Positions 1-64,000 of a stretch of DNA of 64,000 nucleotides are shown here, piece after piece. The stretch's first letter is position 1; each line of letters begins with the position of its first letter. The notes under the pieces are model-generated. The model had not been told where the DNA came from. It did no database searches and was given only the letters and a program-made list of their open reading frames with translations. Origin of the DNA: Nitrososphaerota archaeon (GTDB lineage Archaea; Thermoproteota; Nitrososphaeria; Nitrososphaerales; Gagatemarchaeaceae). The translations under genes and the position numbers were made by a program. The DNA lies in the NCBI GenBank assembly GCA_027887005.1, contig JAPCJI010000005.1, positions 1 to 64,000 on the forward strand. The letters run 5' to 3'.

Positions 1-717
<717 letters not shown>

Positions 718-773
718 GATTATCGAGGAGTACGACCACGCATTTCTGCGAGGTGTAAAGCACAACCCATGTC

Positions 774-798
774 AGATCTAACTAATGACGTTAGATCT
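774..798 (-). other. Inverted repeat in 16S rRNA leader
   Basis: A perfect 9-bp inverted repeat (AGATCTAAC and GTTAGATCT) separated by 7 nt lies about 57 nt upstream of the mature 16S 5' end. It would fold into a hairpin in the pre-rRNA leader. It could be part of the 16S processing stem or an antitermination-like element. Which one cannot be told without the 3' flank of 16S. Confidence 0.5.
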
Positions 799-911
799 CC
801 ACTATTGTACGCGCACCTGGAGGTCGTGCATTCTCATTGCGTTGGGGCTATGCCCTTTATGCTCAAGGCAGACGCCGCCAATTAATGCGCAAATTGGCCG
901 AGGGTTTTGGG

Positions 912-926
912 TTCGTATATATGCAT
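912..926 (-). promoter_or_regulatory. Probable rRNA promoter (TATA box)
   Basis: Read leftward, the stretch contains GCATATATAC, a good archaeal box A. Transcription would begin near 895 and give a leader of about 175-180 nt before 16S. A second AT-rich candidate (GATTTAACAC) lies at 931-940. The rest of the 355-bp gap between 16S and the next gene (718-1072) is GC-rich and holds no convincing gene. Confidence 0.55.
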
Positions 927-1072
927 TCCCGTGTTAAATCGACACCCTTCAGGCAAGCCAAGTCTCGGGTATCGTGCGGGAATTCTCAGGTGCGAAGCAA
1001 GGGGCGGGGGCGACCGTGCGGGGGCGGGCGGGATGAAGGCCTCCCGGAGGGGCTGGCAGAAGATTGGTGCGG

Positions 1073-1633
1073 CTAGGCTTTCCTTCGATGGACCACGAGG
1101 CCCAGCGAAACGAGGACTAGGCCGAAGACGAGCACCACCGAAGCAGGCGCGAACTGGCCGAAGGCCCAGGCCACCGATGAGACCCCGGCGATGAAGATTC
1201 CGAAGTGAAGCAGCCTTTCCCCTCTACCTAGCGATACGACGTCCTTCGCGAGCTGCTCCCGGTAGCGCAGGATGAGGTACGACAGACCTGCGAAGGAGAG
1301 GATGCCCACGAAGAAGACGTAGGTCAGCTCGGACTGGTAATCGCCGAGGGTGAGCAGGAGGCCGACCTCGTCCCCGATGAGCCCTCCCCCGAGGCCGAAG
1401 ACTATGGCGTAGATGCGGTCGAGCTCTGGGTGGTCGGTGACTATGGCGAGCCATCCAGCGGCGACCACCATGATGAGGCCGTACCAGAAGTGGTGGAAGT
1501 GGATGCCCCCGGTGACCACCACTGTGGCCGGGGTCAGGGTGGTGAAGGCCCTGGCGGCGAGGAAGCTGGCGAGGAAGGAGAGGAGAGTGAGGAAGGCGAG
1601 GCCATGCTTGGCGGCGGGGTTTTGGCTCGTCAT
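1073..1633 (-). CDS. Multi-spanning membrane protein
   Basis: The product is 186 aa with about six hydrophobic helices and short loops. Helix 2 is preceded by an unusual His cluster (HFHHFWYG near residue 45), which could bind a metal or haem, but this is only inference. The ATG at 1633 is chosen because it lies 8 nt after the stop of the preceding small membrane-protein gene, and the longer upstream extension reads as a shadow of that gene (Pro/Arg-rich). It is probably co-transcribed with the gene at 1642-1905. I do not recognise a family. Confidence 0.75.
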   Translation of the reverse strand: MTSQNPAAKHGLAFLTLLSFLASFLAARAFTTLTPATVVVTGGIHFHHFWYGLIMVVAAGWLAIVTDHPELDRIYAIVFGLGGGLIGDEVGLLLTLGDYQSELTYVFFVGILSFAGLSYLILRYREQLAKDVVSLGRGERLLHFGIFIAGVSSVAWAFGQFAPASVVLVFGLVLVSLGLVVHRRKA

Positions 1634-1641
1634 CGGCGTTC

Positions 1642-1905
1642 CTAGGCTTGTTCGGGTTTGGTCGCTTGAGCAGGCTTCTCCAGCATCGCGAGACGTGCTT
1701 CGAGGACCTTGAGCTTGTCGTTGGCGTCCCAGATGTAGGCGCCCACGAGGGGGACGAAGACCAGCATGAAGATCGAGGTGGTGAGCAGCAGGGCGGCCAC
1801 CCCCAGGAAGAGGAGGATGACAACCTTGGAGGCGGACTGCAGGAGGCCCCTGGACTTTGGCAAAGCGAGGACAGGGCGCCATGGGTCTGCCATATGCTTT
1901 GTCAT
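1642..1905 (-). CDS. Small two-helix membrane protein
   Basis: This is an 87-aa protein with two adjacent hydrophobic segments (about residues 28-58) and a charged C-terminal helix (DANDKLKVLEARLAMLEK) that could form a short coiled coil. An ATG at 1893 (83 aa) is an alternative start. It fits better an AT-rich box centred near 1921, given the leaderless spacing seen elsewhere in the window. It is followed 8 nt later by another membrane protein, so the two probably form an operon. No family is recognised. Confidence 0.65.
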   Translation of the reverse strand: MTKHMADPWRPVLALPKSRGLLQSASKVVILLFLGVAALLLTTSIFMLVFVPLVGAYIWDANDKLKVLEARLAMLEKPAQATKPEQA

Positions 1906-1957
1906 GTGGGGCCTTCGGAATAAGAAGAAAGGGGAGGCTCGCGCCTCCCGGGAAAAC

Positions 1958-2137
1958 TTACATCACTGGACGCATGGCGTCGTGCAGCTTCTGGGCTATC
2001 TCGGCAGGGACTTCGTTCATACCGTGGGTCTCCTTCGCGTGCCACACCACCTTCTTGGTCACTTCGTCCGAGGAGGAGCCAGTCGCTGCCCAGCTGCAGC
2101 CGCAGACCTGCTTCAGGTCGGCTGAGAAACCAGTCAT
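1958..2137 (-). CDS. DUF1059-family small protein
   Basis: This is a 59-aa protein with the DUF1059 pattern: an early CGCSW motif, then a charged stretch containing VVWHAKETHGM, then a helix ending in ALHDAMR-like sequence (here KLHDAMRPVM). Members are usually 55-65 aa, so this copy is full length. Function is unknown; the Cys and His pairs suggest possible metal binding. The start is ATG 2137. A tandem TTGCCCAAATC motif lies 30 nt upstream (2167-2187) and is shared with the next gene, so the two may be co-regulated by the wHTH protein encoded at 2524-2928. Confidence 0.8.
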   Translation of the reverse strand: MTGFSADLKQVCGCSWAATGSSSDEVTKKVVWHAKETHGMNEVPAEIAQKLHDAMRPVM

Positions 2138-2166
2138 GGATTGAATTTCGCCCGAAGCTAATTAGC

Positions 2167-2187
2167 ACTTTGCCCAAATCTTGCCCA
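2167..2187. promoter_or_regulatory. Putative operator, copy 1 (21-bp direct repeat)
   Basis: A 21-bp sequence is identical to 2527-2547. Its core is a tandem 11-bp unit TTGCCCAAATC followed by TTGCCCA, and in this copy the second unit is complete. It lies 30 bp before the DUF1059 start codon, where box A would be expected. Placement in front of two neighbouring genes suggests an operator (inference). Confidence 0.5.
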
Positions 2188-2206
2188 AATCTTCGGGTGG
2201 GCTGGG

Positions 2207-2494
2207 TCAGCGCCAGGTGATCCTGAGGAGGTTCGCGAGGGCGAAGGTCTCCATGGCGTTGATGGCAACGAGGTAGGGCGCTGCGGCTACAGCCGAGTAG
2301 AAGACGTACCAGAAGACGATTATGACCCCGTTCTGGACGAGGAAGAAGACTGCGAAGCTCAGGAGCGCTACGCTGAGGGAGGAGCGGAGCCTGCGCCAGC
2401 TCTGGAAGTAGAGGCCGATGAGAAGGAGGACGAACGCCACGTTCAGGAAGGCGAAGACGGCGGCGACGTTCATCCAGAATATGTCGAATGCCAT
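2207..2494 (-). CDS. Small three-helix membrane protein
   Basis: This 95-aa protein has three hydrophobic helices (about residues 8-28, 38-60 and 65-90) with a basic loop (SWRRLRSS) after the first. The layout resembles small archaeal membrane proteins often encoded beside ArsR/wHTH regulators (DUF7521-like), but that assignment is tentative. It sits 29 nt downstream of the wHTH gene, and the putative operator copy 2 lies 33 bp before its ATG. Confidence 0.7.
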   Translation of the reverse strand: MAFDIFWMNVAAVFAFLNVAFVLLLIGLYFQSWRRLRSSLSVALLSFAVFFLVQNGVIIVFWYVFYSAVAAAPYLVAINAMETFALANLLRITWR

Positions 2495-2523
2495 CTCAGT
2501 CTTCTGACCCCTTCATTCTATAT

Positions 2524-2928
2524 CTAACTTTGCCCAAATCTTGCCCACATTGACCTTATCGATTCGAAGTACTTCTCGAAGTATGGAGTGAGGAAGTAGA
2601 CTGCCCCGTAGGTCCCCTTCGAGCTGGCGACGATGACCTGGTTCTGCTCGAGGAGCTTGATGTGGTGCTGGACGGTCTTGTAGTCCAGGCCGAGCTTCTC
2701 CGAAATCTTGTTGGGGTTGGCCGGCTCTCCCTTCAGCATCTCGACGATCTTGACCCTATTCTGGCCTCCGCGGCTCCCCACGAAGACGTAGACCATCATC
2801 CTCCTGAACGAAGGGTCGGGGAGTGGTGCCGGACCCGCGCCGGCGGGCTCGCCGGAGGCCCTGCGGAGGCGGACCGATGCCCAGCGGACGAACAGCGATT
2901 GCAACGCCGGAAGAAGGTTCCAGCTCAT
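2524..2928 (-). CDS. Winged-helix transcriptional regulator
   Basis: The product is 134 aa. The C-terminal half is an ArsR/HTH_20-type winged helix: GGQNRVKIVEMLKGEP, then NKISEKLGLDYKTVQHHIKLLEQ as helices 2-3, and a wing with GTYGAVYFLTPYF. The N-terminal 45 residues are Ala/Pro/Arg rich. I chose ATG 2928 because it overlaps the btpA-like stop as ATGA. The next two leftward genes carry a shared tandem motif 30-33 bp before their starts, and copy 2 overlaps the last codons of this gene, so autoregulation or local regulation is plausible. Confidence 0.8.
   Translation of the reverse strand: MSWNLLPALQSLFVRWASVRLRRASGEPAGAGPAPLPDPSFRRMMVYVFVGSRGGQNRVKIVEMLKGEPANPNKISEKLGLDYKTVQHHIKLLEQNQVIVASSKGTYGAVYFLTPYFEKYFESIRSMWARFGQS
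2527..2547. promoter_or_regulatory. Putative operator, copy 2 (21-bp direct repeat)
   Basis: This is the second exact copy of the 21-bp sequence at 2167-2187. It overlaps the last codons and stop of the wHTH gene and lies 33 bp before the start of the small membrane-protein gene. Equal placement relative to two starts argues against chance coding similarity. Confidence 0.5.
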
Positions 2929-3716
2929 GGCCTGCACACCCTGACCGCCCTGGCGTAGGCCTTCTCGTCGCTAGGGCCCCCCCATACGCCCTTGACCTTG
3001 AAGTCCGGCTCCCCGATGATTATCCCGTCTGACTTCTGGTAGAACTGCCTGACGTTGGACAGGCTGATGCCGCTCCCGATGAGGACGGGCTTCTCTATCA
3101 CGTCCCTCACCTTCTTGACCCGCTCGAAGGAGGGCGGGACGGGGCTGCGGGGTCCGGAGACGATGACGGCGTCGGCGCCTCCCCTCTCGGCGAGGTCCTG
3201 GGCCGCGTATTCTATCTCGACGTTGAATATCGGGTAAGCATGTTTGACATGGACGTCCCCGAAGACCAGCACGTCCGAGTCAAGCATCTTCTTCAGCCGG
3301 GCCACCCTGGCGGCGCACCCCTCGATTATCCCCTGGTCCGTGGCGTAGGCGCCGATGAGGATGTTGCAGCGGATGAACTGGGCGCCGGAGACATGGGCCA
3401 CAGACAGGGCTTCCTCGCAGGCGTTGCGGAGCATGTTGACCCCCACCTTCATCTTCGTGTGCCTAACGACCTCCCGGGTCACGTTGGCCATAGCGGCCAC
3501 GCTGTAGGGGGGGAGGTTTTCCTTGAAGAGCGGGACGTCTCCGACGTTCTCGACGATGCAGGCGTCCAAGCCGGCGGCCTCGAGCTTGTCCGCTTCGGAG
3601 AGCGCGAACTCTGTGAGCTCCTTCATGGACATCCTGCTGTCGGGGGACCCCGGGAGAGGAGGCATGTGGACCATGCCGATGATGGGCTTCCTCGGGAAGA
3701 GTTGCCCGAACCTCAC
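2925..3716 (-). CDS. BtpA/SgcQ family TIM-barrel protein
   Basis: This 263-aa protein belongs to the BtpA family: an N-terminal IIGMVHMPPLPGSP, a mid-region KVGVNMLRN, a GDVHVKHA strand and a C-terminal GIIIGEPDFK. The family is a TIM barrel. The cyanobacterial member helps photosystem I accumulate, while the archaeal role is not known (nucleoside or sugar-related enzymes have been suggested). The start is GTG 3716, with a box (CCTTTAATCG) centred about 27 nt upstream. It overlaps the following wHTH gene by 4 nt. Confidence 0.9.
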   Translation of the reverse strand: MRFGQLFPRKPIIGMVHMPPLPGSPDSRMSMKELTEFALSEADKLEAAGLDACIVENVGDVPLFKENLPPYSVAAMANVTREVVRHTKMKVGVNMLRNACEEALSVAHVSGAQFIRCNILIGAYATDQGIIEGCAARVARLKKMLDSDVLVFGDVHVKHAYPIFNVEIEYAAQDLAERGGADAVIVSGPRSPVPPSFERVKKVRDVIEKPVLIGSGISLSNVRQFYQKSDGIIIGEPDFKVKGVWGGPSDEKAYARAVRVCRP

Positions 3717-3750
3717 GATGGGTTCGGCCGTCGGCGGCGATTAAAGGATT

Positions 3751-4278
3751 TCAAAATCCGTAGACGTCTTTGTGGAGCCAGGGGACGAGCGCGGTGATGA
3801 CGCACTGCTCGGTGAGCTCGGCCCGGTCCATCTGCCCGTCGGTGAGGTATCGGATCAGACCCCCCTTGTCCCCCACCTGGTCTATGCCGCTGAGCGCCTC
3901 GGCCCAGCGCTCGAGCTCCTTGCCGTCTCTGATCAGGTCCTCCATGGCCTTCTTCGGGAGCATGTAGCCAGCCGAGTGGCCCAGGGAGGCCTTGCCCGAG
4001 GGCCCCACGACGGCGGCCTGTTGGTGGTCGAAGTACACGTCTCCTATGGTGAAGATGCCGGCCTCGACGCCGACCCCGAAGTCCCCCCCGACCTGGGAGA
4101 GGGCGTACCTGGCCCTGGCGATGGCCCCGCTGGTCATCTCGTCGAGCCCGGTGGGCTGGGCCTTGGCCACGGAGGAGGCGTCGACGGGGCGGAGCTGGAC
4201 GTCGGGGAAGTATCTCGCGAAGGCCTTCTTCACCCCCTCGAGCTTGGCCGGGTTCTTGGTGCCGACGGCGACTATCAC
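3751..4278 (-). CDS. Inosine/xanthosine triphosphatase (DUF84, YjjX-like)
   Basis: This 175-aa protein begins with GTKNPAKLEGVKKAF, the P1 motif of the DUF84/YjjX fold. It continues with DEMTSGAIARA and GVGVEAGIF. The family hydrolyses ITP and XTP to the monophosphates, clearing damaged purines from the nucleotide pool. Length is normal. The GTG start at 4278 lies 27 nt from a TTAATA box, so the transcript is probably leaderless. It lies 39 nt downstream of korB and could partly read through from it. Confidence 0.88.
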   Translation of the reverse strand: MIVAVGTKNPAKLEGVKKAFARYFPDVQLRPVDASSVAKAQPTGLDEMTSGAIARARYALSQVGGDFGVGVEAGIFTIGDVYFDHQQAAVVGPSGKASLGHSAGYMLPKKAMEDLIRDGKELERWAEALSGIDQVGDKGGLIRYLTDGQMDRAELTEQCVITALVPWLHKDVYGF

Positions 4279-4317
4279 GCTGGTTTCAGACCTGTCTGTG
4301 GTATTAACCGTGGATAT

Positions 4318-7255
<2,938 letters not shown>

Positions 7256-7286
7256 ACTGACCTGGGCCTAACTGGTAAGGTTGTCG

Positions 7287-7312
7287 TTTAAGACTATAGT
7301 ATATATAGTAAA
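7287..7312. promoter_or_regulatory. Divergent promoter with 17-bp palindrome
   Basis: The 65-bp gap between korA and the AbrB/PhoU gene holds GTTTAAGAC (7286-7294) followed by a dyad, ACTATA and TATAGT, spaced by 5 bp (7293-7309). TATA elements for both directions overlap here. The dyad may simply be two back-to-back boxes or an operator. Confidence 0.5.
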
Positions 7313-7320
7313 TACCATAG

Positions 7321-8361
7321 GTGGAGACATTGGACCAGCTAAGGAAGGTGCAGAAGGTCGGGTACTCGACGCTGTCGGTCTCCATACCGAGCGAGTTCGC
7401 GAAGGACCTGAACCTCAAGCAGGGGGACAGCCTGCTCTTCAGGGAGGATGCGGACGGGACCCTCAGGCTGATACCTGCGACCAGCGCGGAGAAGTCGAGC
7501 AGGGCCACGATCAAGGCGGACCTGGTGCAGGATGATGAGATGCTCACGAAGCTCATCATCGGGTGCTATGCGCTGGGCTACGACACCATAGAGGTCGCGA
7601 GCGGAGAGCCCCTCGGGAGGACGAGGGCGGACAAGGCCCTCGAGACGGTCAAGCGCCTTCGGGGACTCGAAGTGGTGGAGTCGGACGACAGGCACATCGT
7701 CGCCCAGAGCTTCACCGACCCGACGAAGTTCCCGGTCGATTCGCTGATCAAGAGGCTTCAGATCCTCGTCTCCAGGAGCCTAGAGAACGTGGTGGAGGCC
7801 CTGGACCTGAAGAACACGGGGAGCCTCAACGACGTGAAGAGGGTCCAGGACGAGATAGACGAACTCTACTGGCTCATTGTCAGGCAGCTGCTGGTCGCCC
7901 TGAATAGGAGGGAGCTTTCGGCGGAGATAGGGATCGAATCACCGCTGCACGCGTCGGGAGACAGGGTCAGCGCCAAGACCCTGGACGAGATCGGCGGGAT
8001 CATCCTAGACGTGGCCGAGGAGCTCGCCCGGCTAAGGGGGAAGGGGACTAAGATGGACGCGGATGTGGTCGAGGGCATACGGAAACTGGCAGAGAAGGCG
8101 GGGGAAGCGTTCAACACGACTGTGGAGGGCCTGCTCACTCCGGACATCAGGACCATCGGAAGGTCCTCGGCCCTGGTGGAGGAGACCCTCAGGATGGAAA
8201 GGGAGATCACGCGCGAGATGCTGGATTCTGGGGAGTACGGCTATGCGAGGGTGCTGGCGTCGCAGTTCGCCCAACTGGCGCGGTATTGCAACATCATCAT
8301 CGAGATCGCTTCACACAGGCTGTTGAGGAAGAGCAGCCGAGTGGCAACGATTCAGCACTAG
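7321..8361 (+). CDS. AbrB/SpoVT plus PhoU-domain regulator
   Basis: This 346-aa protein starts with a SpoVT/AbrB DNA-binding fold (STLSVSIPSEFAKDLNLKQGD, residues 16-36) and continues with two PhoU-like helical bundles (about 120-210 and 225-335). Archaeal proteins of this build are usually annotated as phosphate-uptake regulators, but no pst transport genes are nearby, so another signal is possible. The start is GTG 7321, about 31 nt from a TTTAAG box. It is divergent from korAB. Confidence 0.85.
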   Translation: METLDQLRKVQKVGYSTLSVSIPSEFAKDLNLKQGDSLLFREDADGTLRLIPATSAEKSSRATIKADLVQDDEMLTKLIIGCYALGYDTIEVASGEPLGRTRADKALETVKRLRGLEVVESDDRHIVAQSFTDPTKFPVDSLIKRLQILVSRSLENVVEALDLKNTGSLNDVKRVQDEIDELYWLIVRQLLVALNRRELSAEIGIESPLHASGDRVSAKTLDEIGGIILDVAEELARLRGKGTKMDADVVEGIRKLAEKAGEAFNTTVEGLLTPDIRTIGRSSALVEETLRMEREITREMLDSGEYGYARVLASQFAQLARYCNIIIEIASHRLLRKSSRVATIQH

Positions 8362-8404
8362 AAGACGGGGTTCGGCGTAGGTTGTCTGAGGTGTTTGGCG
8401 GGCC

Positions 8405-9343
8405 CTAGATTCCGAGAGCCTCGCGGAGGCCTTTGTACCTGTTCCTGATTGTGACTTCGGTCACGCCCGCCGCCTCGGCGACGTCCTTCTGAGTTTTCTC
8501 CTCGCCCTCAAGGGTGCAGGCGACGTAGAGAGCTGAAGCTGCGAGTCCCATGGGGTCCTTTCCCGCCGAAATCCCTATCTGTTTGGCCCTAAGCAGAATC
8601 TCCCGGGCCCTCCTCTGGGTTTTCTCAGACATCTTCGCCCTGGAGGCGATGCCTGAGACGCACCTGGTGGCTTCGGCCACGGGCATCTTGAAGTCCATCT
8701 CCCTGTGCAGGAGCCTGTAGGACCTGGCGAGGTCCTTCTTCTTCACGTTGCTGACGGCGGCGATGTCCTTCAGAGTCCGCGGGACTTCGCAGTCCCTGCA
8801 GGCGGCGTAGAGGGAAGCCGCGATGATCGCAGTGATGGACCTGCCCCTGACGAGGTTCCTTTCGAGAGCCTTCCTGTAGAAGTACGCGGCCTTCTCAGTG
8901 ACCGCTTCTGAGACCGTGAGCTTGTCCGAGAACCTGCGCAGTTCGCTGAAGGCCTGACGTAGGTTCCTGTCGGTGGACTCGTGGGCCTGGCTCCTTCTGT
9001 CCCAGGTCCGGAGCCTCTCCACAGTCGACTTCATGGACCCGGAGAGTGACCTGCCAGAAGCGTCCTTGTTGAGGCCTCCGATGACCGTGGCCAGCCCCAT
9101 GTCGTGGATGGCGATCGATGTGGGGATTCCGGCCCTGCTGCGGTCCCCCTTTTCGTCGCTGGAGAAGGACCTCCACTCGGGACCTGAGTCTATGATCTTC
9201 TCCTTGACAACCAGCCCGCAGTCGCTGCAGTACAGTTCCGACCCAGTGCCGTCTATGACCATGCGGTTCTTCCCACACCTGGGGCACTTGTCCGAACTCC
9301 TCTCCTGCTTGAGGAGCCGCGAAAAGTTTGTGCTGTTTGACAT
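8405..9343 (-). CDS. tfb: Transcription initiation factor IIB
   Basis: This 312-aa TFB has an N-terminal zinc ribbon (CPRCGKNRM, then CSDCGLVV, about residues 19-45), a B-reader/linker segment with PEWRSF and two cyclin repeats, the second ending in VTEVTIRNRYKGL. It bridges TBP-TATA and RNA polymerase. A 17-residue longer reading from 9394 would overlap the TATATATAAA box at about 9393-9403, so ATG 9343 is preferred (leader about 30 nt). It converges with the AbrB/PhoU gene. Confidence 0.95.
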   Translation of the reverse strand: MSNSTNFSRLLKQERSSDKCPRCGKNRMVIDGTGSELYCSDCGLVVKEKIIDSGPEWRSFSSDEKGDRSRAGIPTSIAIHDMGLATVIGGLNKDASGRSLSGSMKSTVERLRTWDRRSQAHESTDRNLRQAFSELRRFSDKLTVSEAVTEKAAYFYRKALERNLVRGRSITAIIAASLYAACRDCEVPRTLKDIAAVSNVKKKDLARSYRLLHREMDFKMPVAEATRCVSGIASRAKMSEKTQRRAREILLRAKQIGISAGKDPMGLAASALYVACTLEGEEKTQKDVAEAAGVTEVTIRNRYKGLREALGI

Positions 9344-9437
9344 GTTAAACCAATAAGGCGAAATACGGATATTTCTAATGATGTTCCGAGCCACTTATAT
9401 ATAAAGGGCGAACCTCGTTTTCAGGTCTGGCGGGCTC

Positions 9438-10529
9438 CTAGGAGGCTGTTTTCAGGGCCCGGGCCTTCTCTCTGGTCAGTTCGAATATCCTGTTCCTCAG
9501 CTGTCTCATGCCGTCCCCCCGTGTGGCCGAGGTGGCGACAGTCGAGAACCCCTCATAGAGGCCATCCGCAGGGATGGCGCTGACCCGGCCCTGGGCCAGG
9601 TCCACCTTGTTGAGGACCAGGAGGACCTTGTTCGGGTCGACTTCCAGCTGACCCAGGATGTCCTTGCAGCTCCCGAGTTTGATGGCGACGCTCTCGGGGT
9701 CTTCGCTCGCGTCCACCACGAGGAGCACTAGGTCGGCGTAGGTGAGCTCCTCCAGGGTCGACTTGAACGACTCGACAAGGTAGGTGGGGAGCCTTGAGAT
9801 GAAACCCACGGTGTCCGAGAGCATGACCTTCCCCTTCGAGCCGGGCCTCGTTATGGCGCGGGTCGTCGTGGTGAGGGTCGTGAAGAGCTTGGGGGACTCC
9901 TCTTTGGTCTCGGAGGCGAGCCTGTTGAAGAGGGTGGTCTTTCCGCTGCTGGTGTAGCCTGCGAAGGAGACGAGCGGGTCCCCCATCCTCAGCCTCTCCT
10001 TCCTCTGGGTCACCCTGTTAGAACGGGCGCTGGCGAGCTTGGCCCTGATGGTCACCATCCTGTTCCTGAGGGCCCTGAACTTGATGTCGACGGCGGTCTC
10101 CCCCATGCCTGAGAACCCCGCCCTTTCGCCCTTCACCGAGAAGCGCACGACGTCTCTCGCCCGGGGCATTTCATAGCGGAGCTCCGCGAGCTGGACCTGG
10201 AGCTTGGCTTCGGTGGTCGCGGCCCGGAGGGCGAATATATTGAGGATGAGCCTTTCCCGGTCGATCACTTCCACGTGGGTCACCTTGGCGAGGTTGTTCG
10301 CCTGGGACGAGCTGAGGGTCTCGTCTATGATCAGGGTGTCGGACCCGTTGTCGCTGACGAGCTCGAAGAGCTCGGCGGCCTTTCCTACCCCGACCCCGTA
10401 GCCGGACTTGATTATCTGCTTCTGGGTCAGGACCGCCTCGACCGAGTAGCCAGCGGCCTTGGCCAATTCCTGGACCTCTCTTTTGGAGAACTCGTCGGGG
10501 TAAGTGACTATCGTGGCTTTCAAGGGCAT
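9438..10529 (-). CDS. hflX: Ribosome-associated GTPase HflX
   Basis: This 363-aa protein has the HflX N-terminal domain (VGVGKAAEL and DETLSSSQANNLA) followed by the G domain: G1 GYTSSGKTTL near 200, a G3-region DTVGFISRLP, G4 LNKVDL and G5 TSATRGDG. It binds 50S subunits and splits or rescues stalled ribosomes. The ATG is preceded by a candidate box near 10568 and the gene lies 68 nt after a tiny zinc-ribbon gene on the same strand. Confidence 0.94.
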   Translation of the reverse strand: MPLKATIVTYPDEFSKREVQELAKAAGYSVEAVLTQKQIIKSGYGVGVGKAAELFELVSDNGSDTLIIDETLSSSQANNLAKVTHVEVIDRERLILNIFALRAATTEAKLQVQLAELRYEMPRARDVVRFSVKGERAGFSGMGETAVDIKFRALRNRMVTIRAKLASARSNRVTQRKERLRMGDPLVSFAGYTSSGKTTLFNRLASETKEESPKLFTTLTTTTRAITRPGSKGKVMLSDTVGFISRLPTYLVESFKSTLEELTYADLVLLVVDASEDPESVAIKLGSCKDILGQLEVDPNKVLLVLNKVDLAQGRVSAIPADGLYEGFSTVATSATRGDGMRQLRNRIFELTREKARALKTAS

Positions 10530-10597
10530 GTAGAACTCTCAGTCTGGCCTCGCGCTGTGCGGGTTTCTAAGGATGCGTCCGCTGGGACCCGTGGCCG

Positions 10598-10765
10598 TTA
10601 CCTGAAGCCAAGGCCGGAGGAGTCCATGGTCCTGACGCAATCTCCGCATCTTAGGCCCCGTGGCGTCCTGTACAGGTGTGCGACTAACCCGCACTTCGGG
10701 CAGACCTGGGGGAGCCGTTGTGGGAGCTTCTGGGACTGCTGCGGCTGCTGGCTGGATGCTCTCAT
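10598..10765 (-). CDS. Small zinc-ribbon protein (55 aa)
   Basis: This 55-aa protein has a Gln-rich N terminus (RASSQQPQQSQKLPQ) and two CxxC knuckles, CPKCG and CGDC, about 19 residues apart: a single zinc ribbon. Such tiny ribbons are common in archaea and mostly uncharacterised; RNA or protein contact is usual. The ATG at 10765 follows the stop of another tiny Cys-containing gene by 4 nt, implying an operon that may extend into hflX. It is shorter than most gene-finder limits. Confidence 0.7.
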   Translation of the reverse strand: MRASSQQPQQSQKLPQRLPQVCPKCGLVAHLYRTPRGLRCGDCVRTMDSSGLGFR

Positions 10766-10769
10766 GGAA

Positions 10770-10910
10770 CTAACGCCTTCTGGACCTTCTTCGTTGCATC
10801 TCTTGGTTGCTCAATTGTGCGCAGACTGGGCAGATGAGGTGGGTGGAGTCGCCGTCCTGCTGGAGCCTGATTCGATGGGTTACGCACGACTCTGGTTGTA
10901 GTTGGTTCAC
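10770..10910 (-). CDS. Tiny basic CxxC protein (46 aa)
   Basis: This 46-aa reading frame starts with GTG 10910, encodes a CPVC knuckle near residue 29 plus an upstream Cys and His, and ends in an Arg-rich tail (QRRRSRRR). Support comes from position: a CTTATTAG box centred near 10937 puts transcription start at the GTG, as for most genes here, and the stop is 4 nt before the next tiny zinc-ribbon gene. The basic tail suggests nucleic-acid binding. No family is recognised. Confidence 0.5.
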   Translation of the reverse strand: MNQLQPESCVTHRIRLQQDGDSTHLICPVCAQLSNQEMQRRRSRRR

Positions 10911-10985
10911 GGATGGTTCGTTTTCTCGGCCCTAATAAGGGCACGTCCAAACCATATTAGTGGGGATTCTGGGGTTTTCGATGTA

Positions 10986-11393
10986 ATGTCTTCGACTTCG
11001 AGGGTCCGCGATGAGAAGCTGAAGGAGATCTTCGATTCGTTCAACGAGGCGTGGATGAAGTACTGGGAAGCCTACGTCAGCCTCCAGGACCAGCTCTACG
11101 AAAGTCTGAGGGCAGGAAGGGAGGTCTCCTGGCTCGCGGCCACCGACGAGAGGAAGATGAGCGAGATGAACCAGGTGCAGCGGGAACTCTTCTCAGGGAT
11201 GCCGAGGAGGCTGGACTACTCCCCGCTTGGACAGATAACACGAGACCTCGAAAGCGCTCCGAGCAAGATAAGCGACCTTGAGGCGGCGCTTTCGCGAGAG
11301 GAGGAAGGGTGCAGGAAGCTCGGAGAGGCCCTCGCGCTGATGAAGGAGAAGGTCGAGGCCATGAAGGAAGCGATGCATGATGCCGGCCACTGA
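10986..11393 (+). CDS. Coiled-coil protein of unknown function
   Basis: This 135-aa, highly charged, almost fully helical protein has predicted coiled coils at about 10-40 and 90-130 (KISDLEAALSREEEGCRKLGE). ATG 10986 fits a CATATTAG box centred near 10956. An upstream in-frame extension would cross that box, so it was not used. It is divergent from the tiny zinc-ribbon genes, and the two promoters lie back to back. No family is recognised. Confidence 0.65.
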   Translation: MSSTSRVRDEKLKEIFDSFNEAWMKYWEAYVSLQDQLYESLRAGREVSWLAATDERKMSEMNQVQRELFSGMPRRLDYSPLGQITRDLESAPSKISDLEAALSREEEGCRKLGEALALMKEKVEAMKEAMHDAGH

Positions 11394-11478
11394 GAACTGC
11401 GCCAGCTAGTCCGAAGAGTTGCCTCATCTGCCTCGTCGAGCTTATACGGAAGGAGGCCGTGGTGGAGGTTGAGAGGAA

Positions 11479-11679
11479 TTGAGAGAGTCATCCAGGATTG
11501 AGAAGACGAAGCTCCCGGTCGATGTCTATGAAGGGTGGCTGAAGACCCAGGCGACGCAGCCCGAGAAGGGCAGGCGAGTCGTGCCGAACGAGAAGGATGC
11601 CTACGAAGCCTGGATCGGGAAGAGGGTAGAGAAGAAGGCGCAGGAAAACAAACCAAGGCGGAAGCGCACCGAATCCTAG
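11479..11679 (+). CDS. Small basic protein with a repeated motif
   Basis: This 66-aa lysine/arginine-rich protein contains two related motifs, VDVYEGWLK (about 14-22) and KDAYEAWIG (about 39-47), suggesting an internal duplication of a short helix. The TTG start at 11479 is 26 nt after the centre of a CTTATACGG box, matching the leaderless pattern. It lies upstream of tRNA-Leu(CAA). Function is unknown. Confidence 0.55.
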   Translation: MRESSRIEKTKLPVDVYEGWLKTQATQPEKGRRVVPNEKDAYEAWIGKRVEKKAQENKPRRKRTES

Positions 11680-11766
11680 AGTGGAGAACTTCTTCGTTGG
11701 GCCGATCGTGCGAGGTCCTTTTCGGACAATAGCTTCTTTATCGGAACCGGAGCTGGACCCTTCGGC

Positions 11767-11875
11767 GCGGGGGTAACCAAGCCTGGTCAACGGTGCGGGA
11801 CTCAAGATCCAGCCATGCTTCGGAAGGGAAATCCCGTCCCTTAGGGGTTCGTGGGTTCAAATCCCACCCCCCGCA
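11767..11875 (+). tRNA. tRNA-Leu(CAA) with a 24-nt intron
   Basis: The acceptor GCGGGGG pairs with CCCCCGC (discriminator A, 11875). Anticodon CAA lies at 11803-11805. The anticodon stem closes only if about 24 nt (11807-11830) are removed after position 37, joining CTCAAG to ATCCCG. A class II variable arm and a T arm (GTGGG/CCCAC) follow. CCA is not encoded. A TTTATC box near 11737 is correctly spaced. Intron ends are uncertain by 1 nt. Confidence 0.93.
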
Positions 11876-11876
11876 T

Positions 11877-11892
11877 CCTTACGGCCGTAAGG
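11877..11892. terminator. 16-bp perfect palindrome after tRNA-Leu
   Basis: CCTTACGGCCGTAAGG begins 2 nt after the tRNA 3' end. It is perfectly symmetric, with no loop. It could aid tRNA 3' processing or termination, or be a protein-binding site; no T-run follows. The rest of 11893-12092 shows no gene apart from the tRNA fragment. Confidence 0.35.
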
Positions 11893-12041
11893 AATCTTGC
11901 CAAGACCCAAGGCCAACTCTCGGATTTTCAGGCGGTCATAGAGGGCACGGTGGGATTTGAGATGATTGTGCGTTCAGTGTGTATACGCAAACGTTAGGGG
12001 TTAAAGGTCGGCTACCATTCCGACTCATGGATGATGTCACC

Positions 12042-12061
12042 GGTCGGCCGGATTTGAACCA
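12042..12061 (-). repeat. tRNA-Pro 3' fragment (candidate att remnant)
   Basis: Twenty bases are identical to the T-arm/acceptor 3' part of tRNA-Pro(CGG) at 29375-29394, in the same orientation. The rest of a tRNA is absent here. Such 3'-tRNA fragments are typical scars of integration events. No integrase gene is visible nearby. Confidence 0.6.
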
Positions 12062-12092
12062 GGCAGTTTTGGTGGTGTTGGACGGAAAAACA

Positions 12093-12968
12093 TCAAGAGA
12101 ATATGAAATGCAGGTGAATGTTCCCGATGAAATCTGTGGTGGGCAATGTGAGAGTTAGTGTTTCCATACCATCACCGTAGATCGAATAGGTGGTTTGGAA
12201 ACTGGAGACCGAGAAACCAGAATCGCTCTCAGTAATAGAAACAAGAGGAAGTGAATTAGAAGGTTGCGGGTGGGAATACGTGAGTCCTATCATCAAGGCT
12301 TGTCCTGAGGCTTTGAAGACACAGATGTATCCGGCGCCCGTTCCATAGATGATAGTTTGTGCAAGGCATGCGGGGCTAACAAATCCCACTGTAGACTCGG
12401 TGGTTGAAACACTGGATTGGATTCCCGTTATGGCAATCAACGGAGTCGAAGTTTCGGGTGCCAAGGAAAGGACTACTTGACCCCCCACCTTCGGGTTCCA
12501 AGCGCCGGGTATGGTGTTCGAGACATTCGCATCCAGTAGAGCAACGGAGGTGCACGGCTGTGGGAAATAGACAAAACTCGGGGTCGGGCAACCCCCGTTA
12601 GAGGATACGTCGATAACCTTCCCCATCGCCTCAAGCATCGTTTGTTGCGATGGAGTGTATGTCACTCTGACCTCAAAGTCCTCCCCGTATTGAACCAGAG
12701 AAAGTTGGCTGGAGGTCAGTTCTATCAATAGCGGATTTCCAAACGCGACACTTGGAATTGAATAGTGTCCTCCCCCTGAATCTACCGAAGATACGCTTCC
12801 TGTTTCTTGGAATCCCTCTGTCGAATACGTAGTCGCTCTTGCGTTCGGGGTTGTCTCGCTAACCGTCTGGGTCGCAGGAGCATTCCTGAAGTAGTATAGC
12901 ATTCCTCCTATCACTGAGGCAGCCACCAAGATAATGACGAACGCTATTGCGAATTCGCTTGCCTTCAT
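12093..12968 (-). CDS. Secreted or membrane-anchored protein
   Basis: This 291-aa protein has an N-terminal hydrophobic segment (residues 6-28, EFAIAFVIILVAASVIGG) with a lone Lys at position 2. This is compatible with a signal anchor or archaeal pilin-like leader, but no clear cleavage motif is seen. The remainder is Ser/Thr-rich beta-type sequence with two Cys pairs (CPTP...CT and CLAQ...YICVF). Codon and base use is noticeably more AT-rich than the flanking housekeeping genes. It lies just inside the tRNA-Pro fragment. No family is recognised. Confidence 0.7.
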   Translation of the reverse strand: MKASEFAIAFVIILVAASVIGGMLYYFRNAPATQTVSETTPNARATTYSTEGFQETGSVSSVDSGGGHYSIPSVAFGNPLLIELTSSQLSLVQYGEDFEVRVTYTPSQQTMLEAMGKVIDVSSNGGCPTPSFVYFPQPCTSVALLDANVSNTIPGAWNPKVGGQVVLSLAPETSTPLIAITGIQSSVSTTESTVGFVSPACLAQTIIYGTGAGYICVFKASGQALMIGLTYSHPQPSNSLPLVSITESDSGFSVSSFQTTYSIYGDGMETLTLTLPTTDFIGNIHLHFIFS

Positions 12969-13131
12969 CCTCTTACCCCCTTGGTCAGACTTGGATGAAG
13001 ATATGCCTTTGGAGTATCTTGGGCGGATATAGCCTAGCAGTTTTTGGTGAGTTGGACGATTTGGCCTTCATGTTTCCGCACTTGAGACATCTGGTGTTCT
13101 TTGCGGGTAAGTCGATTAACTGAAGAGTGTT

Positions 13132-13995
13132 CTAGGCTAACCCAGAGCCGGCCGCAACCTGGTTCGAGGGGGGAAGCCCGGTCGGACGCAGGCTAAGGGC
13201 ACTCGCGAAAAGGCAGAACCCTCCAGCAGTGAACGGGATGAAGGCCACGAGGAGGTCTACGAATGGGTCGCCAGCGGACGGTATCAGCGTGGATTCTCTA
13301 AGGACTCCAAAGAGCTCCAGAACGAAGAACAGGCCGAACCAAATCGCGTGCCTTCGGATCGAGGAATCCCTGTGCCTCAGAGCGAAGACAGGCAAGCCCA
13401 CCGCACCTGCAACAAAGATGACGAAGGGCGGAAGGTAGAATATCCCCTCTTGGGCTACGCGTTGCGTTCCTCCCGAAACGGTCACGGTGTATGTTGACGG
13501 GTTGAACAAGTACGTGAGAGCTATTACAACGGAAACCACGAATGCAATCCATAGAGCTGCCAGAAATCTTTTCTCGCGATCGGCGCGCTGAGTCTCCAAG
13601 CCGGCGTCCGCCTCAGGAAACACAGTCCTGGTCACTCCATAGAGCATCATCGCTGCCCCGACGTACACAACTACGAATTGCGCCTGTTGATAGAGGAAAC
13701 CTCCGAGCAGGGCGGCCCTGTCGAGTGCCAAAAAGGAAGTCGTGGCGACGAAGATCATCGCAAAGCCAAAGGCAGCCAGTCCTGTGCCGGTGGCTCGAGT
13801 CCTCAGTCCGTGGTCGGTGAATTTGATCCTCATTCTGAGGCCGAATACGGCGGCAGCCACTGCGACAATGATAATCAGGGCCGTCAATCCATAGTACGTG
13901 GGATCAAAGACGAGGTTCTCGAGACTCGGCCCCGTGTTCGGCGAGACCAGCTGCAGGATTGCCGGGAGCGGATTCAAGCTGGACCTTGCAGACAC
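13132..13995 (-). CDS. Seven-helix membrane protein
   Basis: This 287-aa protein has about seven hydrophobic helices, the first at residues 34-55, and an external loop rich in Thr/Ser between helices 4 and 5 (NPSTYTVTVSGGTQ). There is no recognisable transporter or receptor motif. It is part of the AT-richer patch with its neighbours. The start follows the longest frame (position 13995) and could be some residues further in. Function is unknown. Confidence 0.65.
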   Translation of the reverse strand: MSARSSLNPLPAILQLVSPNTGPSLENLVFDPTYYGLTALIIIVAVAAAVFGLRMRIKFTDHGLRTRATGTGLAAFGFAMIFVATTSFLALDRAALLGGFLYQQAQFVVVYVGAAMMLYGVTRTVFPEADAGLETQRADREKRFLAALWIAFVVSVVIALTYLFNPSTYTVTVSGGTQRVAQEGIFYLPPFVIFVAGAVGLPVFALRHRDSSIRRHAIWFGLFFVLELFGVLRESTLIPSAGDPFVDLLVAFIPFTAGGFCLFASALSLRPTGLPPSNQVAAGSGLA

Positions 13996-14081
13996 CCAGA
14001 GAATACTTAACAGATTGTCCAGACGTTAGGCCAAGGTAACATCCGCATCACATAAATCAGCGGAGTGATATCCTGGCATTC

Positions 14082-14447
14082 GTGACCGAACAAAGCGTCG
14101 ACGAAGAGAAATTCGAGGATTTGGCCGAGGTCTATGGCGTGTTGAAGAGGGACGTGAAGGACATGCTGCTGGACTTGCTCGAGGGAGTCTCGCTTTGGAA
14201 GTCCGCTTCACGGATGTCGTTTGGTTTTGCTCTTGTGGCATTCGCTCTCGTGCCGCTATTCGTGTGGGGGTCGCTCACCACGCGCGAAGTGGGGTTCACT
14301 CTGTCCACCGGTCTTGGACTGATAGCGGGCTTCATGCTAGGGGTTGGAGCCCTGACATCCTTGACGGGCGTGCGATATCGAACAAAATACTCTGGACTGC
14401 GAAAGAAGTATTCCGAACTATACGAATCAGCCAAGAAACTAAGTTGA
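14082..14447 (+). CDS. Membrane protein with two central helices
   Basis: This 121-aa protein has a charged N-terminal helix, two hydrophobic helices (about 47-68 and 73-95) and a basic C-terminal helix (KYSGLRKKYSELYESAKK). The GTG start at 14082 is chosen; the stop is 4 nt before the next gene, so they form a two-gene operon. The pairing of a small membrane protein with a winged-helix protein suggests a local sensing unit (inference). Confidence 0.65.
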   Translation: MTEQSVDEEKFEDLAEVYGVLKRDVKDMLLDLLEGVSLWKSASRMSFGFALVAFALVPLFVWGSLTTREVGFTLSTGLGLIAGFMLGVGALTSLTGVRYRTKYSGLRKKYSELYESAKKLS

Positions 14448-14451
14448 GGGG

Positions 14452-14757
14452 GTGGACGAGTCGTCCTCTCTCCCGCGTGTCTCCGAGAAGATTCTCCAAT
14501 ATCTAAACAAGATAGACGAAGGGTCAGGCAGAGCGAAACGGATGGATTTCCTCAGGATTGCTGGGAATGAAGCGATTCTGAACGACTGGGTGGACTACCT
14601 CTCGCAATGCAACCTGATTAGGGCGGAGACGCAAGATGGGAGAGTTCAATATGTGAAGACCAATCTAGGACAGAGACTTCATGAGGTGCTGAAGGCCCAC
14701 AGTTATCTCGGCCCCCTTATGGGCAATCTAAGTAGGGACAGGCGAAGACCGAAGTAG
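14452..14757 (+). CDS. Winged-helix-like protein
   Basis: This 101-aa protein has a predicted helix-turn-helix/winged fold: SEKILQYLNKID, RMDFLRIAGNEAILNDWVDYLSQCNLI and a wing with GRVQYVKTNLGQRLHEVLKAH. It resembles archaeal predicted regulators with a single wHTH and no sensor domain. GTG 14452 lies 4 nt after the upstream stop. DNA binding is likely but targets are unknown. Confidence 0.65.
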   Translation: MDESSSLPRVSEKILQYLNKIDEGSGRAKRMDFLRIAGNEAILNDWVDYLSQCNLIRAETQDGRVQYVKTNLGQRLHEVLKAHSYLGPLMGNLSRDRRRPK

Positions 14758-14824
14758 CTGGCCCGGTGGGGCTTGATTTCCAGGGACATGAAGGAGCCCC
14801 TGAAATGAAGGTTTAACTCGATAG

Positions 14825-15679
14825 ATGAGTCCCAAGGCCATCTTGAAGGACCAAGCAGAGAAAGCAGAGACTTTCAGGAATCTCCATCGATCGGGTAGGA
14901 TCCTGATACTTCCCAACGGCTGGGACGTGCCGAGCGCCCGGATGTTCGAGGAGGCGGGGTTCCCCGCAGTCGCGACGTCGAGCGCGGGGATGATGGTCTC
15001 TTTGGGCTACCCTGACGGGGAGGTCATCGACAAGGATGAGTTCCTCTCTGCCATCAAGCGGATTGCGGGCACGCTCACTGTGCCGCTGAGCGCTGACGTC
15101 GTCGGGGGTTTCGGCGAGTCCCCCAACCAGGTGTCCTCAATGGTCGAGAAGGTCGTCCAGGCAGGAGCGGTGGGGATAAACATCGAAGACTTCGTTCACG
15201 CATCCAAGGAACTGGTCCCCGTTGAAAGGCAGGTCGAGAAGTTGAAGGTCCTGAAAGCGCTCGGCTCGTCAATGAAAGTCCCGTTCGTGATTAACGCCCG
15301 CACAGACGCCTACAGATTCGCTCCCGGAGATGAACGGTCGAGGCTCAATGAGGCGATCAGAAGATGCGTCGCCTACAGAGATGTCGGTGCGGATTGCGTC
15401 TACCCGATGGGACTCGTCGACGGCGCCTCGATAAAAGAAGTTGTGGACGCGGTAGATTTCCCGGTCAACGTGATGGTGAGGAAGGGGCTTCCGCCGATAT
15501 CGGAGCTCGTGAGGCTGGGGGTCGCAAGAGTGAGCTTCGGTCCGAGCGCGTCCTACGCGACGATGGGCCTGCTGAAGCGTGCTGCCAAGGAGGTCATGGA
15601 GAAAGGGACCTATGAGACTCTGGTAGAGGGCGCGGTCGGCTTCGACGAATTGAACTCCTTGGCGTCTCCCAGGAAATAG
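14825..15679 (+). CDS. Isocitrate lyase/PEP mutase family enzyme
   Basis: This 284-aa protein belongs to the PEP mutase/isocitrate lyase superfamily: PNGWDVPSARMFEEAGFPAVATSSAG near 32-57, a metal-site segment LSADVVGGFGES, a GINIEDF strand and FVINARTDAY. Family members cleave or rearrange C-C or C-P bonds of 2-oxo or phosphono acids (2-methylisocitrate lyase, oxaloacetate decarboxylase, phosphonopyruvate hydrolase). The active-site loop does not show the KKCGH motif of true isocitrate lyases, so the substrate is open. Confidence 0.85.
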   Translation: MSPKAILKDQAEKAETFRNLHRSGRILILPNGWDVPSARMFEEAGFPAVATSSAGMMVSLGYPDGEVIDKDEFLSAIKRIAGTLTVPLSADVVGGFGESPNQVSSMVEKVVQAGAVGINIEDFVHASKELVPVERQVEKLKVLKALGSSMKVPFVINARTDAYRFAPGDERSRLNEAIRRCVAYRDVGADCVYPMGLVDGASIKEVVDAVDFPVNVMVRKGLPPISELVRLGVARVSFGPSASYATMGLLKRAAKEVMEKGTYETLVEGAVGFDELNSLASPRK

Positions 15680-15689
15680 AAGACTCTTC

Positions 15690-16664
15690 TCAGACCTTTA
15701 CGCCCAGTATCTGTTCGATGATGTCGGAGAGGGTGATCATGCCGACCATGCGCTCGCCGTCGAACACGAAGGCGATGGTGGTGCCAGAGTCCTGCATCTT
15801 CTCCATGACCGAGGCCAGGCCGTCGTCCTTGTCGACGCTGGCCGGCTGGATCATGTAGTTTCCGATGTTGGCGTCCAGTAGCTCCCTGCCCATGGCCTTC
15901 GATATGGTTCGGAAGGTGACCGCCCCTACGTATGTCTTCTTCTTGCTGTCGTAGACCGGCATCCTCGGATGGTTGGTCTTCCCCATGGCCTTCACTGCGT
16001 CAAGTATTGTCGCGCTGCTCTCTATCGAAACTATGCCCTCGATCGGAGTGAGGGCGTCCATCGCCGTGTTCTTCGAGGAAGCCAAGGCAGTTCTGAGGAG
16101 CCTGCCCGCGTCAGGTTCGATATGGCCGGCCTTCTCGAGCATTGTCACCACGTCCTCGAACTCCGAGGCGAGGTCCACCTCCTTGTACCCAGGCTTGCCG
16201 ACCAGCCTTTCGGAAAGCCACCGTGCGAAGGTTGTCATAGGGACCGCAATAGGTGCCAACAGGCTCGTCAACGCCTTTGAGGTTGGGGCCAGCAGTATCG
16301 ACATCCTCAGGGCGTTCTCGATTCCGATGGCTTTGGGAAGTAGGGAGACGAGCGTCATGATGACGAAAGAGCCCGCGACAGCGCTGTAAACCCAACCGAT
16401 GGGCCCGAAATAATCTGACAATACCAGACCGATTGTCGTAGCAAGGACGACGTTGGAGACGGTGTCGATGAACGTGGTCACGCTTACCAGCCTCGTCTTC
16501 TCGTTCACGATTTCGAGTGCCTGGGCCGCTTTCTTCGAGCCGCCGCCGATGGAGGAGCTCAGGGAGAACGGGCGGAGCGTCAGGTAGGTCGCCTCGATGA
16601 GGGATGACCAGAAGGCGACGAAGATAGCGGCCACCAGGGCGATGTAGACGATTGGACTGGTCAA
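15690..16664 (-). CDS. CNNM/CorC-like membrane protein (DUF21 plus CBS pair)
   Basis: This 324-aa protein has an N-terminal DUF21 domain of four helices (residues 5-140), starting with the typical EATYLTLRPF segment, and two CBS domains (about 200-320, ending FVFDGERMVGMITLSDIIEQILG). The family mediates or regulates Mg2+/Co2+ or Na+-coupled ion transport. The corC_HlyC C-terminal domain of bacterial members is missing, as in many archaeal copies. TTG start; it lies 30 nt downstream of the UMP kinase gene on the same strand. Confidence 0.88.
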   Translation of the reverse strand: MTSPIVYIALVAAIFVAFWSSLIEATYLTLRPFSLSSSIGGGSKKAAQALEIVNEKTRLVSVTTFIDTVSNVVLATTIGLVLSDYFGPIGWVYSAVAGSFVIMTLVSLLPKAIGIENALRMSILLAPTSKALTSLLAPIAVPMTTFARWLSERLVGKPGYKEVDLASEFEDVVTMLEKAGHIEPDAGRLLRTALASSKNTAMDALTPIEGIVSIESSATILDAVKAMGKTNHPRMPVYDSKKKTYVGAVTFRTISKAMGRELLDANIGNYMIQPASVDKDDGLASVMEKMQDSGTTIAFVFDGERMVGMITLSDIIEQILGVKV

Positions 16665-16694
16665 ATGGAGATTCCTCTGCCCGGCCTACCGCCT

Positions 16695-17360
16695 TCAGGT
16701 GACAAGTGTTCCTATCTTTTCGCCGTGGACGGCCTTCAGGACTCCCTTGGGGTCGGCCCCGTTCAGGACCACCAGCCTGATCCTCGACTCTACGAGATGG
16801 TTGACGGCTACCGGGTCGACGATGCTGTGGATTCCGGGCCTGTGCTCTCCGCCGAGGATCTCCTTGACCTTCTCGTAGGAGATCTGATCCAGTTTCTTCG
16901 CCTTCTTGTCGGTCCGCGGGTCTGCGGTGTAGATCCCGTCTCTGTCCGAGGCCTTGACGAGGAGGTCGGCCCTCCACCTCTGGGCGACCATCGCGGCCAC
17001 GGTGTCGGTGGTGATGCCCGGCTTCAGTCCTCCCATCACGGCCACCCTGTTCCTCGCGAGCCTCTGAAGCATGCCGTCTATGGACGTGGGGACCGAGCTT
17101 ACTCCGCCCAGCTTCATGGCCACCAGGCGGGCGTTCAGCCTTGACGCGTGTATAGCGATGGTGTCCTGTTGGTAGGGTGACAGGCCCATCTGCTCTGCGG
17201 ACTTGATGTACTCCCTTGATACTGTGCCGCCCCCGACAATCACCGCGACCGAGTGCCCTTCGTAGTTCAGGTCGGAGACGACCTCTGCGTAGGCGTCGAC
17301 GATCTTCGCGTCGGGCGGAGACTTCAGCACCGACCCACCGATCCTGAGCACTGTCTTCAA
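16695..17360 (-). CDS. pyrH: Uridylate (UMP) kinase
   Basis: This 221-aa protein has the amino-acid-kinase fold: RIGGSVLKSP at the N terminus, IVGGGTVSREYI, GGLKPGITTDTVAA and KASDRDGIYTADPR. It phosphorylates UMP to UDP for pyrimidine nucleotide synthesis. The archaeal form of about 220-225 aa matches. TTG 17360 is 45 nt from the symmetric TTTATAAA box at 17402-17409, which could serve both this gene and aRF1. Confidence 0.93.
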   Translation of the reverse strand: MKTVLRIGGSVLKSPPDAKIVDAYAEVVSDLNYEGHSVAVIVGGGTVSREYIKSAEQMGLSPYQQDTIAIHASRLNARLVAMKLGGVSSVPTSIDGMLQRLARNRVAVMGGLKPGITTDTVAAMVAQRWRADLLVKASDRDGIYTADPRTDKKAKKLDQISYEKVKEILGGEHRPGIHSIVDPVAVNHLVESRIRLVVLNGADPKGVLKAVHGEKIGTLVT

Positions 17361-17401
17361 TTGGTCAACTCTCCCTTTCGCGGTTTCATTGCGCGATAGG
17401 T

Positions 17402-17409
17402 TTTATAAA
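17402..17409. promoter_or_regulatory. Symmetric TATA box between pyrH and the aRF1 gene
   Basis: TTTATAAA is a strong archaeal box A and is palindromic. Rightward transcription would begin around 17431, 6 nt before an ATG at 17437 rather than near the aRF1 TTG at 17497. No other AT-rich box is seen between 17410 and 17497. Confidence 0.65.
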
Positions 17410-17436
17410 TGGGTGAGGGGTCATTTTACCGTTCCA

Positions 17437-17478
17437 ATGTCTGCTACCTCCCGTTCCGCGTCCGCCACTTCGGCCTGA
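17437..17478 (+). other. Upstream reading frame in frame with aRF1, ending in UGA
   Basis: ATG 17437 opens a 13-codon Ser/Ala/Thr-rich frame (MSATSRSASATSA) closed by TGA at 17476-17478. The stop is followed by C, a weak stop context in bacteria and eukaryotes. The frame is the same as aRF1, and no other stop intervenes before the TTG at 17497. The ATG sits at the leaderless start distance from the TATA box. It may be a leader peptide, or a read-through start for an aRF1 extended by 20 residues. Confidence 0.5.
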
Positions 17479-17496
17479 CGCAGAGGTAGCTCCGCA

Positions 17497-18747
17497 TTGT
17501 CTACAAAACCCGACTCGGTCAGGCTATACAAGGTCAGGAAGCTCATCTCCGAACTCGCGTCCAAGGAAGGGAGGGGGACCGAGCTGGTGTCCCTTTACGT
17601 GCCCCCGAAGAAGCCCATTCACGAGGTCATTGCCAACCTGCGGGAGGAGTGGGGGACGGCTGGCAACATCAAGTCGGACACGACCAGGAACCACGTGCAG
17701 GACGCACTCACCAAGACGATGCAGAAGCTCAAGCTGTACAGGACTGCGCCTGAGACTGGGCTGGTGATATTCTCCGGTGCCCTCCCCACCAACGGTCCGG
17801 GGAGCGAAGTGGTGAACCTCTACGAGATTGTGCCGCCGAAGCCCGTCACCGCGTACCTGTACATGTGCGACGACCACTTCCACCTCGACTGGCTGAAGGA
17901 CATGTTGAGGGAAGACAAGGTCTTCGGGATCCTTGCGATCGACGCAAGCGAGGCGGGGCTGGGGATATTGAGCGGCGACAGCCTGGAGATTCCCGACGTG
18001 TTGACTTCCGGCATCTCGGGGAAGACGAGGAAGGGAGGGCAGTCGGCAAGGAGATACGAGAGGGGCAGGGAGATGGAGCTCACCTACTACTACCACAGGG
18101 TATCGGAGCACGCCACCAGGGTCTTCATCCAGGGTGCCAAGGTCACGGGGATGATAGTGGGAGGACCGGGGCCCACAAAGGAGGAGTTCCTCAAGGGAGG
18201 GTTCCTGCACTACGAGCTGCAGAACAAGGTGCTGGCGGTCATAGACCTCGGATACTCCGGCAGGGAGGGAGTGAGGGAGTTGGTCGAAAAAGCCTCGGAT
18301 ACTTTGAAGGATGTGCGGCTCGTGGAGGAGAAGAAGCTGGTGCAGAAGTTCCTGTCAGAGGTGAACAGGCCGGGAGGGCTGGCGGTGTACGGGATCCCGA
18401 GGGTCTTCGACGCGATGAGCAAAGCCAACGTGGAGGTCGTCCTGGTATCGGACGCGGTGGACACGGTCAGGGTGGAGGCGAAGTGCAGGAAGTGCGGCAT
18501 GGTCAAGGCGGAGGTGACCCTGGGGTCGGGGAAGGTGCAGAAGAAGCAGGAGCTGATCTCCGCGGCATGCACGAAGTGCGGAGCGACCGACTACGACCTC
18601 CTCGAGAGGGACCTGGTTGACGTCCTCGAGGAGACGGCCTACCAGGTAGGCTCGAAGGTCGAGGTGATCTCGTCGGGGACTGAGGAGGGGAGCATGTTCA
18701 AGAGCTTCGGCGGAGTTGCGGCGCTGCTTAGATACAGAACGAACTGA
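17497..18747 (+). CDS. prf1: Peptide chain release factor aRF1
   Basis: This 416-aa class I release factor has the stop-codon-reading NIKS motif (about residues 57-60), the catalytic GGQ within KGGQSARRYERGREM (about 180) and a C-terminal minidomain with CRKCG and CTKCG. It recognises all three stop codons and releases the peptide. TTG 17497 gives the usual family length. An in-frame ATG lies 20 codons upstream, separated by a TGA; see the upstream frame. Convergent with the DUF4382 gene, with stops adjacent. Confidence 0.95.
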   Translation: MSTKPDSVRLYKVRKLISELASKEGRGTELVSLYVPPKKPIHEVIANLREEWGTAGNIKSDTTRNHVQDALTKTMQKLKLYRTAPETGLVIFSGALPTNGPGSEVVNLYEIVPPKPVTAYLYMCDDHFHLDWLKDMLREDKVFGILAIDASEAGLGILSGDSLEIPDVLTSGISGKTRKGGQSARRYERGREMELTYYYHRVSEHATRVFIQGAKVTGMIVGGPGPTKEEFLKGGFLHYELQNKVLAVIDLGYSGREGVRELVEKASDTLKDVRLVEEKKLVQKFLSEVNRPGGLAVYGIPRVFDAMSKANVEVVLVSDAVDTVRVEAKCRKCGMVKAEVTLGSGKVQKKQELISAACTKCGATDYDLLERDLVDVLEETAYQVGSKVEVISSGTEEGSMFKSFGGVAALLRYRTN

Positions 18748-19839
18748 CTAGGAAGACTTCACGGTCTCTAGGGCGAGAGTGTGCGAGCCCATGATGACGA
18801 CGTAATAGGTCGCCCCGCTCAAGATTCCTCCCGACGACATCATCGAAGCGATGGTCCCCGAGTAGGTGAAGGTGGCTGAGGCGCCCCCGGTGAGCTGGTA
18901 GCCGTCTGAGGAAAGGGCAGAGTCGACGGCGTCGTTTTCGTTGCCTTCGCCGTGGTTGCTATTCATGGAGCCCGCGCCCAACAGGTGCAACGAGCCGTCG
19001 GACCCGACAGCGAAGACAACAGAATTGCCGACAGAGGCGAGCGCCGACCCAGACCTCTCTCCGGGAGAGGTAGCGGTCAGGATGACCATTCGGATGACTA
19101 TGGAATCGGTGCCGGGGTTGGAAGCAGAGAAGGAGAAGGAGTGGGTCGAGAGTGATAGTCCGCTGATCGTAAGGTTGTCAGAGTGGTTGGAGACGAAGGA
19201 GTGGAACCAGTCCTGCCCTTCCATGGAGGACTGATGACCCACGTGCTTTAGCGACTGGACCACTTCGCCCTGTGGGAGCTGCAAGGCCTTGGCTCCCGTC
19301 GTTATGACGAAATTCGGGTTGGATGCGTTGCCAAGGTTGAGGACCGTCGGCTGTATGTCCACCAGCGCTGCTGCAGTTGTAGAGGAGTTGACCTCGAGGC
19401 CCCCGATGATCGGGACCATCAGCTTCCCGCTGTTCACCGTAGCGGAGTAGTTCGTCCCGAGGAACTTGACTTTCGCCGAGGTTATGTTGAACTCCAGGAG
19501 GTTGTACCTGCCGCTCGGCACGTTCCCGGTCGAAATCGTCTGGCTCAGGTTGACTAGGCCCATGGTGTCGATTGTGCCGTGCCCCTCGACGTTCACCCAC
19601 CCGCTGTCTCCGAGGGTGGTGAGGTGCAGGGCCAGGTTCGAGTATGAGATGTACACAGCCGAGACCCCTTCGGGAACGGTCGGCGGGTCAGTAAGAAGAA
19701 TCGAGACCGAGCCTGGAGAACCAACGTTCAGGGCCCCCGTCGGACCCAGGACGCCAAGAGTGGCTCCAGAGAAGATCATGACGGCAGCCAAGGCTAGGCC
19801 GACGACTCCGTAGGCCGCTGCCTTGATTTTGATTTCCAC
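18748..19839 (-). CDS. DUF4382 secreted protein
   Basis: This 363-aa protein has an N-terminal signal/anchor (residues 8-32, AYGVVGLALAAVMIFSGATLGVLG). The DUF4382 domain follows: SVSILLTDPPTVPEGVSAVYISY, then a W-containing segment, then PSGRYNLLEFNI. The C-terminal half is Ser/Thr/Gly-rich with several N-glycosylation-type NxS/T sites, as in surface proteins. Function is unknown; the domain occurs in exported bacterial and thaumarchaeal proteins. Confidence 0.85.
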   Translation of the reverse strand: MEIKIKAAAYGVVGLALAAVMIFSGATLGVLGPTGALNVGSPGSVSILLTDPPTVPEGVSAVYISYSNLALHLTTLGDSGWVNVEGHGTIDTMGLVNLSQTISTGNVPSGRYNLLEFNITSAKVKFLGTNYSATVNSGKLMVPIIGGLEVNSSTTAAALVDIQPTVLNLGNASNPNFVITTGAKALQLPQGEVVQSLKHVGHQSSMEGQDWFHSFVSNHSDNLTISGLSLSTHSFSFSASNPGTDSIVIRMVILTATSPGERSGSALASVGNSVVFAVGSDGSLHLLGAGSMNSNHGEGNENDAVDSALSSDGYQLTGGASATFTYSGTIASMMSSGGILSGATYYVVIMGSHTLALETVKSS

Positions 19840-19897
19840 GTCTCAACCAGTGCATCATGAGGTTATCAACCAACGTTTTTGAACGTGGAGTGCCTGG

Positions 19898-20389
19898 GTG
19901 CGGTACCCGGTCGTTTCATTGAGTCAGCCCGCTCCACCCCCGCCAGAGAAGAAGACCTCAGGGATGGTGGACGCGGAGCTGAAGGGGAACACTCTCAGGG
20001 TGTACGTCTACGCCATCAAGAAGAGGAAGGTTGGGGTCAGGGAGGTACAGCGCGCTCTTCTGATGTCTAACCCCTCGCTTGCCCAGTACCACCTGAACAA
20101 ACTGAGGGAGCTGGGACTCGTAGCCGAGAACAATGGCGAGTACGAGGTTGTGAATGAAGTCAAGGTCGACGTGATGAGGGACTTCCTGAGGGTAGGGACG
20201 CTCATCGTGCCGAGGTTCATCTTCTATGCCGTTTTCACCAGCGTCTTCGCAGCCTACCTGACTGTGGTGGCCTACCCGTACTTCCAGTTGCTCCCCGTAC
20301 TCGGGTGGTTCTCTGCCGCGTTGGTCTTCTCGGCCGCCGCTTTCTGGTACGAGGCACAGCGAGCGTGGCGGTCGGTTCCGTCTCCCTGA
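19898..20389 (+). CDS. Membrane-anchored winged-helix regulator
   Basis: This 163-aa protein has a Pro-rich N terminus, a wHTH (residues 30-90: GNTLRVYVYAIKKRKVGVREVQRALLMSNPSLAQYHLNKL) and two C-terminal hydrophobic helices (about 103-123 and 128-150). DNA-binding proteins tethered to the membrane are common in thaumarchaea and are thought to sense membrane or external signals. GTG 19898 is used; ATG 19964 (141 aa) would remove the Pro-rich tail. Confidence 0.75.
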   Translation: MRYPVVSLSQPAPPPPEKKTSGMVDAELKGNTLRVYVYAIKKRKVGVREVQRALLMSNPSLAQYHLNKLRELGLVAENNGEYEVVNEVKVDVMRDFLRVGTLIVPRFIFYAVFTSVFAAYLTVVAYPYFQLLPVLGWFSAALVFSAAAFWYEAQRAWRSVPSP

Positions 20390-20460
20390 TAGGATTCGCT
20401 GGATTCGGCGAACGGGTCTTTCAAGTATAAGTAGGACGGCCTGCGCCAAAACCAAGACCG

Positions 20461-21675
20461 ATGATAAGAATCGGGCTCATCGGGAAGACGAACGCGGGAA
20501 AGACGACGCTCTTCAACTCGATGACGCTGTTGTCGGGGGAGATTTCCAATTATCCGTTCACCACGAAGACCCCGGAGACAGGGATAGCCAGCGCGGTGAC
20601 GCCCTGCGTCCACAAGGAGTTCGGGGTCCTGGACAACCCCGCCAATTCCAGATGCGACGACGGGTGGAGGTTCGTTCCGGTGGAGGTGACAGACCTGCCC
20701 GGCCTGATCAAAGGCGCCTGGATGGGCAAAGGCCTGGGAAACCAGTTCCTCAGCGTGGCGGCGCAGTCGGACGCGCTGCTACATGTGGTGGACGCGTCGG
20801 GGAGCGTCGACAAGGACGGGAAGATTTCAGAGCCAGGGACCGGCGACCCGATGGCGGACCTGGCGGACGTCGAGCTCGAGCTCGTGCTCTGGTACACCAA
20901 ACTGTTCACCGCGAACCTGCCGAAGATCTCCAAGCTCTCGAAGACTCCGGGATATGGCGTGCCGACGGCGGTGGAGGAGGTGATGCGGGGCATAGGGGTC
21001 AGGAAGGAGCACGTCGTGATGGCGATGAACGAGGTCGTGCTAGGCGACAAGGCCTTCGACTCGTGGAACGAGAAGGACATCCAGGGCTTCTGCTGGTCGC
21101 TGCGTGAGTTCTCGAAGCCTACCCTGGTCATAGCGAACAAGATGGACCTGCCCTTCGCTTCGGAGAATTTCCAGAATCTGAGGGAGAAGTACAAGGGCCT
21201 GATAGTCGTGCCGACGAGCGGAGAGGCGGAGCTGACCCTGAGGCGGGCCGAGGCGAAGAAGCTGATCAAATACGTGCCGGGGGAGGAGAGGTTTGAGATC
21301 CTGAAGCCCCAGGACCTGAATGACGCCCAGAGGAGCGCCCTGGCCTATATCAGGCGGAAGGTTTTCGGGGAGTACCTCAGGACCGGGGTGCAGTTCGCGC
21401 TCAACATCGCTGTCTTCAAGCTGCTCAAGATGAACGCGATCTATCCCGTGGCGGACGCTGAGAAGCTGACGGACAAACATGGACGCGTCCTGCCCGACGT
21501 CTATCTGATGCCGACGGGGTCCACGGTGGAAGAGCTCGCAGGGACCGTCCATTCGGACCTGGTCAAGGGCCTGGTGTACGCCGTTGACGTTAGGACAGGC
21601 CTGCACCTCCCGACCAACTACGTCCTCCACGACAGGGATGTCCTGTCCATCATATCGACTGCCAAGAGAAGCTAA
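20461..21675 (+). CDS. YchF/Obg-family GTPase with TGS domain
   Basis: This 404-aa protein has G1 GKTNAGKTTLFNS at residues 8-20, a switch with NYPFTTKTPETG, G3 DLPGLIKGA, G4 NKMD and a C-terminal TGS domain (about 325-400). It belongs to the archaeal YchF-like branch, a translation-associated ATPase/GTPase. ATG 20461 follows an AGTATAAGT box by about 32 nt. Role is inferred from family: ribosome binding or quality control. Confidence 0.9.
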   Translation: MIRIGLIGKTNAGKTTLFNSMTLLSGEISNYPFTTKTPETGIASAVTPCVHKEFGVLDNPANSRCDDGWRFVPVEVTDLPGLIKGAWMGKGLGNQFLSVAAQSDALLHVVDASGSVDKDGKISEPGTGDPMADLADVELELVLWYTKLFTANLPKISKLSKTPGYGVPTAVEEVMRGIGVRKEHVVMAMNEVVLGDKAFDSWNEKDIQGFCWSLREFSKPTLVIANKMDLPFASENFQNLREKYKGLIVVPTSGEAELTLRRAEAKKLIKYVPGEERFEILKPQDLNDAQRSALAYIRRKVFGEYLRTGVQFALNIAVFKLLKMNAIYPVADAEKLTDKHGRVLPDVYLMPTGSTVEELAGTVHSDLVKGLVYAVDVRTGLHLPTNYVLHDRDVLSIISTAKRS

Positions 21676-21719
21676 CGAGAGCCTTAAAGAGCCTGAGTGC
21701 TCTGTTCCTTCAGAGAGAG

Positions 21720-22718
21720 TTGTCACACGGAGGGCCCCATCTGTCAGACCTGGAGCTCAGGTACCCCTTCGCCCCGAAATCGAGGAAGTTCTTCGAAGCC
21801 ATTCCCGTCGAGGAGGGGCTGGCCAGCCGCGAAGTCCTGGAGCAGACTGAGAACAGGCTTCTGAGCGCCCTCGGGAGGGTGAGGTACGAACCGCATATGT
21901 CCGGGCTGATCGAGTTCTCGAGTTTCTTTGCCTCGGCCCTGGTCGCGAGCCAGGACTCGGTGCTTGCTTCAAGGTTCTCCAAGAAGGAGGCGGAATTGGC
22001 GAAGCAGTACTTCATGCGGGAGGGGCCGAGGGAGAAGGTGTTCGTCATGTCGGAGTGCTTCGGGGGAAAGTTCGAGGAGGCTGGCGGTGGGGACGGTCGG
22101 CCGAGGTACTCGGTGCCCTTCGAGGGATATCTTTCCCTGGTTTCGAAGTTCGAGCTGGCGAAGTCGCCGAAGTGGAAGCTGACCAGGCAGGCCCTCGAAG
22201 ACGGCGTTGTCTTCGTCAGCGACAACCTCCTCAACGACCTCTTCGGGGACTGCGCACAGGCAGTGGTGGCGGAGGGAGTCAAGAACCTGAGGCGGGCTCC
22301 GTTCCCCAAGCAGCTTCTCGAAGCCAAGGGTAAGGTCATGCAGTACGTGCCGGCCCAGAGGCCTAAGACCGGGAAGGGGTACCTCTACGTCGAAGACCTG
22401 CTGAAGCATCCGGTCACGGATGGTAGGCACCGGCTCGTCTGGCTCGTCCTCGCACCCTATCTGGTCAACGTCAAGAAGGTGGACGACGTGGAGGCGATTG
22501 ATAAGATAAGGGCCTTCGTGTCGGTGGGCGGAGAGACAAGGGACCTGAAGCGCTTCGTGGAATACAACGTCAGGAGGGCCCGGAGGAACGGCCTCCTGCC
22601 CCCGACCTTCTCGACGATCAAGGCCGAGCACCCGGACATCTACTCCCTCCTACCGAAGGAGGTCCTCCTCGCGGAGGCGGCCCCCAGCCCGAAGGGGGCC
22701 AAGCGAGCTCAGCCGTAG
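21720..22718 (+). CDS. DNA primase large-subunit-like protein (PriL/PriX-type)
   Basis: The 332-aa product has a PriL-like N-terminal domain (LELRYPFAPKSRKFFEAIP, then the YEPHMSGLIEFSSFF helix). Its C-terminal helical domain begins at HRLVWLVLAPYLVNVKKVDDVEAIDKI and resembles PriX/PriL-CTD sequences. Only two Cys are present (CFGG and GDCAQ), so the four-Cys iron-sulfur cluster of normal PriL is absent. It probably supports RNA-primer synthesis with PriS, which is not in this window. TTG 21720 follows a CTTAAAG box by about 33 nt. Assignment of the C-terminal domain is moderately sure. Confidence 0.7.
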   Translation: MSHGGPHLSDLELRYPFAPKSRKFFEAIPVEEGLASREVLEQTENRLLSALGRVRYEPHMSGLIEFSSFFASALVASQDSVLASRFSKKEAELAKQYFMREGPREKVFVMSECFGGKFEEAGGGDGRPRYSVPFEGYLSLVSKFELAKSPKWKLTRQALEDGVVFVSDNLLNDLFGDCAQAVVAEGVKNLRRAPFPKQLLEAKGKVMQYVPAQRPKTGKGYLYVEDLLKHPVTDGRHRLVWLVLAPYLVNVKKVDDVEAIDKIRAFVSVGGETRDLKRFVEYNVRRARRNGLLPPTFSTIKAEHPDIYSLLPKEVLLAEAAPSPKGAKRAQP

Positions 22719-22812
22719 CAATCGGTTGTACGGAGCACGTCTGGGGCTTGGCAGGCAGCCGGGCCTGTTTTTTCTTAAGCAATAGATACCAGCGACTTCG
22801 GACGAGGCATAG

Positions 22813-23637
22813 TTGAAGCTGAAAGATTTCGCGAGAACAGGACGGAAGGTCTCCGAGGTCGGGATGGGGACCTACTACGACCCGCTCTGGATTGCGACGT
22901 CTTTCCTTGGGTGGAAGAGGGGGGGCGGCGAGAAGGTGAAGGCCGTCGAGGGGGGACTGGATGCGGGGATCACGCTCGTGGACACAGCCGAGATCTACGG
23001 CTCTGAGCCACTGGTTGCGGAAGCAATCAGGCATAGGAAGAGAGAGGACGTCTTCCTGGCGACCAAGGTCTGGTCGAACCACTTACACAGGGACGCCTTG
23101 ATCAGGTCGTTCGAGAAGAGCCTCAGGCGGCTCGATACTTCGTACATCGACCTCTACCAGGTCCACTGGCCCAACCCCAGCGTCCCCATCAAAGAGACCA
23201 TGGCTGCCATGGAAGAGCTGGTCGAGGCCGGCAAGTTGATGCACATCGGAGTGAGCAACTTCAACCTGACGCAAGTGGAAGAGGCGAACGCCGCCCTCCC
23301 GAAGTCACAGCTCAGTGCTGTACAACTGGACTACAGCTTGATCCACAGGAACATCGAGAGTGAAATACTCCCCTACTGCGAAAGAGAAGGAATCGCGCTC
23401 CTTGCCTACTATCCGCTGGGGCACGGGAAGCTCGTTTCAAACTCTGGACTGGATGGGGTTTCGGCTAGGTACGGAAAGACCCGAGCGCAGGTTGCGCTCA
23501 GATGGCTGGCCAGGAAGCAGAACGTCTTCCCGATTCCGAGGGCGTCCTCGCCAGGACATGTTGTCGAGAACGCCGGCGCGAGCGACTGGGAGATCACGGC
23601 TGAGGACGCGGCAGAGTTGGAAGCCCGTTTCTTGTAA
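22813..23637 (+). CDS. Aldo/keto reductase
   Basis: This 274-aa TIM-barrel AKR has catalytic-tetrad context: D in LVDTAEIYG (Asp, Tyr), Lys in FLATKVW and His in YQVHWPNPSV. It reduces carbonyls with NAD(P)H; substrate is unknown. TTG 22813 follows TTCTTAAGC by about 38 nt. A 95-bp internal segment is identical to a paralogue at 26839-27645, although the flanks differ, suggesting gene conversion. Confidence 0.9.
   Translation: MKLKDFARTGRKVSEVGMGTYYDPLWIATSFLGWKRGGGEKVKAVEGGLDAGITLVDTAEIYGSEPLVAEAIRHRKREDVFLATKVWSNHLHRDALIRSFEKSLRRLDTSYIDLYQVHWPNPSVPIKETMAAMEELVEAGKLMHIGVSNFNLTQVEEANAALPKSQLSAVQLDYSLIHRNIESEILPYCEREGIALLAYYPLGHGKLVSNSGLDGVSARYGKTRAQVALRWLARKQNVFPIPRASSPGHVVENAGASDWEITAEDAAELEARFL
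23119..23213 (+). repeat. 95-bp identical segment shared by two AKR genes (copy 1)
   Basis: Bases 23119-23213 equal the reverse complement of 27257-27351 over 95 of 95 positions. They encode the stretch around LDTSYIDLYQVHWPNP and its continuation through KETMAAMEE. Sequence on both sides diverges at once. The copies are inverted about 4 kb apart. Confidence 0.9.
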
Positions 23638-23681
23638 TCGCTTAAATCGCTGGAATAGGGGCCTGCCGGCAAGGCGGGTGA

Positions 23682-24254
23682 GTGACCTCCACCCGATCCG
23701 CCATAGAAATCCCGGAGTTGGAGGAAGTGGAAACAAGAAAGAAACCGTCGAAAACGAGGGATGTTGCGCTTGCCGCCGTCCTTGCTGCTCTATATGCGGC
23801 TGATGTAGTCTTCTTCGCTCCGATAAGCTTCCAGGCCATCCAGGTACGAATCGCCGACGTGCTCCTCCCGCTGTCCATCCTGTTCGGACCGGCCGCAGTG
23901 GCAGGCCTCACCTTGGGGGTGCTTGTCGGGAACTTCTACGCCAGTCCCTTTGGCGGGGTCGACATCATAGGCGGGACGATAGCAAACTTCGTTGCGACAG
24001 CCCTTGCCTTGTACATAGGCAGGAGGAGGTTTACGGGAGCCTGGGTAGCGGCGATAGCTGCCGAGGTGATCGCGGTCAGCCTGATCGTGGGGAGCTATCT
24101 GGCAGGCCTCACTGATACGCCACTCTGGCTGATGTTCCTGGAAATCGCCGCTGGGGAGATAGTAGCAGTCGGGATAGGGGGCTATGCCCTCTTGAAGGCG
24201 GTGGACAGGGTGATCAACCGAAGGACTATCCCAGCGACCCAGAAACCGTCTTAA
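23682..24254 (+). CDS. QueT-like ECF transporter S component
   Basis: This 190-aa membrane protein has about five helices and the QueT pattern: ALYAADVVFFAPISFQAIQVRIADVLLPLSILFG-like first half, GVLVGNFYASPFGGVDIIGGTIANF in the middle. QueT proteins bind queuosine or deazapurine precursors for an energy-coupling-factor module, which is not present here. In archaea the cargo may be an archaeosine precursor (inference). GTG 23682 gives a soluble 26-residue N-terminal tail. Confidence 0.8.
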   Translation: MTSTRSAIEIPELEEVETRKKPSKTRDVALAAVLAALYAADVVFFAPISFQAIQVRIADVLLPLSILFGPAAVAGLTLGVLVGNFYASPFGGVDIIGGTIANFVATALALYIGRRRFTGAWVAAIAAEVIAVSLIVGSYLAGLTDTPLWLMFLEIAAGEIVAVGIGGYALLKAVDRVINRRTIPATQKPS

Positions 24255-24289
24255 CTTCAAATAGGCCGTGAGAGGCACGCTCACAGCGT

Positions 24290-26626
24290 TTGCAGCCACA
24301 GTTCTCGGCCAAGCTTGAGGCCACCTCTTGGGACCCCAGGTTGGAAGCCGAGTTGAGGATGATATGGGATACTGAAAATATCTTTGAGTTTCATCCAAAG
24401 AACAACAAGAATGGCAACTTTGTGATGGACACCCCGCCCCCCTACCCGTCGGGGAAGCCCTGGCACCCGGGTGCACTCACTCAGTACTCGCAGATAGACA
24501 TGATGGCCCGGGCGGCGAGGATGAGAGGGCTGCAGGTCCTATACCCGGTCGGCATAGACAGGAACGGGCTTCCGGTCGAGATATTCGCCGAGAGGAAGTA
24601 CAGGGTCCAGATGCGCAAGACGCCGCGTGAGGAGTTCATCAACCTCTGCAAGCACGCGCTGGACGACCTGGAGGCCTACATGGTGGGCCTTCTGAAGACC
24701 TTGGGCATTTCCGGGGATTTCCGGGGCAAGTACAGGACGGACTCGGAGGAATTCCGGGCTCTGACCCAGTGGTCTTTCATCGAGCTCTGGAGGAAGGGGC
24801 TGATCTACCTAGCGAACAGGCCCAACAACTACTGCATCGACTGCAATACGACGATAGCTGATGCTGAAATCGAATATGAGGAACTTCCCACATATCTGGT
24901 GACGAACCGGTTCAAGGTAAAGGAGACGAAGCAGGAGCTCCAGGTGGCGACCACTCGGCCCGAGCTGCTTGCGGCCTGCCAGATGGTGGTGGTCAATCCG
25001 AGCGATGCGCGGTACAGGAAGCTGATCGGGAAGACGGCGGTGGTGCCGATCTATAACAAGGAAGTGCCCGTCAGGGCCCACAAGAGCGTAGACCCCAAGT
25101 TCGGGAGCGGCGTGGTGATGGTCTGCAGCTACGGGGACTACAACGATGTGATGCTGTTCAGGGAGTTCAAGCTGAAGGAAGTGGTGGCCATAGACCTGGA
25201 CGGGAAGATGACGGCCGTCGCAGGGAAGTACGCGGGGATTCCTGTGAAGGACGCGAGGTCCCAGATAATCCAGGACCTGCAGGAGATGGGCCTGGCTGTG
25301 AAGGTGGAGCAGATCCAGCACAGGACGCCCCTCTGCGAGAGGAGCCGCACCCCCATCGAAATCATACCTATGGAGGAGTACTACCTCAAGCAGCTGGAGT
25401 TCAAGGCCGCGCTGAAGAGGCTCGCGAGGAAGATCGAGTTCCACCCGCCGATGCATAGGCAGGTGCTGCTGGACTGGATAGACGTGCTGACCACCGACTA
25501 CCCCATCTCCAGGAGGAGGTACTATTCCACAGAGATTCCGGTCTGGTACTGCAGCAAGTGCAACACGCCGCACCTGCCCAAGCCAGGCAAGTACTACAGG
25601 CCGTGGAGGGACGAAGCGCCGTTCAAGAAGTGCAAGAAGTGCGGGAACATCAAGTTCAACGGCGAGACGAGGACCTTCGACACGTGGATGGACTCGAGCC
25701 TTTCTCCACTCTTCATCACGAAGTACCTGAAGAATGCGAAGTTCCATTCACTGACCTACCCTGCGACGATCCGCGTGCAGGGGAAGGACATCGTCAGGAC
25801 GTGGCTCTACTACACCCTGCTCAAGTGCTACCAGCTGACTGGAAGGGCGCCCTTCAAGCACGCCTGGATAGGAGGCCTCGGACAGGATGCACAGGGCCGT
25901 GCCATGAGGAAGAGCCTAGGTAACTTCGTTGACATCGAGCCAGTGCTGACGAGGTCGGGAGCGGACGCCTTCAGGTACTGGGGAGCCTCGGAGTCGGGCC
26001 TCGGATACGATTTCAGATTCAGCGAAGAGAGGATCCTCGGCGCCGGGAAGTTCCTCACGAAGCTCTGGAACACGTGCAGGTTCATCAGCTCCTTCCCGCA
26101 ACCGGAGACAGCCCAGCTCAACTGGACGGACAAGTGGATGCTCAACGAACTAGGGAAGCTGACGGAAGAGTGCACCAAGGCCTACGAGAACTTCGACGTC
26201 TTCACTGTCTCGACCAAGGTCAGGGAGTTCCTGTGGAACGTCTTCGCGTCGAACTACCTTGAGATGGCGAAGGGCAGGGCCTACGGAGACGGTACGAAGG
26301 AGGAGCAGGAGGCCGCATGGTACACGCTACACAAGGTGGTCAAGAGCATCCTGCTGCTGCTCGCTCCGATAACGCCGTACATCACGGACTACGTCTGGAG
26401 GAAGATCTACGGGACCCAGAGCATCCATTTGGAAAGGCTGCCGAGGGCCGAGAGGTTCGACGTAACGGAAAAGATGAACGAGGGCATACTCGAGTTCAAC
26501 GCCCAGGTGTGGAAGACAAAGCGGGACAAGGGGCTGGCGCTCAAGGACTCGATCAATGCCAAGATTCCGGCGAACCTCAAGCACTTCGAGAAGGACCTCG
26601 TCCGGATGCACCACCTGACGAAGTAG
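24290..26626 (+). CDS. valS: Valyl-tRNA synthetase
   Basis: This 778-aa class I synthetase has the DTPPPYPSGKPWHPG nucleotide-binding segment near 47-61 (HPG in place of the usual HIGH), an editing domain with VATTRPELLAACQMVVVNP, zinc-like knuckles (CSKCN, CKKCG) and RKSLGN near 540 in place of KMSKS. The anticodon-binding domain follows. Motif order and editing signature favour Val over Ile or Leu. TTG 24290 is about 30 nt after a TCAAATAG box. The length is shorter than bacterial ValRS and similar to compact archaeal forms. Confidence 0.9.
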   Translation: MQPQFSAKLEATSWDPRLEAELRMIWDTENIFEFHPKNNKNGNFVMDTPPPYPSGKPWHPGALTQYSQIDMMARAARMRGLQVLYPVGIDRNGLPVEIFAERKYRVQMRKTPREEFINLCKHALDDLEAYMVGLLKTLGISGDFRGKYRTDSEEFRALTQWSFIELWRKGLIYLANRPNNYCIDCNTTIADAEIEYEELPTYLVTNRFKVKETKQELQVATTRPELLAACQMVVVNPSDARYRKLIGKTAVVPIYNKEVPVRAHKSVDPKFGSGVVMVCSYGDYNDVMLFREFKLKEVVAIDLDGKMTAVAGKYAGIPVKDARSQIIQDLQEMGLAVKVEQIQHRTPLCERSRTPIEIIPMEEYYLKQLEFKAALKRLARKIEFHPPMHRQVLLDWIDVLTTDYPISRRRYYSTEIPVWYCSKCNTPHLPKPGKYYRPWRDEAPFKKCKKCGNIKFNGETRTFDTWMDSSLSPLFITKYLKNAKFHSLTYPATIRVQGKDIVRTWLYYTLLKCYQLTGRAPFKHAWIGGLGQDAQGRAMRKSLGNFVDIEPVLTRSGADAFRYWGASESGLGYDFRFSEERILGAGKFLTKLWNTCRFISSFPQPETAQLNWTDKWMLNELGKLTEECTKAYENFDVFTVSTKVREFLWNVFASNYLEMAKGRAYGDGTKEEQEAAWYTLHKVVKSILLLLAPITPYITDYVWRKIYGTQSIHLERLPRAERFDVTEKMNEGILEFNAQVWKTKRDKGLALKDSINAKIPANLKHFEKDLVRMHHLTK

Positions 26627-26713
26627 CTGCGCTTCATCCAACATCGTCGTTTGCAGTAGATTGATTCGTTGATTGCCCTTGCTTAAATACGAACCCCGCA
26701 CCGTGGGATTTGG

Positions 26714-26833
26714 ATGCAGAGCTTCGCCGTCGTCAGGTGCATCTGGTGTGGTAACGCTGTGAACCCGACCAACAGCCTTGAGCTGGTCTACGAGACCTGC
26801 GCCGATTGCCTTGTTCCCCTCCCTACGGAGTAG
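26714..26833 (+). CDS. Tiny zinc-ribbon protein (39 aa)
   Basis: This 39-aa protein has CIWCG near residue 9 and CADC near 29, forming one zinc ribbon with a hydrophobic strand between (NSLELVYET). ATG 26714 lies about 28 nt after a CTTAAATAC box, the usual leaderless spacing in this genome, and ends 5 nt before the end of the convergent AKR gene. Function is unknown. Confidence 0.7.
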   Translation: MQSFAVVRCIWCGNAVNPTNSLELVYETCADCLVPLPTE

Positions 26834-26838
26834 CTCGC

Positions 26839-27645
26839 CTAGGCCTTCGAAATCAGGTCGTACTCTGAGTCGGTGAATCGGGTCGCGACCGACCCTACGT
26901 TTTCCTCCGTGTGTGCGATGCTCGATGATTTCGGGATCGCCAGGACCTGTTCGTTGTGCGTCACCCAGTTGAGTGCGAGCTGGACCGGGGTCATCGCGTA
27001 CTTCTCAAGAAGAGCCCTAGGAGTCTTTGACTCAGGTATCTTCCCCTTGGCGATCGGCGTGTAGGCGATGAGCGACAGGCGCTCCTCCTCGCAGTATGGA
27101 AGCAGGTCAGCCTCTACGCTGCGGTTCAGCAAGGAATACTCCACCTGATTGGATGCGAGCTCCTCCTTCGCCAGGGCTTCGCGGGCGGCCACGGTCTGGT
27201 CGACGGTGAAGTTGCTCACTCCGATGTACCTGACCTTCCCGGCGCGGACGAGTTCCTCCATGGCAGCCATGGTCTCTTTGATGGGGACGCTGGGGTTGGG
27301 CCAGTGGACCTGGTAGAGGTCGATGTACGAAGTATCGAGCCGCCTGAGGCTTCCTTCGCAGGCCGAGATGACCGAGTCGTGGCCGAGGTTGCTGGGGGAG
27401 ACTTTCGTGGCGATCAGAACGTCATCGCGGACGCCCCGGACCGCTTCCCCCACCACCTCTTCCGACCTTCCGCCCGCATAGATTTCTGCGGTGTCGATCA
27501 GATTGATGCCCAACTGAATCCCTCTCCTGAGGGCCGCCACCTGTGTGGATCTCTCTCCGGGGTGGCTGTAGACGCCCATTCTCCAGGTTCCCATCCCAAT
27601 GGTGGAGACCTTCTCCCCTGTCCTCCCCAGCTTCCTGTATTCCAT
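26839..27645 (-). CDS. Aldo/keto reductase (paralogue)
   Basis: This 268-aa AKR begins MEYRKLGRTGEKVSTIGMGT and has DTAEIYAGG, ATKVSPS and YQVHWPNPSV catalytic context, with IPKSSS near the NADP site. A longer reading to 27717 would enter tRNA-Thr, so ATG 27645 is chosen; a TCTAAAG box lies about 33 nt upstream. It contains the 95-bp segment (27257-27351) identical to the AKR at 22813-23637 although the rest is clearly diverged. Confidence 0.92.
   Translation of the reverse strand: MEYRKLGRTGEKVSTIGMGTWRMGVYSHPGERSTQVAALRRGIQLGINLIDTAEIYAGGRSEEVVGEAVRGVRDDVLIATKVSPSNLGHDSVISACEGSLRRLDTSYIDLYQVHWPNPSVPIKETMAAMEELVRAGKVRYIGVSNFTVDQTVAAREALAKEELASNQVEYSLLNRSVEADLLPYCEEERLSLIAYTPIAKGKIPESKTPRALLEKYAMTPVQLALNWVTHNEQVLAIPKSSSIAHTEENVGSVATRFTDSEYDLISKA
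27257..27351 (-). repeat. 95-bp identical segment shared by two AKR genes (copy 2)
   Basis: This is the inverted partner of 23119-23213, 95/95 identical. The region between the copies holds the QueT-like gene, valS and a tiny zinc-ribbon gene. Confidence 0.9.
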
Positions 27646-27711
27646 GCAGGCCAGGGTCAGGAGTTTCTGTTGCTTTAGACCTAGCGCGTCAAGAGGAATT
27701 GCTGGACAGCG

Positions 27712-27786
27712 AGCCACGGGTGAGATTTGGACTCACGACCTGCTGCTTACAAGGCAGCTGCTCTAGCCAGGCTGAGCTACCGTGGC
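27712..27786 (-). tRNA. tRNA-Thr(TGT)
   Basis: The acceptor GCCACGG pairs with CCGTGGC (discriminator T at 27712). The anticodon stem GCTGC/GCAGC has loop CTTGTAA, giving anticodon TGT. T arm GTGAG/CTCAC. No intron, no encoded CCA. A GATAAAC box near 27814 fits the promoter spacing. Confidence 0.96.
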
Positions 27787-27838
27787 GCGACTCTGGCGCC
27801 CCCGCTCTCGGTTTATCTCCTTTGTCCGCACGGATTCT

Positions 27839-28222
27839 CTAGTCGCTGCTTCTGGCTAGGACTTGGAAGACATCCCCGATTGTCGCCGACATGTATGAGA
27901 GGTATTCGTCATCGCTGAATTCGACCACGTCGACCCTGTTTGTTTTTGCCGCGATTCTGTGGCTCAACAGGTGGTAGCAGAGTTCGTCCCTTCCCCTGGT
28001 GACCTTGAAGAAGAAGTCGCTGCAGGAGCAGTAGGGCTTCTCGGGGTCGATGAACTCGTCCCCCGCCTTTCCCACGACGGTGAAGACCTTCCTCTCACTC
28101 GGGGCGAACCTGCACTCTTTGACCCCTCCAGCCAGGACAGTGTCCAGGGCCTTCTCGAACTTGCGGCCGTATTTCGCGAATTCCTCGACCTTCTTTCTCA
28201 GTTCATCCCGCTCTTCGGCCAC
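27839..28222 (-). CDS. SWIM zinc-finger protein
   Basis: This 127-aa protein has a SWIM finger (CSCSDFFFKVTRGRDELCYH, the CxC...CxH pattern) in the middle, and an N-terminal charged helix. SWIM proteins bind DNA or assist recombination proteins in archaea and eukaryotes. GTG 28222 is 4 nt after the dinB stop, so it is likely co-transcribed with the translesion polymerase and may be a repair factor. The longer upstream reading is a shadow of dinB. Confidence 0.85.
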   Translation of the reverse strand: MAEERDELRKKVEEFAKYGRKFEKALDTVLAGGVKECRFAPSERKVFTVVGKAGDEFIDPEKPYCSCSDFFFKVTRGRDELCYHLLSHRIAAKTNRVDVVEFSDDEYLSYMSATIGDVFQVLARSSD

Positions 28223-28226
28223 TGTG

Positions 28227-29327
28227 TCACCGGGCCTCCTCCAGGAATTCGGAGAGTGGCTTTTGGCCCCCGACGTCGCTGAGTTCGGAGACGCGGATGC
28301 CGACTCGGCGGAAGTCCTTGTCCACCGAAGATGCCAGGTCTCTGAAGAGGGCCAGCCCCGAATCTTTGATCGTGGCCGCGTCGCTGATGGGTGTGTCAAA
28401 CGTCTTGCTCTTCGTCTTGGTGGAAAGGTCGGTCAGGATGCCGATGGCTGATAGCGTTCTGAAGGATTTGCCGGACGCCGAAAGCTTTCCCTGTATGTGC
28501 TCGACCCCCTGCGCCAGCTGACCGAAGGCCTCCTCTGCGTCTCGGGTGTCTCTTTTGAGGGTGACGATGCGGCTGAACTGCGTGGGCTGCTGGTCGACCA
28601 GGACTGGGTCCGCGTCTGTGCCCGTTGCAGCGGCAAGCAAGTATGAAGCAAGCTTCCTTCCGAGGCGTCGGTCGATTTCGGAGGGGTTGGCCCTCGCCAA
28701 GTCCCCCACAGTCTTCACCCCGACCTCGGCGAGGGAGGCCGCAGTCTTCGGCCCCACTCCGTAGAGTTTGGTCACTTTGAGTGGGTTGAGAAAAGTCTCG
28801 GTCGACTCGGGCGACACCATCGTAAGGCCGTCAGGCTTGGCGAAGTCTGACCCGACCTTGGCGACCACCTTACTCCTACCGAGGCCGATGGAGCAGGTCA
28901 GGTGCTCGCTCTGATAGAGGACGCTCTTGATTCCTTTGGCAAGTTGGGTCGCGGCCGAGTAGTCTCCTTCAGTGGATGCTGAGACGTCGAAGAAGGCCTC
29001 GTCGATTCCCGTCTTCTCGAGCAGGTCCACGCGCTCGGCGACCAGCTGCATGACTCGGTCGGAGACGGCCTCATATTTCTCGTGCTGCATCCTGATGACC
29101 ACTGGGTCGTGGCCCTGAAGCTTCGCCTTGGCGGCCGCAATCGGCATCCCCGACCCTACGCCCAACGCCCGAGCCTTGTAGTTCGAAGTGCTGACGACCC
29201 CGCTCTCCTCGGTCCTTCCGGAGAAGACACATACGATGACGGGTTTGTCCTTGATTGAGGGGTTTTCAACCTCCTCGACCTGGGCGTAGAAGTAGTCGAG
29301 GTCGATGTGGCCGATGACCCGGTTCAA
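28227..29327 (-). CDS. dinB: Y-family DNA polymerase IV
   Basis: This 366-aa DinB has HIDLDYFYAQVEE (first catalytic Asp region), SNYKARALGVGSGMPI, the GIDEAFFDVS catalytic Asp-Glu motif and helix-hairpin-helix GVGPKTAASLAEVGVKTVGDLA, plus a little-finger domain. It performs error-prone bypass of damaged bases. TTG 29327 lies about 29 nt after a CTTAAATTC box. A SWIM zinc-finger gene follows in the same operon. Confidence 0.95.
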   Translation of the reverse strand: MNRVIGHIDLDYFYAQVEEVENPSIKDKPVIVCVFSGRTEESGVVSTSNYKARALGVGSGMPIAAAKAKLQGHDPVVIRMQHEKYEAVSDRVMQLVAERVDLLEKTGIDEAFFDVSASTEGDYSAATQLAKGIKSVLYQSEHLTCSIGLGRSKVVAKVGSDFAKPDGLTMVSPESTETFLNPLKVTKLYGVGPKTAASLAEVGVKTVGDLARANPSEIDRRLGRKLASYLLAAATGTDADPVLVDQQPTQFSRIVTLKRDTRDAEEAFGQLAQGVEHIQGKLSASGKSFRTLSAIGILTDLSTKTKSKTFDTPISDAATIKDSGLALFRDLASSVDKDFRRVGIRVSELSDVGGQKPLSEFLEEAR

Positions 29328-29371
29328 GAATGAGAAAGGGGCCCCAGTCCGAATTTAAGGTGTTTTGAAAG

Positions 29372-29447
29372 TGGGGTCGGCCGGATTTGAACCAGCGATC
29401 TTCAGCGCCCGAGGCTGAAAGCCTAGACCAGACTAGCCGACGACCCC
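29372..29447 (-). tRNA. tRNA-Pro(CGG)
   Basis: The acceptor GGGGTCG pairs with CGACCCC; discriminator A. The anticodon stem TCAGC/GCTGA holds loop CTCGGGC, so the anticodon is CGG. T arm GCTGG/CCGGC. No intron is needed for folding. A GGATATAAAC box lies near 29476. Its 3' 20 bases reappear at 12042-12061. Confidence 0.93.
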
Positions 29448-29544
29448 TAACAACCGGCCGGGACTGCCTCCGTTTATATCCTATCAGAGGCTTCGAGGCA
29501 GTCGGTCAATAAATAGCACCTGCCAGATGATTATCCAGAGGAAA

Positions 29545-29784
29545 ATGTCGCAAGCCTGCTGCATCTCCTGTCCGACCTGCAACGAAGTCCCCCTTCAGCT
29601 CACAGAACGGGAGCTCCAGATCTGCGAGGCGGTCTGCTCCAGCAGTACTCCAATCGGTTTCTCGGCCCTCAAGAGGTCGGTGGGGTACCACCAGGAGATC
29701 GTGTCCCGTGTCTTGAAGCGGCTCCTGGTCTACGGAGCCATAGAACGAGTCAGGGGAAAATACAGGCGGAAGGTCGGTCAATAA
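29545..29784 (+). CDS. Winged-helix protein with N-terminal Cys cluster
   Basis: This 79-aa protein begins with a Cys cluster (MSQACCISCPTC) followed by a wHTH (RELQICEAVCSSSTPIGFSALKRSVGYHQEIVSRVLKRLLVYGAIERV) and a basic tail. The cluster may bind Zn, Cu or As, making it a candidate metal sensor. ATG 29545 fits a CAATAAATAG box about 33 nt upstream; the ATG at 29527 is too close to it. A cysteine-rich peptide gene starts 20 nt after its stop. Confidence 0.75.
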   Translation: MSQACCISCPTCNEVPLQLTERELQICEAVCSSSTPIGFSALKRSVGYHQEIVSRVLKRLLVYGAIERVRGKYRRKVGQ

Positions 29785-29803
29785 CTACCTGCGGGGTCAT
29801 ACC

Positions 29804-29911
29804 ATGGACGAGGTGAACGAGGTGTCGTGTTGCTGCTGTTGCTGTCCCCCAGACTGCTGCTCACAGTCGGACAGCGTCGGCAAAGAAGGCCCCGAGGCCA
29901 GACCCAGCTGA
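29804..29911 (+). CDS. Cysteine-rich 35-aa peptide
   Basis: This 35-aa peptide contains six consecutive Cys followed by PPDCC (CCCCCCPPDCC, residues 9-19), with acidic flanks. The density of thiols suggests metal chelation, metallothionein-like, or a thiol buffer. It starts 20 nt after a Cys-cluster winged-helix gene on the same strand and probably shares its transcript, which supports a sensor-plus-chelator pair (inference). It is too short for standard gene finding. No family is recognised. Confidence 0.6.
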   Translation: MDEVNEVSCCCCCCPPDCCSQSDSVGKEGPEARPS

Positions 29912-29914
29912 AGA

Positions 29915-30628
29915 CTAAGGGACGCTGGTAATGTTGATGCTGTAGATGTACACCGGGTTCACCGGTTCATTCTGGTTCCCGTAGGTCTGCACCGGCACGC
30001 TTCCCAGGGCCTGGACGACGCTTATGCCGCCCGTGACTTCGCCGAAGACAGTGTATCTCCCATCCAGGGACGCGGTGTTGTTCCCCAGATTGACGTAGAA
30101 CTGGGAACTGCCGCTGTTGTTGTCAGTGCTCCTCGCCATGCCTAGGTATCCTTCGTAGTTGTGAAGTGATTTGTCGATTTCGAGGGGGACGGTGACGTTG
30201 GAGCCGCGTTGTCCCCAGGTCGACCTGTCTCCGAGGCCGCACCTGGTCGTGGGGTCTCCGACCTGGATGACGAACTTGGGTTCGATTCTGTGCCATACAA
30301 GATTATCATAGAAGCCAGAGTCTGCCAGGCTGACGAAGTTCGAGACTGTCTTCGGCGCCGATGCGGGGAAGAGCTCGGCCTCGAAGCTGCCCAGGCTCGT
30401 GTTGAAATGCGCGTAGACGGGGTTGGAGGACGAGAGGGTGGTGTAGGTGACCGGCAGGGTGAGCGGCGAACAGGACGCTGTGGTGGTGGATTCGCCTCTG
30501 GCGAATGGGTATGTCCCTGAAACGTACAGGTATCCCGTTCCCGCGATAAGAAGGACCGCGACCACGCCGGCGCTCAGGTAGGCCCTGCTGTGGCTGGTCT
30601 TCTTCCTCGCCCGGGGCTTGTTGACCAT
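29915..30628 (-). CDS. Membrane-anchored cyclophilin-type peptidyl-prolyl isomerase
   Basis: This 237-aa protein has a basic N terminus and one membrane helix (residues 17-38), then a cyclophilin domain: FPASAPKTVSNFVSLADSGFYD, HRIEPKFVIQVGDPT, SGSSQFYVNLG. It probably assists folding of exported proteins outside the membrane. Key cyclophilin residues in FVIQ and SSQFYV are present. Its stop lies 4 nt from the end of the Cys-rich peptide gene (convergent). Confidence 0.9.
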   Translation of the reverse strand: MVNKPRARKKTSHSRAYLSAGVVAVLLIAGTGYLYVSGTYPFARGESTTTASCSPLTLPVTYTTLSSSNPVYAHFNTSLGSFEAELFPASAPKTVSNFVSLADSGFYDNLVWHRIEPKFVIQVGDPTTRCGLGDRSTWGQRGSNVTVPLEIDKSLHNYEGYLGMARSTDNNSGSSQFYVNLGNNTASLDGRYTVFGEVTGGISVVQALGSVPVQTYGNQNEPVNPVYIYSINITSVP

Positions 30629-30726
30629 CGGGGCGCCTCCCTTCAGGTTCGTCCAGAAATACGATTCGGTCGAGTGGGCTTCGGAGGATAGCGTTTATAG
30701 CCCGACCGCGGGGGATGTCTCACAGG

Positions 30727-31011
30727 ATGTCTGAAGAGACAAAGACGGTAATTGTCGGTCAGTCAAAACCACTCCTCAATTACGTGACCGCGTGCATAAC
30801 CATGTTCAACGGCGGCGCAAAGAAGGTCGTTCTCAGGGCCAGGGGAGAGGCGATCAACATGGCGGTGGAGGTCTACCAGGAGCTCAAGAAACACTTCATC
30901 AGCAACGTCAAGATATCGAATATCACCATCGACGGCGAGAACGTCACTTCAAGGGACGGAAGGCAGCTGAACCTCCCAGTCCTTGAGATAGAACTCTCCA
31001 TTCCTCAATAG
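30727..31011 (+). CDS. albA: Alba chromatin protein
   Basis: This 94-aa Alba has VGQSKPLLNYVTACITMFNGGAKKV-type N terminus (the Lys-Pro loop that contacts DNA), a KARGEAIN-like RARGEAINMAVEVYQ segment and SRDGRQLNLPVLEIELS at the C terminus. It coats DNA and RNA as dimers. ATG 30727 fits a GTTTATAG box about 31 nt upstream; another ATG at 30715 would add four residues. Confidence 0.95.
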   Translation: MSEETKTVIVGQSKPLLNYVTACITMFNGGAKKVVLRARGEAINMAVEVYQELKKHFISNVKISNITIDGENVTSRDGRQLNLPVLEIELSIPQ

Positions 31012-31050
31012 GTATTTTAGCCCCACAATACTGGCCGAGCCGAGGTTCTC

Positions 31051-32403
31051 TTGAAAGCCAGGAAATTCGCCAAGGTCAGCTCCACGGTCCCTGGCAAGAA
31101 GGCCACAGAGGTCGTGAAGAAGACCCAGGAGTACCTTTCGCCTTCGATATCACACTTCTATCCCCTGGTGGTGGAATCGGCCCACGGGGCGCTGGTCAAG
31201 GATGTGGACGGGAACCAGTTCATCGACTTCGCGGCCGGCATAGCCGTCCTTAGCACGGGGTCGACCCACCCGAGGGTGGTCGAAGCCATCAAGACCCAGG
31301 CTGAGAAGTTCATACATTACTCGTACACTGATTTCTACTACGAGAACCTGGTGGACCTTTCGGAGAAGCTCGTCTCCCTAATCCCCGGCAAGTTCTCGAA
31401 GATGGTCTACTACGGGAACAGCGGCGCCGAGGCAATCGAGGCGGCGATGAAGCTTACGAGGAACTACAGCAGACGGCCGATATTCCTCGCCCACTCCGGG
31501 AGCTTCCACGGGAGGACCATGGGCGCCCTCAGCCTCACGGCGAGCAAGCCAATCCAGAGGAAAGGCTCGCTTCCCCTCGTCCAGGATGTGGTCCACTTCC
31601 CGTTCCCCTATTGCTACCGATGCCCCTGGAAGCAGACCTTCCCCGAGTGCGATTACTACTGCGTCGACTACTTCAAGGAGCAGTATCTAGAGAAGTTCGT
31701 CCCCGTCGACGAGATTGCGGCATACTTCTTCGAGCCGATCCAGGGAGAAGGAGGGTACGTGGTGCCTCCGCCAGAGTACTTCAAGAAGATGGAGTTCCTT
31801 AGGAAGGAAGGGGTCCTCTTCGTGTCGGACGAAATCCAGACTGGAGTGGGAAGGACGGGCACGTTCCTCGGGGTCGAGCACTTCGGCGTAGTCCCTGACG
31901 TGGTCACGCTCGCTAAGGGGATAGCTTCTGGCCTGCCTCTCAGCGTAACGGTCGCCAAGTCCGAGGTGATGGCCACCTGGAAGCCTGGCCAGCACGCGTC
32001 GACCTTCGGGGCGAACCCAGTTGCCGTCGAGGCGGCCATAGCTACATTGGAGGTTATCAAGTCAGAGCGGTTGATGGAGAATGCTGAGAGGCTCGGAGGG
32101 AAGGCCATCAAACGACTTCAGGAGATGAAGGAGAAGTACGAGGTGGTGGGGGACGTCAGAGGCATGGGCCTGTTCATCGGCGTCGAAATTGTCAAGGACA
32201 AGCGGAGCAAGACGAGGGGAGAAGAGGAGGCAAAGAGGATAATGAACTACTGCTTCAAGCACGGGCTTCTGGTGATCATTGCGGGCAGGAACACGCTTCG
32301 TGTGATTCCGCCGCTGATGGTCTCGGAGGCCGAACTGGACGAGGGCCTGGACATCCTGGAAGAAGGGATTGCCGAGACCAATTCGATGGTCACGAAAGGC
32401 TAG
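31051..32403 (+). CDS. Class III aminotransferase (acetylornithine/GABA type)
   Basis: This 450-aa PLP enzyme has YGNSGAEAIEAAMKL (phosphate-binding), FHGRTMGALS, EPIQGEGGY, SDEIQTGVGRTG and the PLP lysine in TLAKGIASGLPL. The HASTFGANP segment is present. Archaeal relatives include GABA, ornithine and broad amino-acid aminotransferases or racemases, so the substrate is not assigned. A short Cys-rich insert (CYRCPWKQTFPECDYYC) is notable and typical of the archaeal GABA-transaminase-like subgroup. TTG start; it runs 3 nt before the RPA gene. Confidence 0.88.
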   Translation: MKARKFAKVSSTVPGKKATEVVKKTQEYLSPSISHFYPLVVESAHGALVKDVDGNQFIDFAAGIAVLSTGSTHPRVVEAIKTQAEKFIHYSYTDFYYENLVDLSEKLVSLIPGKFSKMVYYGNSGAEAIEAAMKLTRNYSRRPIFLAHSGSFHGRTMGALSLTASKPIQRKGSLPLVQDVVHFPFPYCYRCPWKQTFPECDYYCVDYFKEQYLEKFVPVDEIAAYFFEPIQGEGGYVVPPPEYFKKMEFLRKEGVLFVSDEIQTGVGRTGTFLGVEHFGVVPDVVTLAKGIASGLPLSVTVAKSEVMATWKPGQHASTFGANPVAVEAAIATLEVIKSERLMENAERLGGKAIKRLQEMKEKYEVVGDVRGMGLFIGVEIVKDKRSKTRGEEEAKRIMNYCFKHGLLVIIAGRNTLRVIPPLMVSEAELDEGLDILEEGIAETNSMVTKG

Positions 32404-32406
32404 GTC

Positions 32407-33810
32407 ATGTCTGACTTCGACGCCCTGCTGGGCGAACTTCTGCAGAGCAAGCCAGAGCTTGGCAGGGAGGAGCTCATCCGAAGGATCGAAGAGAAGAAGC
32501 GGACGGTCGGGGCCGGCTATCTCACCGACCAGGGTGCACTCTTCCTAGTCGCGGGGGAGCTGGGCGTTTCCCTGCGGAAGGCCGACGCTTCGTCTGATTT
32601 GACAATCAAGGACATGTACATCGGCGCCAACGATGTGACCGTCGTCGCGCGGTTGCTCGCACTTTACCCGGCCGCGAGCTTCAAGAAGAAGGACGGCGGC
32701 ACCGGGAAGTACGCCAGGGTCGTCCTTTTCGACGGTCGCAACTCGGCCAAGCTGACTGCCTGGGATGAGAAAGCAGATGAAATCGCGAAGTCGGGGTTTG
32801 AGGTAGGCTCGGCGGTGAGGGTGGCCAACGGATACGTCAAGCAGGGGCTTGACGGGAAACCCAACCTGAACCTCGGAAAACGAGGACGGATGGAGAGTGT
32901 GTCCGACGAGAAAGCGGTGGCGAGGCTTCCGACACTTTCGAGTGTCACAGAAAAGCTGACCAAGGTCTCTCAGGAGAAGCAGTTCGTGGCGCTCGAGTGT
33001 GTGGTGAGCTCTGAGCCCCGCTATAGTGAATTCGTAAGGCAAGATGGGTCTCCGGGCTCCCTTTTCCAGTTCGGCGTGGTCAGCGAAGGAGCGAAGGGGG
33101 AGATAAGAATCGTCATTTGGAGTCCGACGAACCAGCCGCAGCTGAAGAAAGGGCAGAGGCTGGTCGTGACGAATGTGAGGTCGAAGCGCTCGACGAACGG
33201 CGAGTATGAAATCCACGGGGACGCCGGAAGCGCGATCGTTCCGATGACGAGCGCTCAGCCGACGAAGCTCAGGGTGGCGGCAGTGAGCCCTCTCGCTTCC
33301 GGAGCGGTCCTCTTGGCCCTCGATGAAAAGGGGAAGGTCTGGGTGGTGGAAGTGGGAGCGAAGGCGAAGAAGCCTTCGAAAGATGAGGTCGTGGTGGTGA
33401 CGCCTGACAGCGAGACAGACGGGAGGCTTTACTGCAAGACCGAGGGGTCTCTTGAGGTCGGCGACGAAGCGGCCCTCCCTGCCCTGGATGCGCTGGCCAC
33501 GAAGCTGAAAGATGCGAAGGACGAGGCTTCACAGGTCATGGTAGAGGTCATCGCGCTGTCTCATGGAACGGTGGAAGAGGTCTCCCTGAAGGATGGTTCG
33601 GTGGTGAAGAAGGGAGAGCTCACCATCGGAGACGACACAGGCGAGATGAAGCTCGTCGCATGGCGGGACCTGTCGGAGCGGATGGCGGGGATCCAGCCCG
33701 GCCAGAGGCTAAGGGTGGTGGGGGTCTCGCCGAAGTCAACCAAGCTGGGTGCCTGGGTGCTGCAGGTGTCCAATCTCAGCGTGATTGAGAAACTGAAGGG
33801 TCGGGGTTAG
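32407..33810 (+). CDS. rpa: Replication protein A-like single-strand DNA-binding protein
   Basis: This 467-aa protein has several OB folds, seen as repeated segments ending in KLTAWDEKAD, EIRIVIWSPT and MKLVAWRDLSERM. The first and last follow the RPA pattern of a conserved W in the third strand after the G(x)3 loop. It protects ssDNA in replication and repair. No zinc finger is seen. ATG 32407 is 3 nt after the aminotransferase stop, an odd pairing that may reflect only transcription. Confidence 0.88.
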   Translation: MSDFDALLGELLQSKPELGREELIRRIEEKKRTVGAGYLTDQGALFLVAGELGVSLRKADASSDLTIKDMYIGANDVTVVARLLALYPAASFKKKDGGTGKYARVVLFDGRNSAKLTAWDEKADEIAKSGFEVGSAVRVANGYVKQGLDGKPNLNLGKRGRMESVSDEKAVARLPTLSSVTEKLTKVSQEKQFVALECVVSSEPRYSEFVRQDGSPGSLFQFGVVSEGAKGEIRIVIWSPTNQPQLKKGQRLVVTNVRSKRSTNGEYEIHGDAGSAIVPMTSAQPTKLRVAAVSPLASGAVLLALDEKGKVWVVEVGAKAKKPSKDEVVVVTPDSETDGRLYCKTEGSLEVGDEAALPALDALATKLKDAKDEASQVMVEVIALSHGTVEEVSLKDGSVVKKGELTIGDDTGEMKLVAWRDLSERMAGIQPGQRLRVVGVSPKSTKLGAWVLQVSNLSVIEKLKGRG

Positions 33811-33938
33811 GTCTTGGAACGCCTGAGGGCTTCGTACTCGTAGACGAAGACCACCACCAGTCCCGCGATGAAGAGCACCATCATCATGGTGCCGAGGAAA
33901 TTGTAGTAGCTGTTCAGGTCTAGGAATGGGAGGTGCAA
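33807..33938 (-). CDS. Tiny single-helix membrane protein (43 aa)
   Basis: This 43-aa peptide has one membrane helix (about residues 17-35: TMMMVLFIAGLVVVFVYEY) and a basic C-terminal tail (LRRSKT). The TTG start at 33938 is about 29 nt after the centre of a CTTATTATG box, supporting leaderless expression. Its stop overlaps the RPA stop in a convergent arrangement. No family is recognised. Confidence 0.6.
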   Translation of the reverse strand: MHLPFLDLNSYYNFLGTMMMVLFIAGLVVVFVYEYEALRRSKT

Positions 33939-34050
33939 TTCCTTTGGCCCGCGAGCGATTGTCTCATAATAAGCGTTACTGGAGAGCCGTTCTCGACACG
34001 GCGTTTCATCATTAGTCTTTTAACGTCAATTGGTGGCCTCTTGCGCCAGT

Positions 34051-34184
34051 GCCGAGGTGGCCTAGCCTAGTCATGGCACCAGGCTCGCCCGCAAGGGTGA
34101 AACTCATAATCCTGGGCTAGGATGCGAAATCTGGGGGTCGAGGGTGCGAAACCTTCGCCGAAGGCGCAACTCCCTCCCTCGGCA
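34051..34184 (+). tRNA. tRNA-Met(CAT), apparently with three introns
   Basis: The acceptor GCCGAGG pairs with CCTCGGC; discriminator A at 34184. The anticodon CAT is at 34105-34107. A normal cloverleaf requires removing about 18 nt in the 5' anticodon arm (near 34084-34101), about 19 nt in the variable region (within 34116-34135) and about 20 nt in the T loop (within 34145-34171). The D loop lacks a clear GG and the T loop has TGC instead of TTC, so the molecule is unusual and exact junctions are uncertain. A TTTTAAC box precedes it. Confidence 0.75.
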
Positions 34185-34237
34185 CTCCACTTTCTGCTTC
34201 AACGATTAAAAACCGCGTCCGTTTGGTGTCGGTTCGG

Positions 34238-34340
34238 GCCACGGTAGCTCAGCCTGGTTAGAGAAACACTCGGCCACAGCGACGCCTTGGTATACCTCAC
34301 AAAGAGGCGTAGGTCGTGGGATCGAATCCCACCCGTGGCT
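34238..34340 (+). tRNA. tRNA-Thr(GGT), apparently with two introns
   Basis: The acceptor GCCACGG pairs with CCGTGGC, discriminator T, as in the other tRNA-Thr. Anticodon GGT lies at 34289-34291 (G89, G90, T91), with stem ACGCC/GGCGT. Folding needs removal of about 16 nt in the D arm (34264-34279, between positions 24 and 25) and 12 nt after position 37 (34293-34304). T arm GTGGG/CCCAC. A GATTAAAAAC box precedes it. Confidence 0.9.
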
Positions 34341-34362
34341 CTTGTCCTTCAGTCAGTGCAAT

Positions 34363-35346
34363 TCATTCGTGTCCCAGGACCGGGTGAGGTCGATAGGGCT
34401 CCTCGAGCCTCTTGATGTCATCCGATTTCAGATGTATGTCGACGGCCTCCGCCAAATCTTCCAACTGTGCGACCCTCGTCGGCCCGACTATCGGAGAAGC
34501 CACTGCCCTCTTGTGAACTAGCCAGGCGAGCGCCAGCTGCACCTGCTTGACCCCCTTCTCCCTGGCGACCTCCTCCAATCGCTCAAGGACGTCGAAGTCT
34601 TCGGGCCGGAAGTACCTCTTGCCCAGGTAGGCGTCCTTCCTGTACCTGATGCTCTTCGGCTGCGATTTGCGCTTGTACTTGCCTGTCAGGAATCCCCTTC
34701 CCAGAGGGCTCCATGGAAGGACAGGGATTCCCTCTTCCTTGCACAGTGGTATCATCTCCCTCTCCTCCTCCCTGTAGGCCAGGTTGTAGTGGTCCTGCAT
34801 AGTCTTGAACCTCTCCAGCCCCAGTCTGTCGCTGGTGTAGAGAGCCTTGGCGAACTGCCAGGCCCACATGCTCGACCCGCCGACGTGGTCCACCACCTTG
34901 TCCTTCCTCACCGCCTTGGTCAGGGTCCTGAGCACTTGCTCTATCGGCGTATTGTAGTCCCAGCGGTGGATCTGGTAGAGGTCTATCCTGTCGGTCTTCA
35001 GGTTGGCGAGCGACCTCTTCAGATTACGTCTGACGTGCTTCTTGCCCAGGCCGCGTTCGTCGGGGCCGGCACCAGTGGGGAGCCCGACCTTCGTGGCGAT
35101 GACCACGTCGTTTCTCCTTCCCTGAAGCGCCCTCCCGACTATGGCTTCCGACCTGCCGTTGGAATAGACGTCGGCGGTGTCGAAGAAGTTGATTCCGAGG
35201 TCGACGGCCCTGTCGATGACGCGCTTCGAGTCCTCGTAGCCGAGGGTCCATTCGAAGCCTTGGGCGTCCGGTCCTCCGAAGCTCATGCACCCGATGCAGA
35301 GTCTAGAGACCTTCAGGCCTGTGCTTCCCAAGGTGGTAAACTTCAC
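34363..35346 (-). CDS. Aldo/keto reductase (third, more distant)
   Basis: This 327-aa AKR has the full-length Tas/YajO-like form: GCMSFGGPDAQGFEW, FFDTADVYSNGRSE, IATKVGLPTG, catalytic His in YQIHRWD, and a C-terminal VGPTRVAQLEDLA. It is distinct from the two shorter paralogues and does not contain the 95-bp shared segment. It reduces aldehydes or ketones with NADPH; substrate unknown. GTG 35346 lies about 33 nt after a CTTTAACG box. Confidence 0.92.
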   Translation of the reverse strand: MKFTTLGSTGLKVSRLCIGCMSFGGPDAQGFEWTLGYEDSKRVIDRAVDLGINFFDTADVYSNGRSEAIVGRALQGRRNDVVIATKVGLPTGAGPDERGLGKKHVRRNLKRSLANLKTDRIDLYQIHRWDYNTPIEQVLRTLTKAVRKDKVVDHVGGSSMWAWQFAKALYTSDRLGLERFKTMQDHYNLAYREEEREMIPLCKEEGIPVLPWSPLGRGFLTGKYKRKSQPKSIRYRKDAYLGKRYFRPEDFDVLERLEEVAREKGVKQVQLALAWLVHKRAVASPIVGPTRVAQLEDLAEAVDIHLKSDDIKRLEEPYRPHPVLGHE

Positions 35347-35425
35347 GCTGGGCTGGCAGTGCTATGCGCTTCGTTAAAGGGTTAGTCGAGCAATCCTTTT
35401 CCAGCCCCCGGGAGCTCTTCGCCAC

Positions 35426-35811
35426 ATGGGAGTCCTGAAGGCGCGGGAGTTGACATTCCTCAAGGCCCATGAGGTCTGCAGGCTCGCCACGGCCTCCGAG
35501 GACGCGAAGCCGCATGTGGTCCCCGTGGTCTACGCCGTTGATGGGGAGAACATCATAATCGCCATAGACTACAAGACGAAGAAGCTGAAGAACCTCAGGG
35601 AGAACCCAAGGTCGCCTTGGTCGTGGACGAATACCGGCCTAACAGCGGCTTGATGGTCGAGGGGGACTGCGAGCTCTCCGAGCGGGGGAAGGAATACCTC
35701 CGCCTCCTTCAGATTCTCTTCGACAGGTTCGTCTTCTACAGGAGGAATCCCTGGGGTGAAGGCGAGTCTCCGATACTCAAGGTCAAACCCACCAAAGCCG
35801 TCATGTGGTAG
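35426..35811 (+). pseudogene. PNPOx-like flavin/F420 protein, frameshifted
   Basis: The first frame (35426 to about 35612) encodes EVCRLATASEDAKPHVVPVVYAVDG, the start of a split-barrel pyridoxamine-phosphate-oxidase-like fold. From about 35612 the homologous sequence continues in another frame: VALVVDEY then RPNSGLMVEGDCEL and FYRRNPWGEGESPILKVKPTKAVMW, ending at 35811. A single missing base near 35608-35613 (AACCCAAGGTC) explains it. It may be a true pseudogene or an assembly error. Intact length would be about 128 aa. Confidence 0.8.
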
Positions 35812-35817
35812 GCCGGG

Positions 35818-38073
35818 TCAGACCAGCGGCACGCTTCGGTGGGCTTCGTAGAGCGAATGCAGTCCCTCGGCCGACAGGCGCGGGTCGAAGGGCTCCAGGA
35901 CCGACGAGCACGTCTCTGCCAGGAGCTCGATGTAGCGCTTCGAGTCGTAGGCGCTTTCATCCTTCAGGATGTCCACGGGGGTCGCCCGCTTCGAGTCTCG
36001 GCCCCCGTAGTCGGTGACGACATAGCGTATCCCCTCCCCGGCGTGGAGCTGGACCCCTTCCCCGACCAGCTGATTGATGGCCGCGTGCTGGACTGTCATA
36101 GTAGTGTATTCCTCCGGGCCCTTCGATAGATTGGTCGTGAAGGCCAGCTCCGACGCGGGGGTCTCGTGGCGCTCGAGGGCCTCGGCGTGCCGGAGGAAGA
36201 TGTTGACGCACTCGGAGGTCTTGGTCCTGACCTCCCTTTTCGAGTCGGCCTTGGCAAGGACCCTCAGGATCTCCATCTGGCACTTCTTGAGCGCCAGCGG
36301 CGTGTCGTGGCGCCTCGCCTCGATGCCCCTGACCTTCAGCTCTCCGTCCTGGTAGGCCCCGAAGTACCTGTTGAGGACGGGCACGTCCGCGTCGACCTTC
36401 GAAGGGAGGAAGGTCACCCACTTGTAGATCCCCTCGAAGGACATGGCGAAGCCGGTCTCTGACTCGATTTCGGACTTCAGCTCGAGATACGCGTCTCGCC
36501 CCGCCCTCTCCTTCCTGACCCATAGGGAGTCGACGATGCCGTGTATCACCTCGAAGCCCCGCCGCTCCGCGAGCCTGGCCGCGTCGAGGAGGACCTTCCT
36601 GTCCCAGGCGCAGACCGCGATGTGGGCGTCTATGCGGCCGAACTTCGCGTTGTTGAATCCCAGGTAGCCGAAGGTAGTCACCCCCAGCCACTTGAGGGCG
36701 GCCTGGCGGGCATTGTACCTGTCGTAGTCGGTCCCCTTCGAGTTCCTCTTCAGCTCCTTGTAGTGGAGCCTCTTCTCCACTATGATCTTGATCGCCGTGG
36801 GGACTAGCCCTGTCCTTCTCTCGCAGACGTTCCAGCCGAGTTCCGGCACCCGGTTCTTGGAGTCGGGGCAGCACCGGCACTTCACTGTCTCCGCGGAGAT
36901 GTTCTTCCTGAACATGATGTTCGGATACAAAGCGTGGAAGTCCAGCTCCCCGACGCCTTCGTGGACCCCCATCTTCGGCTCGAAGATGAAGCCCCCGCGG
37001 TCCGCGACCAGGAGCTCGTTCCTGTCCTTGAAGTGCTCCACCAGAGTCGGCTTCCAGGGGACGAGTAGGTCGGTCCTGTAGGCGTGATAGAACTGGAGGC
37101 TGGAGAGAGCCTTCCCTATGCTTGCCCTGCTGGACGTCTGCAGCGGCATCCTGCATGTCCTGCTCAGCTCGAAGAGGCCCTCCAGCCCGGCCTCCGAGTA
37201 GGTGAACGAGGTGTTGGCGTCGATGTGTATCCTGCCGTAGAGCTTCATGGCCGAAGGCTTGTAGTGGATCCTGCCGTAGCTGAAGTAGGAGGTGCCCCCC
37301 TTCGAAGGGACCCTCAGGACTGCGCCGTCCCTGTCGAGGGTCAGCCTGTCCGCGATTCTGTTGGCCTCTGCCCGTCTGACCAGGTAGGGGAGGAGGAAGG
37401 TGTCCCCGTCGTTGGTGATGACAAAATCCGGGTCGGTCTCCTTGATGGTCCGGACCAGCTCCAGCAGCTTGTCCGCCTCGCTGCCCCCGTCGATCGTGAT
37501 CCTCCCTGCGTCGCTCTGGAGGGATATGGCCGCGATCCGGTCGGTGAAGCGGGCGAGCTTCCCCTCCTTCTCGATTTCCACGTCCACCTTCACCTTCCTC
37601 AGGTTCGGGACGGTGTAGTCGTAGGCCCAGACGTCGTCTTTGGGGTCCCACTCCAGGGTGTCCCCCGTCTGCGTCACCTCGCAGCAGGCGAGGGGGAAGA
37701 TGTCGCGCTCGTAGAGGTAGCTCTGGTTGGGTGGGACGTCGGCGTTGTAGAGCCTGTAGGTGCCGAAGGGCCCCAGCCGCTCGATCCTCCCGGCTATCTG
37801 CTGGGCCTTCCTGGCGTCCCTGACCCTGGCCTCGACGACTTCCGATTTCTCGGCGTCGGTGACCCTTTCGCGCTTCTGGGCCGTCCTAGTCCATGCGAGG
37901 TCGGCGCCGACTATCCTCAGGGGGGCGCTCAGGTCGGACATCTGGTCGGTGGCGATGAATATCGAGGGGGACCAGTGGTCAACCAGCCTTACGGCCTGGC
38001 CGTCTTCTCGCTTGAGCCAGACGACCATCTCCCCAGGGTCGCCCGGGTAGGCGTCAAGTATCCAGCCCCTCAT
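35818..38073 (-). CDS. Divergent B-family DNA polymerase (PolB2-like)
   Basis: This 751-aa polymerase keeps motif A as LDFHALYPNI (Asp 378) and one Asp of motif C in HGIVDSLW (Asp 515, replacing YGDTDS). Motif B reads KWLGVTTFGYLGF instead of KxxxNSxYG. The exonuclease is damaged: Exo I DVE is present (164-166), but Exo II reads DGDTFLLPYL with Leu for the catalytic Asp, and Exo III is degenerate. These features match the archaeal PolB2/Dpo2 group, linked to damage-induced, error-prone synthesis. It is last in a four-gene operon with a RecA-like protein. Confidence 0.88.
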   Translation of the reverse strand: MRGWILDAYPGDPGEMVVWLKREDGQAVRLVDHWSPSIFIATDQMSDLSAPLRIVGADLAWTRTAQKRERVTDAEKSEVVEARVRDARKAQQIAGRIERLGPFGTYRLYNADVPPNQSYLYERDIFPLACCEVTQTGDTLEWDPKDDVWAYDYTVPNLRKVKVDVEIEKEGKLARFTDRIAAISLQSDAGRITIDGGSEADKLLELVRTIKETDPDFVITNDGDTFLLPYLVRRAEANRIADRLTLDRDGAVLRVPSKGGTSYFSYGRIHYKPSAMKLYGRIHIDANTSFTYSEAGLEGLFELSRTCRMPLQTSSRASIGKALSSLQFYHAYRTDLLVPWKPTLVEHFKDRNELLVADRGGFIFEPKMGVHEGVGELDFHALYPNIMFRKNISAETVKCRCCPDSKNRVPELGWNVCERRTGLVPTAIKIIVEKRLHYKELKRNSKGTDYDRYNARQAALKWLGVTTFGYLGFNNAKFGRIDAHIAVCAWDRKVLLDAARLAERRGFEVIHGIVDSLWVRKERAGRDAYLELKSEIESETGFAMSFEGIYKWVTFLPSKVDADVPVLNRYFGAYQDGELKVRGIEARRHDTPLALKKCQMEILRVLAKADSKREVRTKTSECVNIFLRHAEALERHETPASELAFTTNLSKGPEEYTTMTVQHAAINQLVGEGVQLHAGEGIRYVVTDYGGRDSKRATPVDILKDESAYDSKRYIELLAETCSSVLEPFDPRLSAEGLHSLYEAHRSVPLV

Positions 38074-38320
38074 CCTTCTCTGCCTTCAGCTTCTCGACCT
38101 CCCCGGCAAGCCAGACGATGGTCTTGTGCTGGGTCAGCAGGATGCTCATGAAGAGCGCCTCGCTGGGGAAGGGGGACTCCCTCGCCTGCATGGCAGGGAA
38201 GTACTCGTAGCAGAGCCTCAGCATCTCCTTGAAGAGCTCCCTGTCCTCCGCCCTGAGGGCGTCCGCAAAGTGCCCCCAGCTGTCCAGCTCTTCTATGATC
38301 TCGGCGTCGGTGAGGGTCAT
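38054..38320 (-). CDS. Small helical protein in the PolB2-like operon (88 aa)
   Basis: This 88-aa, acidic, all-helical protein (TDAEIIEELDSWGHFADALRAEDRELF, then a C-terminal coiled-coil-like AGEVEKLKAEKDEG) has its ATG overlapping the upstream stop as ATGA, and its own end overlaps the polymerase start by 20 nt. Tight coupling implies stoichiometric production with the polymerase. I do not recognise a named domain; a polymerase accessory or bridging role is inferred from position. Confidence 0.8.
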   Translation of the reverse strand: MTLTDAEIIEELDSWGHFADALRAEDRELFKEMLRLCYEYFPAMQARESPFPSEALFMSILLTQHKTIVWLAGEVEKLKAEKDEGLDT

Positions 38321-38586
38321 CGCCCCGCCTCCGTCCGCCTGGTTTCGGCTATCGTCCCCAGGGTCCGCGCCAGCATCCTGTAGTGGTGGAAGACCAGGGC
38401 CATGGCCATCCCCTCGAACCTCGAGGTCCTGACGGCGGCGGAGGAGGCCGACGTGTAGAGCCTGGCAGAGTTGAGCATCTGGTCGAAGGCCCCCCTGTCC
38501 CTCTTCGGCAGGGCCTTCCTGAAGGCCTTCCATTCCGTGACCTCCTGAGCTTCGGCTATCCTGAACGACGGGATGGTCCGGCCCAT
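38317..38586 (-). CDS. Small helical protein in the PolB2-like operon (89 aa)
   Basis: This 89-aa basic helical protein (RDRGAFDQMLNSARLYTSASSAAVR, then FEGMAMALVFHHYRMLARTLGTI) lies between the RecA-like gene (TGATG overlap) and the 88-aa gene (ATGA overlap). It could pair with its acidic partner to form a complex. No named family; role inferred only from the operon. Confidence 0.8.
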   Translation of the reverse strand: MGRTIPSFRIAEAQEVTEWKAFRKALPKRDRGAFDQMLNSARLYTSASSAAVRTSRFEGMAMALVFHHYRMLARTLGTIAETRRTEAGR

Positions 38587-39530
38587 CAGCTCCCCGACCT
38601 CGCTCTGAAAGGCCTCAGGAGCTGCTTGAGCTTGAACGTGGAGGTTGCAGCAGGCTTGCTCGGGTGCTTCAGGAGCTCCGCCTCTACGACGCCCTTGGAC
38701 GATGACATGTGGACCGAGGTGTCGGCCCAGGAGGCGACCATGTCGTCGTATTTGTTGGGCGAAGCCAGGGTGGTAATGACCAGCGCGTTCTTCTTCGCTC
38801 GCCTGATCCCGTCCTCGACCGCGCTCAGGAGACGCCTCGCTTCCCTCTCGTCCAGCTCCGGTTCGTTGAATGTGCCGAGCAGGTCGGCGACCACCACGAG
38901 CCGGGCGCCGTAGTCTTCAGCGGCGCGGACCAGGTGCTTCGAGATGAGGTCCGCGAGTTGGTACATCGTGAAGACGCGGCAGGTGGCCACCCTTCTCATC
39001 GCCGTGGTGGGTCTTAGGCCGCGCTGCTTGACGAAGGAGGAGAAGAGGTACGGGTCGGAGCGGTTCCCCCCGTCGACGAACAGGACGCTGGAATCGAGGC
39101 CGCCCGCCTCCAGGGGAAGCTGGGCCCTGAACGCCGCGAGCTCTGCCACGACCGACGCCGGGCCTCCGCTCAGCACGATCAGCCGTTCCTGGGTGAACGG
39201 CCTCAGCAGCGAATCGAGGCGCGGGAAGCCCAGAGAGAAGTGCGGGAATGATGACGCGGGCCGGAACGGGGTGCTCTTCCTTTCGAAAGCGGTCGTCTTG
39301 GTCAGGTAGATGTCAGACCATTCGTCGGGCACCGGGGCCAGCCTGCATTCGATGTTGCCCTCGAGCGGGCGGCCGCATCCGAGGCACCTGCCGCTCAGTG
39401 AGTCGATGGTCTCGCTCGTGGGCCCGAGGTCCCGCCTCACCCGCAGGACGCAGCTACAGCTCAGGCAGTAGTAGACGAAGCGCTCTTTGCCGCTTCCCTG
39501 TTGCTCGTACAGATAATGAAGTCTGGACAT
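38586..39530 (-). CDS. RecA/RadA-like ATPase homologue lacking Walker A, with zinc ribbon
   Basis: This 314-aa protein has an N-terminal zinc ribbon (CLSCSCV and CLGCG, about 22-55) and a RecA-fold core with VLFVDGGNRSDPYLF and LVVVADLLGTF (Walker B-like). The P-loop position reads LSGGPASVVAEL, with no GK(T/S), so ATP hydrolysis is unlikely. It opens the four-gene operon with the PolB2-like polymerase. ATG 39530 is about 32 nt after a GTTAAATCC box. By analogy with bacterial ImuA it may recruit the polymerase (inference). Confidence 0.85.
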   Translation of the reverse strand: MSRLHYLYEQQGSGKERFVYYCLSCSCVLRVRRDLGPTSETIDSLSGRCLGCGRPLEGNIECRLAPVPDEWSDIYLTKTTAFERKSTPFRPASSFPHFSLGFPRLDSLLRPFTQERLIVLSGGPASVVAELAAFRAQLPLEAGGLDSSVLFVDGGNRSDPYLFSSFVKQRGLRPTTAMRRVATCRVFTMYQLADLISKHLVRAAEDYGARLVVVADLLGTFNEPELDEREARRLLSAVEDGIRRAKKNALVITTLASPNKYDDMVASWADTSVHMSSSKGVVEAELLKHPSKPAATSTFKLKQLLRPFRARSGS

Positions 39531-39658
39531 TGTGACGAAGGCCGAAGGTTCTCAGAGGATTTAACGCGGGATGTCTGATAGATGGATTTGTCTGAGAGGG
39601 AGACGGCCGAAAGTGTTCGGGTGATGGTTATTAGTTTCTGTCAGTCCGAACGTGGTGA

Positions 39659-39925
39659 ATGAGGAGAGCAATGCGGCTCGGCGGAATTGTTCTGGTTGTC
39701 GGAGTCGTTTTCTTCCTCACGCCTTTCCTTCCCCAGACAACGGCGAACTTCGGCGGAGGGCCAGACTTCGCGGCTTTGGTTTCGCCGTCTTTCGCGTTCT
39801 TCCAATGTGGGTTTTTCGTAGGTCATGTTGGAATCGAGGTGCCAAGTGGTTCGACGGTCAACCCGTCCGACAGGCCGTTCTGGTCGTCGTTCTGGAATTG
39901 TGATTATCCTCGGTTACAGATATGA
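39659..39925 (+). CDS. Small exported hypothetical protein
   Basis: This 88-aa protein has a signal-peptide-like N terminus (MRLGGIVLVVGVVFFLTPFLPQTTA, the Met at residue 5 being a second start candidate) and a Phe/Gly/Ser-rich mature part with two Cys (FQCGFF and FWNCDY). ATG 39659 is about 27 nt after a GTTATTAG box. It is probably secreted or membrane-anchored. No family is recognised. Confidence 0.55.
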   Translation: MRRAMRLGGIVLVVGVVFFLTPFLPQTTANFGGGPDFAALVSPSFAFFQCGFFVGHVGIEVPSGSTVNPSDRPFWSSFWNCDYPRLQI

Positions 39926-39982
39926 CCTCGAGGCTTTGTGGATTTCAAGATTAATAATCCAAGGTATGGGCTCGCGACTCTG

Positions 39983-40067
39983 CGCGGGGGTCGCCCAGCC
40001 TGGTCAACGGCGTGAGGCTCAGGACCTCATCCCTTAGGGGTTCGAGGGTTCAAATCCCTCCCCCCGC
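39983..40067 (+). tRNA. tRNA-Leu(CAG)
   Basis: The acceptor GCGGGGG pairs with CCCCCGC, discriminator A. Anticodon CAG at 40019-40021 within loop CTCAGGA and stem TGAGG/CCTCA. A class II variable arm and T arm GAGGG/CCCTC follow. No intron, unlike the related tRNA-Leu(CAA). A GATTAATAATC box precedes it. Confidence 0.96.
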
Positions 40068-40161
40068 ACTATGCTGAAACCAATCGACACCTCAGCCTGA
40101 AAACGACGTCGTCCTATGAGAAGCTCCCAATGTTCTAATTCAAGGCTGGAAAGGCATTCTC

Positions 40162-40548
40162 GTGGAGGGTCGCCTCGTCAACGTACGCCGGCTGGTCGCG
40201 TTGGACATCACCCTGCACGGTCCGCGCTTCATCATGGCCGAGTTCGGCATAGGCACTCCAGCCATCATTGCTGTCGGGACCACCTTGACGTTGTCAGGCC
40301 CCCTGATCCTGGGCATCTATCTTGTGCTCACTGGAGTGAACTATCTGCCGCTGCTGATCTACACGGTGGTAATCGTCAGAAAGGACTCTGCCCAAGCTGA
40401 AGTCGCCGAGGACCTGGCCCGCAACAAGCACCTGGTTCGGAAATACAGCGTCCAGCAGTTCTTGCTCTTTCTTCCGTTGGTGGTGTTTCTGATGGCCGTC
40501 TGGCAGGAACTCGGACAAAACCGCGTTCCCCAAACCGTGCCGATGTGA
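40162..40548 (+). CDS. Multi-helix membrane protein
   Basis: This 128-aa protein has about four hydrophobic helices (residues 20-45, 47-70 and 97-115 clearest) and a charged cytoplasmic-type segment (VRKDSAQAEVAEDLARNKHLVRKYS). GTG 40162 lies about 25 nt after a TCTAATTCA box. No transporter or enzyme motif is visible. Function is unknown. Confidence 0.65.
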   Translation: MEGRLVNVRRLVALDITLHGPRFIMAEFGIGTPAIIAVGTTLTLSGPLILGIYLVLTGVNYLPLLIYTVVIVRKDSAQAEVAEDLARNKHLVRKYSVQQFLLFLPLVVFLMAVWQELGQNRVPQTVPM

Positions 40549-40611
40549 TTCCCTCCTGACTCGATTCGATTGAATCACTTTTACGAGCTTATCAACAGTT
40601 TTTGGTTTGAC

Positions 40612-40917
40612 ATGCCAAGTAAGCTTTGGCGGCGTGTAAGTTCGACAACCATGGAAGTGGTAACTGAATATGCTGACCAAAGGACAGAGCTCGAGGAGAA
40701 GATCAGGTCGCTGGAAGCTGAGAAGGCTTCACTACTTGCCGGCATCGCCTCTCTGAAGGAGAAGGTCGCCACGTACGAGCTGGAGAAGTCCGCTGCGACT
40801 CTCGACAGCGAAGTGCAGGCGCTTCGAACGGAGAAGGCAGTGCTCGACGAGAAGGCTGCGACCTACGAAGCTGAGGCGGGATACGAACTTCCGCAGACCG
40901 CGGCCGAAGGGGTCTAA
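40612..40917 (+). CDS. Coiled-coil protein
   Basis: This 101-aa protein is dominated by a long coiled coil (about residues 22-85: LEEKIRSLEAEKASLLAGIASLKEK and similar heptads). ATG 40612 is about 23-26 nt after a CTTATCAAC box; ATG 40651 (88 aa) would remove a basic N-terminal tail. It converges with another coiled-coil gene, with stops 3 nt apart. Role unknown; scaffold-like. Confidence 0.6.
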   Translation: MPSKLWRRVSSTTMEVVTEYADQRTELEEKIRSLEAEKASLLAGIASLKEKVATYELEKSAATLDSEVQALRTEKAVLDEKAATYEAEAGYELPQTAAEGV

Positions 40918-40920
40918 AGC

Positions 40921-41346
40921 CTACCGAAGCTTCGATGCCTTCTGCTCGAGTTCGCCTTTTTCTTTTCTGAGATAGGAGACGAAGCTCTCAAGGTCAGCCA
41001 GTCTCGTCTGGAGCCGCTTTACTTCGTTTTCCTTGGCCGTCCTCTCCATGCCGCTCTCCAATTCCTTCTGCTGTTCGGCCATCCCGCGGACCTTCGCGTT
41101 GAGGTCCTCGTTCCCCTTCTTCATCGAATTGAGCTCGTCCTGAATGGACTTCAGTTGTTCCTCGGCCACGATGAGGTATCTCTGCCTGCTGATCACGGTC
41201 GGGAACTTCGTCCCGCATCTCGAACACTCGTACATCCCGACCCTTCGCTCGGTCATACCGCGTTCGCCCTTTGATGGCTCGACCATCACTGTGAAACTTC
41301 TTGAGGGCAGGGCTTCCTTATTCCCGCACTTCGGGCAGTTTGGCAA
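40921..41346 (-). CDS. Zinc-ribbon plus coiled-coil protein
   Basis: This 141-aa protein has a zinc ribbon (CPKCG at 4-8 and CSRCG near 41-45) followed by a long coiled coil (residues 60-140, ending in KEKGELEQKASKLR). The build, one ribbon plus an extended coil, is seen in archaeal proteins thought to bridge nucleic acid and partners. It lies 34 nt downstream of the UPF0147 gene on the same strand, a likely operon. Confidence 0.7.
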   Translation of the reverse strand: MPNCPKCGNKEALPSRSFTVMVEPSKGERGMTERRVGMYECSRCGTKFPTVISRQRYLIVAEEQLKSIQDELNSMKKGNEDLNAKVRGMAEQQKELESGMERTAKENEVKRLQTRLADLESFVSYLRKEKGELEQKASKLR

Positions 41347-41380
41347 TCGCGTCTCTGGCGGGTGAGAACGTGTTAAAGGT

Positions 41381-41665
41381 TTACTGTTCGCGAATCGATT
41401 CGAGCTCGGAGACGGCCGACCAAAGGGTGACCCGGGCGAACGAAGGCATATTCGGGTCCTGGGCGACGTCGTCGAGGAGGCTGATGGCGTTGGCTGCCCG
41501 GACGGCCAGGCTCTGCTTCTGGTCCTGGAGCATCATTATCGAGTCCTTGACTGTCTTGCGGATGTTCCGCGGGGTAAGGTTCGAGTCGGCGATCTGGTTG
41601 AGGTTGACCGTAGCCTTGGCCAGTTTGGCGTCGTTCTCCTGCTGCTTCTTCAATTTGGTGCTCAT
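41381..41665 (-). CDS. UPF0147 family protein
   Basis: This 94-aa archaeal-specific helical protein shows the UPF0147 signature: SIMMLQDQKQSLAVRAANAISLLDDVAQDPNMPSFARVTLWSAVSELESI. The family is small (about 90 aa), nearly universal in archaea and has no assigned function. ATG 41665 is divergent from the SSSCA1-like gene, whose box lies in the shared 99-bp gap. Confidence 0.92.
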   Translation of the reverse strand: MSTKLKKQQENDAKLAKATVNLNQIADSNLTPRNIRKTVKDSIMMLQDQKQSLAVRAANAISLLDDVAQDPNMPSFARVTLWSAVSELESIREQ

Positions 41666-41764
41666 GTAGAATCCCGGGGTTCGTCGAGTAGGTCTCCGTA
41701 CTGGTGGGGATAAGTGCTTTTCGTCGCAAGGCGTCTTTTATAGAAGCAGAGCGCGGGCGGGGCA

Positions 41765-42100
41765 TTGAGCAGGCCTACCAAGGACAAGATAAAAGTGGCT
41801 GTGGAGCTCGTCAGGAAGGGCGCGACCATACTCGGCGAGCCCTGTCCGCAGTGCGGGGGAATCCAGGTCAGGTACCATGGGAAGGTCTACTGCACGGGCC
41901 ATGAGGATCTCACCTCGGTTCTTAAGACCGAAGTCGTCTCCATGGAGACGGCCGTCGCTGAAACCAGGCAGGTGCTCCTCTCGAAGCTCAATGAAGCCGC
42001 GGCAGCGCTGGGAACCGAGACCGACCGCTCGAAGCAGGACCAGCTCGTGTCGCTGATGACGAAGTACTTCGACCTTCTCCAGAAACTCCCTCAGAAGTAG
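41765..42100 (+). CDS. SSSCA1/autoantigen p27-like zinc protein
   Basis: This 111-aa protein resembles the archaeal Sjogren's syndrome/scleroderma autoantigen 1 family: helix KVAVELVRKGATILGEPCPQCGGIQVRYHGKVYCTGHED carries a zinc knuckle (CPQCG and a CxGH variant), then a helical tail. Function is unknown in archaea. TTG 41765 is about 27 nt after a CTTTTATAG box, a clear leaderless example. Confidence 0.85.
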   Translation: MSRPTKDKIKVAVELVRKGATILGEPCPQCGGIQVRYHGKVYCTGHEDLTSVLKTEVVSMETAVAETRQVLLSKLNEAAAALGTETDRSKQDQLVSLMTKYFDLLQKLPQK

Positions 42101-42139
42101 CAGAGGCCTTAAATCGGAAACCTGACAGTTTTCGCGGTC

Positions 42140-42631
42140 GTGGTTCTCAGAATCGGCCAGAAGGTGCCGGAGTTTGCCCTCCCAGACTCTGACAAAAAGA
42201 CCCGCTCGCTGGCCGAGTTCACCGGCCGGGGTACGGTCGTAATCGCTTTCTTCCCGTTCGCGTTCTCGGGGACCTGCGACAAGGAGATGTGTACATTCAG
42301 GGATGGTTTCGGGGCCCTGCAAGGCGCGGCCGCGCAGTTGGTTGGAATCAGCGTGGACAGTTCCTACTCACTCAAGGCCTTCGCTCAGACCTACAACCTG
42401 CAGTTCCCCCTCCTCGGCGATTTCAACAAGAAGGTCACGCGGCTCTACGGGGTGCTTCAGGACCCCTGGGTGGGCCTCGGGTACAAGGGGGTGGCGAAGA
42501 GGTCAGTCTTCGTGGTAGACAAGAAGGGCGCCCTGCGTTTCAAGTGGGTCACCGACGTGCCTTCCGACGAGCCGCCATACGCTGAGGTCGTGAAAGCGGC
42601 CCAGAAGCTGGCCATGCCGCCGAGAAGGTGA
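42140..42631 (+). CDS. Peroxiredoxin (AhpC/TSA family)
   Basis: This 163-aa thioredoxin-fold protein has the peroxidatic site FPFAFSGTCDKEMCTF (Cys 52 region) with a second Cys four residues on, and ISVDSSYSLKAFAQ. It reduces peroxides using thiols; the spacing resembles the AhpE/Bcp type. GTG 42140 is about 28 nt after a CTTAAATC box. Confidence 0.92.
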   Translation: MVLRIGQKVPEFALPDSDKKTRSLAEFTGRGTVVIAFFPFAFSGTCDKEMCTFRDGFGALQGAAAQLVGISVDSSYSLKAFAQTYNLQFPLLGDFNKKVTRLYGVLQDPWVGLGYKGVAKRSVFVVDKKGALRFKWVTDVPSDEPPYAEVVKAAQKLAMPPRR

Positions 42632-42732
42632 GCCGATTGAGGGGTCGCTGGTTCGCGATCCCCTGGTTCTGACGCTTCTGTAGTCGAGGTAACCCCTTGT
42701 TTTTATACGAGGAAAGTCGTGATGATCTTGAA

Positions 42733-43089
42733 TTGACCCAAGAGACGGCTGTGAAGCCGATAGTCGAGCTTACCGAGAGGGCCGCAGCCGAGTTGAAGCT
42801 CTACCTCGCAAAGCAGGGGAAGCCAGAAGCCGCGCTCAGGATTTTCGTGACCGCGGGTGGGTGTTCCGGGCTCTCCTATGGGATGGTCGTGGACGAGAAG
42901 CCATCGGATGATGATTATGTGATTGTTGTCGACGGAGCGAGGGTGGCTGTCGACAGGTCGAGTGCCCCGTTCATCGCTGGGTCGACCCTGGATTACAAGT
43001 CGGAGAAGCTGATGGGCGGCGGTTTCGTCGTCAGCAACCCCAATGCCGTCTCCACTTGCGGATGCGGCGAGTCGTTCAAGACCGCGTAG
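42733..43089 (+). CDS. HesB/IscA-type Fe-S cluster assembly protein
   Basis: This 118-aa A-type carrier has the three conserved Cys: GGCSGLSY and CGCGESF. It holds and delivers Fe-S clusters to target proteins. A longer frame to 42697 begins inside the TTTTTATACG box at about 42700, so TTG 42733, 28 nt downstream, is chosen. No suf genes lie nearby. Confidence 0.92.
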   Translation: MTQETAVKPIVELTERAAAELKLYLAKQGKPEAALRIFVTAGGCSGLSYGMVVDEKPSDDDYVIVVDGARVAVDRSSAPFIAGSTLDYKSEKLMGGGFVVSNPNAVSTCGCGESFKTA

Positions 43090-43266
43090 GTCTGAGTAAC
43101 CTCCAGCCGCGGCGTAACGTGTGATCCCAGACATTAGACCAAAGAGAGTCGTTCGACAGTTAGAACCAGAGAGGGGTAAACGGCCTTTTGGTCAATGGGC
43201 GGGTTGTGATGCCCAGACTTTCAACGGGACGGCGACTGGGTAGTCAGCGGGGATACGCCCCTTGGA

Positions 43267-43394
43267 CGCCGGGGGTAGGATTCGAACCCACGAGACCCAA
43301 AGGTCACGGGCTGACTGGTTGTTCCGATCTCGAGTTGCGGATCCGTTCGTCGCCTTGCGGATTGCCCGCGCATTAACCACTCTGCCACCCCGGC
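43267..43394 (-). tRNA. tRNA-Ser(CGA), apparently with two introns
   Basis: The acceptor GCCGGGG pairs with CCCCGGC, discriminator G. The anticodon stem CGGGC/GCCCG encloses 52 nt that contain loop CTCGAGA (anticodon CGA at 43350-43352). Removing about 29 nt before and 16 nt after restores a 7-nt loop, so two introns flank the anticodon loop. A class II variable arm (GACC/GGTC) and T arm follow. A box (AAATTATAGAG) lies near 43420. Confidence 0.85.
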
Positions 43395-43502
43395 CGAACT
43401 GGTGCCTGCCTGAGCCTCTATAATTTCTTTGAGGGAGAAGGACGCTGGGTGCGGTGCCTCTTCTCCTCGATGTAGCTCCAGGTCACGAAACAGTCGATCA
43501 GC

Positions 43503-44270
43503 TCAGAGCTTTCCAAGTGTTCTTTCAAGGAACCACCTCGTGAGCTCCCACGATTCGGCCGCGGATTTCCTCTGGTAGACGTCTTTTCTGCTGTCGTTGA
43601 AGAAACCGTGCCTTGTCCGCGGGTACGTCTTCAGCGTCAGGTCCTTCCCCTCGGTGAGCATCGCTCCGACGAAAGCCGGCACGCTCTGGTTGATGATCTC
43701 GTCCTTGCTCGCATAGATTGCCAAGATGGGGATGGTGATCCGCCTGACCTCCTCGCCGGTCGGAGGCACGCCGTAAAACCCCGCCGCTGAAACAAGGTGG
43801 CGGCTCCTGGTGGAGGCCTTCAGGGCGAGTCCCCCTCCCAGGCAGAACCCCAAGGTAGACACGCCGTCGAATCTCGAATTGGCGGCCTCGACGGCAGAGA
43901 CTGCGTCGGCGAGCATCCTGTCCCTGAATTCTTGGTTGTAGATGATCGATGCCGCCTCTTTGACCTCCCGGCCTACGTGTTTCTTGTCGAGGGCGTCGGC
44001 GACCTTTGCCTTGTCGAGCCTCTTGGCCAGAGAGAGCTCCCAGACCCCCTCCATGGTGCGCTGTATGTTGTCTGGTGTGAGGATGTCGTCGTGCCCTTTG
44101 TACAGGTTAGGCGCCGTGGCTGCAAACCCAAGTTTGCCCAGTCGTTTGCAGACGTCCTCTGTGTGGGAGACGAGGCCCCACACTTCGTGGAAGACGACGA
44201 CGCAACCGGAAGCGCTTTTCGGGACGACCCAGAAGTCGGCCTTGGTCCGCGTCCGGGTGCCTTTGGGCAA
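43503..44270 (-). CDS. Dienelactone hydrolase-family alpha/beta hydrolase
   Basis: This 255-aa hydrolase has the DLH Cys nucleophile in GFCLGGG, an Asp region (IYASKDEII) and a His in TRHGFFNDSR, completing the Cys-Asp-His triad. Family members hydrolyse dienelactones and other carboxylic esters or lactones; substrate is not known. TTG 44270 is about 29 nt from the symmetric TTTAAA at 44297-44302, which also faces the divergent ThyX-like gene. Confidence 0.9.
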   Translation of the reverse strand: MPKGTRTRTKADFWVVPKSASGCVVVFHEVWGLVSHTEDVCKRLGKLGFAATAPNLYKGHDDILTPDNIQRTMEGVWELSLAKRLDKAKVADALDKKHVGREVKEAASIIYNQEFRDRMLADAVSAVEAANSRFDGVSTLGFCLGGGLALKASTRSRHLVSAAGFYGVPPTGEEVRRITIPILAIYASKDEIINQSVPAFVGAMLTEGKDLTLKTYPRTRHGFFNDSRKDVYQRKSAAESWELTRWFLERTLGKL

Positions 44271-44296
44271 TTACAGCGACTTCTGAATCCCCCATG

Positions 44297-44302
44297 TTTA
44301 AA
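44297..44302. promoter_or_regulatory. Shared bidirectional TATA box (TTTAAA)
   Basis: The only AT-rich element in the 61-bp gap is a palindromic TTTAAA, 29 bp from the DLH start on the left and 32 bp from the ThyX-like start on the right. Both distances match the leaderless pattern, so one element can serve both genes. Confidence 0.6.
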
Positions 44303-44331
44303 TTGAATCTGAGTTCAGCTTTGAACCTACG

Positions 44332-44775
44332 ATGAAGGTTTCATTGGTGTGGGCTAGTCCCAACCCCGAGCGCACCATAGCCGTCGCAATGAGGCGATGC
44401 TTCAGCACCAAGGTGATTGAAGAGATAGAAGCGGAGCTGGAGCAGAAGGGAGCTGAGTACTGGAAGTATCTTCTTACGAAGGCCATGCAGGACAAGTCTC
44501 TCGACGTCCTCGAGCACTTTACCATGAGCGTCCTGGTCGAGGGCCTCGGCGAAGTCGAGGCGAGCAAACTCGTCCTCCGTTTTCCCTACCTCCGCGCTCT
44601 GCGCCTTAACGAGACCGACTGGCTCGTCTCGATGAACGCGCGGACTCTTGTCGAACTCTGGCGGGACGCCGCGGGGAAGGCCTTCGCGGAGCCAATCGTA
44701 TCGGAGCTGGATGGAAGGAAAGTCAGCCCGATCTTCAACGCCGTCGCTTTCGGTGAAAGGGCCCATGCGAATTAA
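44332..44775 (+). CDS. ThyX-like protein lacking the RHR motif
   Basis: This 147-aa protein keeps ThyX N-terminal features (PNPERTIAVAMRRCFS, VLEHFTMSVLVEGL) and a C-terminal MNARTLVELW segment resembling the ThyX NxR helix, but the substrate-binding RHR...S motif is missing. It overlaps the next gene, a ThyX that keeps RHR but lacks the N-terminal CY...LEH region. The pair may form a heteromeric flavin-dependent thymidylate synthase (inference). ATG 44332 follows TTTAAA by about 32 nt. Confidence 0.75.
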   Translation: MKVSLVWASPNPERTIAVAMRRCFSTKVIEEIEAELEQKGAEYWKYLLTKAMQDKSLDVLEHFTMSVLVEGLGEVEASKLVLRFPYLRALRLNETDWLVSMNARTLVELWRDAAGKAFAEPIVSELDGRKVSPIFNAVAFGERAHAN

Positions 44776-45295
44776 GCTCCTCTACAGCACCGACCTGGGA
44801 GCCCTGAAGCGGGTCCTCTCGGAGAAGGGGGTGCCCTTCGAGCCGGAGGCGCTGATGGACCACGTCGTCTACATGTTCGAGATCGAAGACGTCAGCAGGG
44901 TGACCACCCACCAGCTCGTCCGCCACCGGGTCGCGTCCTACGACCAGGAATCCCAGCGTTTCTCCGCAGCCACCAGAGAGGGGGTCGTCACCCCTCCGAG
45001 CGTCCAGTCCAACGAGGCCGCCTACAAGGCCTACGATGAGGCCCTCAAGGCCGTCTACGCCGCCTATGAGAAGATGGTCGCCGCAGGGGTCCCGAAGGAA
45101 GACGCTCGATACGTCCTCCCCACCTCCATTAAGACGAAGCTTGTGATGACCTTGAGCGCGAGGAGCCTCATGCACCTGGTCTGGCAGCGGACGGCCCTTC
45201 AGGCCCAGTGGGAGATCAGGGAGCTCGCGGAGACGCTGTTGAACCTAGCCCGCGAAGCCACGCCCGAACTCTGGACGAAGATCATCGAGAGATAA
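44765..45295 (+). CDS. thyX: Flavin-dependent thymidylate synthase (ThyX)
   Basis: This 176-aa ThyX has the signature RHRVASYDQESQR (residues about 57-69), preceded by VSRVTTHQLV, and the C-terminal ARSLMHLVWQRTALQAQWEIRELAE. It makes dTMP from dUMP with methylene-tetrahydrofolate and FADH2. The N terminus is shorter than usual and lacks the LEH segment, which occurs in the overlapping partner gene upstream. ATG 44765 overlaps that gene by 11 nt. The phosphohexomutase gene follows after 3 nt. Confidence 0.92.
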   Translation: MRIKLLYSTDLGALKRVLSEKGVPFEPEALMDHVVYMFEIEDVSRVTTHQLVRHRVASYDQESQRFSAATREGVVTPPSVQSNEAAYKAYDEALKAVYAAYEKMVAAGVPKEDARYVLPTSIKTKLVMTLSARSLMHLVWQRTALQAQWEIRELAETLLNLAREATPELWTKIIER

Positions 45296-45298
45296 CAC

Positions 45299-46624
45299 TT
45301 GGTCAAGGCCTTCGGTACGGCTGGAGTCAGGGGCGTCTTCAACAGGACTCAGACCCCGGAGCAGGTCTACCGCCTGGTTGAGACCATCGCGTTCGCGTCG
45401 GGGAGAGGTCGATTTGGGGTAGGCTGGGACGGGCGCAAGGCCTCGGCGCTTCTGGCCAGGTGCGTGATGTCTGCGGTCAACGTGGTAGGGAGCGATGCCT
45501 ACTCTTTCGGCCTCGTGCCGACGCCAGTGGTGGCCTTCGCCACTAGGTCGCGCTCCTGCGTCGCTGGCTTCGCCGTGACTGCCTCTCACAACCCCGCTGA
45601 ATTCTCGGGGGTGAAGGTGTTCAACTCCAAGGGGATGGAGCTGCCGACGTCCGACGAGGAAAGGGTCGAGCGGGCGATGGGGGTCGACGTGATGAAGCCG
45701 TCGGGGGTCTTCGGGGAGCTCGTTCCCGACGAAGGTGCCGTGGACGACTACGTCGAGGCGGTCCTGGCGCGCTACGAAAGGGCCTCGGACCCGCTCCGCA
45801 TTGCGATCGATTGTGCTTCTGGGCCGGGAGGCTCGGTAACACCACGGATTCTAGAGAGGCTGGGGCATCACATAATCCCTGTCAATGCTCAGGTCTCCTG
45901 GAGGTTCCCTGCCAGGCCTCCGGAGCCGACCTCCGCAAACCTTGCAGGCTTCTCAAAGATGATCCCGGACCTTGGGGTTGATTTTGCCCTGGCCCACGAC
46001 GGGGACGCGGACCGGCTGGTGATGCTCGACGCCCTAGGGAACGTGGTCCAGGATTGCGTCCTCGCAATTCTGGCCCTGCGCGCACTGGACGTCTCAAGTG
46101 GAGTGGCGGTAATCTCTGAGAACACCTCCACCGCCGTGGAGGAGGAGGCAGAGAGGCTCGGCCTGCGCGTGGTCAGGAGCAGGGTCGGGAAGTCTTTCGC
46201 ACTTCTGGAAGCGGAAGGCGGGGTCTTCGCCGCGGAGCCGAGCAAGATCGTGGATCCCAGGTGGGGGTTGTGGGAAGATGGGATCAACGCCTCGGCCCTC
46301 GTGTCAGGCCTGCTGTCGAAGGACAGAGGACTCCTGGCCAGGGTGATGCAGGAGATCCAGTGGAGGTACAAGCAGGTGAACCTCAACGTCGCCGCAAGGA
46401 TGCCGGCCCTGGTGGAGGGGGCGAGGGCCTCTTTCAGGAAGTATCGGCTGCGGGAGGAGCGGACCCTGGACGGCTACAAGCTGGTCTTCTCAGACGGCTC
46501 GTGGGTCATGTTCAGGCCGTCAGGCACCGAGCCGAAGACGCGGGTCTACTGCGAATCGAAAGACCCTCAGCTGCTCGAAGTCCTGGTGCAGCAGGGCATC
46601 CAGTGCGTCGAATCTTCTATATAG
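45299..46624 (+). CDS. Phosphomannomutase/phosphoglucosamine mutase
   Basis: This 441-aa alpha-D-phosphohexomutase has the phosphoserine loop TASHNPAEFSGVK, the Mg2+ loop DGDADRL near 240, a sugar loop around AEPSKI and the phosphate loop RPSGTEPKTR. It interconverts hexose (or hexosamine) 1- and 6-phosphates. ManB and GlmM activities cannot be separated by eye. TTG 45299 is 3 nt after thyX. Confidence 0.92.
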   Translation: MVKAFGTAGVRGVFNRTQTPEQVYRLVETIAFASGRGRFGVGWDGRKASALLARCVMSAVNVVGSDAYSFGLVPTPVVAFATRSRSCVAGFAVTASHNPAEFSGVKVFNSKGMELPTSDEERVERAMGVDVMKPSGVFGELVPDEGAVDDYVEAVLARYERASDPLRIAIDCASGPGGSVTPRILERLGHHIIPVNAQVSWRFPARPPEPTSANLAGFSKMIPDLGVDFALAHDGDADRLVMLDALGNVVQDCVLAILALRALDVSSGVAVISENTSTAVEEEAERLGLRVVRSRVGKSFALLEAEGGVFAAEPSKIVDPRWGLWEDGINASALVSGLLSKDRGLLARVMQEIQWRYKQVNLNVAARMPALVEGARASFRKYRLREERTLDGYKLVFSDGSWVMFRPSGTEPKTRVYCESKDPQLLEVLVQQGIQCVESSI

Positions 46625-46646
46625 CGTCCGAGGCCTCTGAGTTCTA

Positions 46647-48125
46647 ATGTCCGAGTCGAAGGCCGTCGCCAGGGTTCTGGCGTCAGGCTACATCTTGGAC
46701 GCGAAGGCGTTTGACATGATCAATCAGATTCCGTCCGACTTCGACGTCGAAGGCATCATCCAGAAACTGCTCGAGCAGAAAGCCGGGTCGGGGGGCGAGG
46801 GCAAAGTCATCACGGAGAGCGACGTCGCCAAGGTCATCCCCGAGGGCCTGAGCCATGGGGGGCGGGAGGACCAGGCTGTCCTTGGCGAGTTCGCGGACCT
46901 GGAAGTCATCTCGGACCCGACCCTGGCCATAGCTCCTGCTGAAGCGTCTGAGGGGTTCAACCGGCTCTTTCGGGACAGGTACCAGAGGCTCTACTCAATC
47001 CTCCGCGGCAGGATGGACACCAAGACGAGCGCCAGCGTCTCCACGACGAAGGGCCTCCCGCCGAACAAGAAGGTCAAGGTCGCAGGACTCCTGATGGAGC
47101 GCAGCAGCAGGCGGGGAAGCGTCGAGTTGAAGGTGGACGACCCGTCCGGGACGATGCGTGTGGTCTGCCAAGACCCGCTGGCCGAGAGGTCTGCTTTGGA
47201 GGCGCCCCTGGACAGCATGGTCGTGGTCGAGGTGTCGCGCGGCAGGACGGGCCAGCTCTACGCCCACTCGGTCGTCCTCCCCGACGTCCCAAACAGGAAG
47301 CCAATGTCTTCGTCCCACAGAGTCTACGCCGTCCTCCTCTCCGACCTACACATCGGGAGCAGGATGTTCCTGGGAGATGACTTCCGGCGCTTCCTGCAGT
47401 GGATGAACGGCGGGTTGGGGGACAAGGACATAGTGGACCGTGTGAAGTATGTGGTGATCGCAGGAGACCTGGTCGATGGGGTAGGCGTCTATCCTGGGCA
47501 GGAGTTCCAGCTGGCGGAGAAGGACCCCAAGAAGCAGTATGAGATGGCAGCCGAGCTCCTGAAGCAGATTCCAGGGGACGTCCAGATCGTGGTCTCGCCG
47601 GGGAACCACGACGCCGTCAGGCAGGCCCTGCCCCAGCCGGCCGTGTCGGTGGACCTCGCGGAATCGCTGTACGGAATGGACAACGTCAGGTGGGTGGGCG
47701 ACCCTGCATACATCAAGTTGCACGGTGTCATGTTCCTGGTATACCATGGCAAGAGCCTAGACGACATCATAGCGACCACCCCCGACCTCGCCTATGATCG
47801 GCCGACTGATGCGATGAAGCTCCTGCTGCGGTCCAGACATCTGGCGCCAACCTATGGCAAGCGGACGGCTCTGTCCCCTGAGCTCCGCGACTTCATGGTC
47901 ATAGACCCGGTGCCAGACGTCCTGCACTCAGGACATGTCCACACCTTCGGAGAGCTGAACTACAGGGGGACGATGCTAGTCAACTCCGGGACGTGGCAGG
48001 GGCAGACTAACTTCCAATCGAACATGGGCCTCGAGCCGACACCGAGCGTAATTCCCGTCCTCGACCTGTCAACGGTGAAAGCGATCAGACGGAACTTCGG
48101 CGCGGCGGGCTTCCCAGCTTCCTAA
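46647..48125 (+). CDS. polB (DP1): DNA polymerase D small subunit (DP1)
   Basis: This 492-aa DP1 has an N-terminal helical domain, an OB fold and a C-terminal calcineurin-like phosphodiesterase with all metal motifs: LLSDLHIGS, AGDLVDG, SPGNHDAVR, HSGHVHTFGEL. It supplies 3'-5' proofreading for the archaeal replicase PolD. ATG 46647 is about 27 nt from a CTATATAG box that overlaps the end of the mutase gene. It converges on the Orc1/Cdc6 gene with 4-nt overlap. Confidence 0.95.
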   Translation: MSESKAVARVLASGYILDAKAFDMINQIPSDFDVEGIIQKLLEQKAGSGGEGKVITESDVAKVIPEGLSHGGREDQAVLGEFADLEVISDPTLAIAPAEASEGFNRLFRDRYQRLYSILRGRMDTKTSASVSTTKGLPPNKKVKVAGLLMERSSRRGSVELKVDDPSGTMRVVCQDPLAERSALEAPLDSMVVVEVSRGRTGQLYAHSVVLPDVPNRKPMSSSHRVYAVLLSDLHIGSRMFLGDDFRRFLQWMNGGLGDKDIVDRVKYVVIAGDLVDGVGVYPGQEFQLAEKDPKKQYEMAAELLKQIPGDVQIVVSPGNHDAVRQALPQPAVSVDLAESLYGMDNVRWVGDPAYIKLHGVMFLVYHGKSLDDIIATTPDLAYDRPTDAMKLLLRSRHLAPTYGKRTALSPELRDFMVIDPVPDVLHSGHVHTFGELNYRGTMLVNSGTWQGQTNFQSNMGLEPTPSVIPVLDLSTVKAIRRNFGAAGFPAS

Positions 48126-49300
48126 CTTGCCTTGCCGAACGTGGTGTCTTCTGAGAGTATCTTGTCCAGGGCCTTAGTGTCTATCAGCAACTGGATGCGC
48201 TTGGTCCGCCCTCGCCTTCCCTTGCTGACCACCGAGGCCTCGATCAAGCCCAGCAGATCCAGCTCGGCGAGTATCCCGCTGATCCGCCTTTGCGTCAGCG
48301 TCTCGAGGCCTGCCTTCTTGCAGGTGTTGCTGTACATCTGGTAGAGCTCTCCGGTGTTGGTCCCGCTTTTGAACTTCGAGACTGCGAGGAGGACCGCCTT
48401 GGTCTGGACCGGCAGCGAGTGGATTGCGTCTTCGACCCTGTCGTGTTCCATCTTATCTGAGGCCCTGCGGATGCAGTCGTCGTCAATCTGCTTGAGGCCT
48501 TCTCTTTCTGCCACCTCTCCTGCTATCCTCAGGAGGTCTATTGCCCGCCTCGCGTCCCCGTGCTCTGAGCCTGCCATGGCTGCGCAGAGGTTGATTGCAG
48601 CTGCCGATGCGGCCGAAGGCCTGAAAGCCATCTTCGCCCTCTCGGTTAGTATCTCCCTGAGCTCCTCAACGGTGTAGGGTGGGAAGACCAGCTCCTCTTC
48701 GCTCAGGCTACTCAGGACCCGTGGGTCCAGGCCCTCCTTGAACTTCAGGTCGTTAGATATTCCGACCAGAGAAAGGAACCCGGGAGTGAGCTTCTCGCTC
48801 GATCGGGTGAACTCGTAGAGTATCCCGTCGCCGAAGGTCTTGACGAGGTAGTCGATTTCATCCATGACCAGGACCACGTGCGATTTCTTTGACTGGATTT
48901 CTTTGAAGACCCGTCCGACGACCTCCCCGATTGAAAGGCCCGTGAATGGAATCGGGACATCGACGGCCTGACCGAGCTCGGCCAGAGCCCGATATTCGGT
49001 GTTGGCCAGCCTGGTGTTGACGTAAGCCACCACAAGTGAGCCTCCTCCGGATTCCTGTTTGAGCTTGGAAAGGACGTACCTGGCAACCGCCGTCTTTCCC
49101 GTTCCCGTCTTTCCGTAGAGAAGTAGGTTGGATGGCTTCGATCCGTGCAGGACTGGGGCAAGGACCTCGGCCACGGCTTTGGTCTGGGAGTCTCGAAACG
49201 GTAGCTTCTGGGGGATGAACTCAGGGCTGAGCGCGTTCCGGTCGACGAAAAGCGCCTTCCCTTCTTTCGCTCTCCGAAAGATCTCGTCTATGCCTGACAA
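48122..49300 (-). CDS. orc1/cdc6: Orc1/Cdc6 replication initiator
   Basis: This 392-aa AAA+ initiator has Walker A LLYGKTGTGKTAV near 60, Walker B VLVMDEIDYL, sensor 1 GISNDLKF, sensor 2 within GDARRAIDLLRIA and a C-terminal winged helix (LTQRRISGILAELDLLGLIEA). It binds ORB repeats and recruits MCM. TTG 49300 sits at the edge of a 500-bp intergenic region with ORB-like repeats, so it faces its own origin. Confidence 0.96.
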   Translation of the reverse strand: MSGIDEIFRRAKEGKALFVDRNALSPEFIPQKLPFRDSQTKAVAEVLAPVLHGSKPSNLLLYGKTGTGKTAVARYVLSKLKQESGGGSLVVAYVNTRLANTEYRALAELGQAVDVPIPFTGLSIGEVVGRVFKEIQSKKSHVVLVMDEIDYLVKTFGDGILYEFTRSSEKLTPGFLSLVGISNDLKFKEGLDPRVLSSLSEEELVFPPYTVEELREILTERAKMAFRPSAASAAAINLCAAMAGSEHGDARRAIDLLRIAGEVAEREGLKQIDDDCIRRASDKMEHDRVEDAIHSLPVQTKAVLLAVSKFKSGTNTGELYQMYSNTCKKAGLETLTQRRISGILAELDLLGLIEASVVSKGRRGRTKRIQLLIDTKALDKILSEDTTFGKAS

Positions 49301-49522
49301 GGAAGAACAGTGGAAACACTGGTTAGATAAGCCTACCCCGCCGCCCCTTGGTTTCTCCTGTTTCCGCTCTATGTCTCTCGGGGGCGAAAGAGAATCATAC
49401 GCTAGTATAATGTCCCGTACTTGGTATGCGATTTTGATGGGATATGCCTTGGGGTCTACAACAAGAGACGATGGCTTTGCGATGAACGAACCAAGAGGTC
49501 AGACCAAGAGGGGGAGAGGGCG

Positions 49523-49542
49523 CAGTGGAAGTATAGGGGGCC
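49523..49542 (+). repeat. ORB-like element
   Basis: CAGTGGAAG followed by a G-run after a 4-bp spacer. It aligns with the reverse complement of the elements at 49596 and 49655, giving inverted orientation across the origin. Confidence 0.65.
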
Positions 49543-49595
49543 GGGGGACACGGTGAAGACCGGTGAACCATCTAAGGATCCTAGCGAGAGAATAC

Positions 49596-49617
49596 ACCCC
49601 AATGTTTCCAGTGGAGC
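49596..49617 (-). repeat. ORB-like element
   Basis: Read leftward this is a TCCACTGGAAA core followed by a GGGGT run, close to the archaeal ORB consensus. It matches the element at 49655-49676 at 18 of 22 positions. Confidence 0.75.
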
Positions 49618-49654
49618 CCGTCCAGCCCCCAAGGGCTCAACGGGCACAATTCCG

Positions 49655-49676
49655 ACCCCATTGCTTCCACTGGAAC
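49655..49676 (-). repeat. ORB-like element
   Basis: Read leftward this is TTCCAGTGGAAGC, then AATGGGGT, the best match to the ORB consensus in the window (dyad core TTCCA-x-TGGAA plus G-string). Confidence 0.8.
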
Positions 49677-49801
49677 CAGTATCGGGCCCTCTCGTTTTTA
49701 TGCACTGTGAAGCCAGGTGAACGCGCAAAACGGTATCAACGCATGGTCAAACTATCCTACTGGCCTGTTCACAAGTTCACACCACTAGCAGATAAAACAC
49801 G

Positions 49802-50224
49802 GTGGGAGCCGAGAGCGCGGGCACCTTGCGAAAACGGATTAAGATTGAGCTCGAAGACGAGGAAGGAACCAAGTACACACTGGCACTCGAAGGCAAGGTC
49901 TCGCGCGACAAGGTGATGAAGGCCATGGACATGTTGGAAGTCATGGACGTCCCACTGGAGCACTCACCTAGGGCCCCCGACGAAGGGACCTTCTTCGGCA
50001 AGATGATGACGCTGCTGGAGACCACGTTCGCGGCTGGCGACTTCTCCTCCTCAGACGTCGCGCGCGAGTTCGAGGACAAGTACAACCAGCCGGTGAAGCT
50101 CAGCACGATCTCCACCTACCTGGCAAGGCTGGCCGACAAGCAGTACATCAAACGCGAACGCTTCGGGAACTCCTGGGTGTACAGACGGGTCTATCTCAGG
50201 ACGAGCCAGCTGGCAGAAAGATAA
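49802..50224 (+). CDS. Winged-helix protein beside the origin
   Basis: This 140-aa protein has an N-terminal beta segment (RKRIKIELEDEEGTKYTLALEGKVSRDKVMKAMDML) and a C-terminal winged helix (SSDVAREFEDKYNQPVKLSTISTYLARLADKQYIKRERFGNSWVYRRV). It starts at GTG 49802, directly at the origin edge; a GATAAAAC box is close to the start, so TTG 49824 may be the true start. Related proteins occur widely in thaumarchaea and function as DNA-binding regulators; a link to replication is only positional. Confidence 0.75.
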   Translation: MGAESAGTLRKRIKIELEDEEGTKYTLALEGKVSRDKVMKAMDMLEVMDVPLEHSPRAPDEGTFFGKMMTLLETTFAAGDFSSSDVAREFEDKYNQPVKLSTISTYLARLADKQYIKRERFGNSWVYRRVYLRTSQLAER

Positions 50225-50228
50225 CTGG

Positions 50229-51473
50229 CTAACTCGCAAACAAACCCGAGCCCCTGAACTGCAACATGAAAGCCACAAAGGCCCCCGCGCAAATTACACT
50301 GCAGAGCACGAACAGGGACGCGAAGTCGAACCGCATTGAGACGAACCCTCCGAGGAATCCACCCGCGGCACTTCCCAGCCCCATAAGCGCGCCGTAGAAC
50401 CCGGCCCGTCCCACCCGCGCAGTCTCAAGAAACGCGAACGTACTGGAGACATCGAAGAGCGACCAGACCCCTTCCAGCACCGCAAGCACCACCAAAGCTG
50501 CCACGAGCCCAGGAGTAGCACCCAGGGCCGCCAAGAGCAAGAGGGGTAACACCACCACCCTCACGGACGATGAGAGGGCCAAGCTCTTACCAGCACCCCA
50601 GCCACGACGCCCTACGACGAGGTAGGACAGGGCCCCTGCCAGCGAACCCCCGAAGAACACCAGGAACACCGACTGCGGCGAATAGAATCGGAGGAAGTAG
50701 GCCGGGAGCGGGGAATAGAACGCCGATCCGGCGAGGGCGAAGCCGAAGATGCCGAGCATCAGGCACTTCGTCGAGCGGTTCAGTGACCCTAACAGCTTCC
50801 CGTAATCGAACCCATGGGATGAGGTTCTCAGAGTCCCTACGACGTGCGACACGGTGATTATGGCAGATGTAGAACGTTCAAGCGCCACGAGCCTCCTCTG
50901 AATCATCAGGCCTGGCTCTTGGGCGAGGACTCCCAGCGCGATTCCAGAAACTCCACAGAGCGCTCCGCACATTAGGAACAGCTGAGCGAAACCCACGCTG
51001 CTCACCAAAGCCGCCCCGATGCCCATCCCGATGGTCTCGCCCGAAGCCGTCAGAAACTGCATGTTCGCCAGTCCTTTCTGCCACCCATCCCGATGTTCGG
51101 ATTCCACAGTGAGGAGCTGCCGGGCAGGGAGGGTCGCCGCGTAGAGGACCGACTTCAGAGAAACGAGGGCTATGAGCGCCGATACACTCCCTGCCCAAGG
51201 GAAGGCGGCGAACGCGGCGCCCATGCCTAGGAAGCCGAAGACGAGGAATGGCTTGCACCTTCCAGCGGAGTCGATCAGCCTCCCCCACAGCATCTGCGAG
51301 GGTATCAGGGCCAGGGCCGACACTCCGGCGACCAACCCAATATCGACGAGCCCTCCTTTCAAGTCAGAAATCAGAAAGAACAGGACGAGTATGCTCGCAA
51401 GTCCGTTTGCAACGGCCTGGGGGATCAGGCCGATCTTCCAGAGGCTGCCAGAAGAGGACGGCATCTCCTCCAC
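50229..51473 (-). CDS. Major facilitator superfamily transporter
   Basis: This 414-aa protein has about 12 hydrophobic helices and a typical MFS loop 2-3 motif (SQMLWGRLIDSAGRCKPFLVFGFLGMG). A second-half GALMGLGSAAGGFLGGFVS is present. Substrate is unknown. It converges with the winged-helix gene beside the origin, with stops 4 nt apart. ATG 51464 (three codons in) is an alternative start. Confidence 0.88.
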   Translation of the reverse strand: MEEMPSSSGSLWKIGLIPQAVANGLASILVLFFLISDLKGGLVDIGLVAGVSALALIPSQMLWGRLIDSAGRCKPFLVFGFLGMGAAFAAFPWAGSVSALIALVSLKSVLYAATLPARQLLTVESEHRDGWQKGLANMQFLTASGETIGMGIGAALVSSVGFAQLFLMCGALCGVSGIALGVLAQEPGLMIQRRLVALERSTSAIITVSHVVGTLRTSSHGFDYGKLLGSLNRSTKCLMLGIFGFALAGSAFYSPLPAYFLRFYSPQSVFLVFFGGSLAGALSYLVVGRRGWGAGKSLALSSSVRVVVLPLLLLAALGATPGLVAALVVLAVLEGVWSLFDVSSTFAFLETARVGRAGFYGALMGLGSAAGGFLGGFVSMRFDFASLFVLCSVICAGAFVAFMLQFRGSGLFAS

Positions 51474-51565
51474 GGCGACAGTGGCACTGAAGAGAAACAG
51501 AATCTAAAACAATTGCCCGGAAGGTGAAGACTACAGTGACAAATCGGCTGGAGTCAGTACACGTT

Positions 51566-52117
51566 TCATCCAGCCGAAAGGTAGCGCCGACCGGCATCGG
51601 TGAGCTCGTAGACAAACGGCCGGTTCGAGTCATCACGCACTACAAGATTCCTGTCGAACAAACTCTTCATCAACCGCGCGGTATGCTCCCTTGATTTCCC
51701 AATCAACTGCTTAATCTCCACGGAACTCCTCGACCCATCGCCAAGAAGCCTAATCACAGCCATCTCGGTCGCGTCGGGTGACGTCACCAACACAGGTCGC
51801 CTGACACTCGCAGGGGCTTGAGCAGAAGGGATGATCCGTTTCTCAATAGGGATAGGAGCAGGGGCAACCATCGGCGCGGGCGATGCAGCCCGATCAGCAG
51901 CGCGGGATTGAATGACCTCCATCCGGCCCATGATATCCAGTATTCTCTCATCCTGCTTCCTGAGGCGTTGCTCCAGAGCCTGCCAGAGGTCCCTGCCCAT
52001 GTCAGTCGAGGCAACAATCTTCTGTGAGGCTTGCCTATAGCGAACCAGGAGACCAAACGCGAGCGCAACGAAGAAGGCCGACGAGGCAAGCAACGCGTAC
52101 GTCACAAGGTCGTCCAT
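51566..52117 (-). CDS. Membrane-anchored winged-helix (MarR-like) regulator
   Basis: This 183-aa protein has one N-terminal membrane helix (residues 4-26), a coiled-coil linker (RDLWQALEQRLRKQDERILDIMGRMEVIQ), an Ala/Pro-rich spacer and a C-terminal winged helix (DATEMAVIRLLGDGSRSSVEIKQLIGKSREHTARLMKSLFDRNLV). The build matches thaumarchaeal regulators anchored at the membrane. ATG 52117. Targets unknown. Confidence 0.78.
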   Translation of the reverse strand: MDDLVTYALLASSAFFVALAFGLLVRYRQASQKIVASTDMGRDLWQALEQRLRKQDERILDIMGRMEVIQSRAADRAASPAPMVAPAPIPIEKRIIPSAQAPASVRRPVLVTSPDATEMAVIRLLGDGSRSSVEIKQLIGKSREHTARLMKSLFDRNLVVRDDSNRPFVYELTDAGRRYLSAG

Positions 52118-52169
52118 GCGTGTTGCAAGCCGTGACGTTACGTGATTTAAGGGTGATGTCCTCTGGCTG

Positions 52170-52550
52170 TCACATCACAATCTTATCGAGAAGAGAGCGG
52201 AAAACGGCAACAAACCGGTCAACCTCTTCCTCAGACAGCTCTGACGACCCTCTTCCCACCAGATCGAAGAGCCGGCGTACATCTTCTACTCGGACAAGTC
52301 CAGTCGCCATGGCAATTGCGAGCGTAGTCAACGACCCCCTGATCTTTAGTCTGCCTTGCTGCACCGTCCGATAGTAAGACCCGATAGACACTGGTTTTCC
52401 TCGGTTTCCGATTCTCAGTCCGGCCGCCTCTCTCAAGTGCATCTCACCATTGACCACTCGAACGTAGCTCAGGAGAGATTCAACCTGCTTGGTCGTGAGG
52501 ACCGACTGGTCAGCTAGCGCGAGGGGAAGGCTCAACGCCCACACCTTCAT
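52170..52550 (-). CDS. Hypothetical DNA-binding-like protein
   Basis: This 126-aa helical protein (TKQVESLLSYVRVVNGEMHLREAAGLRIGNRGKPVSIGSYYRTVQQGR, then RVEDVRRLFDLVGRGSSELSEEEVDRFVAVFRSLLD) contains a possible helix-turn-helix around residues 35-70. ATG 52550 is used; GTG 52544 or TTG 52535 would sit better relative to a CTTTATACG box near 52565. A longer reading to 52676 crosses two candidate boxes and was rejected. Confidence 0.6.
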   Translation of the reverse strand: MKVWALSLPLALADQSVLTTKQVESLLSYVRVVNGEMHLREAAGLRIGNRGKPVSIGSYYRTVQQGRLKIRGSLTTLAIAMATGLVRVEDVRRLFDLVGRGSSELSEEEVDRFVAVFRSLLDKIVM

Positions 52551-52727
52551 ACTAAATCGTATAAAGGCTTGGGAACCCCAGTTTGCAACTAATGGCGATT
52601 TCAGCGGAGTAGACCGAGTATTTTTGCATAGTATTCCCCTTCCAGCGCCAGATTTCATTGGAGGGGCCCCAATCACCTGAGACGCCTGCTTATTTACTCA
52701 AGATAACAGACGAACGGGTGAGACTAA

Positions 52728-52982
52728 TTGGGTAGGAGAAGGAAGAAAGCACTTCGGATAACAAGGCGGACACTGCCAAAGGTCTTCGCGTGTCCCCGGT
52801 GCGGAATGATTACGATCAGAATCACATCACAAGAAGACGAGGCATCACAAGACACAGTCTTCCTTGTTGCATGCGGTAACCTAGGCTGCGCCTTGCGCCG
52901 AGAGCTGAGGTACCCGACCAAGAGGGCCGACATCGACGTCTACAACACGTTCGTAGACGACTTCGCTCGCGCAGGGGCCTGA
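52728..52982 (+). CDS. Elf1-like zinc-ribbon transcription factor
   Basis: This 84-aa protein has the Elf1-type N terminus (GRRRKKALRITRRTLPKVFACPRCG) and a zinc site completed by CGNLGC. Eukaryotic Elf1 aids RNA polymerase II through nucleosomes; the archaeal version is thought to contact RNA polymerase or nucleic acid. TTG 52728 follows a CTTATTTAC box by about 36 nt. The GGGP synthase gene overlaps its end by 1-2 nt spacing, so they are co-transcribed. Confidence 0.82.
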   Translation: MGRRRKKALRITRRTLPKVFACPRCGMITIRITSQEDEASQDTVFLVACGNLGCALRRELRYPTKRADIDVYNTFVDDFARAGA

Positions 52983-52983
52983 G

Positions 52984-53733
52984 TTGAACCCTCCCGGACC
53001 AATTGAGAAACACCTCATCGTGAGAACGAAACGAAGTCCTATCTGTGCTGCTCTGATAGACCCAGAGGACTTCTCTCCAGCTCAAGCAGCGGAGACTGCC
53101 GACATCGCGATCAGGTGCGGAGCAGCCCTGATTCTGGTTGGAGGGTCCACTTTGGCGGACCAAGGGCGATTAGACGCGGTTGTGCAGGCCGTCAAGAAGC
53201 GCGTGACATCACCAGTGGTGCTGTTTCCAGGGAATGTCACAGGTGTATCACGTCACGCCGACGCGATCCTCTTCAGCAGCCTCCTCAACTCAACAAACCC
53301 CTACTTCATCGTGGGTGCCCAGGCCCTGGGCGCAATGGAGGTCTACAAGTCAGGAATCGAAAGCATACCCATGGCCTATCTGGTCTTTGGCAACGCAAGT
53401 GCTACGAGTTTTATCGGCCAGGTAAACAGCCTCCCGCCTTCGAAGCCGAACCTCGCCGTGATCTACGCCCTTGCAGCTAGATATCTCGGAATGAGAACCC
53501 TCTACCTGGAAGCTGGCAGCGGAGCCAACGAGCCTATCCCCGCAGAGACAATCAGGGCCGTGAGAAAGTTCTATGACGGAATCATGATCGTCGGTGGCGG
53601 AGTCACATCCGGCGAAACGGCTGGTAGGGCGGCCAAGGCTGGAGCGGACATCCTTGTCGTGGGGAACCTGTTGCAAACCCCGCATTTCGACAAGACCCTC
53701 AAACAAATCACAAAAGCGATTAAGCGAAGATAG
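52984..53733 (+). CDS. Geranylgeranylglyceryl phosphate synthase
   Basis: This 249-aa TIM-barrel prenyltransferase has AALIDPEDFSPAQ, LILVGGSTLADQG, LFPGNVTGVSRHADAILFSSLLNS, YLEAGSGA and the phosphate-binding IVGGGVTSGETA with GADILVVGN. It forms the first ether bond of archaeal lipids by joining GGPP to glycerol-1-phosphate. Group II GGGPS motifs match. TTG 52984 follows the Elf1-like gene at once. Confidence 0.95.
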   Translation: MNPPGPIEKHLIVRTKRSPICAALIDPEDFSPAQAAETADIAIRCGAALILVGGSTLADQGRLDAVVQAVKKRVTSPVVLFPGNVTGVSRHADAILFSSLLNSTNPYFIVGAQALGAMEVYKSGIESIPMAYLVFGNASATSFIGQVNSLPPSKPNLAVIYALAARYLGMRTLYLEAGSGANEPIPAETIRAVRKFYDGIMIVGGGVTSGETAGRAAKAGADILVVGNLLQTPHFDKTLKQITKAIKRR

Positions 53734-53766
53734 AGCTTAAGACCTACTTGGGGCTCTGCGGCCTGA

Positions 53767-56700
53767 ATGTCTTTCTCCGCCGAAGTCGCATGGGAGCGCG
53801 CCCGCAAGCTTGCACCATTCCCGGCGAGCCTTGATTCTTACTACCACGACATCCTCTCACAGTACGCATCCATGCAAGAGACGGCCTCCAAAGCAAGGGC
53901 CATGGGACTGGACCCGGTCGACAACATCGAGAGCAAGACGGTGTTCGACTTGGCCGACAGGGTCAACCAGATGCTCCGGCTGGACCAGTTCGAAGGCCTG
54001 GTCGACAGGCTGAGAGAACTCCTCCACACGGTGTCGAAGGAACGGGCGGCGCTCACCATCTCGCAGGAGATAGCACTGGGCAAGTTCGGCGCACTCGACA
54101 GGCAGGAAGCGCTGAGCTACGGGGTCCGGGCAGGCCTTGCGGTAATGACCGACGGGGTCACGGTGGCGCCCCTCGAGGGCATCTCCGGCGTCACGATAAA
54201 ACAGAACGACGACAACAGCGACTACGTCTCGGTCTCATATGCGGGCCCGATGCGCTCTGCAGGTGGCACGGAAGCCGCCTTCTCTCTCGTCATAGCGGAC
54301 GCGACTGGAAAGAAGCTCGGGTTGTCAAACTACAGGGCGAGGCAGGAGGAGATCGACCGCTTCGCAGAGGAGCTCAGGATCTACGAGAGGGAGGTCGGCA
54401 ACTTCCAGTACAAGGTGACGGACGACGACATCAGAAGGGCCATCGGCAACCTTCCGGTGGAAATCGACGGACTCGAAACAGACCCCATCGAAGTTGTAGT
54501 CCACAGGAACCTGAAGCGGGTCTCCACCGACAGGCTCAGGGGAGGGGCGCTCAGGGTCCTGAACGACGGCGTCATAGGCCGAGCCCACAAGCTCGCGAAG
54601 AAGCTAGGGGCCCTCAACATCTCGGGCTGGGAGTGGCTAACGGAGATCAAGGGTGGGACCCAGCAGACCAGCAATGAGACGGAACAGGGTGGGGCCCACT
54701 TCGAGGAGGTCATTTCAGGGAGGGCGGTCCTCTCGAGGCCCCGGACCAGGGGAGGCTTCAGGCTCAGATATGGACGGTCCATGAACACCGGGCTCTCCAC
54801 TCTGGGGATTCACCCGGCCGTGGCCGTATTGCTCGACTATCCGGTCGTCTGCGGCACCCAGGTGAAGGTCGACCTTCCAGGAAAAGCAGCTACCATCGCA
54901 TTCGTCGATTCGATCGAGGGCCCGACGGTGCTCTTCAAGGACGGCAGCATACGACGAATCTCTTCAATCCTCGACGCAGAGCAGGGACGGGAGAACCTAG
55001 AGAAGATCATCGACCTCGGGGACGTCCTGATCAGCTACGGCGACTTCCTAGAGAACAACAAGAACCTACCTCCCTCGCCTTACGTTTCAGAATGGTGGGT
55101 CCAGGACTTCGCCCAGGCCCTCGCGACCACACCGGGTGCCACAGAGAGACTAGGAGCTGCCGGAGTTGCTTCGGAAAGGACGGCCCAGCTCAGCTTAGGC
55201 ATAGGCCTGACCCCAACCGCCGCCGAGGCACTGGCGATATCGAAAGCACTAGGGATACCACTTCATCCAACGTACACTCCCAGATTCGACAGGGTCAGCC
55301 CCGCAGATTTGGCCGAGGTCCGTCAGAATAGCAGGCTGGAGGGACGTGACGTTCGGGTCGACATCACGTTGCATCACGTCGAATGGGTCCTCCGGAATTG
55401 CCTCGTCGAACACAAGATCGAGGGAGATTCCGCACTGCTGACGGGCGACGCCGCGTTGATTCTGACTTCTCTCCTCAGACTCGAAGACAAAACAGAGGTT
55501 CCGCTCCCCTCGGAATCGGCAGACTTCGTGAAAGCCCTCTCAGGCATCTCAATCGGTAAGCAGGACACAACCACTATCGGCGTCAGAGTGGGAAGGCCGG
55601 AGAAGGCAATGGTGAGAAAGATGAAGCCCCCGGTCCACGCACTCTTTCCGGTCGGATTCTCGGGCGGAGCGTACAGAGACGTAATCACAGCATCAAAACG
55701 CGGACCTATCGACGTCGAAGTCGTAAACAAGTTCTGCCCCGAGTGCCGTCAAAGGCGCCTCTCCTCCAAGTGCGAGATCTGCGGTACGATGACAATCCCC
55801 TTCAAAGCCTGTCCACGAGACGGGACTACAACCTCTGACGAGGTCTGCCCCAACTGCAGAGCCAAGACCATCCCCTACTCTCACATGCAGCTCGACCTTC
55901 ACGCGAAGCTCGAGGGAATAAGGGCCAGAATCCCGTTCGAGTCCGCCAGGCGCGTCAAGGGAGTCAAAGGCCTCACCAGCGGGTCCAAGACCCCCGAGCC
56001 GCTCGAGAAGGGCATCATAAGAAGCAGGCACAACGTGTTCGTCTACAAGGACGGGACCCTCAGGATCGACGTGACCAACGCTCCCCTGACTCACTTCAGG
56101 CCACGCGACATAAAATCCGACCCCGAGGCCCTCGTCAGGCTTGGCTATGAGAGGGACGCCGGGGGGGCGCCCGTCGAGAAGGACGACCAGATCCTAGAGC
56201 TGAAGCCGCAGGACATCATAGTCCCGGTGGACATCGCCGAAGACCTCGTCAGGATGGCCCAGTTCGTGGACGACGAGCTCCAGAACATTTACGGCCTTCC
56301 ACCCTACTACAACGTCCAGGGCCCGTCCGACCTGAGAGGCAAGATACTCATCGGGCTCGCCCCCCACACATCGGTGGGCGTGGTCGGAAGGGTCATCGGC
56401 TTCTCCTCGACCCAGGTCTGTTTCGCCAACCCCTACTGGCATTCGGCCAAGAGGCGGGACTGCGACGGGGACGGCGACTCCCTCCTGCTTCTGATGGACG
56501 TCCTCCTCAACTTCTCCCTCGAATACATCCCTCACCAGATCGGTGGGCTCATGGACACCCCGCTTCTCGTGCAGCCGATTCTGATCCCGTCCGAAGTTGA
56601 CGAGCAGGCCCACAACTTCGACATCGCCTCCTTCTATCCGCGCGAGTTCTACGAGAAGACCCAGGGAGCGCCGACGGCCGCCTCGGTGGAGCCACTGGTC

Positions 56701-57246
56701 GAGCGCATCGGGTCGAGGCTGGACAGCGAGACCCAGTTCTACGGCTACGGCTTCACCCACTCGACGAGCGCCCTGACGGTCAAACGTTCCAGGGGGTCGT
56801 ACTCCACACTGCGGACTCTGAACGAGAAGATATCGAAGCAGATCGAAGTCGCGTCCAAGGTGGAGGCCGTCTCGACCAAGGAGGTCGTCGAGTCGATCAT
56901 CAAGACCCACCTGATCAGGGACATAATGGGGAACGCGAAGAAGTACGCCACCCAGTCGTTCAAGTGCAGGAAGTGCGGCACCACCATGCGTCGCCCCCCT
57001 CTTTCCCACAGCTGCCCGAACTGCAGAGGGGAAATCAGAGGCACTCTCACCAGGGCCTCGGTGGAGAAGTACCGGGCCATTGCCAACAGGCTGGCGAACG
57101 AATACGACGTCGACCCCTACCTGAAGAACAGACTGGACATGCTAGGTAGGGAGCTGGACCAGCTCCTTTCCGGCGAGAGGAAGGCCGACCAGCTCGAGCT
57201 GACCGATTTCCTGAAACCGGTCCTAGCGGAAAAAGTAAGCCGGTGA
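53767..57246 (+). CDS. polC (DP2): DNA polymerase D large subunit (DP2)
   Basis: This 1159-aa DP2 is the catalytic subunit of PolD. The catalytic motif RRDCDGDGDSLLLLMD is near residue 897-912 (Asp pair; most homologues read DGDED). Zinc modules include CPECR/CEICG/CPRDG/CPNCR around 655-695 and CRKCG/CPNCR near 1065-1085. No intein interrupts it, unlike many euryarchaeal copies. ATG 53767 is about 28 nt after a CTTAAGAC box. Together with DP1 7 kb away it makes a complete PolD. Confidence 0.97.
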   Translation: MSFSAEVAWERARKLAPFPASLDSYYHDILSQYASMQETASKARAMGLDPVDNIESKTVFDLADRVNQMLRLDQFEGLVDRLRELLHTVSKERAALTISQEIALGKFGALDRQEALSYGVRAGLAVMTDGVTVAPLEGISGVTIKQNDDNSDYVSVSYAGPMRSAGGTEAAFSLVIADATGKKLGLSNYRARQEEIDRFAEELRIYEREVGNFQYKVTDDDIRRAIGNLPVEIDGLETDPIEVVVHRNLKRVSTDRLRGGALRVLNDGVIGRAHKLAKKLGALNISGWEWLTEIKGGTQQTSNETEQGGAHFEEVISGRAVLSRPRTRGGFRLRYGRSMNTGLSTLGIHPAVAVLLDYPVVCGTQVKVDLPGKAATIAFVDSIEGPTVLFKDGSIRRISSILDAEQGRENLEKIIDLGDVLISYGDFLENNKNLPPSPYVSEWWVQDFAQALATTPGATERLGAAGVASERTAQLSLGIGLTPTAAEALAISKALGIPLHPTYTPRFDRVSPADLAEVRQNSRLEGRDVRVDITLHHVEWVLRNCLVEHKIEGDSALLTGDAALILTSLLRLEDKTEVPLPSESADFVKALSGISIGKQDTTTIGVRVGRPEKAMVRKMKPPVHALFPVGFSGGAYRDVITASKRGPIDVEVVNKFCPECRQRRLSSKCEICGTMTIPFKACPRDGTTTSDEVCPNCRAKTIPYSHMQLDLHAKLEGIRARIPFESARRVKGVKGLTSGSKTPEPLEKGIIRSRHNVFVYKDGTLRIDVTNAPLTHFRPRDIKSDPEALVRLGYERDAGGAPVEKDDQILELKPQDIIVPVDIAEDLVRMAQFVDDELQNIYGLPPYYNVQGPSDLRGKILIGLAPHTSVGVVGRVIGFSSTQVCFANPYWHSAKRRDCDGDGDSLLLLMDVLLNFSLEYIPHQIGGLMDTPLLVQPILIPSEVDEQAHNFDIASFYPREFYEKTQGAPTAASVEPLVERIGSRLDSETQFYGYGFTHSTSALTVKRSRGSYSTLRTLNEKISKQIEVASKVEAVSTKEVVESIIKTHLIRDIMGNAKKYATQSFKCRKCGTTMRRPPLSHSCPNCRGEIRGTLTRASVEKYRAIANRLANEYDVDPYLKNRLDMLGRELDQLLSGERKADQLELTDFLKPVLAEKVSR

Positions 57247-58524
57247 CTCCCCGAAGGAGTAGCCCACCGTCTGGAACCCCTTCCTGAGTTCTTTCACCCT
57301 GCCGAGGACTTCCCGCTTCTTTGCGCCCGCCAGCGCCTGGTGGAGGGTCCGCGCCACTTCCTTCATCTCCTCCCTGCCCATCCCGAGTCGCGTCAGTTCC
57401 GCTACCCCCAGCCTGATCCCCCCGGGGTTCGTGTAGTGCCTGCCCGCCTGCAGGTCCCCGGGTATCAGCTGCCGGTTCACAATGATGTTCTGGGCCTCAA
57501 GGAGCTTCTCGATGGTCCCCCCGTCGGAGTACTTGCTGACGTCGACCGCGACCTGGTGGGACATGGTGTAGCCGTTCTTTTCGCCCAGGACGTTCTCTCC
57601 AAGGGCGGCCAGCTCCTCCGCCAGGGCTTTCGCGTTCCTGACCACATCCCTCGCGTACTTGTGCCCGAACTGCAGGAACTCCGCGAAGACGAGGGCCTTG
57701 CCGGCCATGCTGTGGAGATGGTGGTTGCTCGTCGTCCCCGGGAAGACCCCCTTCTTCAGCCGGTCCGCGAACTCACTTCCAGAAACTATCGCCCCTCCCT
57801 GGGGGCCGAACAGGGTCTTGTGGGTGCTGAAGGTCATAACCTGGGCCCCCTCGCGCAGGGGGTCCTGGAACACGCCGCCGGCGATCAGGCCGATGACATG
57901 GGCCGCATCATAGCAAACAGTCCCTCCGGCCTCGCGGATCGTCTCGGCCAGCTCCTTGACCGGGTGAGGAAAGAGGAAGAGGCTCGCCCCGAACATCGCC
58001 AGTTTCACGGACTTCAGGGCCCTGATTCTCTTCTTCGACTCGTCGACGTCGATGTTCATCTGATTCTTGTCAAACGCGAAATATTCGATCTCCAGCGAGT
58101 GGACCAGGCCTGCAGAGCCTGAGAAGTCCTTCTTGCCGTGGGAGATATGCCCGCCGTTGGGGATTGACAGAGCCAGCATGATGTCGCCGGGGCCGCTGAG
58201 GGCCGAGTAGACCGCCAGGTTCGCGACGACCCCCGACGTCGGCCTGACGTCCACGAAGTCTGCCTTGAACAGCTTCTTGCCGAGCGCAATCGCCTCGAGC
58301 TCGATCTGGTCGATGTACTTGCACCCCGCGTAGACCCTCTCTCCCGGCCACCCCTCTGCGTACCTGTGCCCAAGGTCCGACGCCATGACCTCCCTCACCC
58401 TCCTCGAGGCCACGTTCTCGCTGGCGATCATCGGCAGGCTTTCGGAGAACCATTTCTCGTGCGCCCTCACCTTGCGGATTACAGACTTGAACTCCGATTC
58501 GTAGGATGGCATGAGACGAGACAA
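57223..58524 (-). CDS. glyA: Serine hydroxymethyltransferase
   Basis: This 433-aa PLP enzyme has MIASENVASRRVREVMASDLGHRYAEGWPGERVY at the N terminus, YDAAHVIGLIAGG and the PLP lysine in MTFSTHKTLFGPQGG. It converts serine and tetrahydrofolate/tetrahydropterin carriers to glycine and the methylene form that ThyX needs. ATG 58524 is about 25 nt after a CCTATAACT box. It overlaps the end of DP2 by 24 nt, convergent. Confidence 0.96.
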   Translation of the reverse strand: MSRLMPSYESEFKSVIRKVRAHEKWFSESLPMIASENVASRRVREVMASDLGHRYAEGWPGERVYAGCKYIDQIELEAIALGKKLFKADFVDVRPTSGVVANLAVYSALSGPGDIMLALSIPNGGHISHGKKDFSGSAGLVHSLEIEYFAFDKNQMNIDVDESKKRIRALKSVKLAMFGASLFLFPHPVKELAETIREAGGTVCYDAAHVIGLIAGGVFQDPLREGAQVMTFSTHKTLFGPQGGAIVSGSEFADRLKKGVFPGTTSNHHLHSMAGKALVFAEFLQFGHKYARDVVRNAKALAEELAALGENVLGEKNGYTMSHQVAVDVSKYSDGGTIEKLLEAQNIIVNRQLIPGDLQAGRHYTNPGGIRLGVAELTRLGMGREEMKEVARTLHQALAGAKKREVLGRVKELRKGFQTVGYSFGESPAYFFR

Positions 58525-58604
58525 ACCGAATTGATAGTTATAGGTTTCACGTGGGCTTTACGAGGCCGCTACGCTTAAGAACGGTCGGGGCTCACACATT
58601 TCGA

Positions 58605-58763
58605 ATGAGCAAGAAGAACAACGCACCGATGCCCGCGTCCAGCGCAGGCCTCCTGACCTTCTTCAACGAGGAGACACAGGGCGTCAAGATCAGGCCGGAG
58701 ATAATCCTCATCGGCTCCATATCCCTGATCACTGCGTCAATTGTCATCAACGTCGTCTTCTGA
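58605..58763 (+). CDS. Preprotein translocase Sec61-beta (SecG) subunit
   Basis: This 52-aa protein has the archaeal Sec61-beta pattern: a polar Ser/Pro/Ala N terminus, GLLTFFNEETQGVKIRPEIILIG and a single C-terminal membrane helix (SISLITASIVINVVF). It is the small tail-anchored subunit of the SecY translocon. ATG 58605 is about 29 nt after a CTTAAGAAC box. The DUF2070 gene begins 23 nt before its stop. Confidence 0.93.
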   Translation: MSKKNNAPMPASSAGLLTFFNEETQGVKIRPEIILIGSISLITASIVINVVF

Positions 58764-60528
58764 GCAAGGACCTCCGAGACGCTCAGCGACTGAAATCCTG
58801 GCAAGCAGATACCGGCATCTTTTCGTCCTTCCGTCAGCGCCCGCGCTGCTCCTCTATTCCGCCGTCGTTTCTTTCCTGCTTGCGCTGGCGTCCAGGGGGA
58901 CGGCCGGCATCATCTCCTTCTTGCCTGCCCTGGTCGTGTTCGTGCTGTCGGTCACGGCCATCTCGAGCGCGCTTTTCCTCATTGACAAGAAGACAGTGGC
59001 GACCTTCAGGCGGACGGACGCCGTCCTCCTGGCGGGCGGAATCCTATGGCTCTTCTGTGCCGCATGCGGCATAGTCTACGCTCGGCTGACAGGGTCGGCG
59101 AGCGCCCTGAACAACTCGATTCTCTTCGGGGCATTCATCTGCGCCGGGCTCGAATTCCTCGTGATCAACGGGACTTTCACCAGCCGGGCTCCGCTAGCCC
59201 TGGGGCTGGCCGCGATTCATCCCGCATCGACCCTCGCCATCCTCAGGTACTCCGAGCTCTCGGCGAAACTCGACGTGGCTGCCCTCCTGGTGGGCGCCTC
59301 CGCCTTACTGATAATCACGGCCTTCCCGTTCCTGCTGCAGACCAAGAAGACCTCCCTCGGATTCAGCGCCCTCAAGCTCTTCCAGGCCTTCATGAAGACC
59401 TGGGCGAACGGAGACCCTACCGACCTGGAGGTCGTGCTATCCGCCCACTCGGAGGAAGCCGAGGTGACCACCAAGGTGCTCCGCTTCAGCACGACGGCAG
59501 GGGACGCATTCATCGTCCTCCCTGGCGTCCATCCGGGGCCGTTCCACCCAGTCGGAAGCTACGACCTGCCGGGCGTCATCTCAGAGACGTTCAAGGGACT
59601 CGGGCCTGTCATGACCCTCCACGGGCCGGGGGGGCACGAGAGGAACCTTGCCACGTCAGCCGAGACCGCGAAATATGCACAGGAAACAGCCGAGTTCGCC
59701 CGAGGGATCCGAACATCCCTGAGCGAAGCGCTTGCCAGGGGGCCGTACCATGCCAGGGTCGGCAAGGCGAACGTATCCTCGACGGCCTTCTCCAGGGACC
59801 TGCTCCTGACGGTGTCGTTCGCACCGCTGGGCTCCGACGACCTCAGCACAGACTTCGAGTCGGTTCTTTCAGGCCGGGCCGCGGGGGCAGGGTTCGAACC
59901 TTCTTTCATCGACGCCCACAATTCCATCGACGTCCGGCAGGAGTCGCCTGACACGGCCGACCCGGGCTGGGTCCAGCTCTTCGACAGGATGCAGTCGGCA
60001 GCAGCCTCACCATTCAAAGTGGGGTATTCACACTCGAGCGAAATCATGTTCGGGGCCAAGGACGACATGACCGAGCACGGGGTCGGCCTCCTTATGCTCG
60101 AAACAGAACTCGGCAAATCGGTTTTGGTCCTCGCTGACTCCAACAACGCCGTCCCGACTCTGAGAGAGGAAACAGCCCGGGCGCTGGAGCCTCTCGGTTA
60201 CGGCCTCCTGGAATTCTGCACCTCGGACACCCACAACCTCGCGGCGAGGGGGCTCACAATCGCGAGAGGCTACCATGCCCTGGGAGAGTCTACCCCGACA
60301 GGGTCGATATCCAAGGCTGTGGCCGAACTGGCGAAGCTCGCGGACGGGAGGCTCGCTCCCAGTGCCTATGGGTCTGGGCGGATGACGAGCCGGGTCAAGG
60401 TCTTCGGGGCGAAGTCTTTGGAAGAGTTCGCAGAGGTCACCCAATCGAGCTCGAAGCTCGGAAGGGCCTATGTCCGGTTCGGAGTTGTCTCGGCGGCCGT
60501 CCTCCTATTTCTTGCGTTGGCGCTGTAA
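58741..60528 (+). CDS. DUF2070 membrane protein
   Basis: This 595-aa archaeal protein has about seven N-terminal membrane helices (residues 25-205) and a large soluble C-terminal domain containing FIVLPGVHPGPFHPVGSYDLP and HGPGGHERNLAT, the DUF2070 hallmarks. These His-rich motifs look like a metal or hydrolase site, but activity is unknown. TTG 58741 overlaps the Sec61-beta end, so the genes are coupled, hinting at a membrane-protein role. Confidence 0.9.
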   Translation: MSSTSSSEQGPPRRSATEILASRYRHLFVLPSAPALLLYSAVVSFLLALASRGTAGIISFLPALVVFVLSVTAISSALFLIDKKTVATFRRTDAVLLAGGILWLFCAACGIVYARLTGSASALNNSILFGAFICAGLEFLVINGTFTSRAPLALGLAAIHPASTLAILRYSELSAKLDVAALLVGASALLIITAFPFLLQTKKTSLGFSALKLFQAFMKTWANGDPTDLEVVLSAHSEEAEVTTKVLRFSTTAGDAFIVLPGVHPGPFHPVGSYDLPGVISETFKGLGPVMTLHGPGGHERNLATSAETAKYAQETAEFARGIRTSLSEALARGPYHARVGKANVSSTAFSRDLLLTVSFAPLGSDDLSTDFESVLSGRAAGAGFEPSFIDAHNSIDVRQESPDTADPGWVQLFDRMQSAAASPFKVGYSHSSEIMFGAKDDMTEHGVGLLMLETELGKSVLVLADSNNAVPTLREETARALEPLGYGLLEFCTSDTHNLAARGLTIARGYHALGESTPTGSISKAVAELAKLADGRLAPSAYGSGRMTSRVKVFGAKSLEEFAEVTQSSSKLGRAYVRFGVVSAAVLLFLALAL

Positions 60529-60564
60529 GAAAGGGATTTAGACGGACTTCTGGGGAACGCACCC

Positions 60565-61182
60565 GTGGCTCAAAGCAAGAGCGGCCTGCTCATAGGCGTC
60601 GAAGGTATCGACGCCGTGGGGAAGAGGACCCAGACTTCTCTGCTCACCACCTGGTTCCACTCGAAGTCAGTCACCGTCAGCACGATCTCCTTCCCCGATT
60701 ACAGCACCCCCATCGGCAGGGAGATCAAACACTTTTTCGTCGGCGAGAAGAACTACTCTCCCGAGGTGAGGAGCCTGCTCTTCGCAGCGAACAGGTGGGA
60801 GAGGAAGGCCGAACTCGAAGGGATGATGTCGCGGAGCGAAGCCGTCATAGTGAACAGATATTCGGAGTCCAACCTCGCCTACGGCACCTCCATAGGCCTT
60901 CGGCTGGACTGGCTCCTCGGGCTCGAATCGGGACTCCCCAGGGCAGACCTCGTCCTAGTCCTCGACGCGCCCGCCGATGAGCTCTACCGGAGGCGGGGCC
61001 TCAACAAGGACAGATACGAGCGCGACACCGCCCTTCAGGAGAGGGCCCGGAAATCCTACCTGGAACTGTCTGCCAAGTTCGGCTGGAAGGTGATAGACGC
61101 CACCCAGGGGGTGCAGCAGACGAGCAGCGCGATGACGGCCGCGGTTTCCCAACTCCTCGCCGAGAAACGAGGGACCGTCTAG
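60565..61182 (+). CDS. tmk: Thymidylate kinase
   Basis: This 205-aa P-loop kinase begins with GVEGIDAVGKRTQTSLL and has VNRYSESNLAYG (the DR(Y/F) variant NRY) and a lid with RRRGLNKDRYERD. It phosphorylates dTMP to dTDP, following ThyX. GTG 60565 is about 28 nt after a GATTTAGAC box. The HD-domain gene starts 16 nt after its stop. Confidence 0.92.
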   Translation: MAQSKSGLLIGVEGIDAVGKRTQTSLLTTWFHSKSVTVSTISFPDYSTPIGREIKHFFVGEKNYSPEVRSLLFAANRWERKAELEGMMSRSEAVIVNRYSESNLAYGTSIGLRLDWLLGLESGLPRADLVLVLDAPADELYRRRGLNKDRYERDTALQERARKSYLELSAKFGWKVIDATQGVQQTSSAMTAAVSQLLAEKRGTV

Positions 61183-61198
61183 GGCGGCCGCTTGCGAG

Positions 61199-62506
61199 TT
61201 GACCCGACCTTTGACGTTCAGACCCGTCGCCGAGATCCGTGACCCCGTCCACGGCTACGTCAAGATGACGGAGGTGGAGCGCGAGCTCATTGACTCTCCC
61301 TTCATCCAGCGCCTGAGGAGGGTGCACCAGCTCGCTGGCTCGTATCTGGTGTACCCCGGGGCCGTCCACACCAGGTTCGAACATGCGATCGGGGCCATGC
61401 ACGTGGCAGGGCAGGTCGCCGAATCCATAGCCCCCACCGCCTCGATCGACCCCGACCAGGTCCAACAGGTGAGGATTGCGGGTCTGCTCCACGACGTCGG
61501 CCACGGGCCATTCTCGCACATGTACGAGGAGGTCCTGGCATACAAGGGGAACGTGGTCCACGAGGACATCTCCCAGAGGATAATACTCGAGACGTCCATC
61601 GGCGACATCCTGGGAAAGAACGGTTTCTCTCCGAAGAAGATGTCGGACTTCGCAGTTGGAAGGCAGACGGGGTACCCCCCATTCATGAACGAGATCATAG
61701 CGGGGGGCCTGAGCGCGGACATGATGGACTACCTCGTCCGGGACTCGTATTTCACAGGCGTCGAGTACGGCAAGGTAGACACCCAGCGGGTCATCGATTC
61801 GCTCAGGGTGGCGGACGGACACCTGGTCATCGAGGAGGCCGCCCTCAACGCCTTCGAGGCACTGCTCCTCGCGCGGTACGAGATGTTCAAGGCGGTCTAC
61901 TTCCACAGGACGGTCAGGGCCGCGGAGTTGATGCTGGTCCACTCCATGAGGCTGGCAGACGAGGTCCTCGGGCTCACCGACATCTCAGACCTCGACAGGT
62001 ACATGGAGCTCACCGACGAGATTGTGCTGCAGAACCTGGCGACCCTGGACCCCTCCACTCCTGAGCTCAAGGAAGCGAGGCGCCTGGCCCTCGACTTTCG
62101 GAACCGCAGGCTGGTCAAATGCGTCTTCGAAAGGCTGTTCCAGCGGAAGAACGTGGTCGTAGGCAAGATCTTCGCCAACGAGAGGGTAAGGGAACGGGTC
62201 ACGTCAGACCTCGCACGGACGGCGAAGGTCGACCCGATGCACATCTACCTCGACGTTCCCACGACTCCGTCGATACCCTACACCTCCTCAAGACAGGCCC
62301 TGACCTCCATCAAACTCGTCAGGACGTCAGGCAAGAAGCGCATTGTGAAGTCCGTTCCCATCAGCGAGCTGCCTCTGGTCGGTTCCATCGCCGGCTACAT
62401 GGACGTCCTCAGGGTCTACACCACCCCGGAGAACAGGCGCGCCGTGGAGGCTGCGACGACTGCAATGTTCAAGGACAAAGGCCTCGTTCCAGCACCCTCG
62501 CTCTGA
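61199..62506 (+). CDS. HD-domain dNTPase-like protein (SAMHD1/dGTPase family)
   Basis: This 435-aa protein has the HD metal motif: HTRFEHAIGAMHVA, LLHDVGHGPFSH, HEDIS, and a distal Asp in LSADMMDYLVRDSYFTG. It begins with IRDPVHGYVKMTEVERELIDSPFIQRLRRVHQ, as in archaeal and SAMHD1-like triphosphohydrolases that degrade dNTPs. Position next to tmk fits nucleotide-pool control. TTG start 61199. Confidence 0.92.
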   Translation: MTRPLTFRPVAEIRDPVHGYVKMTEVERELIDSPFIQRLRRVHQLAGSYLVYPGAVHTRFEHAIGAMHVAGQVAESIAPTASIDPDQVQQVRIAGLLHDVGHGPFSHMYEEVLAYKGNVVHEDISQRIILETSIGDILGKNGFSPKKMSDFAVGRQTGYPPFMNEIIAGGLSADMMDYLVRDSYFTGVEYGKVDTQRVIDSLRVADGHLVIEEAALNAFEALLLARYEMFKAVYFHRTVRAAELMLVHSMRLADEVLGLTDISDLDRYMELTDEIVLQNLATLDPSTPELKEARRLALDFRNRRLVKCVFERLFQRKNVVVGKIFANERVRERVTSDLARTAKVDPMHIYLDVPTTPSIPYTSSRQALTSIKLVRTSGKKRIVKSVPISELPLVGSIAGYMDVLRVYTTPENRRAVEAATTAMFKDKGLVPAPSL

Positions 62507-62534
62507 CACGGGCGCTAAATAGCGTCCCCCACTG

Positions 62535-64000
62535 ATGTCTGTGGGAATAACAGGGAAGTTCGCCTACGAGTCGTTCAGACCAGGCCAGAGAGAGCTAGCC
62601 GAACGGGTCTACGAGGCCTCCCTCTCAGGAGAGACGCTGGTCGCCGAGGCCATGAGCGGCTTCGGGAAGACCGCCGCGGTGCTGACGGGTACTCTTTCCG
62701 CCGCAGAGGAGACGGAATCCAAGGTCGTCTACACCTGCAGGACGAAGCGGCAGGTCCACAGAGTGGTGGAGGAGGTGTGCAGGCTCCAGAGCCGGCATCC
62801 ATTCACAGCGGCGTCTATGTTCTCCAAGTTCGACTACTGCCTTCTGAGGCGCCAGTCTGCCAGGCCTGTCCCCCAGGAGTCCTTTGGCTGGTACTGCTGG
62901 TTCAATGTCAGCAACAACCTCTGTTCGTACTTCATGAATGTGCCCCTGGTGCCCGAAGACTTCGGCCACGCGGTGGAGGGGGCGCTCCGCACCATGCCCA
63001 CCCACAGCGAACTCGTCAGGGAATCGGAATCAATCCACGTCTGCCCCTACGAGGTAGCGAAGCTCGCCATGGCCCAGGCGAGGATCGCGGTCGTCCCATA
63101 CCAGTATGTCTTCGACACCAAGGCCGCGCCTGTCCTCTTCGACCGGAACTCAGTCGACAGGAAGAAGACCATCCTGGTGGTCGACGAGGCCCACAACCTC
63201 CGGGACTTCCTCAGAGGGGTACACTCGGCCACCCTTACCCTCGACCAGATCGAGGGGGCCGTCCGCGAGGCGGACGCCATGCTGATGGAGGAGGCGTCGC
63301 TTTCCCTGAAGTCCCTCGAGGGGATACTGGAGCGGGTCATGGTCGATCGCCTCGGCTGGCTCCTCGACAGGGAGGCGGTCCTGGGAGAGATACGGGGCGC
63401 CAAGGGGACTGGGTGGCTCCAGAACCTTGCCTTCGAACTCAACGCCTGCTCGGGCGCTGCCTGGGGCTCGATAGCCTACGAGCGGCGGCTGCCTTCACTC
63501 CTGCTCAGGGTGGGGGAGTTCCTCGCGCGGCTCACATCTTCCGACGGGAGCCTGCTCGTCAAGTGGGACAGGACCCTGGGGCTCATGTACCCGGACCCAG
63601 TCGGGGGCCTCGCGCCGTACCTTGACGAGTTCAGGAGCTCGATCCTGATCTCCGCCACAATCAACCCATCGGCGGTCTTCAACCGGTCCCTGGGGCTCCA
63701 CGGCACGGGGGCTGCGACCTTCCACGTCCCCGCCGAGCCCAACGTGGTCGTCAGGACCGCAATCGACACAGGCGTGTCGACCCGCTACAAGCTGAGGAGC
63801 CCGGAGATGTTCTCGAGGATTTCTGACAAGGTCGCCGCGGTCATCCAGGCCACCAGGTCCGGGGTGGGAGTCTTCGCTCCGTCCTACGCGGTCCTGGCCC
63901 CAATCGCCGAGAGGGTCTCGGCGAAGCTGGGGGAGAGGCACGTCGTCTCAGAGGCCCCGGGGCTCTCGAGCCAGGAAGCGGCGGACGTAGCCGAATCCTT
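62535..64000 (+). CDS. XPD/Rad3-like superfamily 2 helicase (cut by window end)
   Basis: At least 488 aa are present without a stop. Helicase motifs: Q-like FRPGQ, motif I EAMSGFGKTAAVL (Walker A), motif II VVDEAHNLRDF, motif III-like ILISATINPSA, and a later IVFAPS-like VGVFAPSYAVL. Four Cys between motifs I and II (DYCLL, WYCWF, LCSYF, VCPYE) are placed like the XPD iron-sulfur cluster. It unwinds DNA 5'-3' in repair in related archaea. ATG 62535 follows a CTAAATAG box closely. Confidence 0.9.
   Translation, partial: MSVGITGKFAYESFRPGQRELAERVYEASLSGETLVAEAMSGFGKTAAVLTGTLSAAEETESKVVYTCRTKRQVHRVVEEVCRLQSRHPFTAASMFSKFDYCLLRRQSARPVPQESFGWYCWFNVSNNLCSYFMNVPLVPEDFGHAVEGALRTMPTHSELVRESESIHVCPYEVAKLAMAQARIAVVPYQYVFDTKAAPVLFDRNSVDRKKTILVVDEAHNLRDFLRGVHSATLTLDQIEGAVREADAMLMEEASLSLKSLEGILERVMVDRLGWLLDREAVLGEIRGAKGTGWLQNLAFELNACSGAAWGSIAYERRLPSLLLRVGEFLARLTSSDGSLLVKWDRTLGLMYPDPVGGLAPYLDEFRSSILISATINPSAVFNRSLGLHGTGAATFHVPAEPNVVVRTAIDTGVSTRYKLRSPEMFSRISDKVAAVIQATRSGVGVFAPSYAVLAPIAERVSAKLGERHVVSEAPGLSSQEAADVAES

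What the first reader, a model, noticed from the sequence alone, without database searches (positions are those of the whole stretch)
35818..39530. Four-gene PolB2-like cassette: candidate archaeal mutasome
Seen: four overlapping genes (TGATG, ATGA and a 20-nt overlap) encode a zinc-ribbon RecA-fold protein without a P-loop Lys, two small helical proteins of opposite charge, and a B-family polymerase with altered motif B and C and a broken Exo II site. Known: archaeal PolB2 (Dpo2 in Sulfolobales) has disrupted motifs and is damage-inducible; bacterial ImuA-ImuB-DnaE2 mutasomes pair a RecA-like protein with an error-prone polymerase. Inferred: these four act as one translesion machine, with the RecA-like protein as an adaptor.
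Basis: partly seen in the sequence, partly recalled or inferred. Interest (0 to 1): 0.8.

Follow-up and report, generated by a model that had tools for sequence, protein, structure and literature searches.

The report
Archaeal PolB2 mutasome with split PPB2
The four genes are a real member of an archaeal error-prone DNA-copying machine that was already described from computer models in 2025, and here its promoter shares a DNA control element with recombination, helicase, replication-initiator and cell-division genes, which points to an SOS-like damage response in a group of soil archaea.

Summary
In detail: four overlapping minus-strand genes encode an inactive RadA-like protein with an N-terminal four-cysteine ribbon, two small helical proteins and a PolB2 polymerase. 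It is the PolB2 mutasome (iRadA + PPB2 + PolB2) modelled in PMC11791011, in its known PPB2-duplicated form. The closer known parallel is Pol V rather than ImuA-ImuB-DnaE2.

Tests here: the polymerase falls with PolB2, apart from PolB1 and PolB3. The order iRadA-PPB2a-PPB2b-PolB2 recurs in 32 loci of the order. One ancient duplication gave PPB2a (MGRT arm) and PPB2b (no MGRT arm). The two are fused into one protein in at least 12 genomes, which suggests a hetero-assembly. "Opposite charge" holds only in the window's genus.

What I did not find in the held literature is a promoter element, YACTTTCR-N5-CYCYC, upstream of the operon. The same element precedes radA, an Lhr-type helicase, a second orc1/cdc6, sepF and a small zinc protein in related genomes (84 hits against 17 for the reversed control in 16 genomes), at fixed distances from a TATA-like box. 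Its ACTTTC core fits the Sulfolobales damage element ANTTTC bound by Orc1-2. Damage induction itself is untested.

The parts
38586..39530 (-). iRadA: RadA/Rad51-fold protein without a Walker A Lys and with an N-terminal four-Cys ribbon (C22xxC25...C49xxC52)
   Evidence: weak RadA/Rad51 hits; alignment; Zn ribbon in 27 of 45 iRadA rows; model matches RadA/RAD51 in PDB, E 4.8e-15
38317..38586 (-). PPB2a: small helical partner of PolB2 (arCOG07300 family) with the MGRTIPSFR N-terminal arm
   Evidence: MGRT motif as in PMC11791011; named haloarchaeal counterpart MGRMNPTFRR
38054..38320 (-). PPB2b: paralogue of PPB2a lacking the MGRT arm; three predicted helices
   Evidence: single ancient duplication, both clades supported; direct BLASTP against PPB2a, E 5e-6; model; fused to PPB2a elsewhere
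35818..38073 (-). PolB2-group B-family DNA polymerase; motif C HGIVDS (no first Asp), broken Exo II, D358-R359 motif
39598..39615 (-). promoter element CACTTTCGGCCGTCTCCC (YACTTTCR-N5-CYCYC), 68-85 nt upstream of the iRadA start
   Evidence: (octamer invariant in 13 of 13 loci at -79 to -88)
39559..39564 (-). TATA-like TTAAAT, 29-34 nt upstream of the iRadA start
   Evidence: TATA-like box at -29 to -35 in all 13 loci

Best explanation
The four genes are one translationally coupled operon for a PolB2 mutasome. PolB2 is a B-family translesion/mismatch-extending polymerase without proofreading. iRadA is an inactive Rad51-fold adaptor that docks on PolB2 in the way Rad51 subunits dock on each other. 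PPB2 is a small helical scaffold whose MGRT arm reaches towards the active site (published models; not re-run here). In this order of archaea PPB2 duplicated once: PPB2a kept the arm and PPB2b lost it. The best reading is an obligate PPB2a-PPB2b hetero-assembly (inferred) that gives the complex one arm by design. In the window's genus the operon is read from a promoter with the element YACTTTCR-N5-CYCYC. radA, an Lhr-type helicase, a second Orc1/Cdc6, SepF and a small zinc protein share it. The simplest account is one DNA-damage regulon, probably controlled by the second Orc1, as Orc1-2 does in Sulfolobales (inferred). Shown here: gene structure, families, conservation, phylogeny, fusions, and the shared element with fixed spacing. 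Inferred: complex formation in this organism, lesion bypass, damage induction and the identity of the regulator.
For: Families and order. Tree: PolB2 apart from PolB1/PolB3 at 99/96 support. Named PolB2 relatives on haloarchaeal plasmids cover 95% of the protein at about 32% identity, one with a short MGRM protein directly upstream. PPB2a and PPB2b are each one clade (99/95 and 99/87). They are fused in 12 genomes. All four genes are under purifying selection. Where PolB2 sits elsewhere, iRadA, PPB2a and PPB2b stay together. Element: 84 hits vs 17 control in 16 family genomes, no enrichment in the Nitrosopumilaceae-like family f2; 51 sites fall upstream of six gene families with TATA offsets near 20, 29 or 49 nt. 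ANTTTC is bound by Orc1-2 in Sulfolobales, and Dpo2 induction depends on Orc1-2 (PMC9738581).
Against: No complex was modelled or measured here. The PPB2b model is of moderate confidence (pLDDT 75.6) and has no PDB match. No expression data exist for this lineage in what I could search. The element was checked within one family; close relatives outside it (f4, f2) lack it upstream of their PolB2 operons. Sulfolobales do not, to my knowledge, induce radA or lhr, so the regulon contents differ. An N-terminal fusion fixes PPB2a:PPB2b at 1:1, which is awkward for a plain trimer.
Confidence: 0.77

Rival explanations
1. The cassette is a PolB2 mutasome, but PPB2a alone forms the working homotrimer and PPB2b is a separate regulator or an assembly chaperone.
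For: PMC11791011 found homotrimers and mixed trimers of duplicated PPB2s equally confident, and stresses the copy with the arm. PPB2-like orphan genes exist elsewhere in family f4 genomes and one stands under the same promoter element (L248).
Against: PPB2b is as conserved as PPB2a, always adjacent, and fused to PPB2a in at least 12 genomes.
Confidence: 0.2
2. PolB2 and iRadA are catalytically dead and the complex controls replication initiation or fork restart rather than synthesising past lesions.
For: iRadA lacks ATPase residues and PolB2 lacks the first Asp of motif C. Makarova 2014 proposed inactivated enzymes and a replication role (PMC4104785). The operon lies 9-17 kb from an orc1/polD locus in several genomes of the genus.
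Against: Sulfolobus Dpo2 with the same HxxxD motif C is an active extender polymerase required for targeted mutagenesis (PMC8764526, PMC7390963). Motif A D378 and D515 are invariant.
Confidence: 0.1
3. The shared promoter element is a general core-promoter or growth-phase element, not a damage element, and the PolB2 operon is simply constitutive.
For: sepF and orc1 are also cell-cycle genes, so the element could be a replication/division timing signal. No expression data were available.
Against: In the window's genome the strict element occurs only 7 times, four of them before the PolB2 operon, radA, lhr and orc1b. Its core matches ANTTTC (PMC9738581), and mutasome plus recombinase plus helicase is a damage-type set.
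Confidence: 0.3

Closest known systems
PolB2 mutasome (PolB2 + iRadA + PPB2/arCOG07300), PMC11791011 and PMC4104785
   Same: Same three protein families, same gene order iRadA-PPB2-PolB2, MGRT arm, HxxxD motif C, inactive ATPase and exonuclease, and the described PPB2 duplication with a single MGRT copy.
   Different: Here PPB2 is split into two deep paralogues (fused to each other in some genomes), iRadA carries an N-terminal four-Cys ribbon, and a lineage-specific promoter element is present. The ribbon and the PPB2a-PPB2b fusion are not mentioned in the main text I read; its figures and supplements were not readable here.
Sulfolobales Dpo2 and its Orc1-2/ANTTTC damage regulon (PMC9738581, PMC7390963, PMC8764526)
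   Same: Same polymerase group; ANTTTC core present upstream of both an orc1 paralogue and the PolB2 operon.
   Different: Extended bipartite element (ACTTTC plus a CYCYC half), and radA, an Lhr-type helicase and sepF as targets. Regulator not identified and induction not shown.
E. coli Pol V (UmuD'2C-RecA)
   Same: Multi-subunit translesion polymerase using a RecA/Rad51 protein and a small subunit with an N-terminal arm (comparison drawn in PMC11791011).
   Different: Y-family polymerase, active RecA, unrelated small subunit.
Bacterial ImuA-ImuB-DnaE2
   Different: C-family polymerase, Y-family-like ImuB, no PPB2; the window's polymerase is B-family and its small subunits matched no described family in Pfam or NCBIfam.

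Membership tests
PolB2 mutasome | Polymerase branches with PolB2, not PolB1 or PolB3 | tested here: met
   PolB2 clade separated at 99/96, with PolB1 (1s5j) and PolB3 (5mdn, 4fm2) references outside; about 32% to named haloarchaeal type B polymerases over 95% of the length
PolB2 mutasome | Motif C without first Asp (HxxxD) and decayed exonuclease | tested here: met
   HGIVDS; Exo II Asp is Leu227; Exo I DVE remains in this copy but is not conserved
PolB2 mutasome | Adjacent RadA homologue with inactivated ATPase (iRadA) | tested here: met
PolB2 mutasome | Adjacent small helical PPB2 with MGRT arm (Arg3, Arg9) | tested here: met
   PPB2a begins MGRTIPSFR
PolB2 mutasome | In duplicated operons only one PPB2 has MGRT | tested here: met
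PolB2 mutasome | D(K/R) motif in the loop before the palm | tested here: met
   D358-R359; D358 invariant in the 10-row alignment; equivalence by position is inferred
PolB2 mutasome | Physical heteropentamer; PPB2 trimer | not testable with these tools
PolB2 mutasome | Sliding-clamp motif at iRadA or PolB2 C-terminus | tested here: inconclusive
   only degenerate candidates seen by eye in window iRadA KQLLRPFR and PolB2 AEGLHSLY; no profile search run
Orc1-2 damage regulon (Sulfolobales type) | ANTTTC in promoters of an orc1 paralogue and PolB2 | tested here: met
Orc1-2 damage regulon (Sulfolobales type) | Orc1-2 binds the element; genes induced by damage | not testable with these tools
   no expression or binding data
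ImuA-ImuB-DnaE2 | C-family DnaE2 polymerase and ImuB | tested here: not met
   polymerase is B-family; no ImuB-like gene in the four-gene operon

The most novel reading that the evidence does not exclude
These archaea have an SOS-like DNA-damage regulon built around an Orc1/Cdc6 paralogue that controls its own gene, a PolB2 mutasome, the RadA recombinase, an Lhr-type helicase and the division protein SepF through one bipartite promoter element; it is related to, but broader than, the Sulfolobales Orc1-2 circuit.
Probability: 0.5. Interest if true: 0.82.

Novelty: new variant of a known kind. Interest (0 to 1): 0.6.

Why it matters
Archaea are not known to have a LexA-RecA SOS system, and to my knowledge a damage circuit that controls PolB2 has been worked out only in Sulfolobales. 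If the shared element is a damage element, a second major archaeal lineage would couple error-prone polymerase, recombinase, helicase and cell division under one switch, as bacterial SOS does. That gives a short list of genes to test. The PPB2a-PPB2b split and fusions also constrain how the mutasome is built, since one arm-bearing and one armless subunit are made in fixed proportion.

Tried and rejected
(1) Novel system: rejected after finding PMC11791011 and PMC4104785. (2) Opposite charge as a rule: rejected outside the genus. (3) In-frame stops reported for some PolB2 matches: in the one case compared the match runs past the gene's normal end; dropped. (4) Pattern CACTTTCG-N{30,55}-TTAAA in the own genome gave only the operon itself; the correct grouping appeared only after allowing other TATA spacings. 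(5) Element as an order-wide feature: not supported. (6) Octamer alone in the window is at chance (2 found, 2.1 expected); significance comes from conservation and from the full element. (7) PPB2b fold search in PDB: nothing, model too weak. (8) The origin-linked orc1 in the window was first suspected to carry the element; a single CTTTCG there is not conserved.
Full report
Check of the observation. The organism is a 1.6-Mb assembly; its nearest named relatives are MAGs labelled Nitrososphaerales or Thaumarchaeota. The polymerase is full length, with an intact motif A, a motif C of HGIVDS and an Exo II site lacking its Asp. The RecA-like protein has no usable P-loop and carries four cysteines at its N-terminus. 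Pfam and NCBIfam see only weak RadA/Rad51 similarity. A model from a shallow alignment (mean pLDDT 68; much of the RecA core 70-90) matches RadA/RAD51 structures with E about 5e-15.

What it is. The literature search found PMC11791011, which describes the same three families as a predicted PolB2 mutasome, renames arCOG07300 as PPB2, and reports operons with two PPB2 genes of which only one has the MGRT arm. The window's two small proteins fit exactly: the first starts MGRTIPSFR and the second starts MTLTDAEII. The older comparative study PMC4104785 already linked the three genes. Named relatives on haloarchaeal plasmids confirm the assignment; in Halorientalis pHOS100 the polymerase is preceded by a 111-aa protein starting MGRMNPTFRR.

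Conservation. A search of 300 genomes of the class, followed by fetched neighbourhoods, gave 32 loci with iRadA, PPB2a, PPB2b and PolB2 in that order and orientation, spread over several families of the order. A tree of the polymerase domain separates PolB2 from PolB1 and PolB3 at 99/96, with the four-gene group a clade at 100/99. A PPB2 tree puts all PPB2a in one clade (99/95) and all PPB2b in another (99/87), so one old duplication explains them. dN/dS is well below 1 for every gene in all close pairs where dS was not saturated.

PPB2a and PPB2b act together. In at least 12 genomes of family f4 the two are fused into one protein of about 190-220 aa with two PPB2 repeats, of which only the first has the arm, MGR(T/S)IPSFR in nearly all (L073; L141-L145, L148-L151 and L158; L085 is cut by its contig end and L144 reads MGGPVSSFR). 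In genus g23 of that family PolB2 has moved away, but iRadA, PPB2a and PPB2b stay adjacent (L152-L155). I infer a hetero-assembly. The published trimer model with a single inserted arm offers a reason: subunits whose arm is not used can lose it. The exact stoichiometry is open, since a fusion supplies equal numbers.

The promoter. Upstream regions of 13 loci from the window's genus average 53% identity, yet share an invariant CACTTTCG at -79 to -88 and a TATA-like box at -29 to -35. Shuffled sequences share at most 4 bases. The same sequence, extended to YACTTTCR-N5-CYCYC, stands before the second orc1/cdc6 gene, and a genome-wide search added radA, an Lhr-type DEXH helicase, SepF and a small zinc-finger-like protein. 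Over 16 genomes of the family there are 84 hits against 17 for the reversed pattern; no enrichment is seen in the large family f2. Fifty-one sites fall upstream of the six gene families, and within each family the distance from element to TATA-like box is nearly constant: about 49 nt (orc1b, PolB2 operon, zinc protein), 29 nt (radA, helicase) or 20 nt (sepF). These roughly ten-base steps suggest helical phasing, although only three distinct values are involved. In the more distant family f17 a similar element precedes a NurA-domain protein and a conserved protein of about 100 aa of unknown function.

Reading of the regulon. In Sulfolobales, Orc1-2 binds ANTTTC in its own promoter, and induction of Dpo2 (PolB2) depends on Orc1-2 (PMC9738581). 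ACTTTC fits ANTTTC. A chance match of a conserved octamer to this hexamer on either strand is roughly 0.6% by my estimate, so the link is suggestive, not proof. The set of genes (recombinase, mutasome, helicase, initiator paralogue, division protein) is what an SOS-like response would contain. I found no paper in the held library on such a regulon in this phylum. Damage induction and the identity of the regulator are untested.

Mechanism, with status. (1) One operon with coupled translation: sequence-based. (2) PolB2-iRadA-PPB2 complex: published models, not re-run here. (3) PPB2a arm at the active site, PPB2b as armless partner: inferred. (4) Lesion bypass as an extender: established for Sulfolobus Dpo2 (PMC8764526, PMC7390963), transferred by homology. 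Two Y-family polymerases are present in the genome as possible inserters. (5) Damage induction: inferred from the element.

Verdict. The cassette is a known kind of machine in a duplicated-PPB2 variant. The regulon-type promoter and the PPB2a-PPB2b fusions are the additions.

Noticed in passing
L006:5989-9867 (MAG A_CRE_07); G261 contigs C10/C13 (L058, L059): PolB2 interrupted by an intein with a LAGLIDADG homing endonuclease inside motif B (GVT|C...HN|CFGYLG); a closely similar intein sits at contig ends in a second genome.
   Followed up: partly
L232, L259, L267, L280 (radA) and L294 (orc1b): Intein-like insertions at the P-loop of RadA (seen in L232; the others inferred from interrupted matches) and of the second Orc1 in several relatives, so three genes that share the promoter element carry inteins.
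   Followed up: no
L099/L100 (IMG/VR contigs) and L182 (KF114880.1, Leptospira phage vB_LinZ_10-LE1): A compact iRadA-PPB2(MGRT)-PolB2 cassette followed by a SRAP gene on the IMG/VR contigs (L099); Leptospira LE1-type phages carry the same PolB2 at 63-73% identity.
   Followed up: partly
window 46647-49800: Likely replication origin: PolD small subunit (46647-48125), orc1/cdc6 (48122-49300) and ORB-like TTTCCACTG repeats upstream; PolD large subunit at 53767-57246. The PolB2 operon lies 9-17 kb from this orc1 in several genomes of the genus.
   Followed up: partly
window 28227-29327: A Y-family polymerase (DinB/Dpo4 type) about 6.5 kb from PolB2; a second copy lies on another contig.
   Followed up: no
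window 35426-35811: Two overlapping short ORFs just past PolB2 look like one frameshifted gene (pseudogene or assembly error).
   Followed up: no
L248 (G199:C15) and many family f4 genomes: Orphan PPB2-like small proteins away from any PolB2, up to about 15 hits in one genome; one stands under the same promoter element.
   Followed up: partly
L168-L171: A second PolB2 type with canonical DTD motif C coexists with the HxxxD type in some Nitrososphaeraceae-like genomes, with a PPB2b-like gene next to it in some.
   Followed up: partly
L303, L306, L310, L313, L315, L316, L317, L319 (family f17): A conserved protein of about 100 aa of unknown family sits directly behind the ACTTTC-type element in eight genomes.
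   Followed up: no
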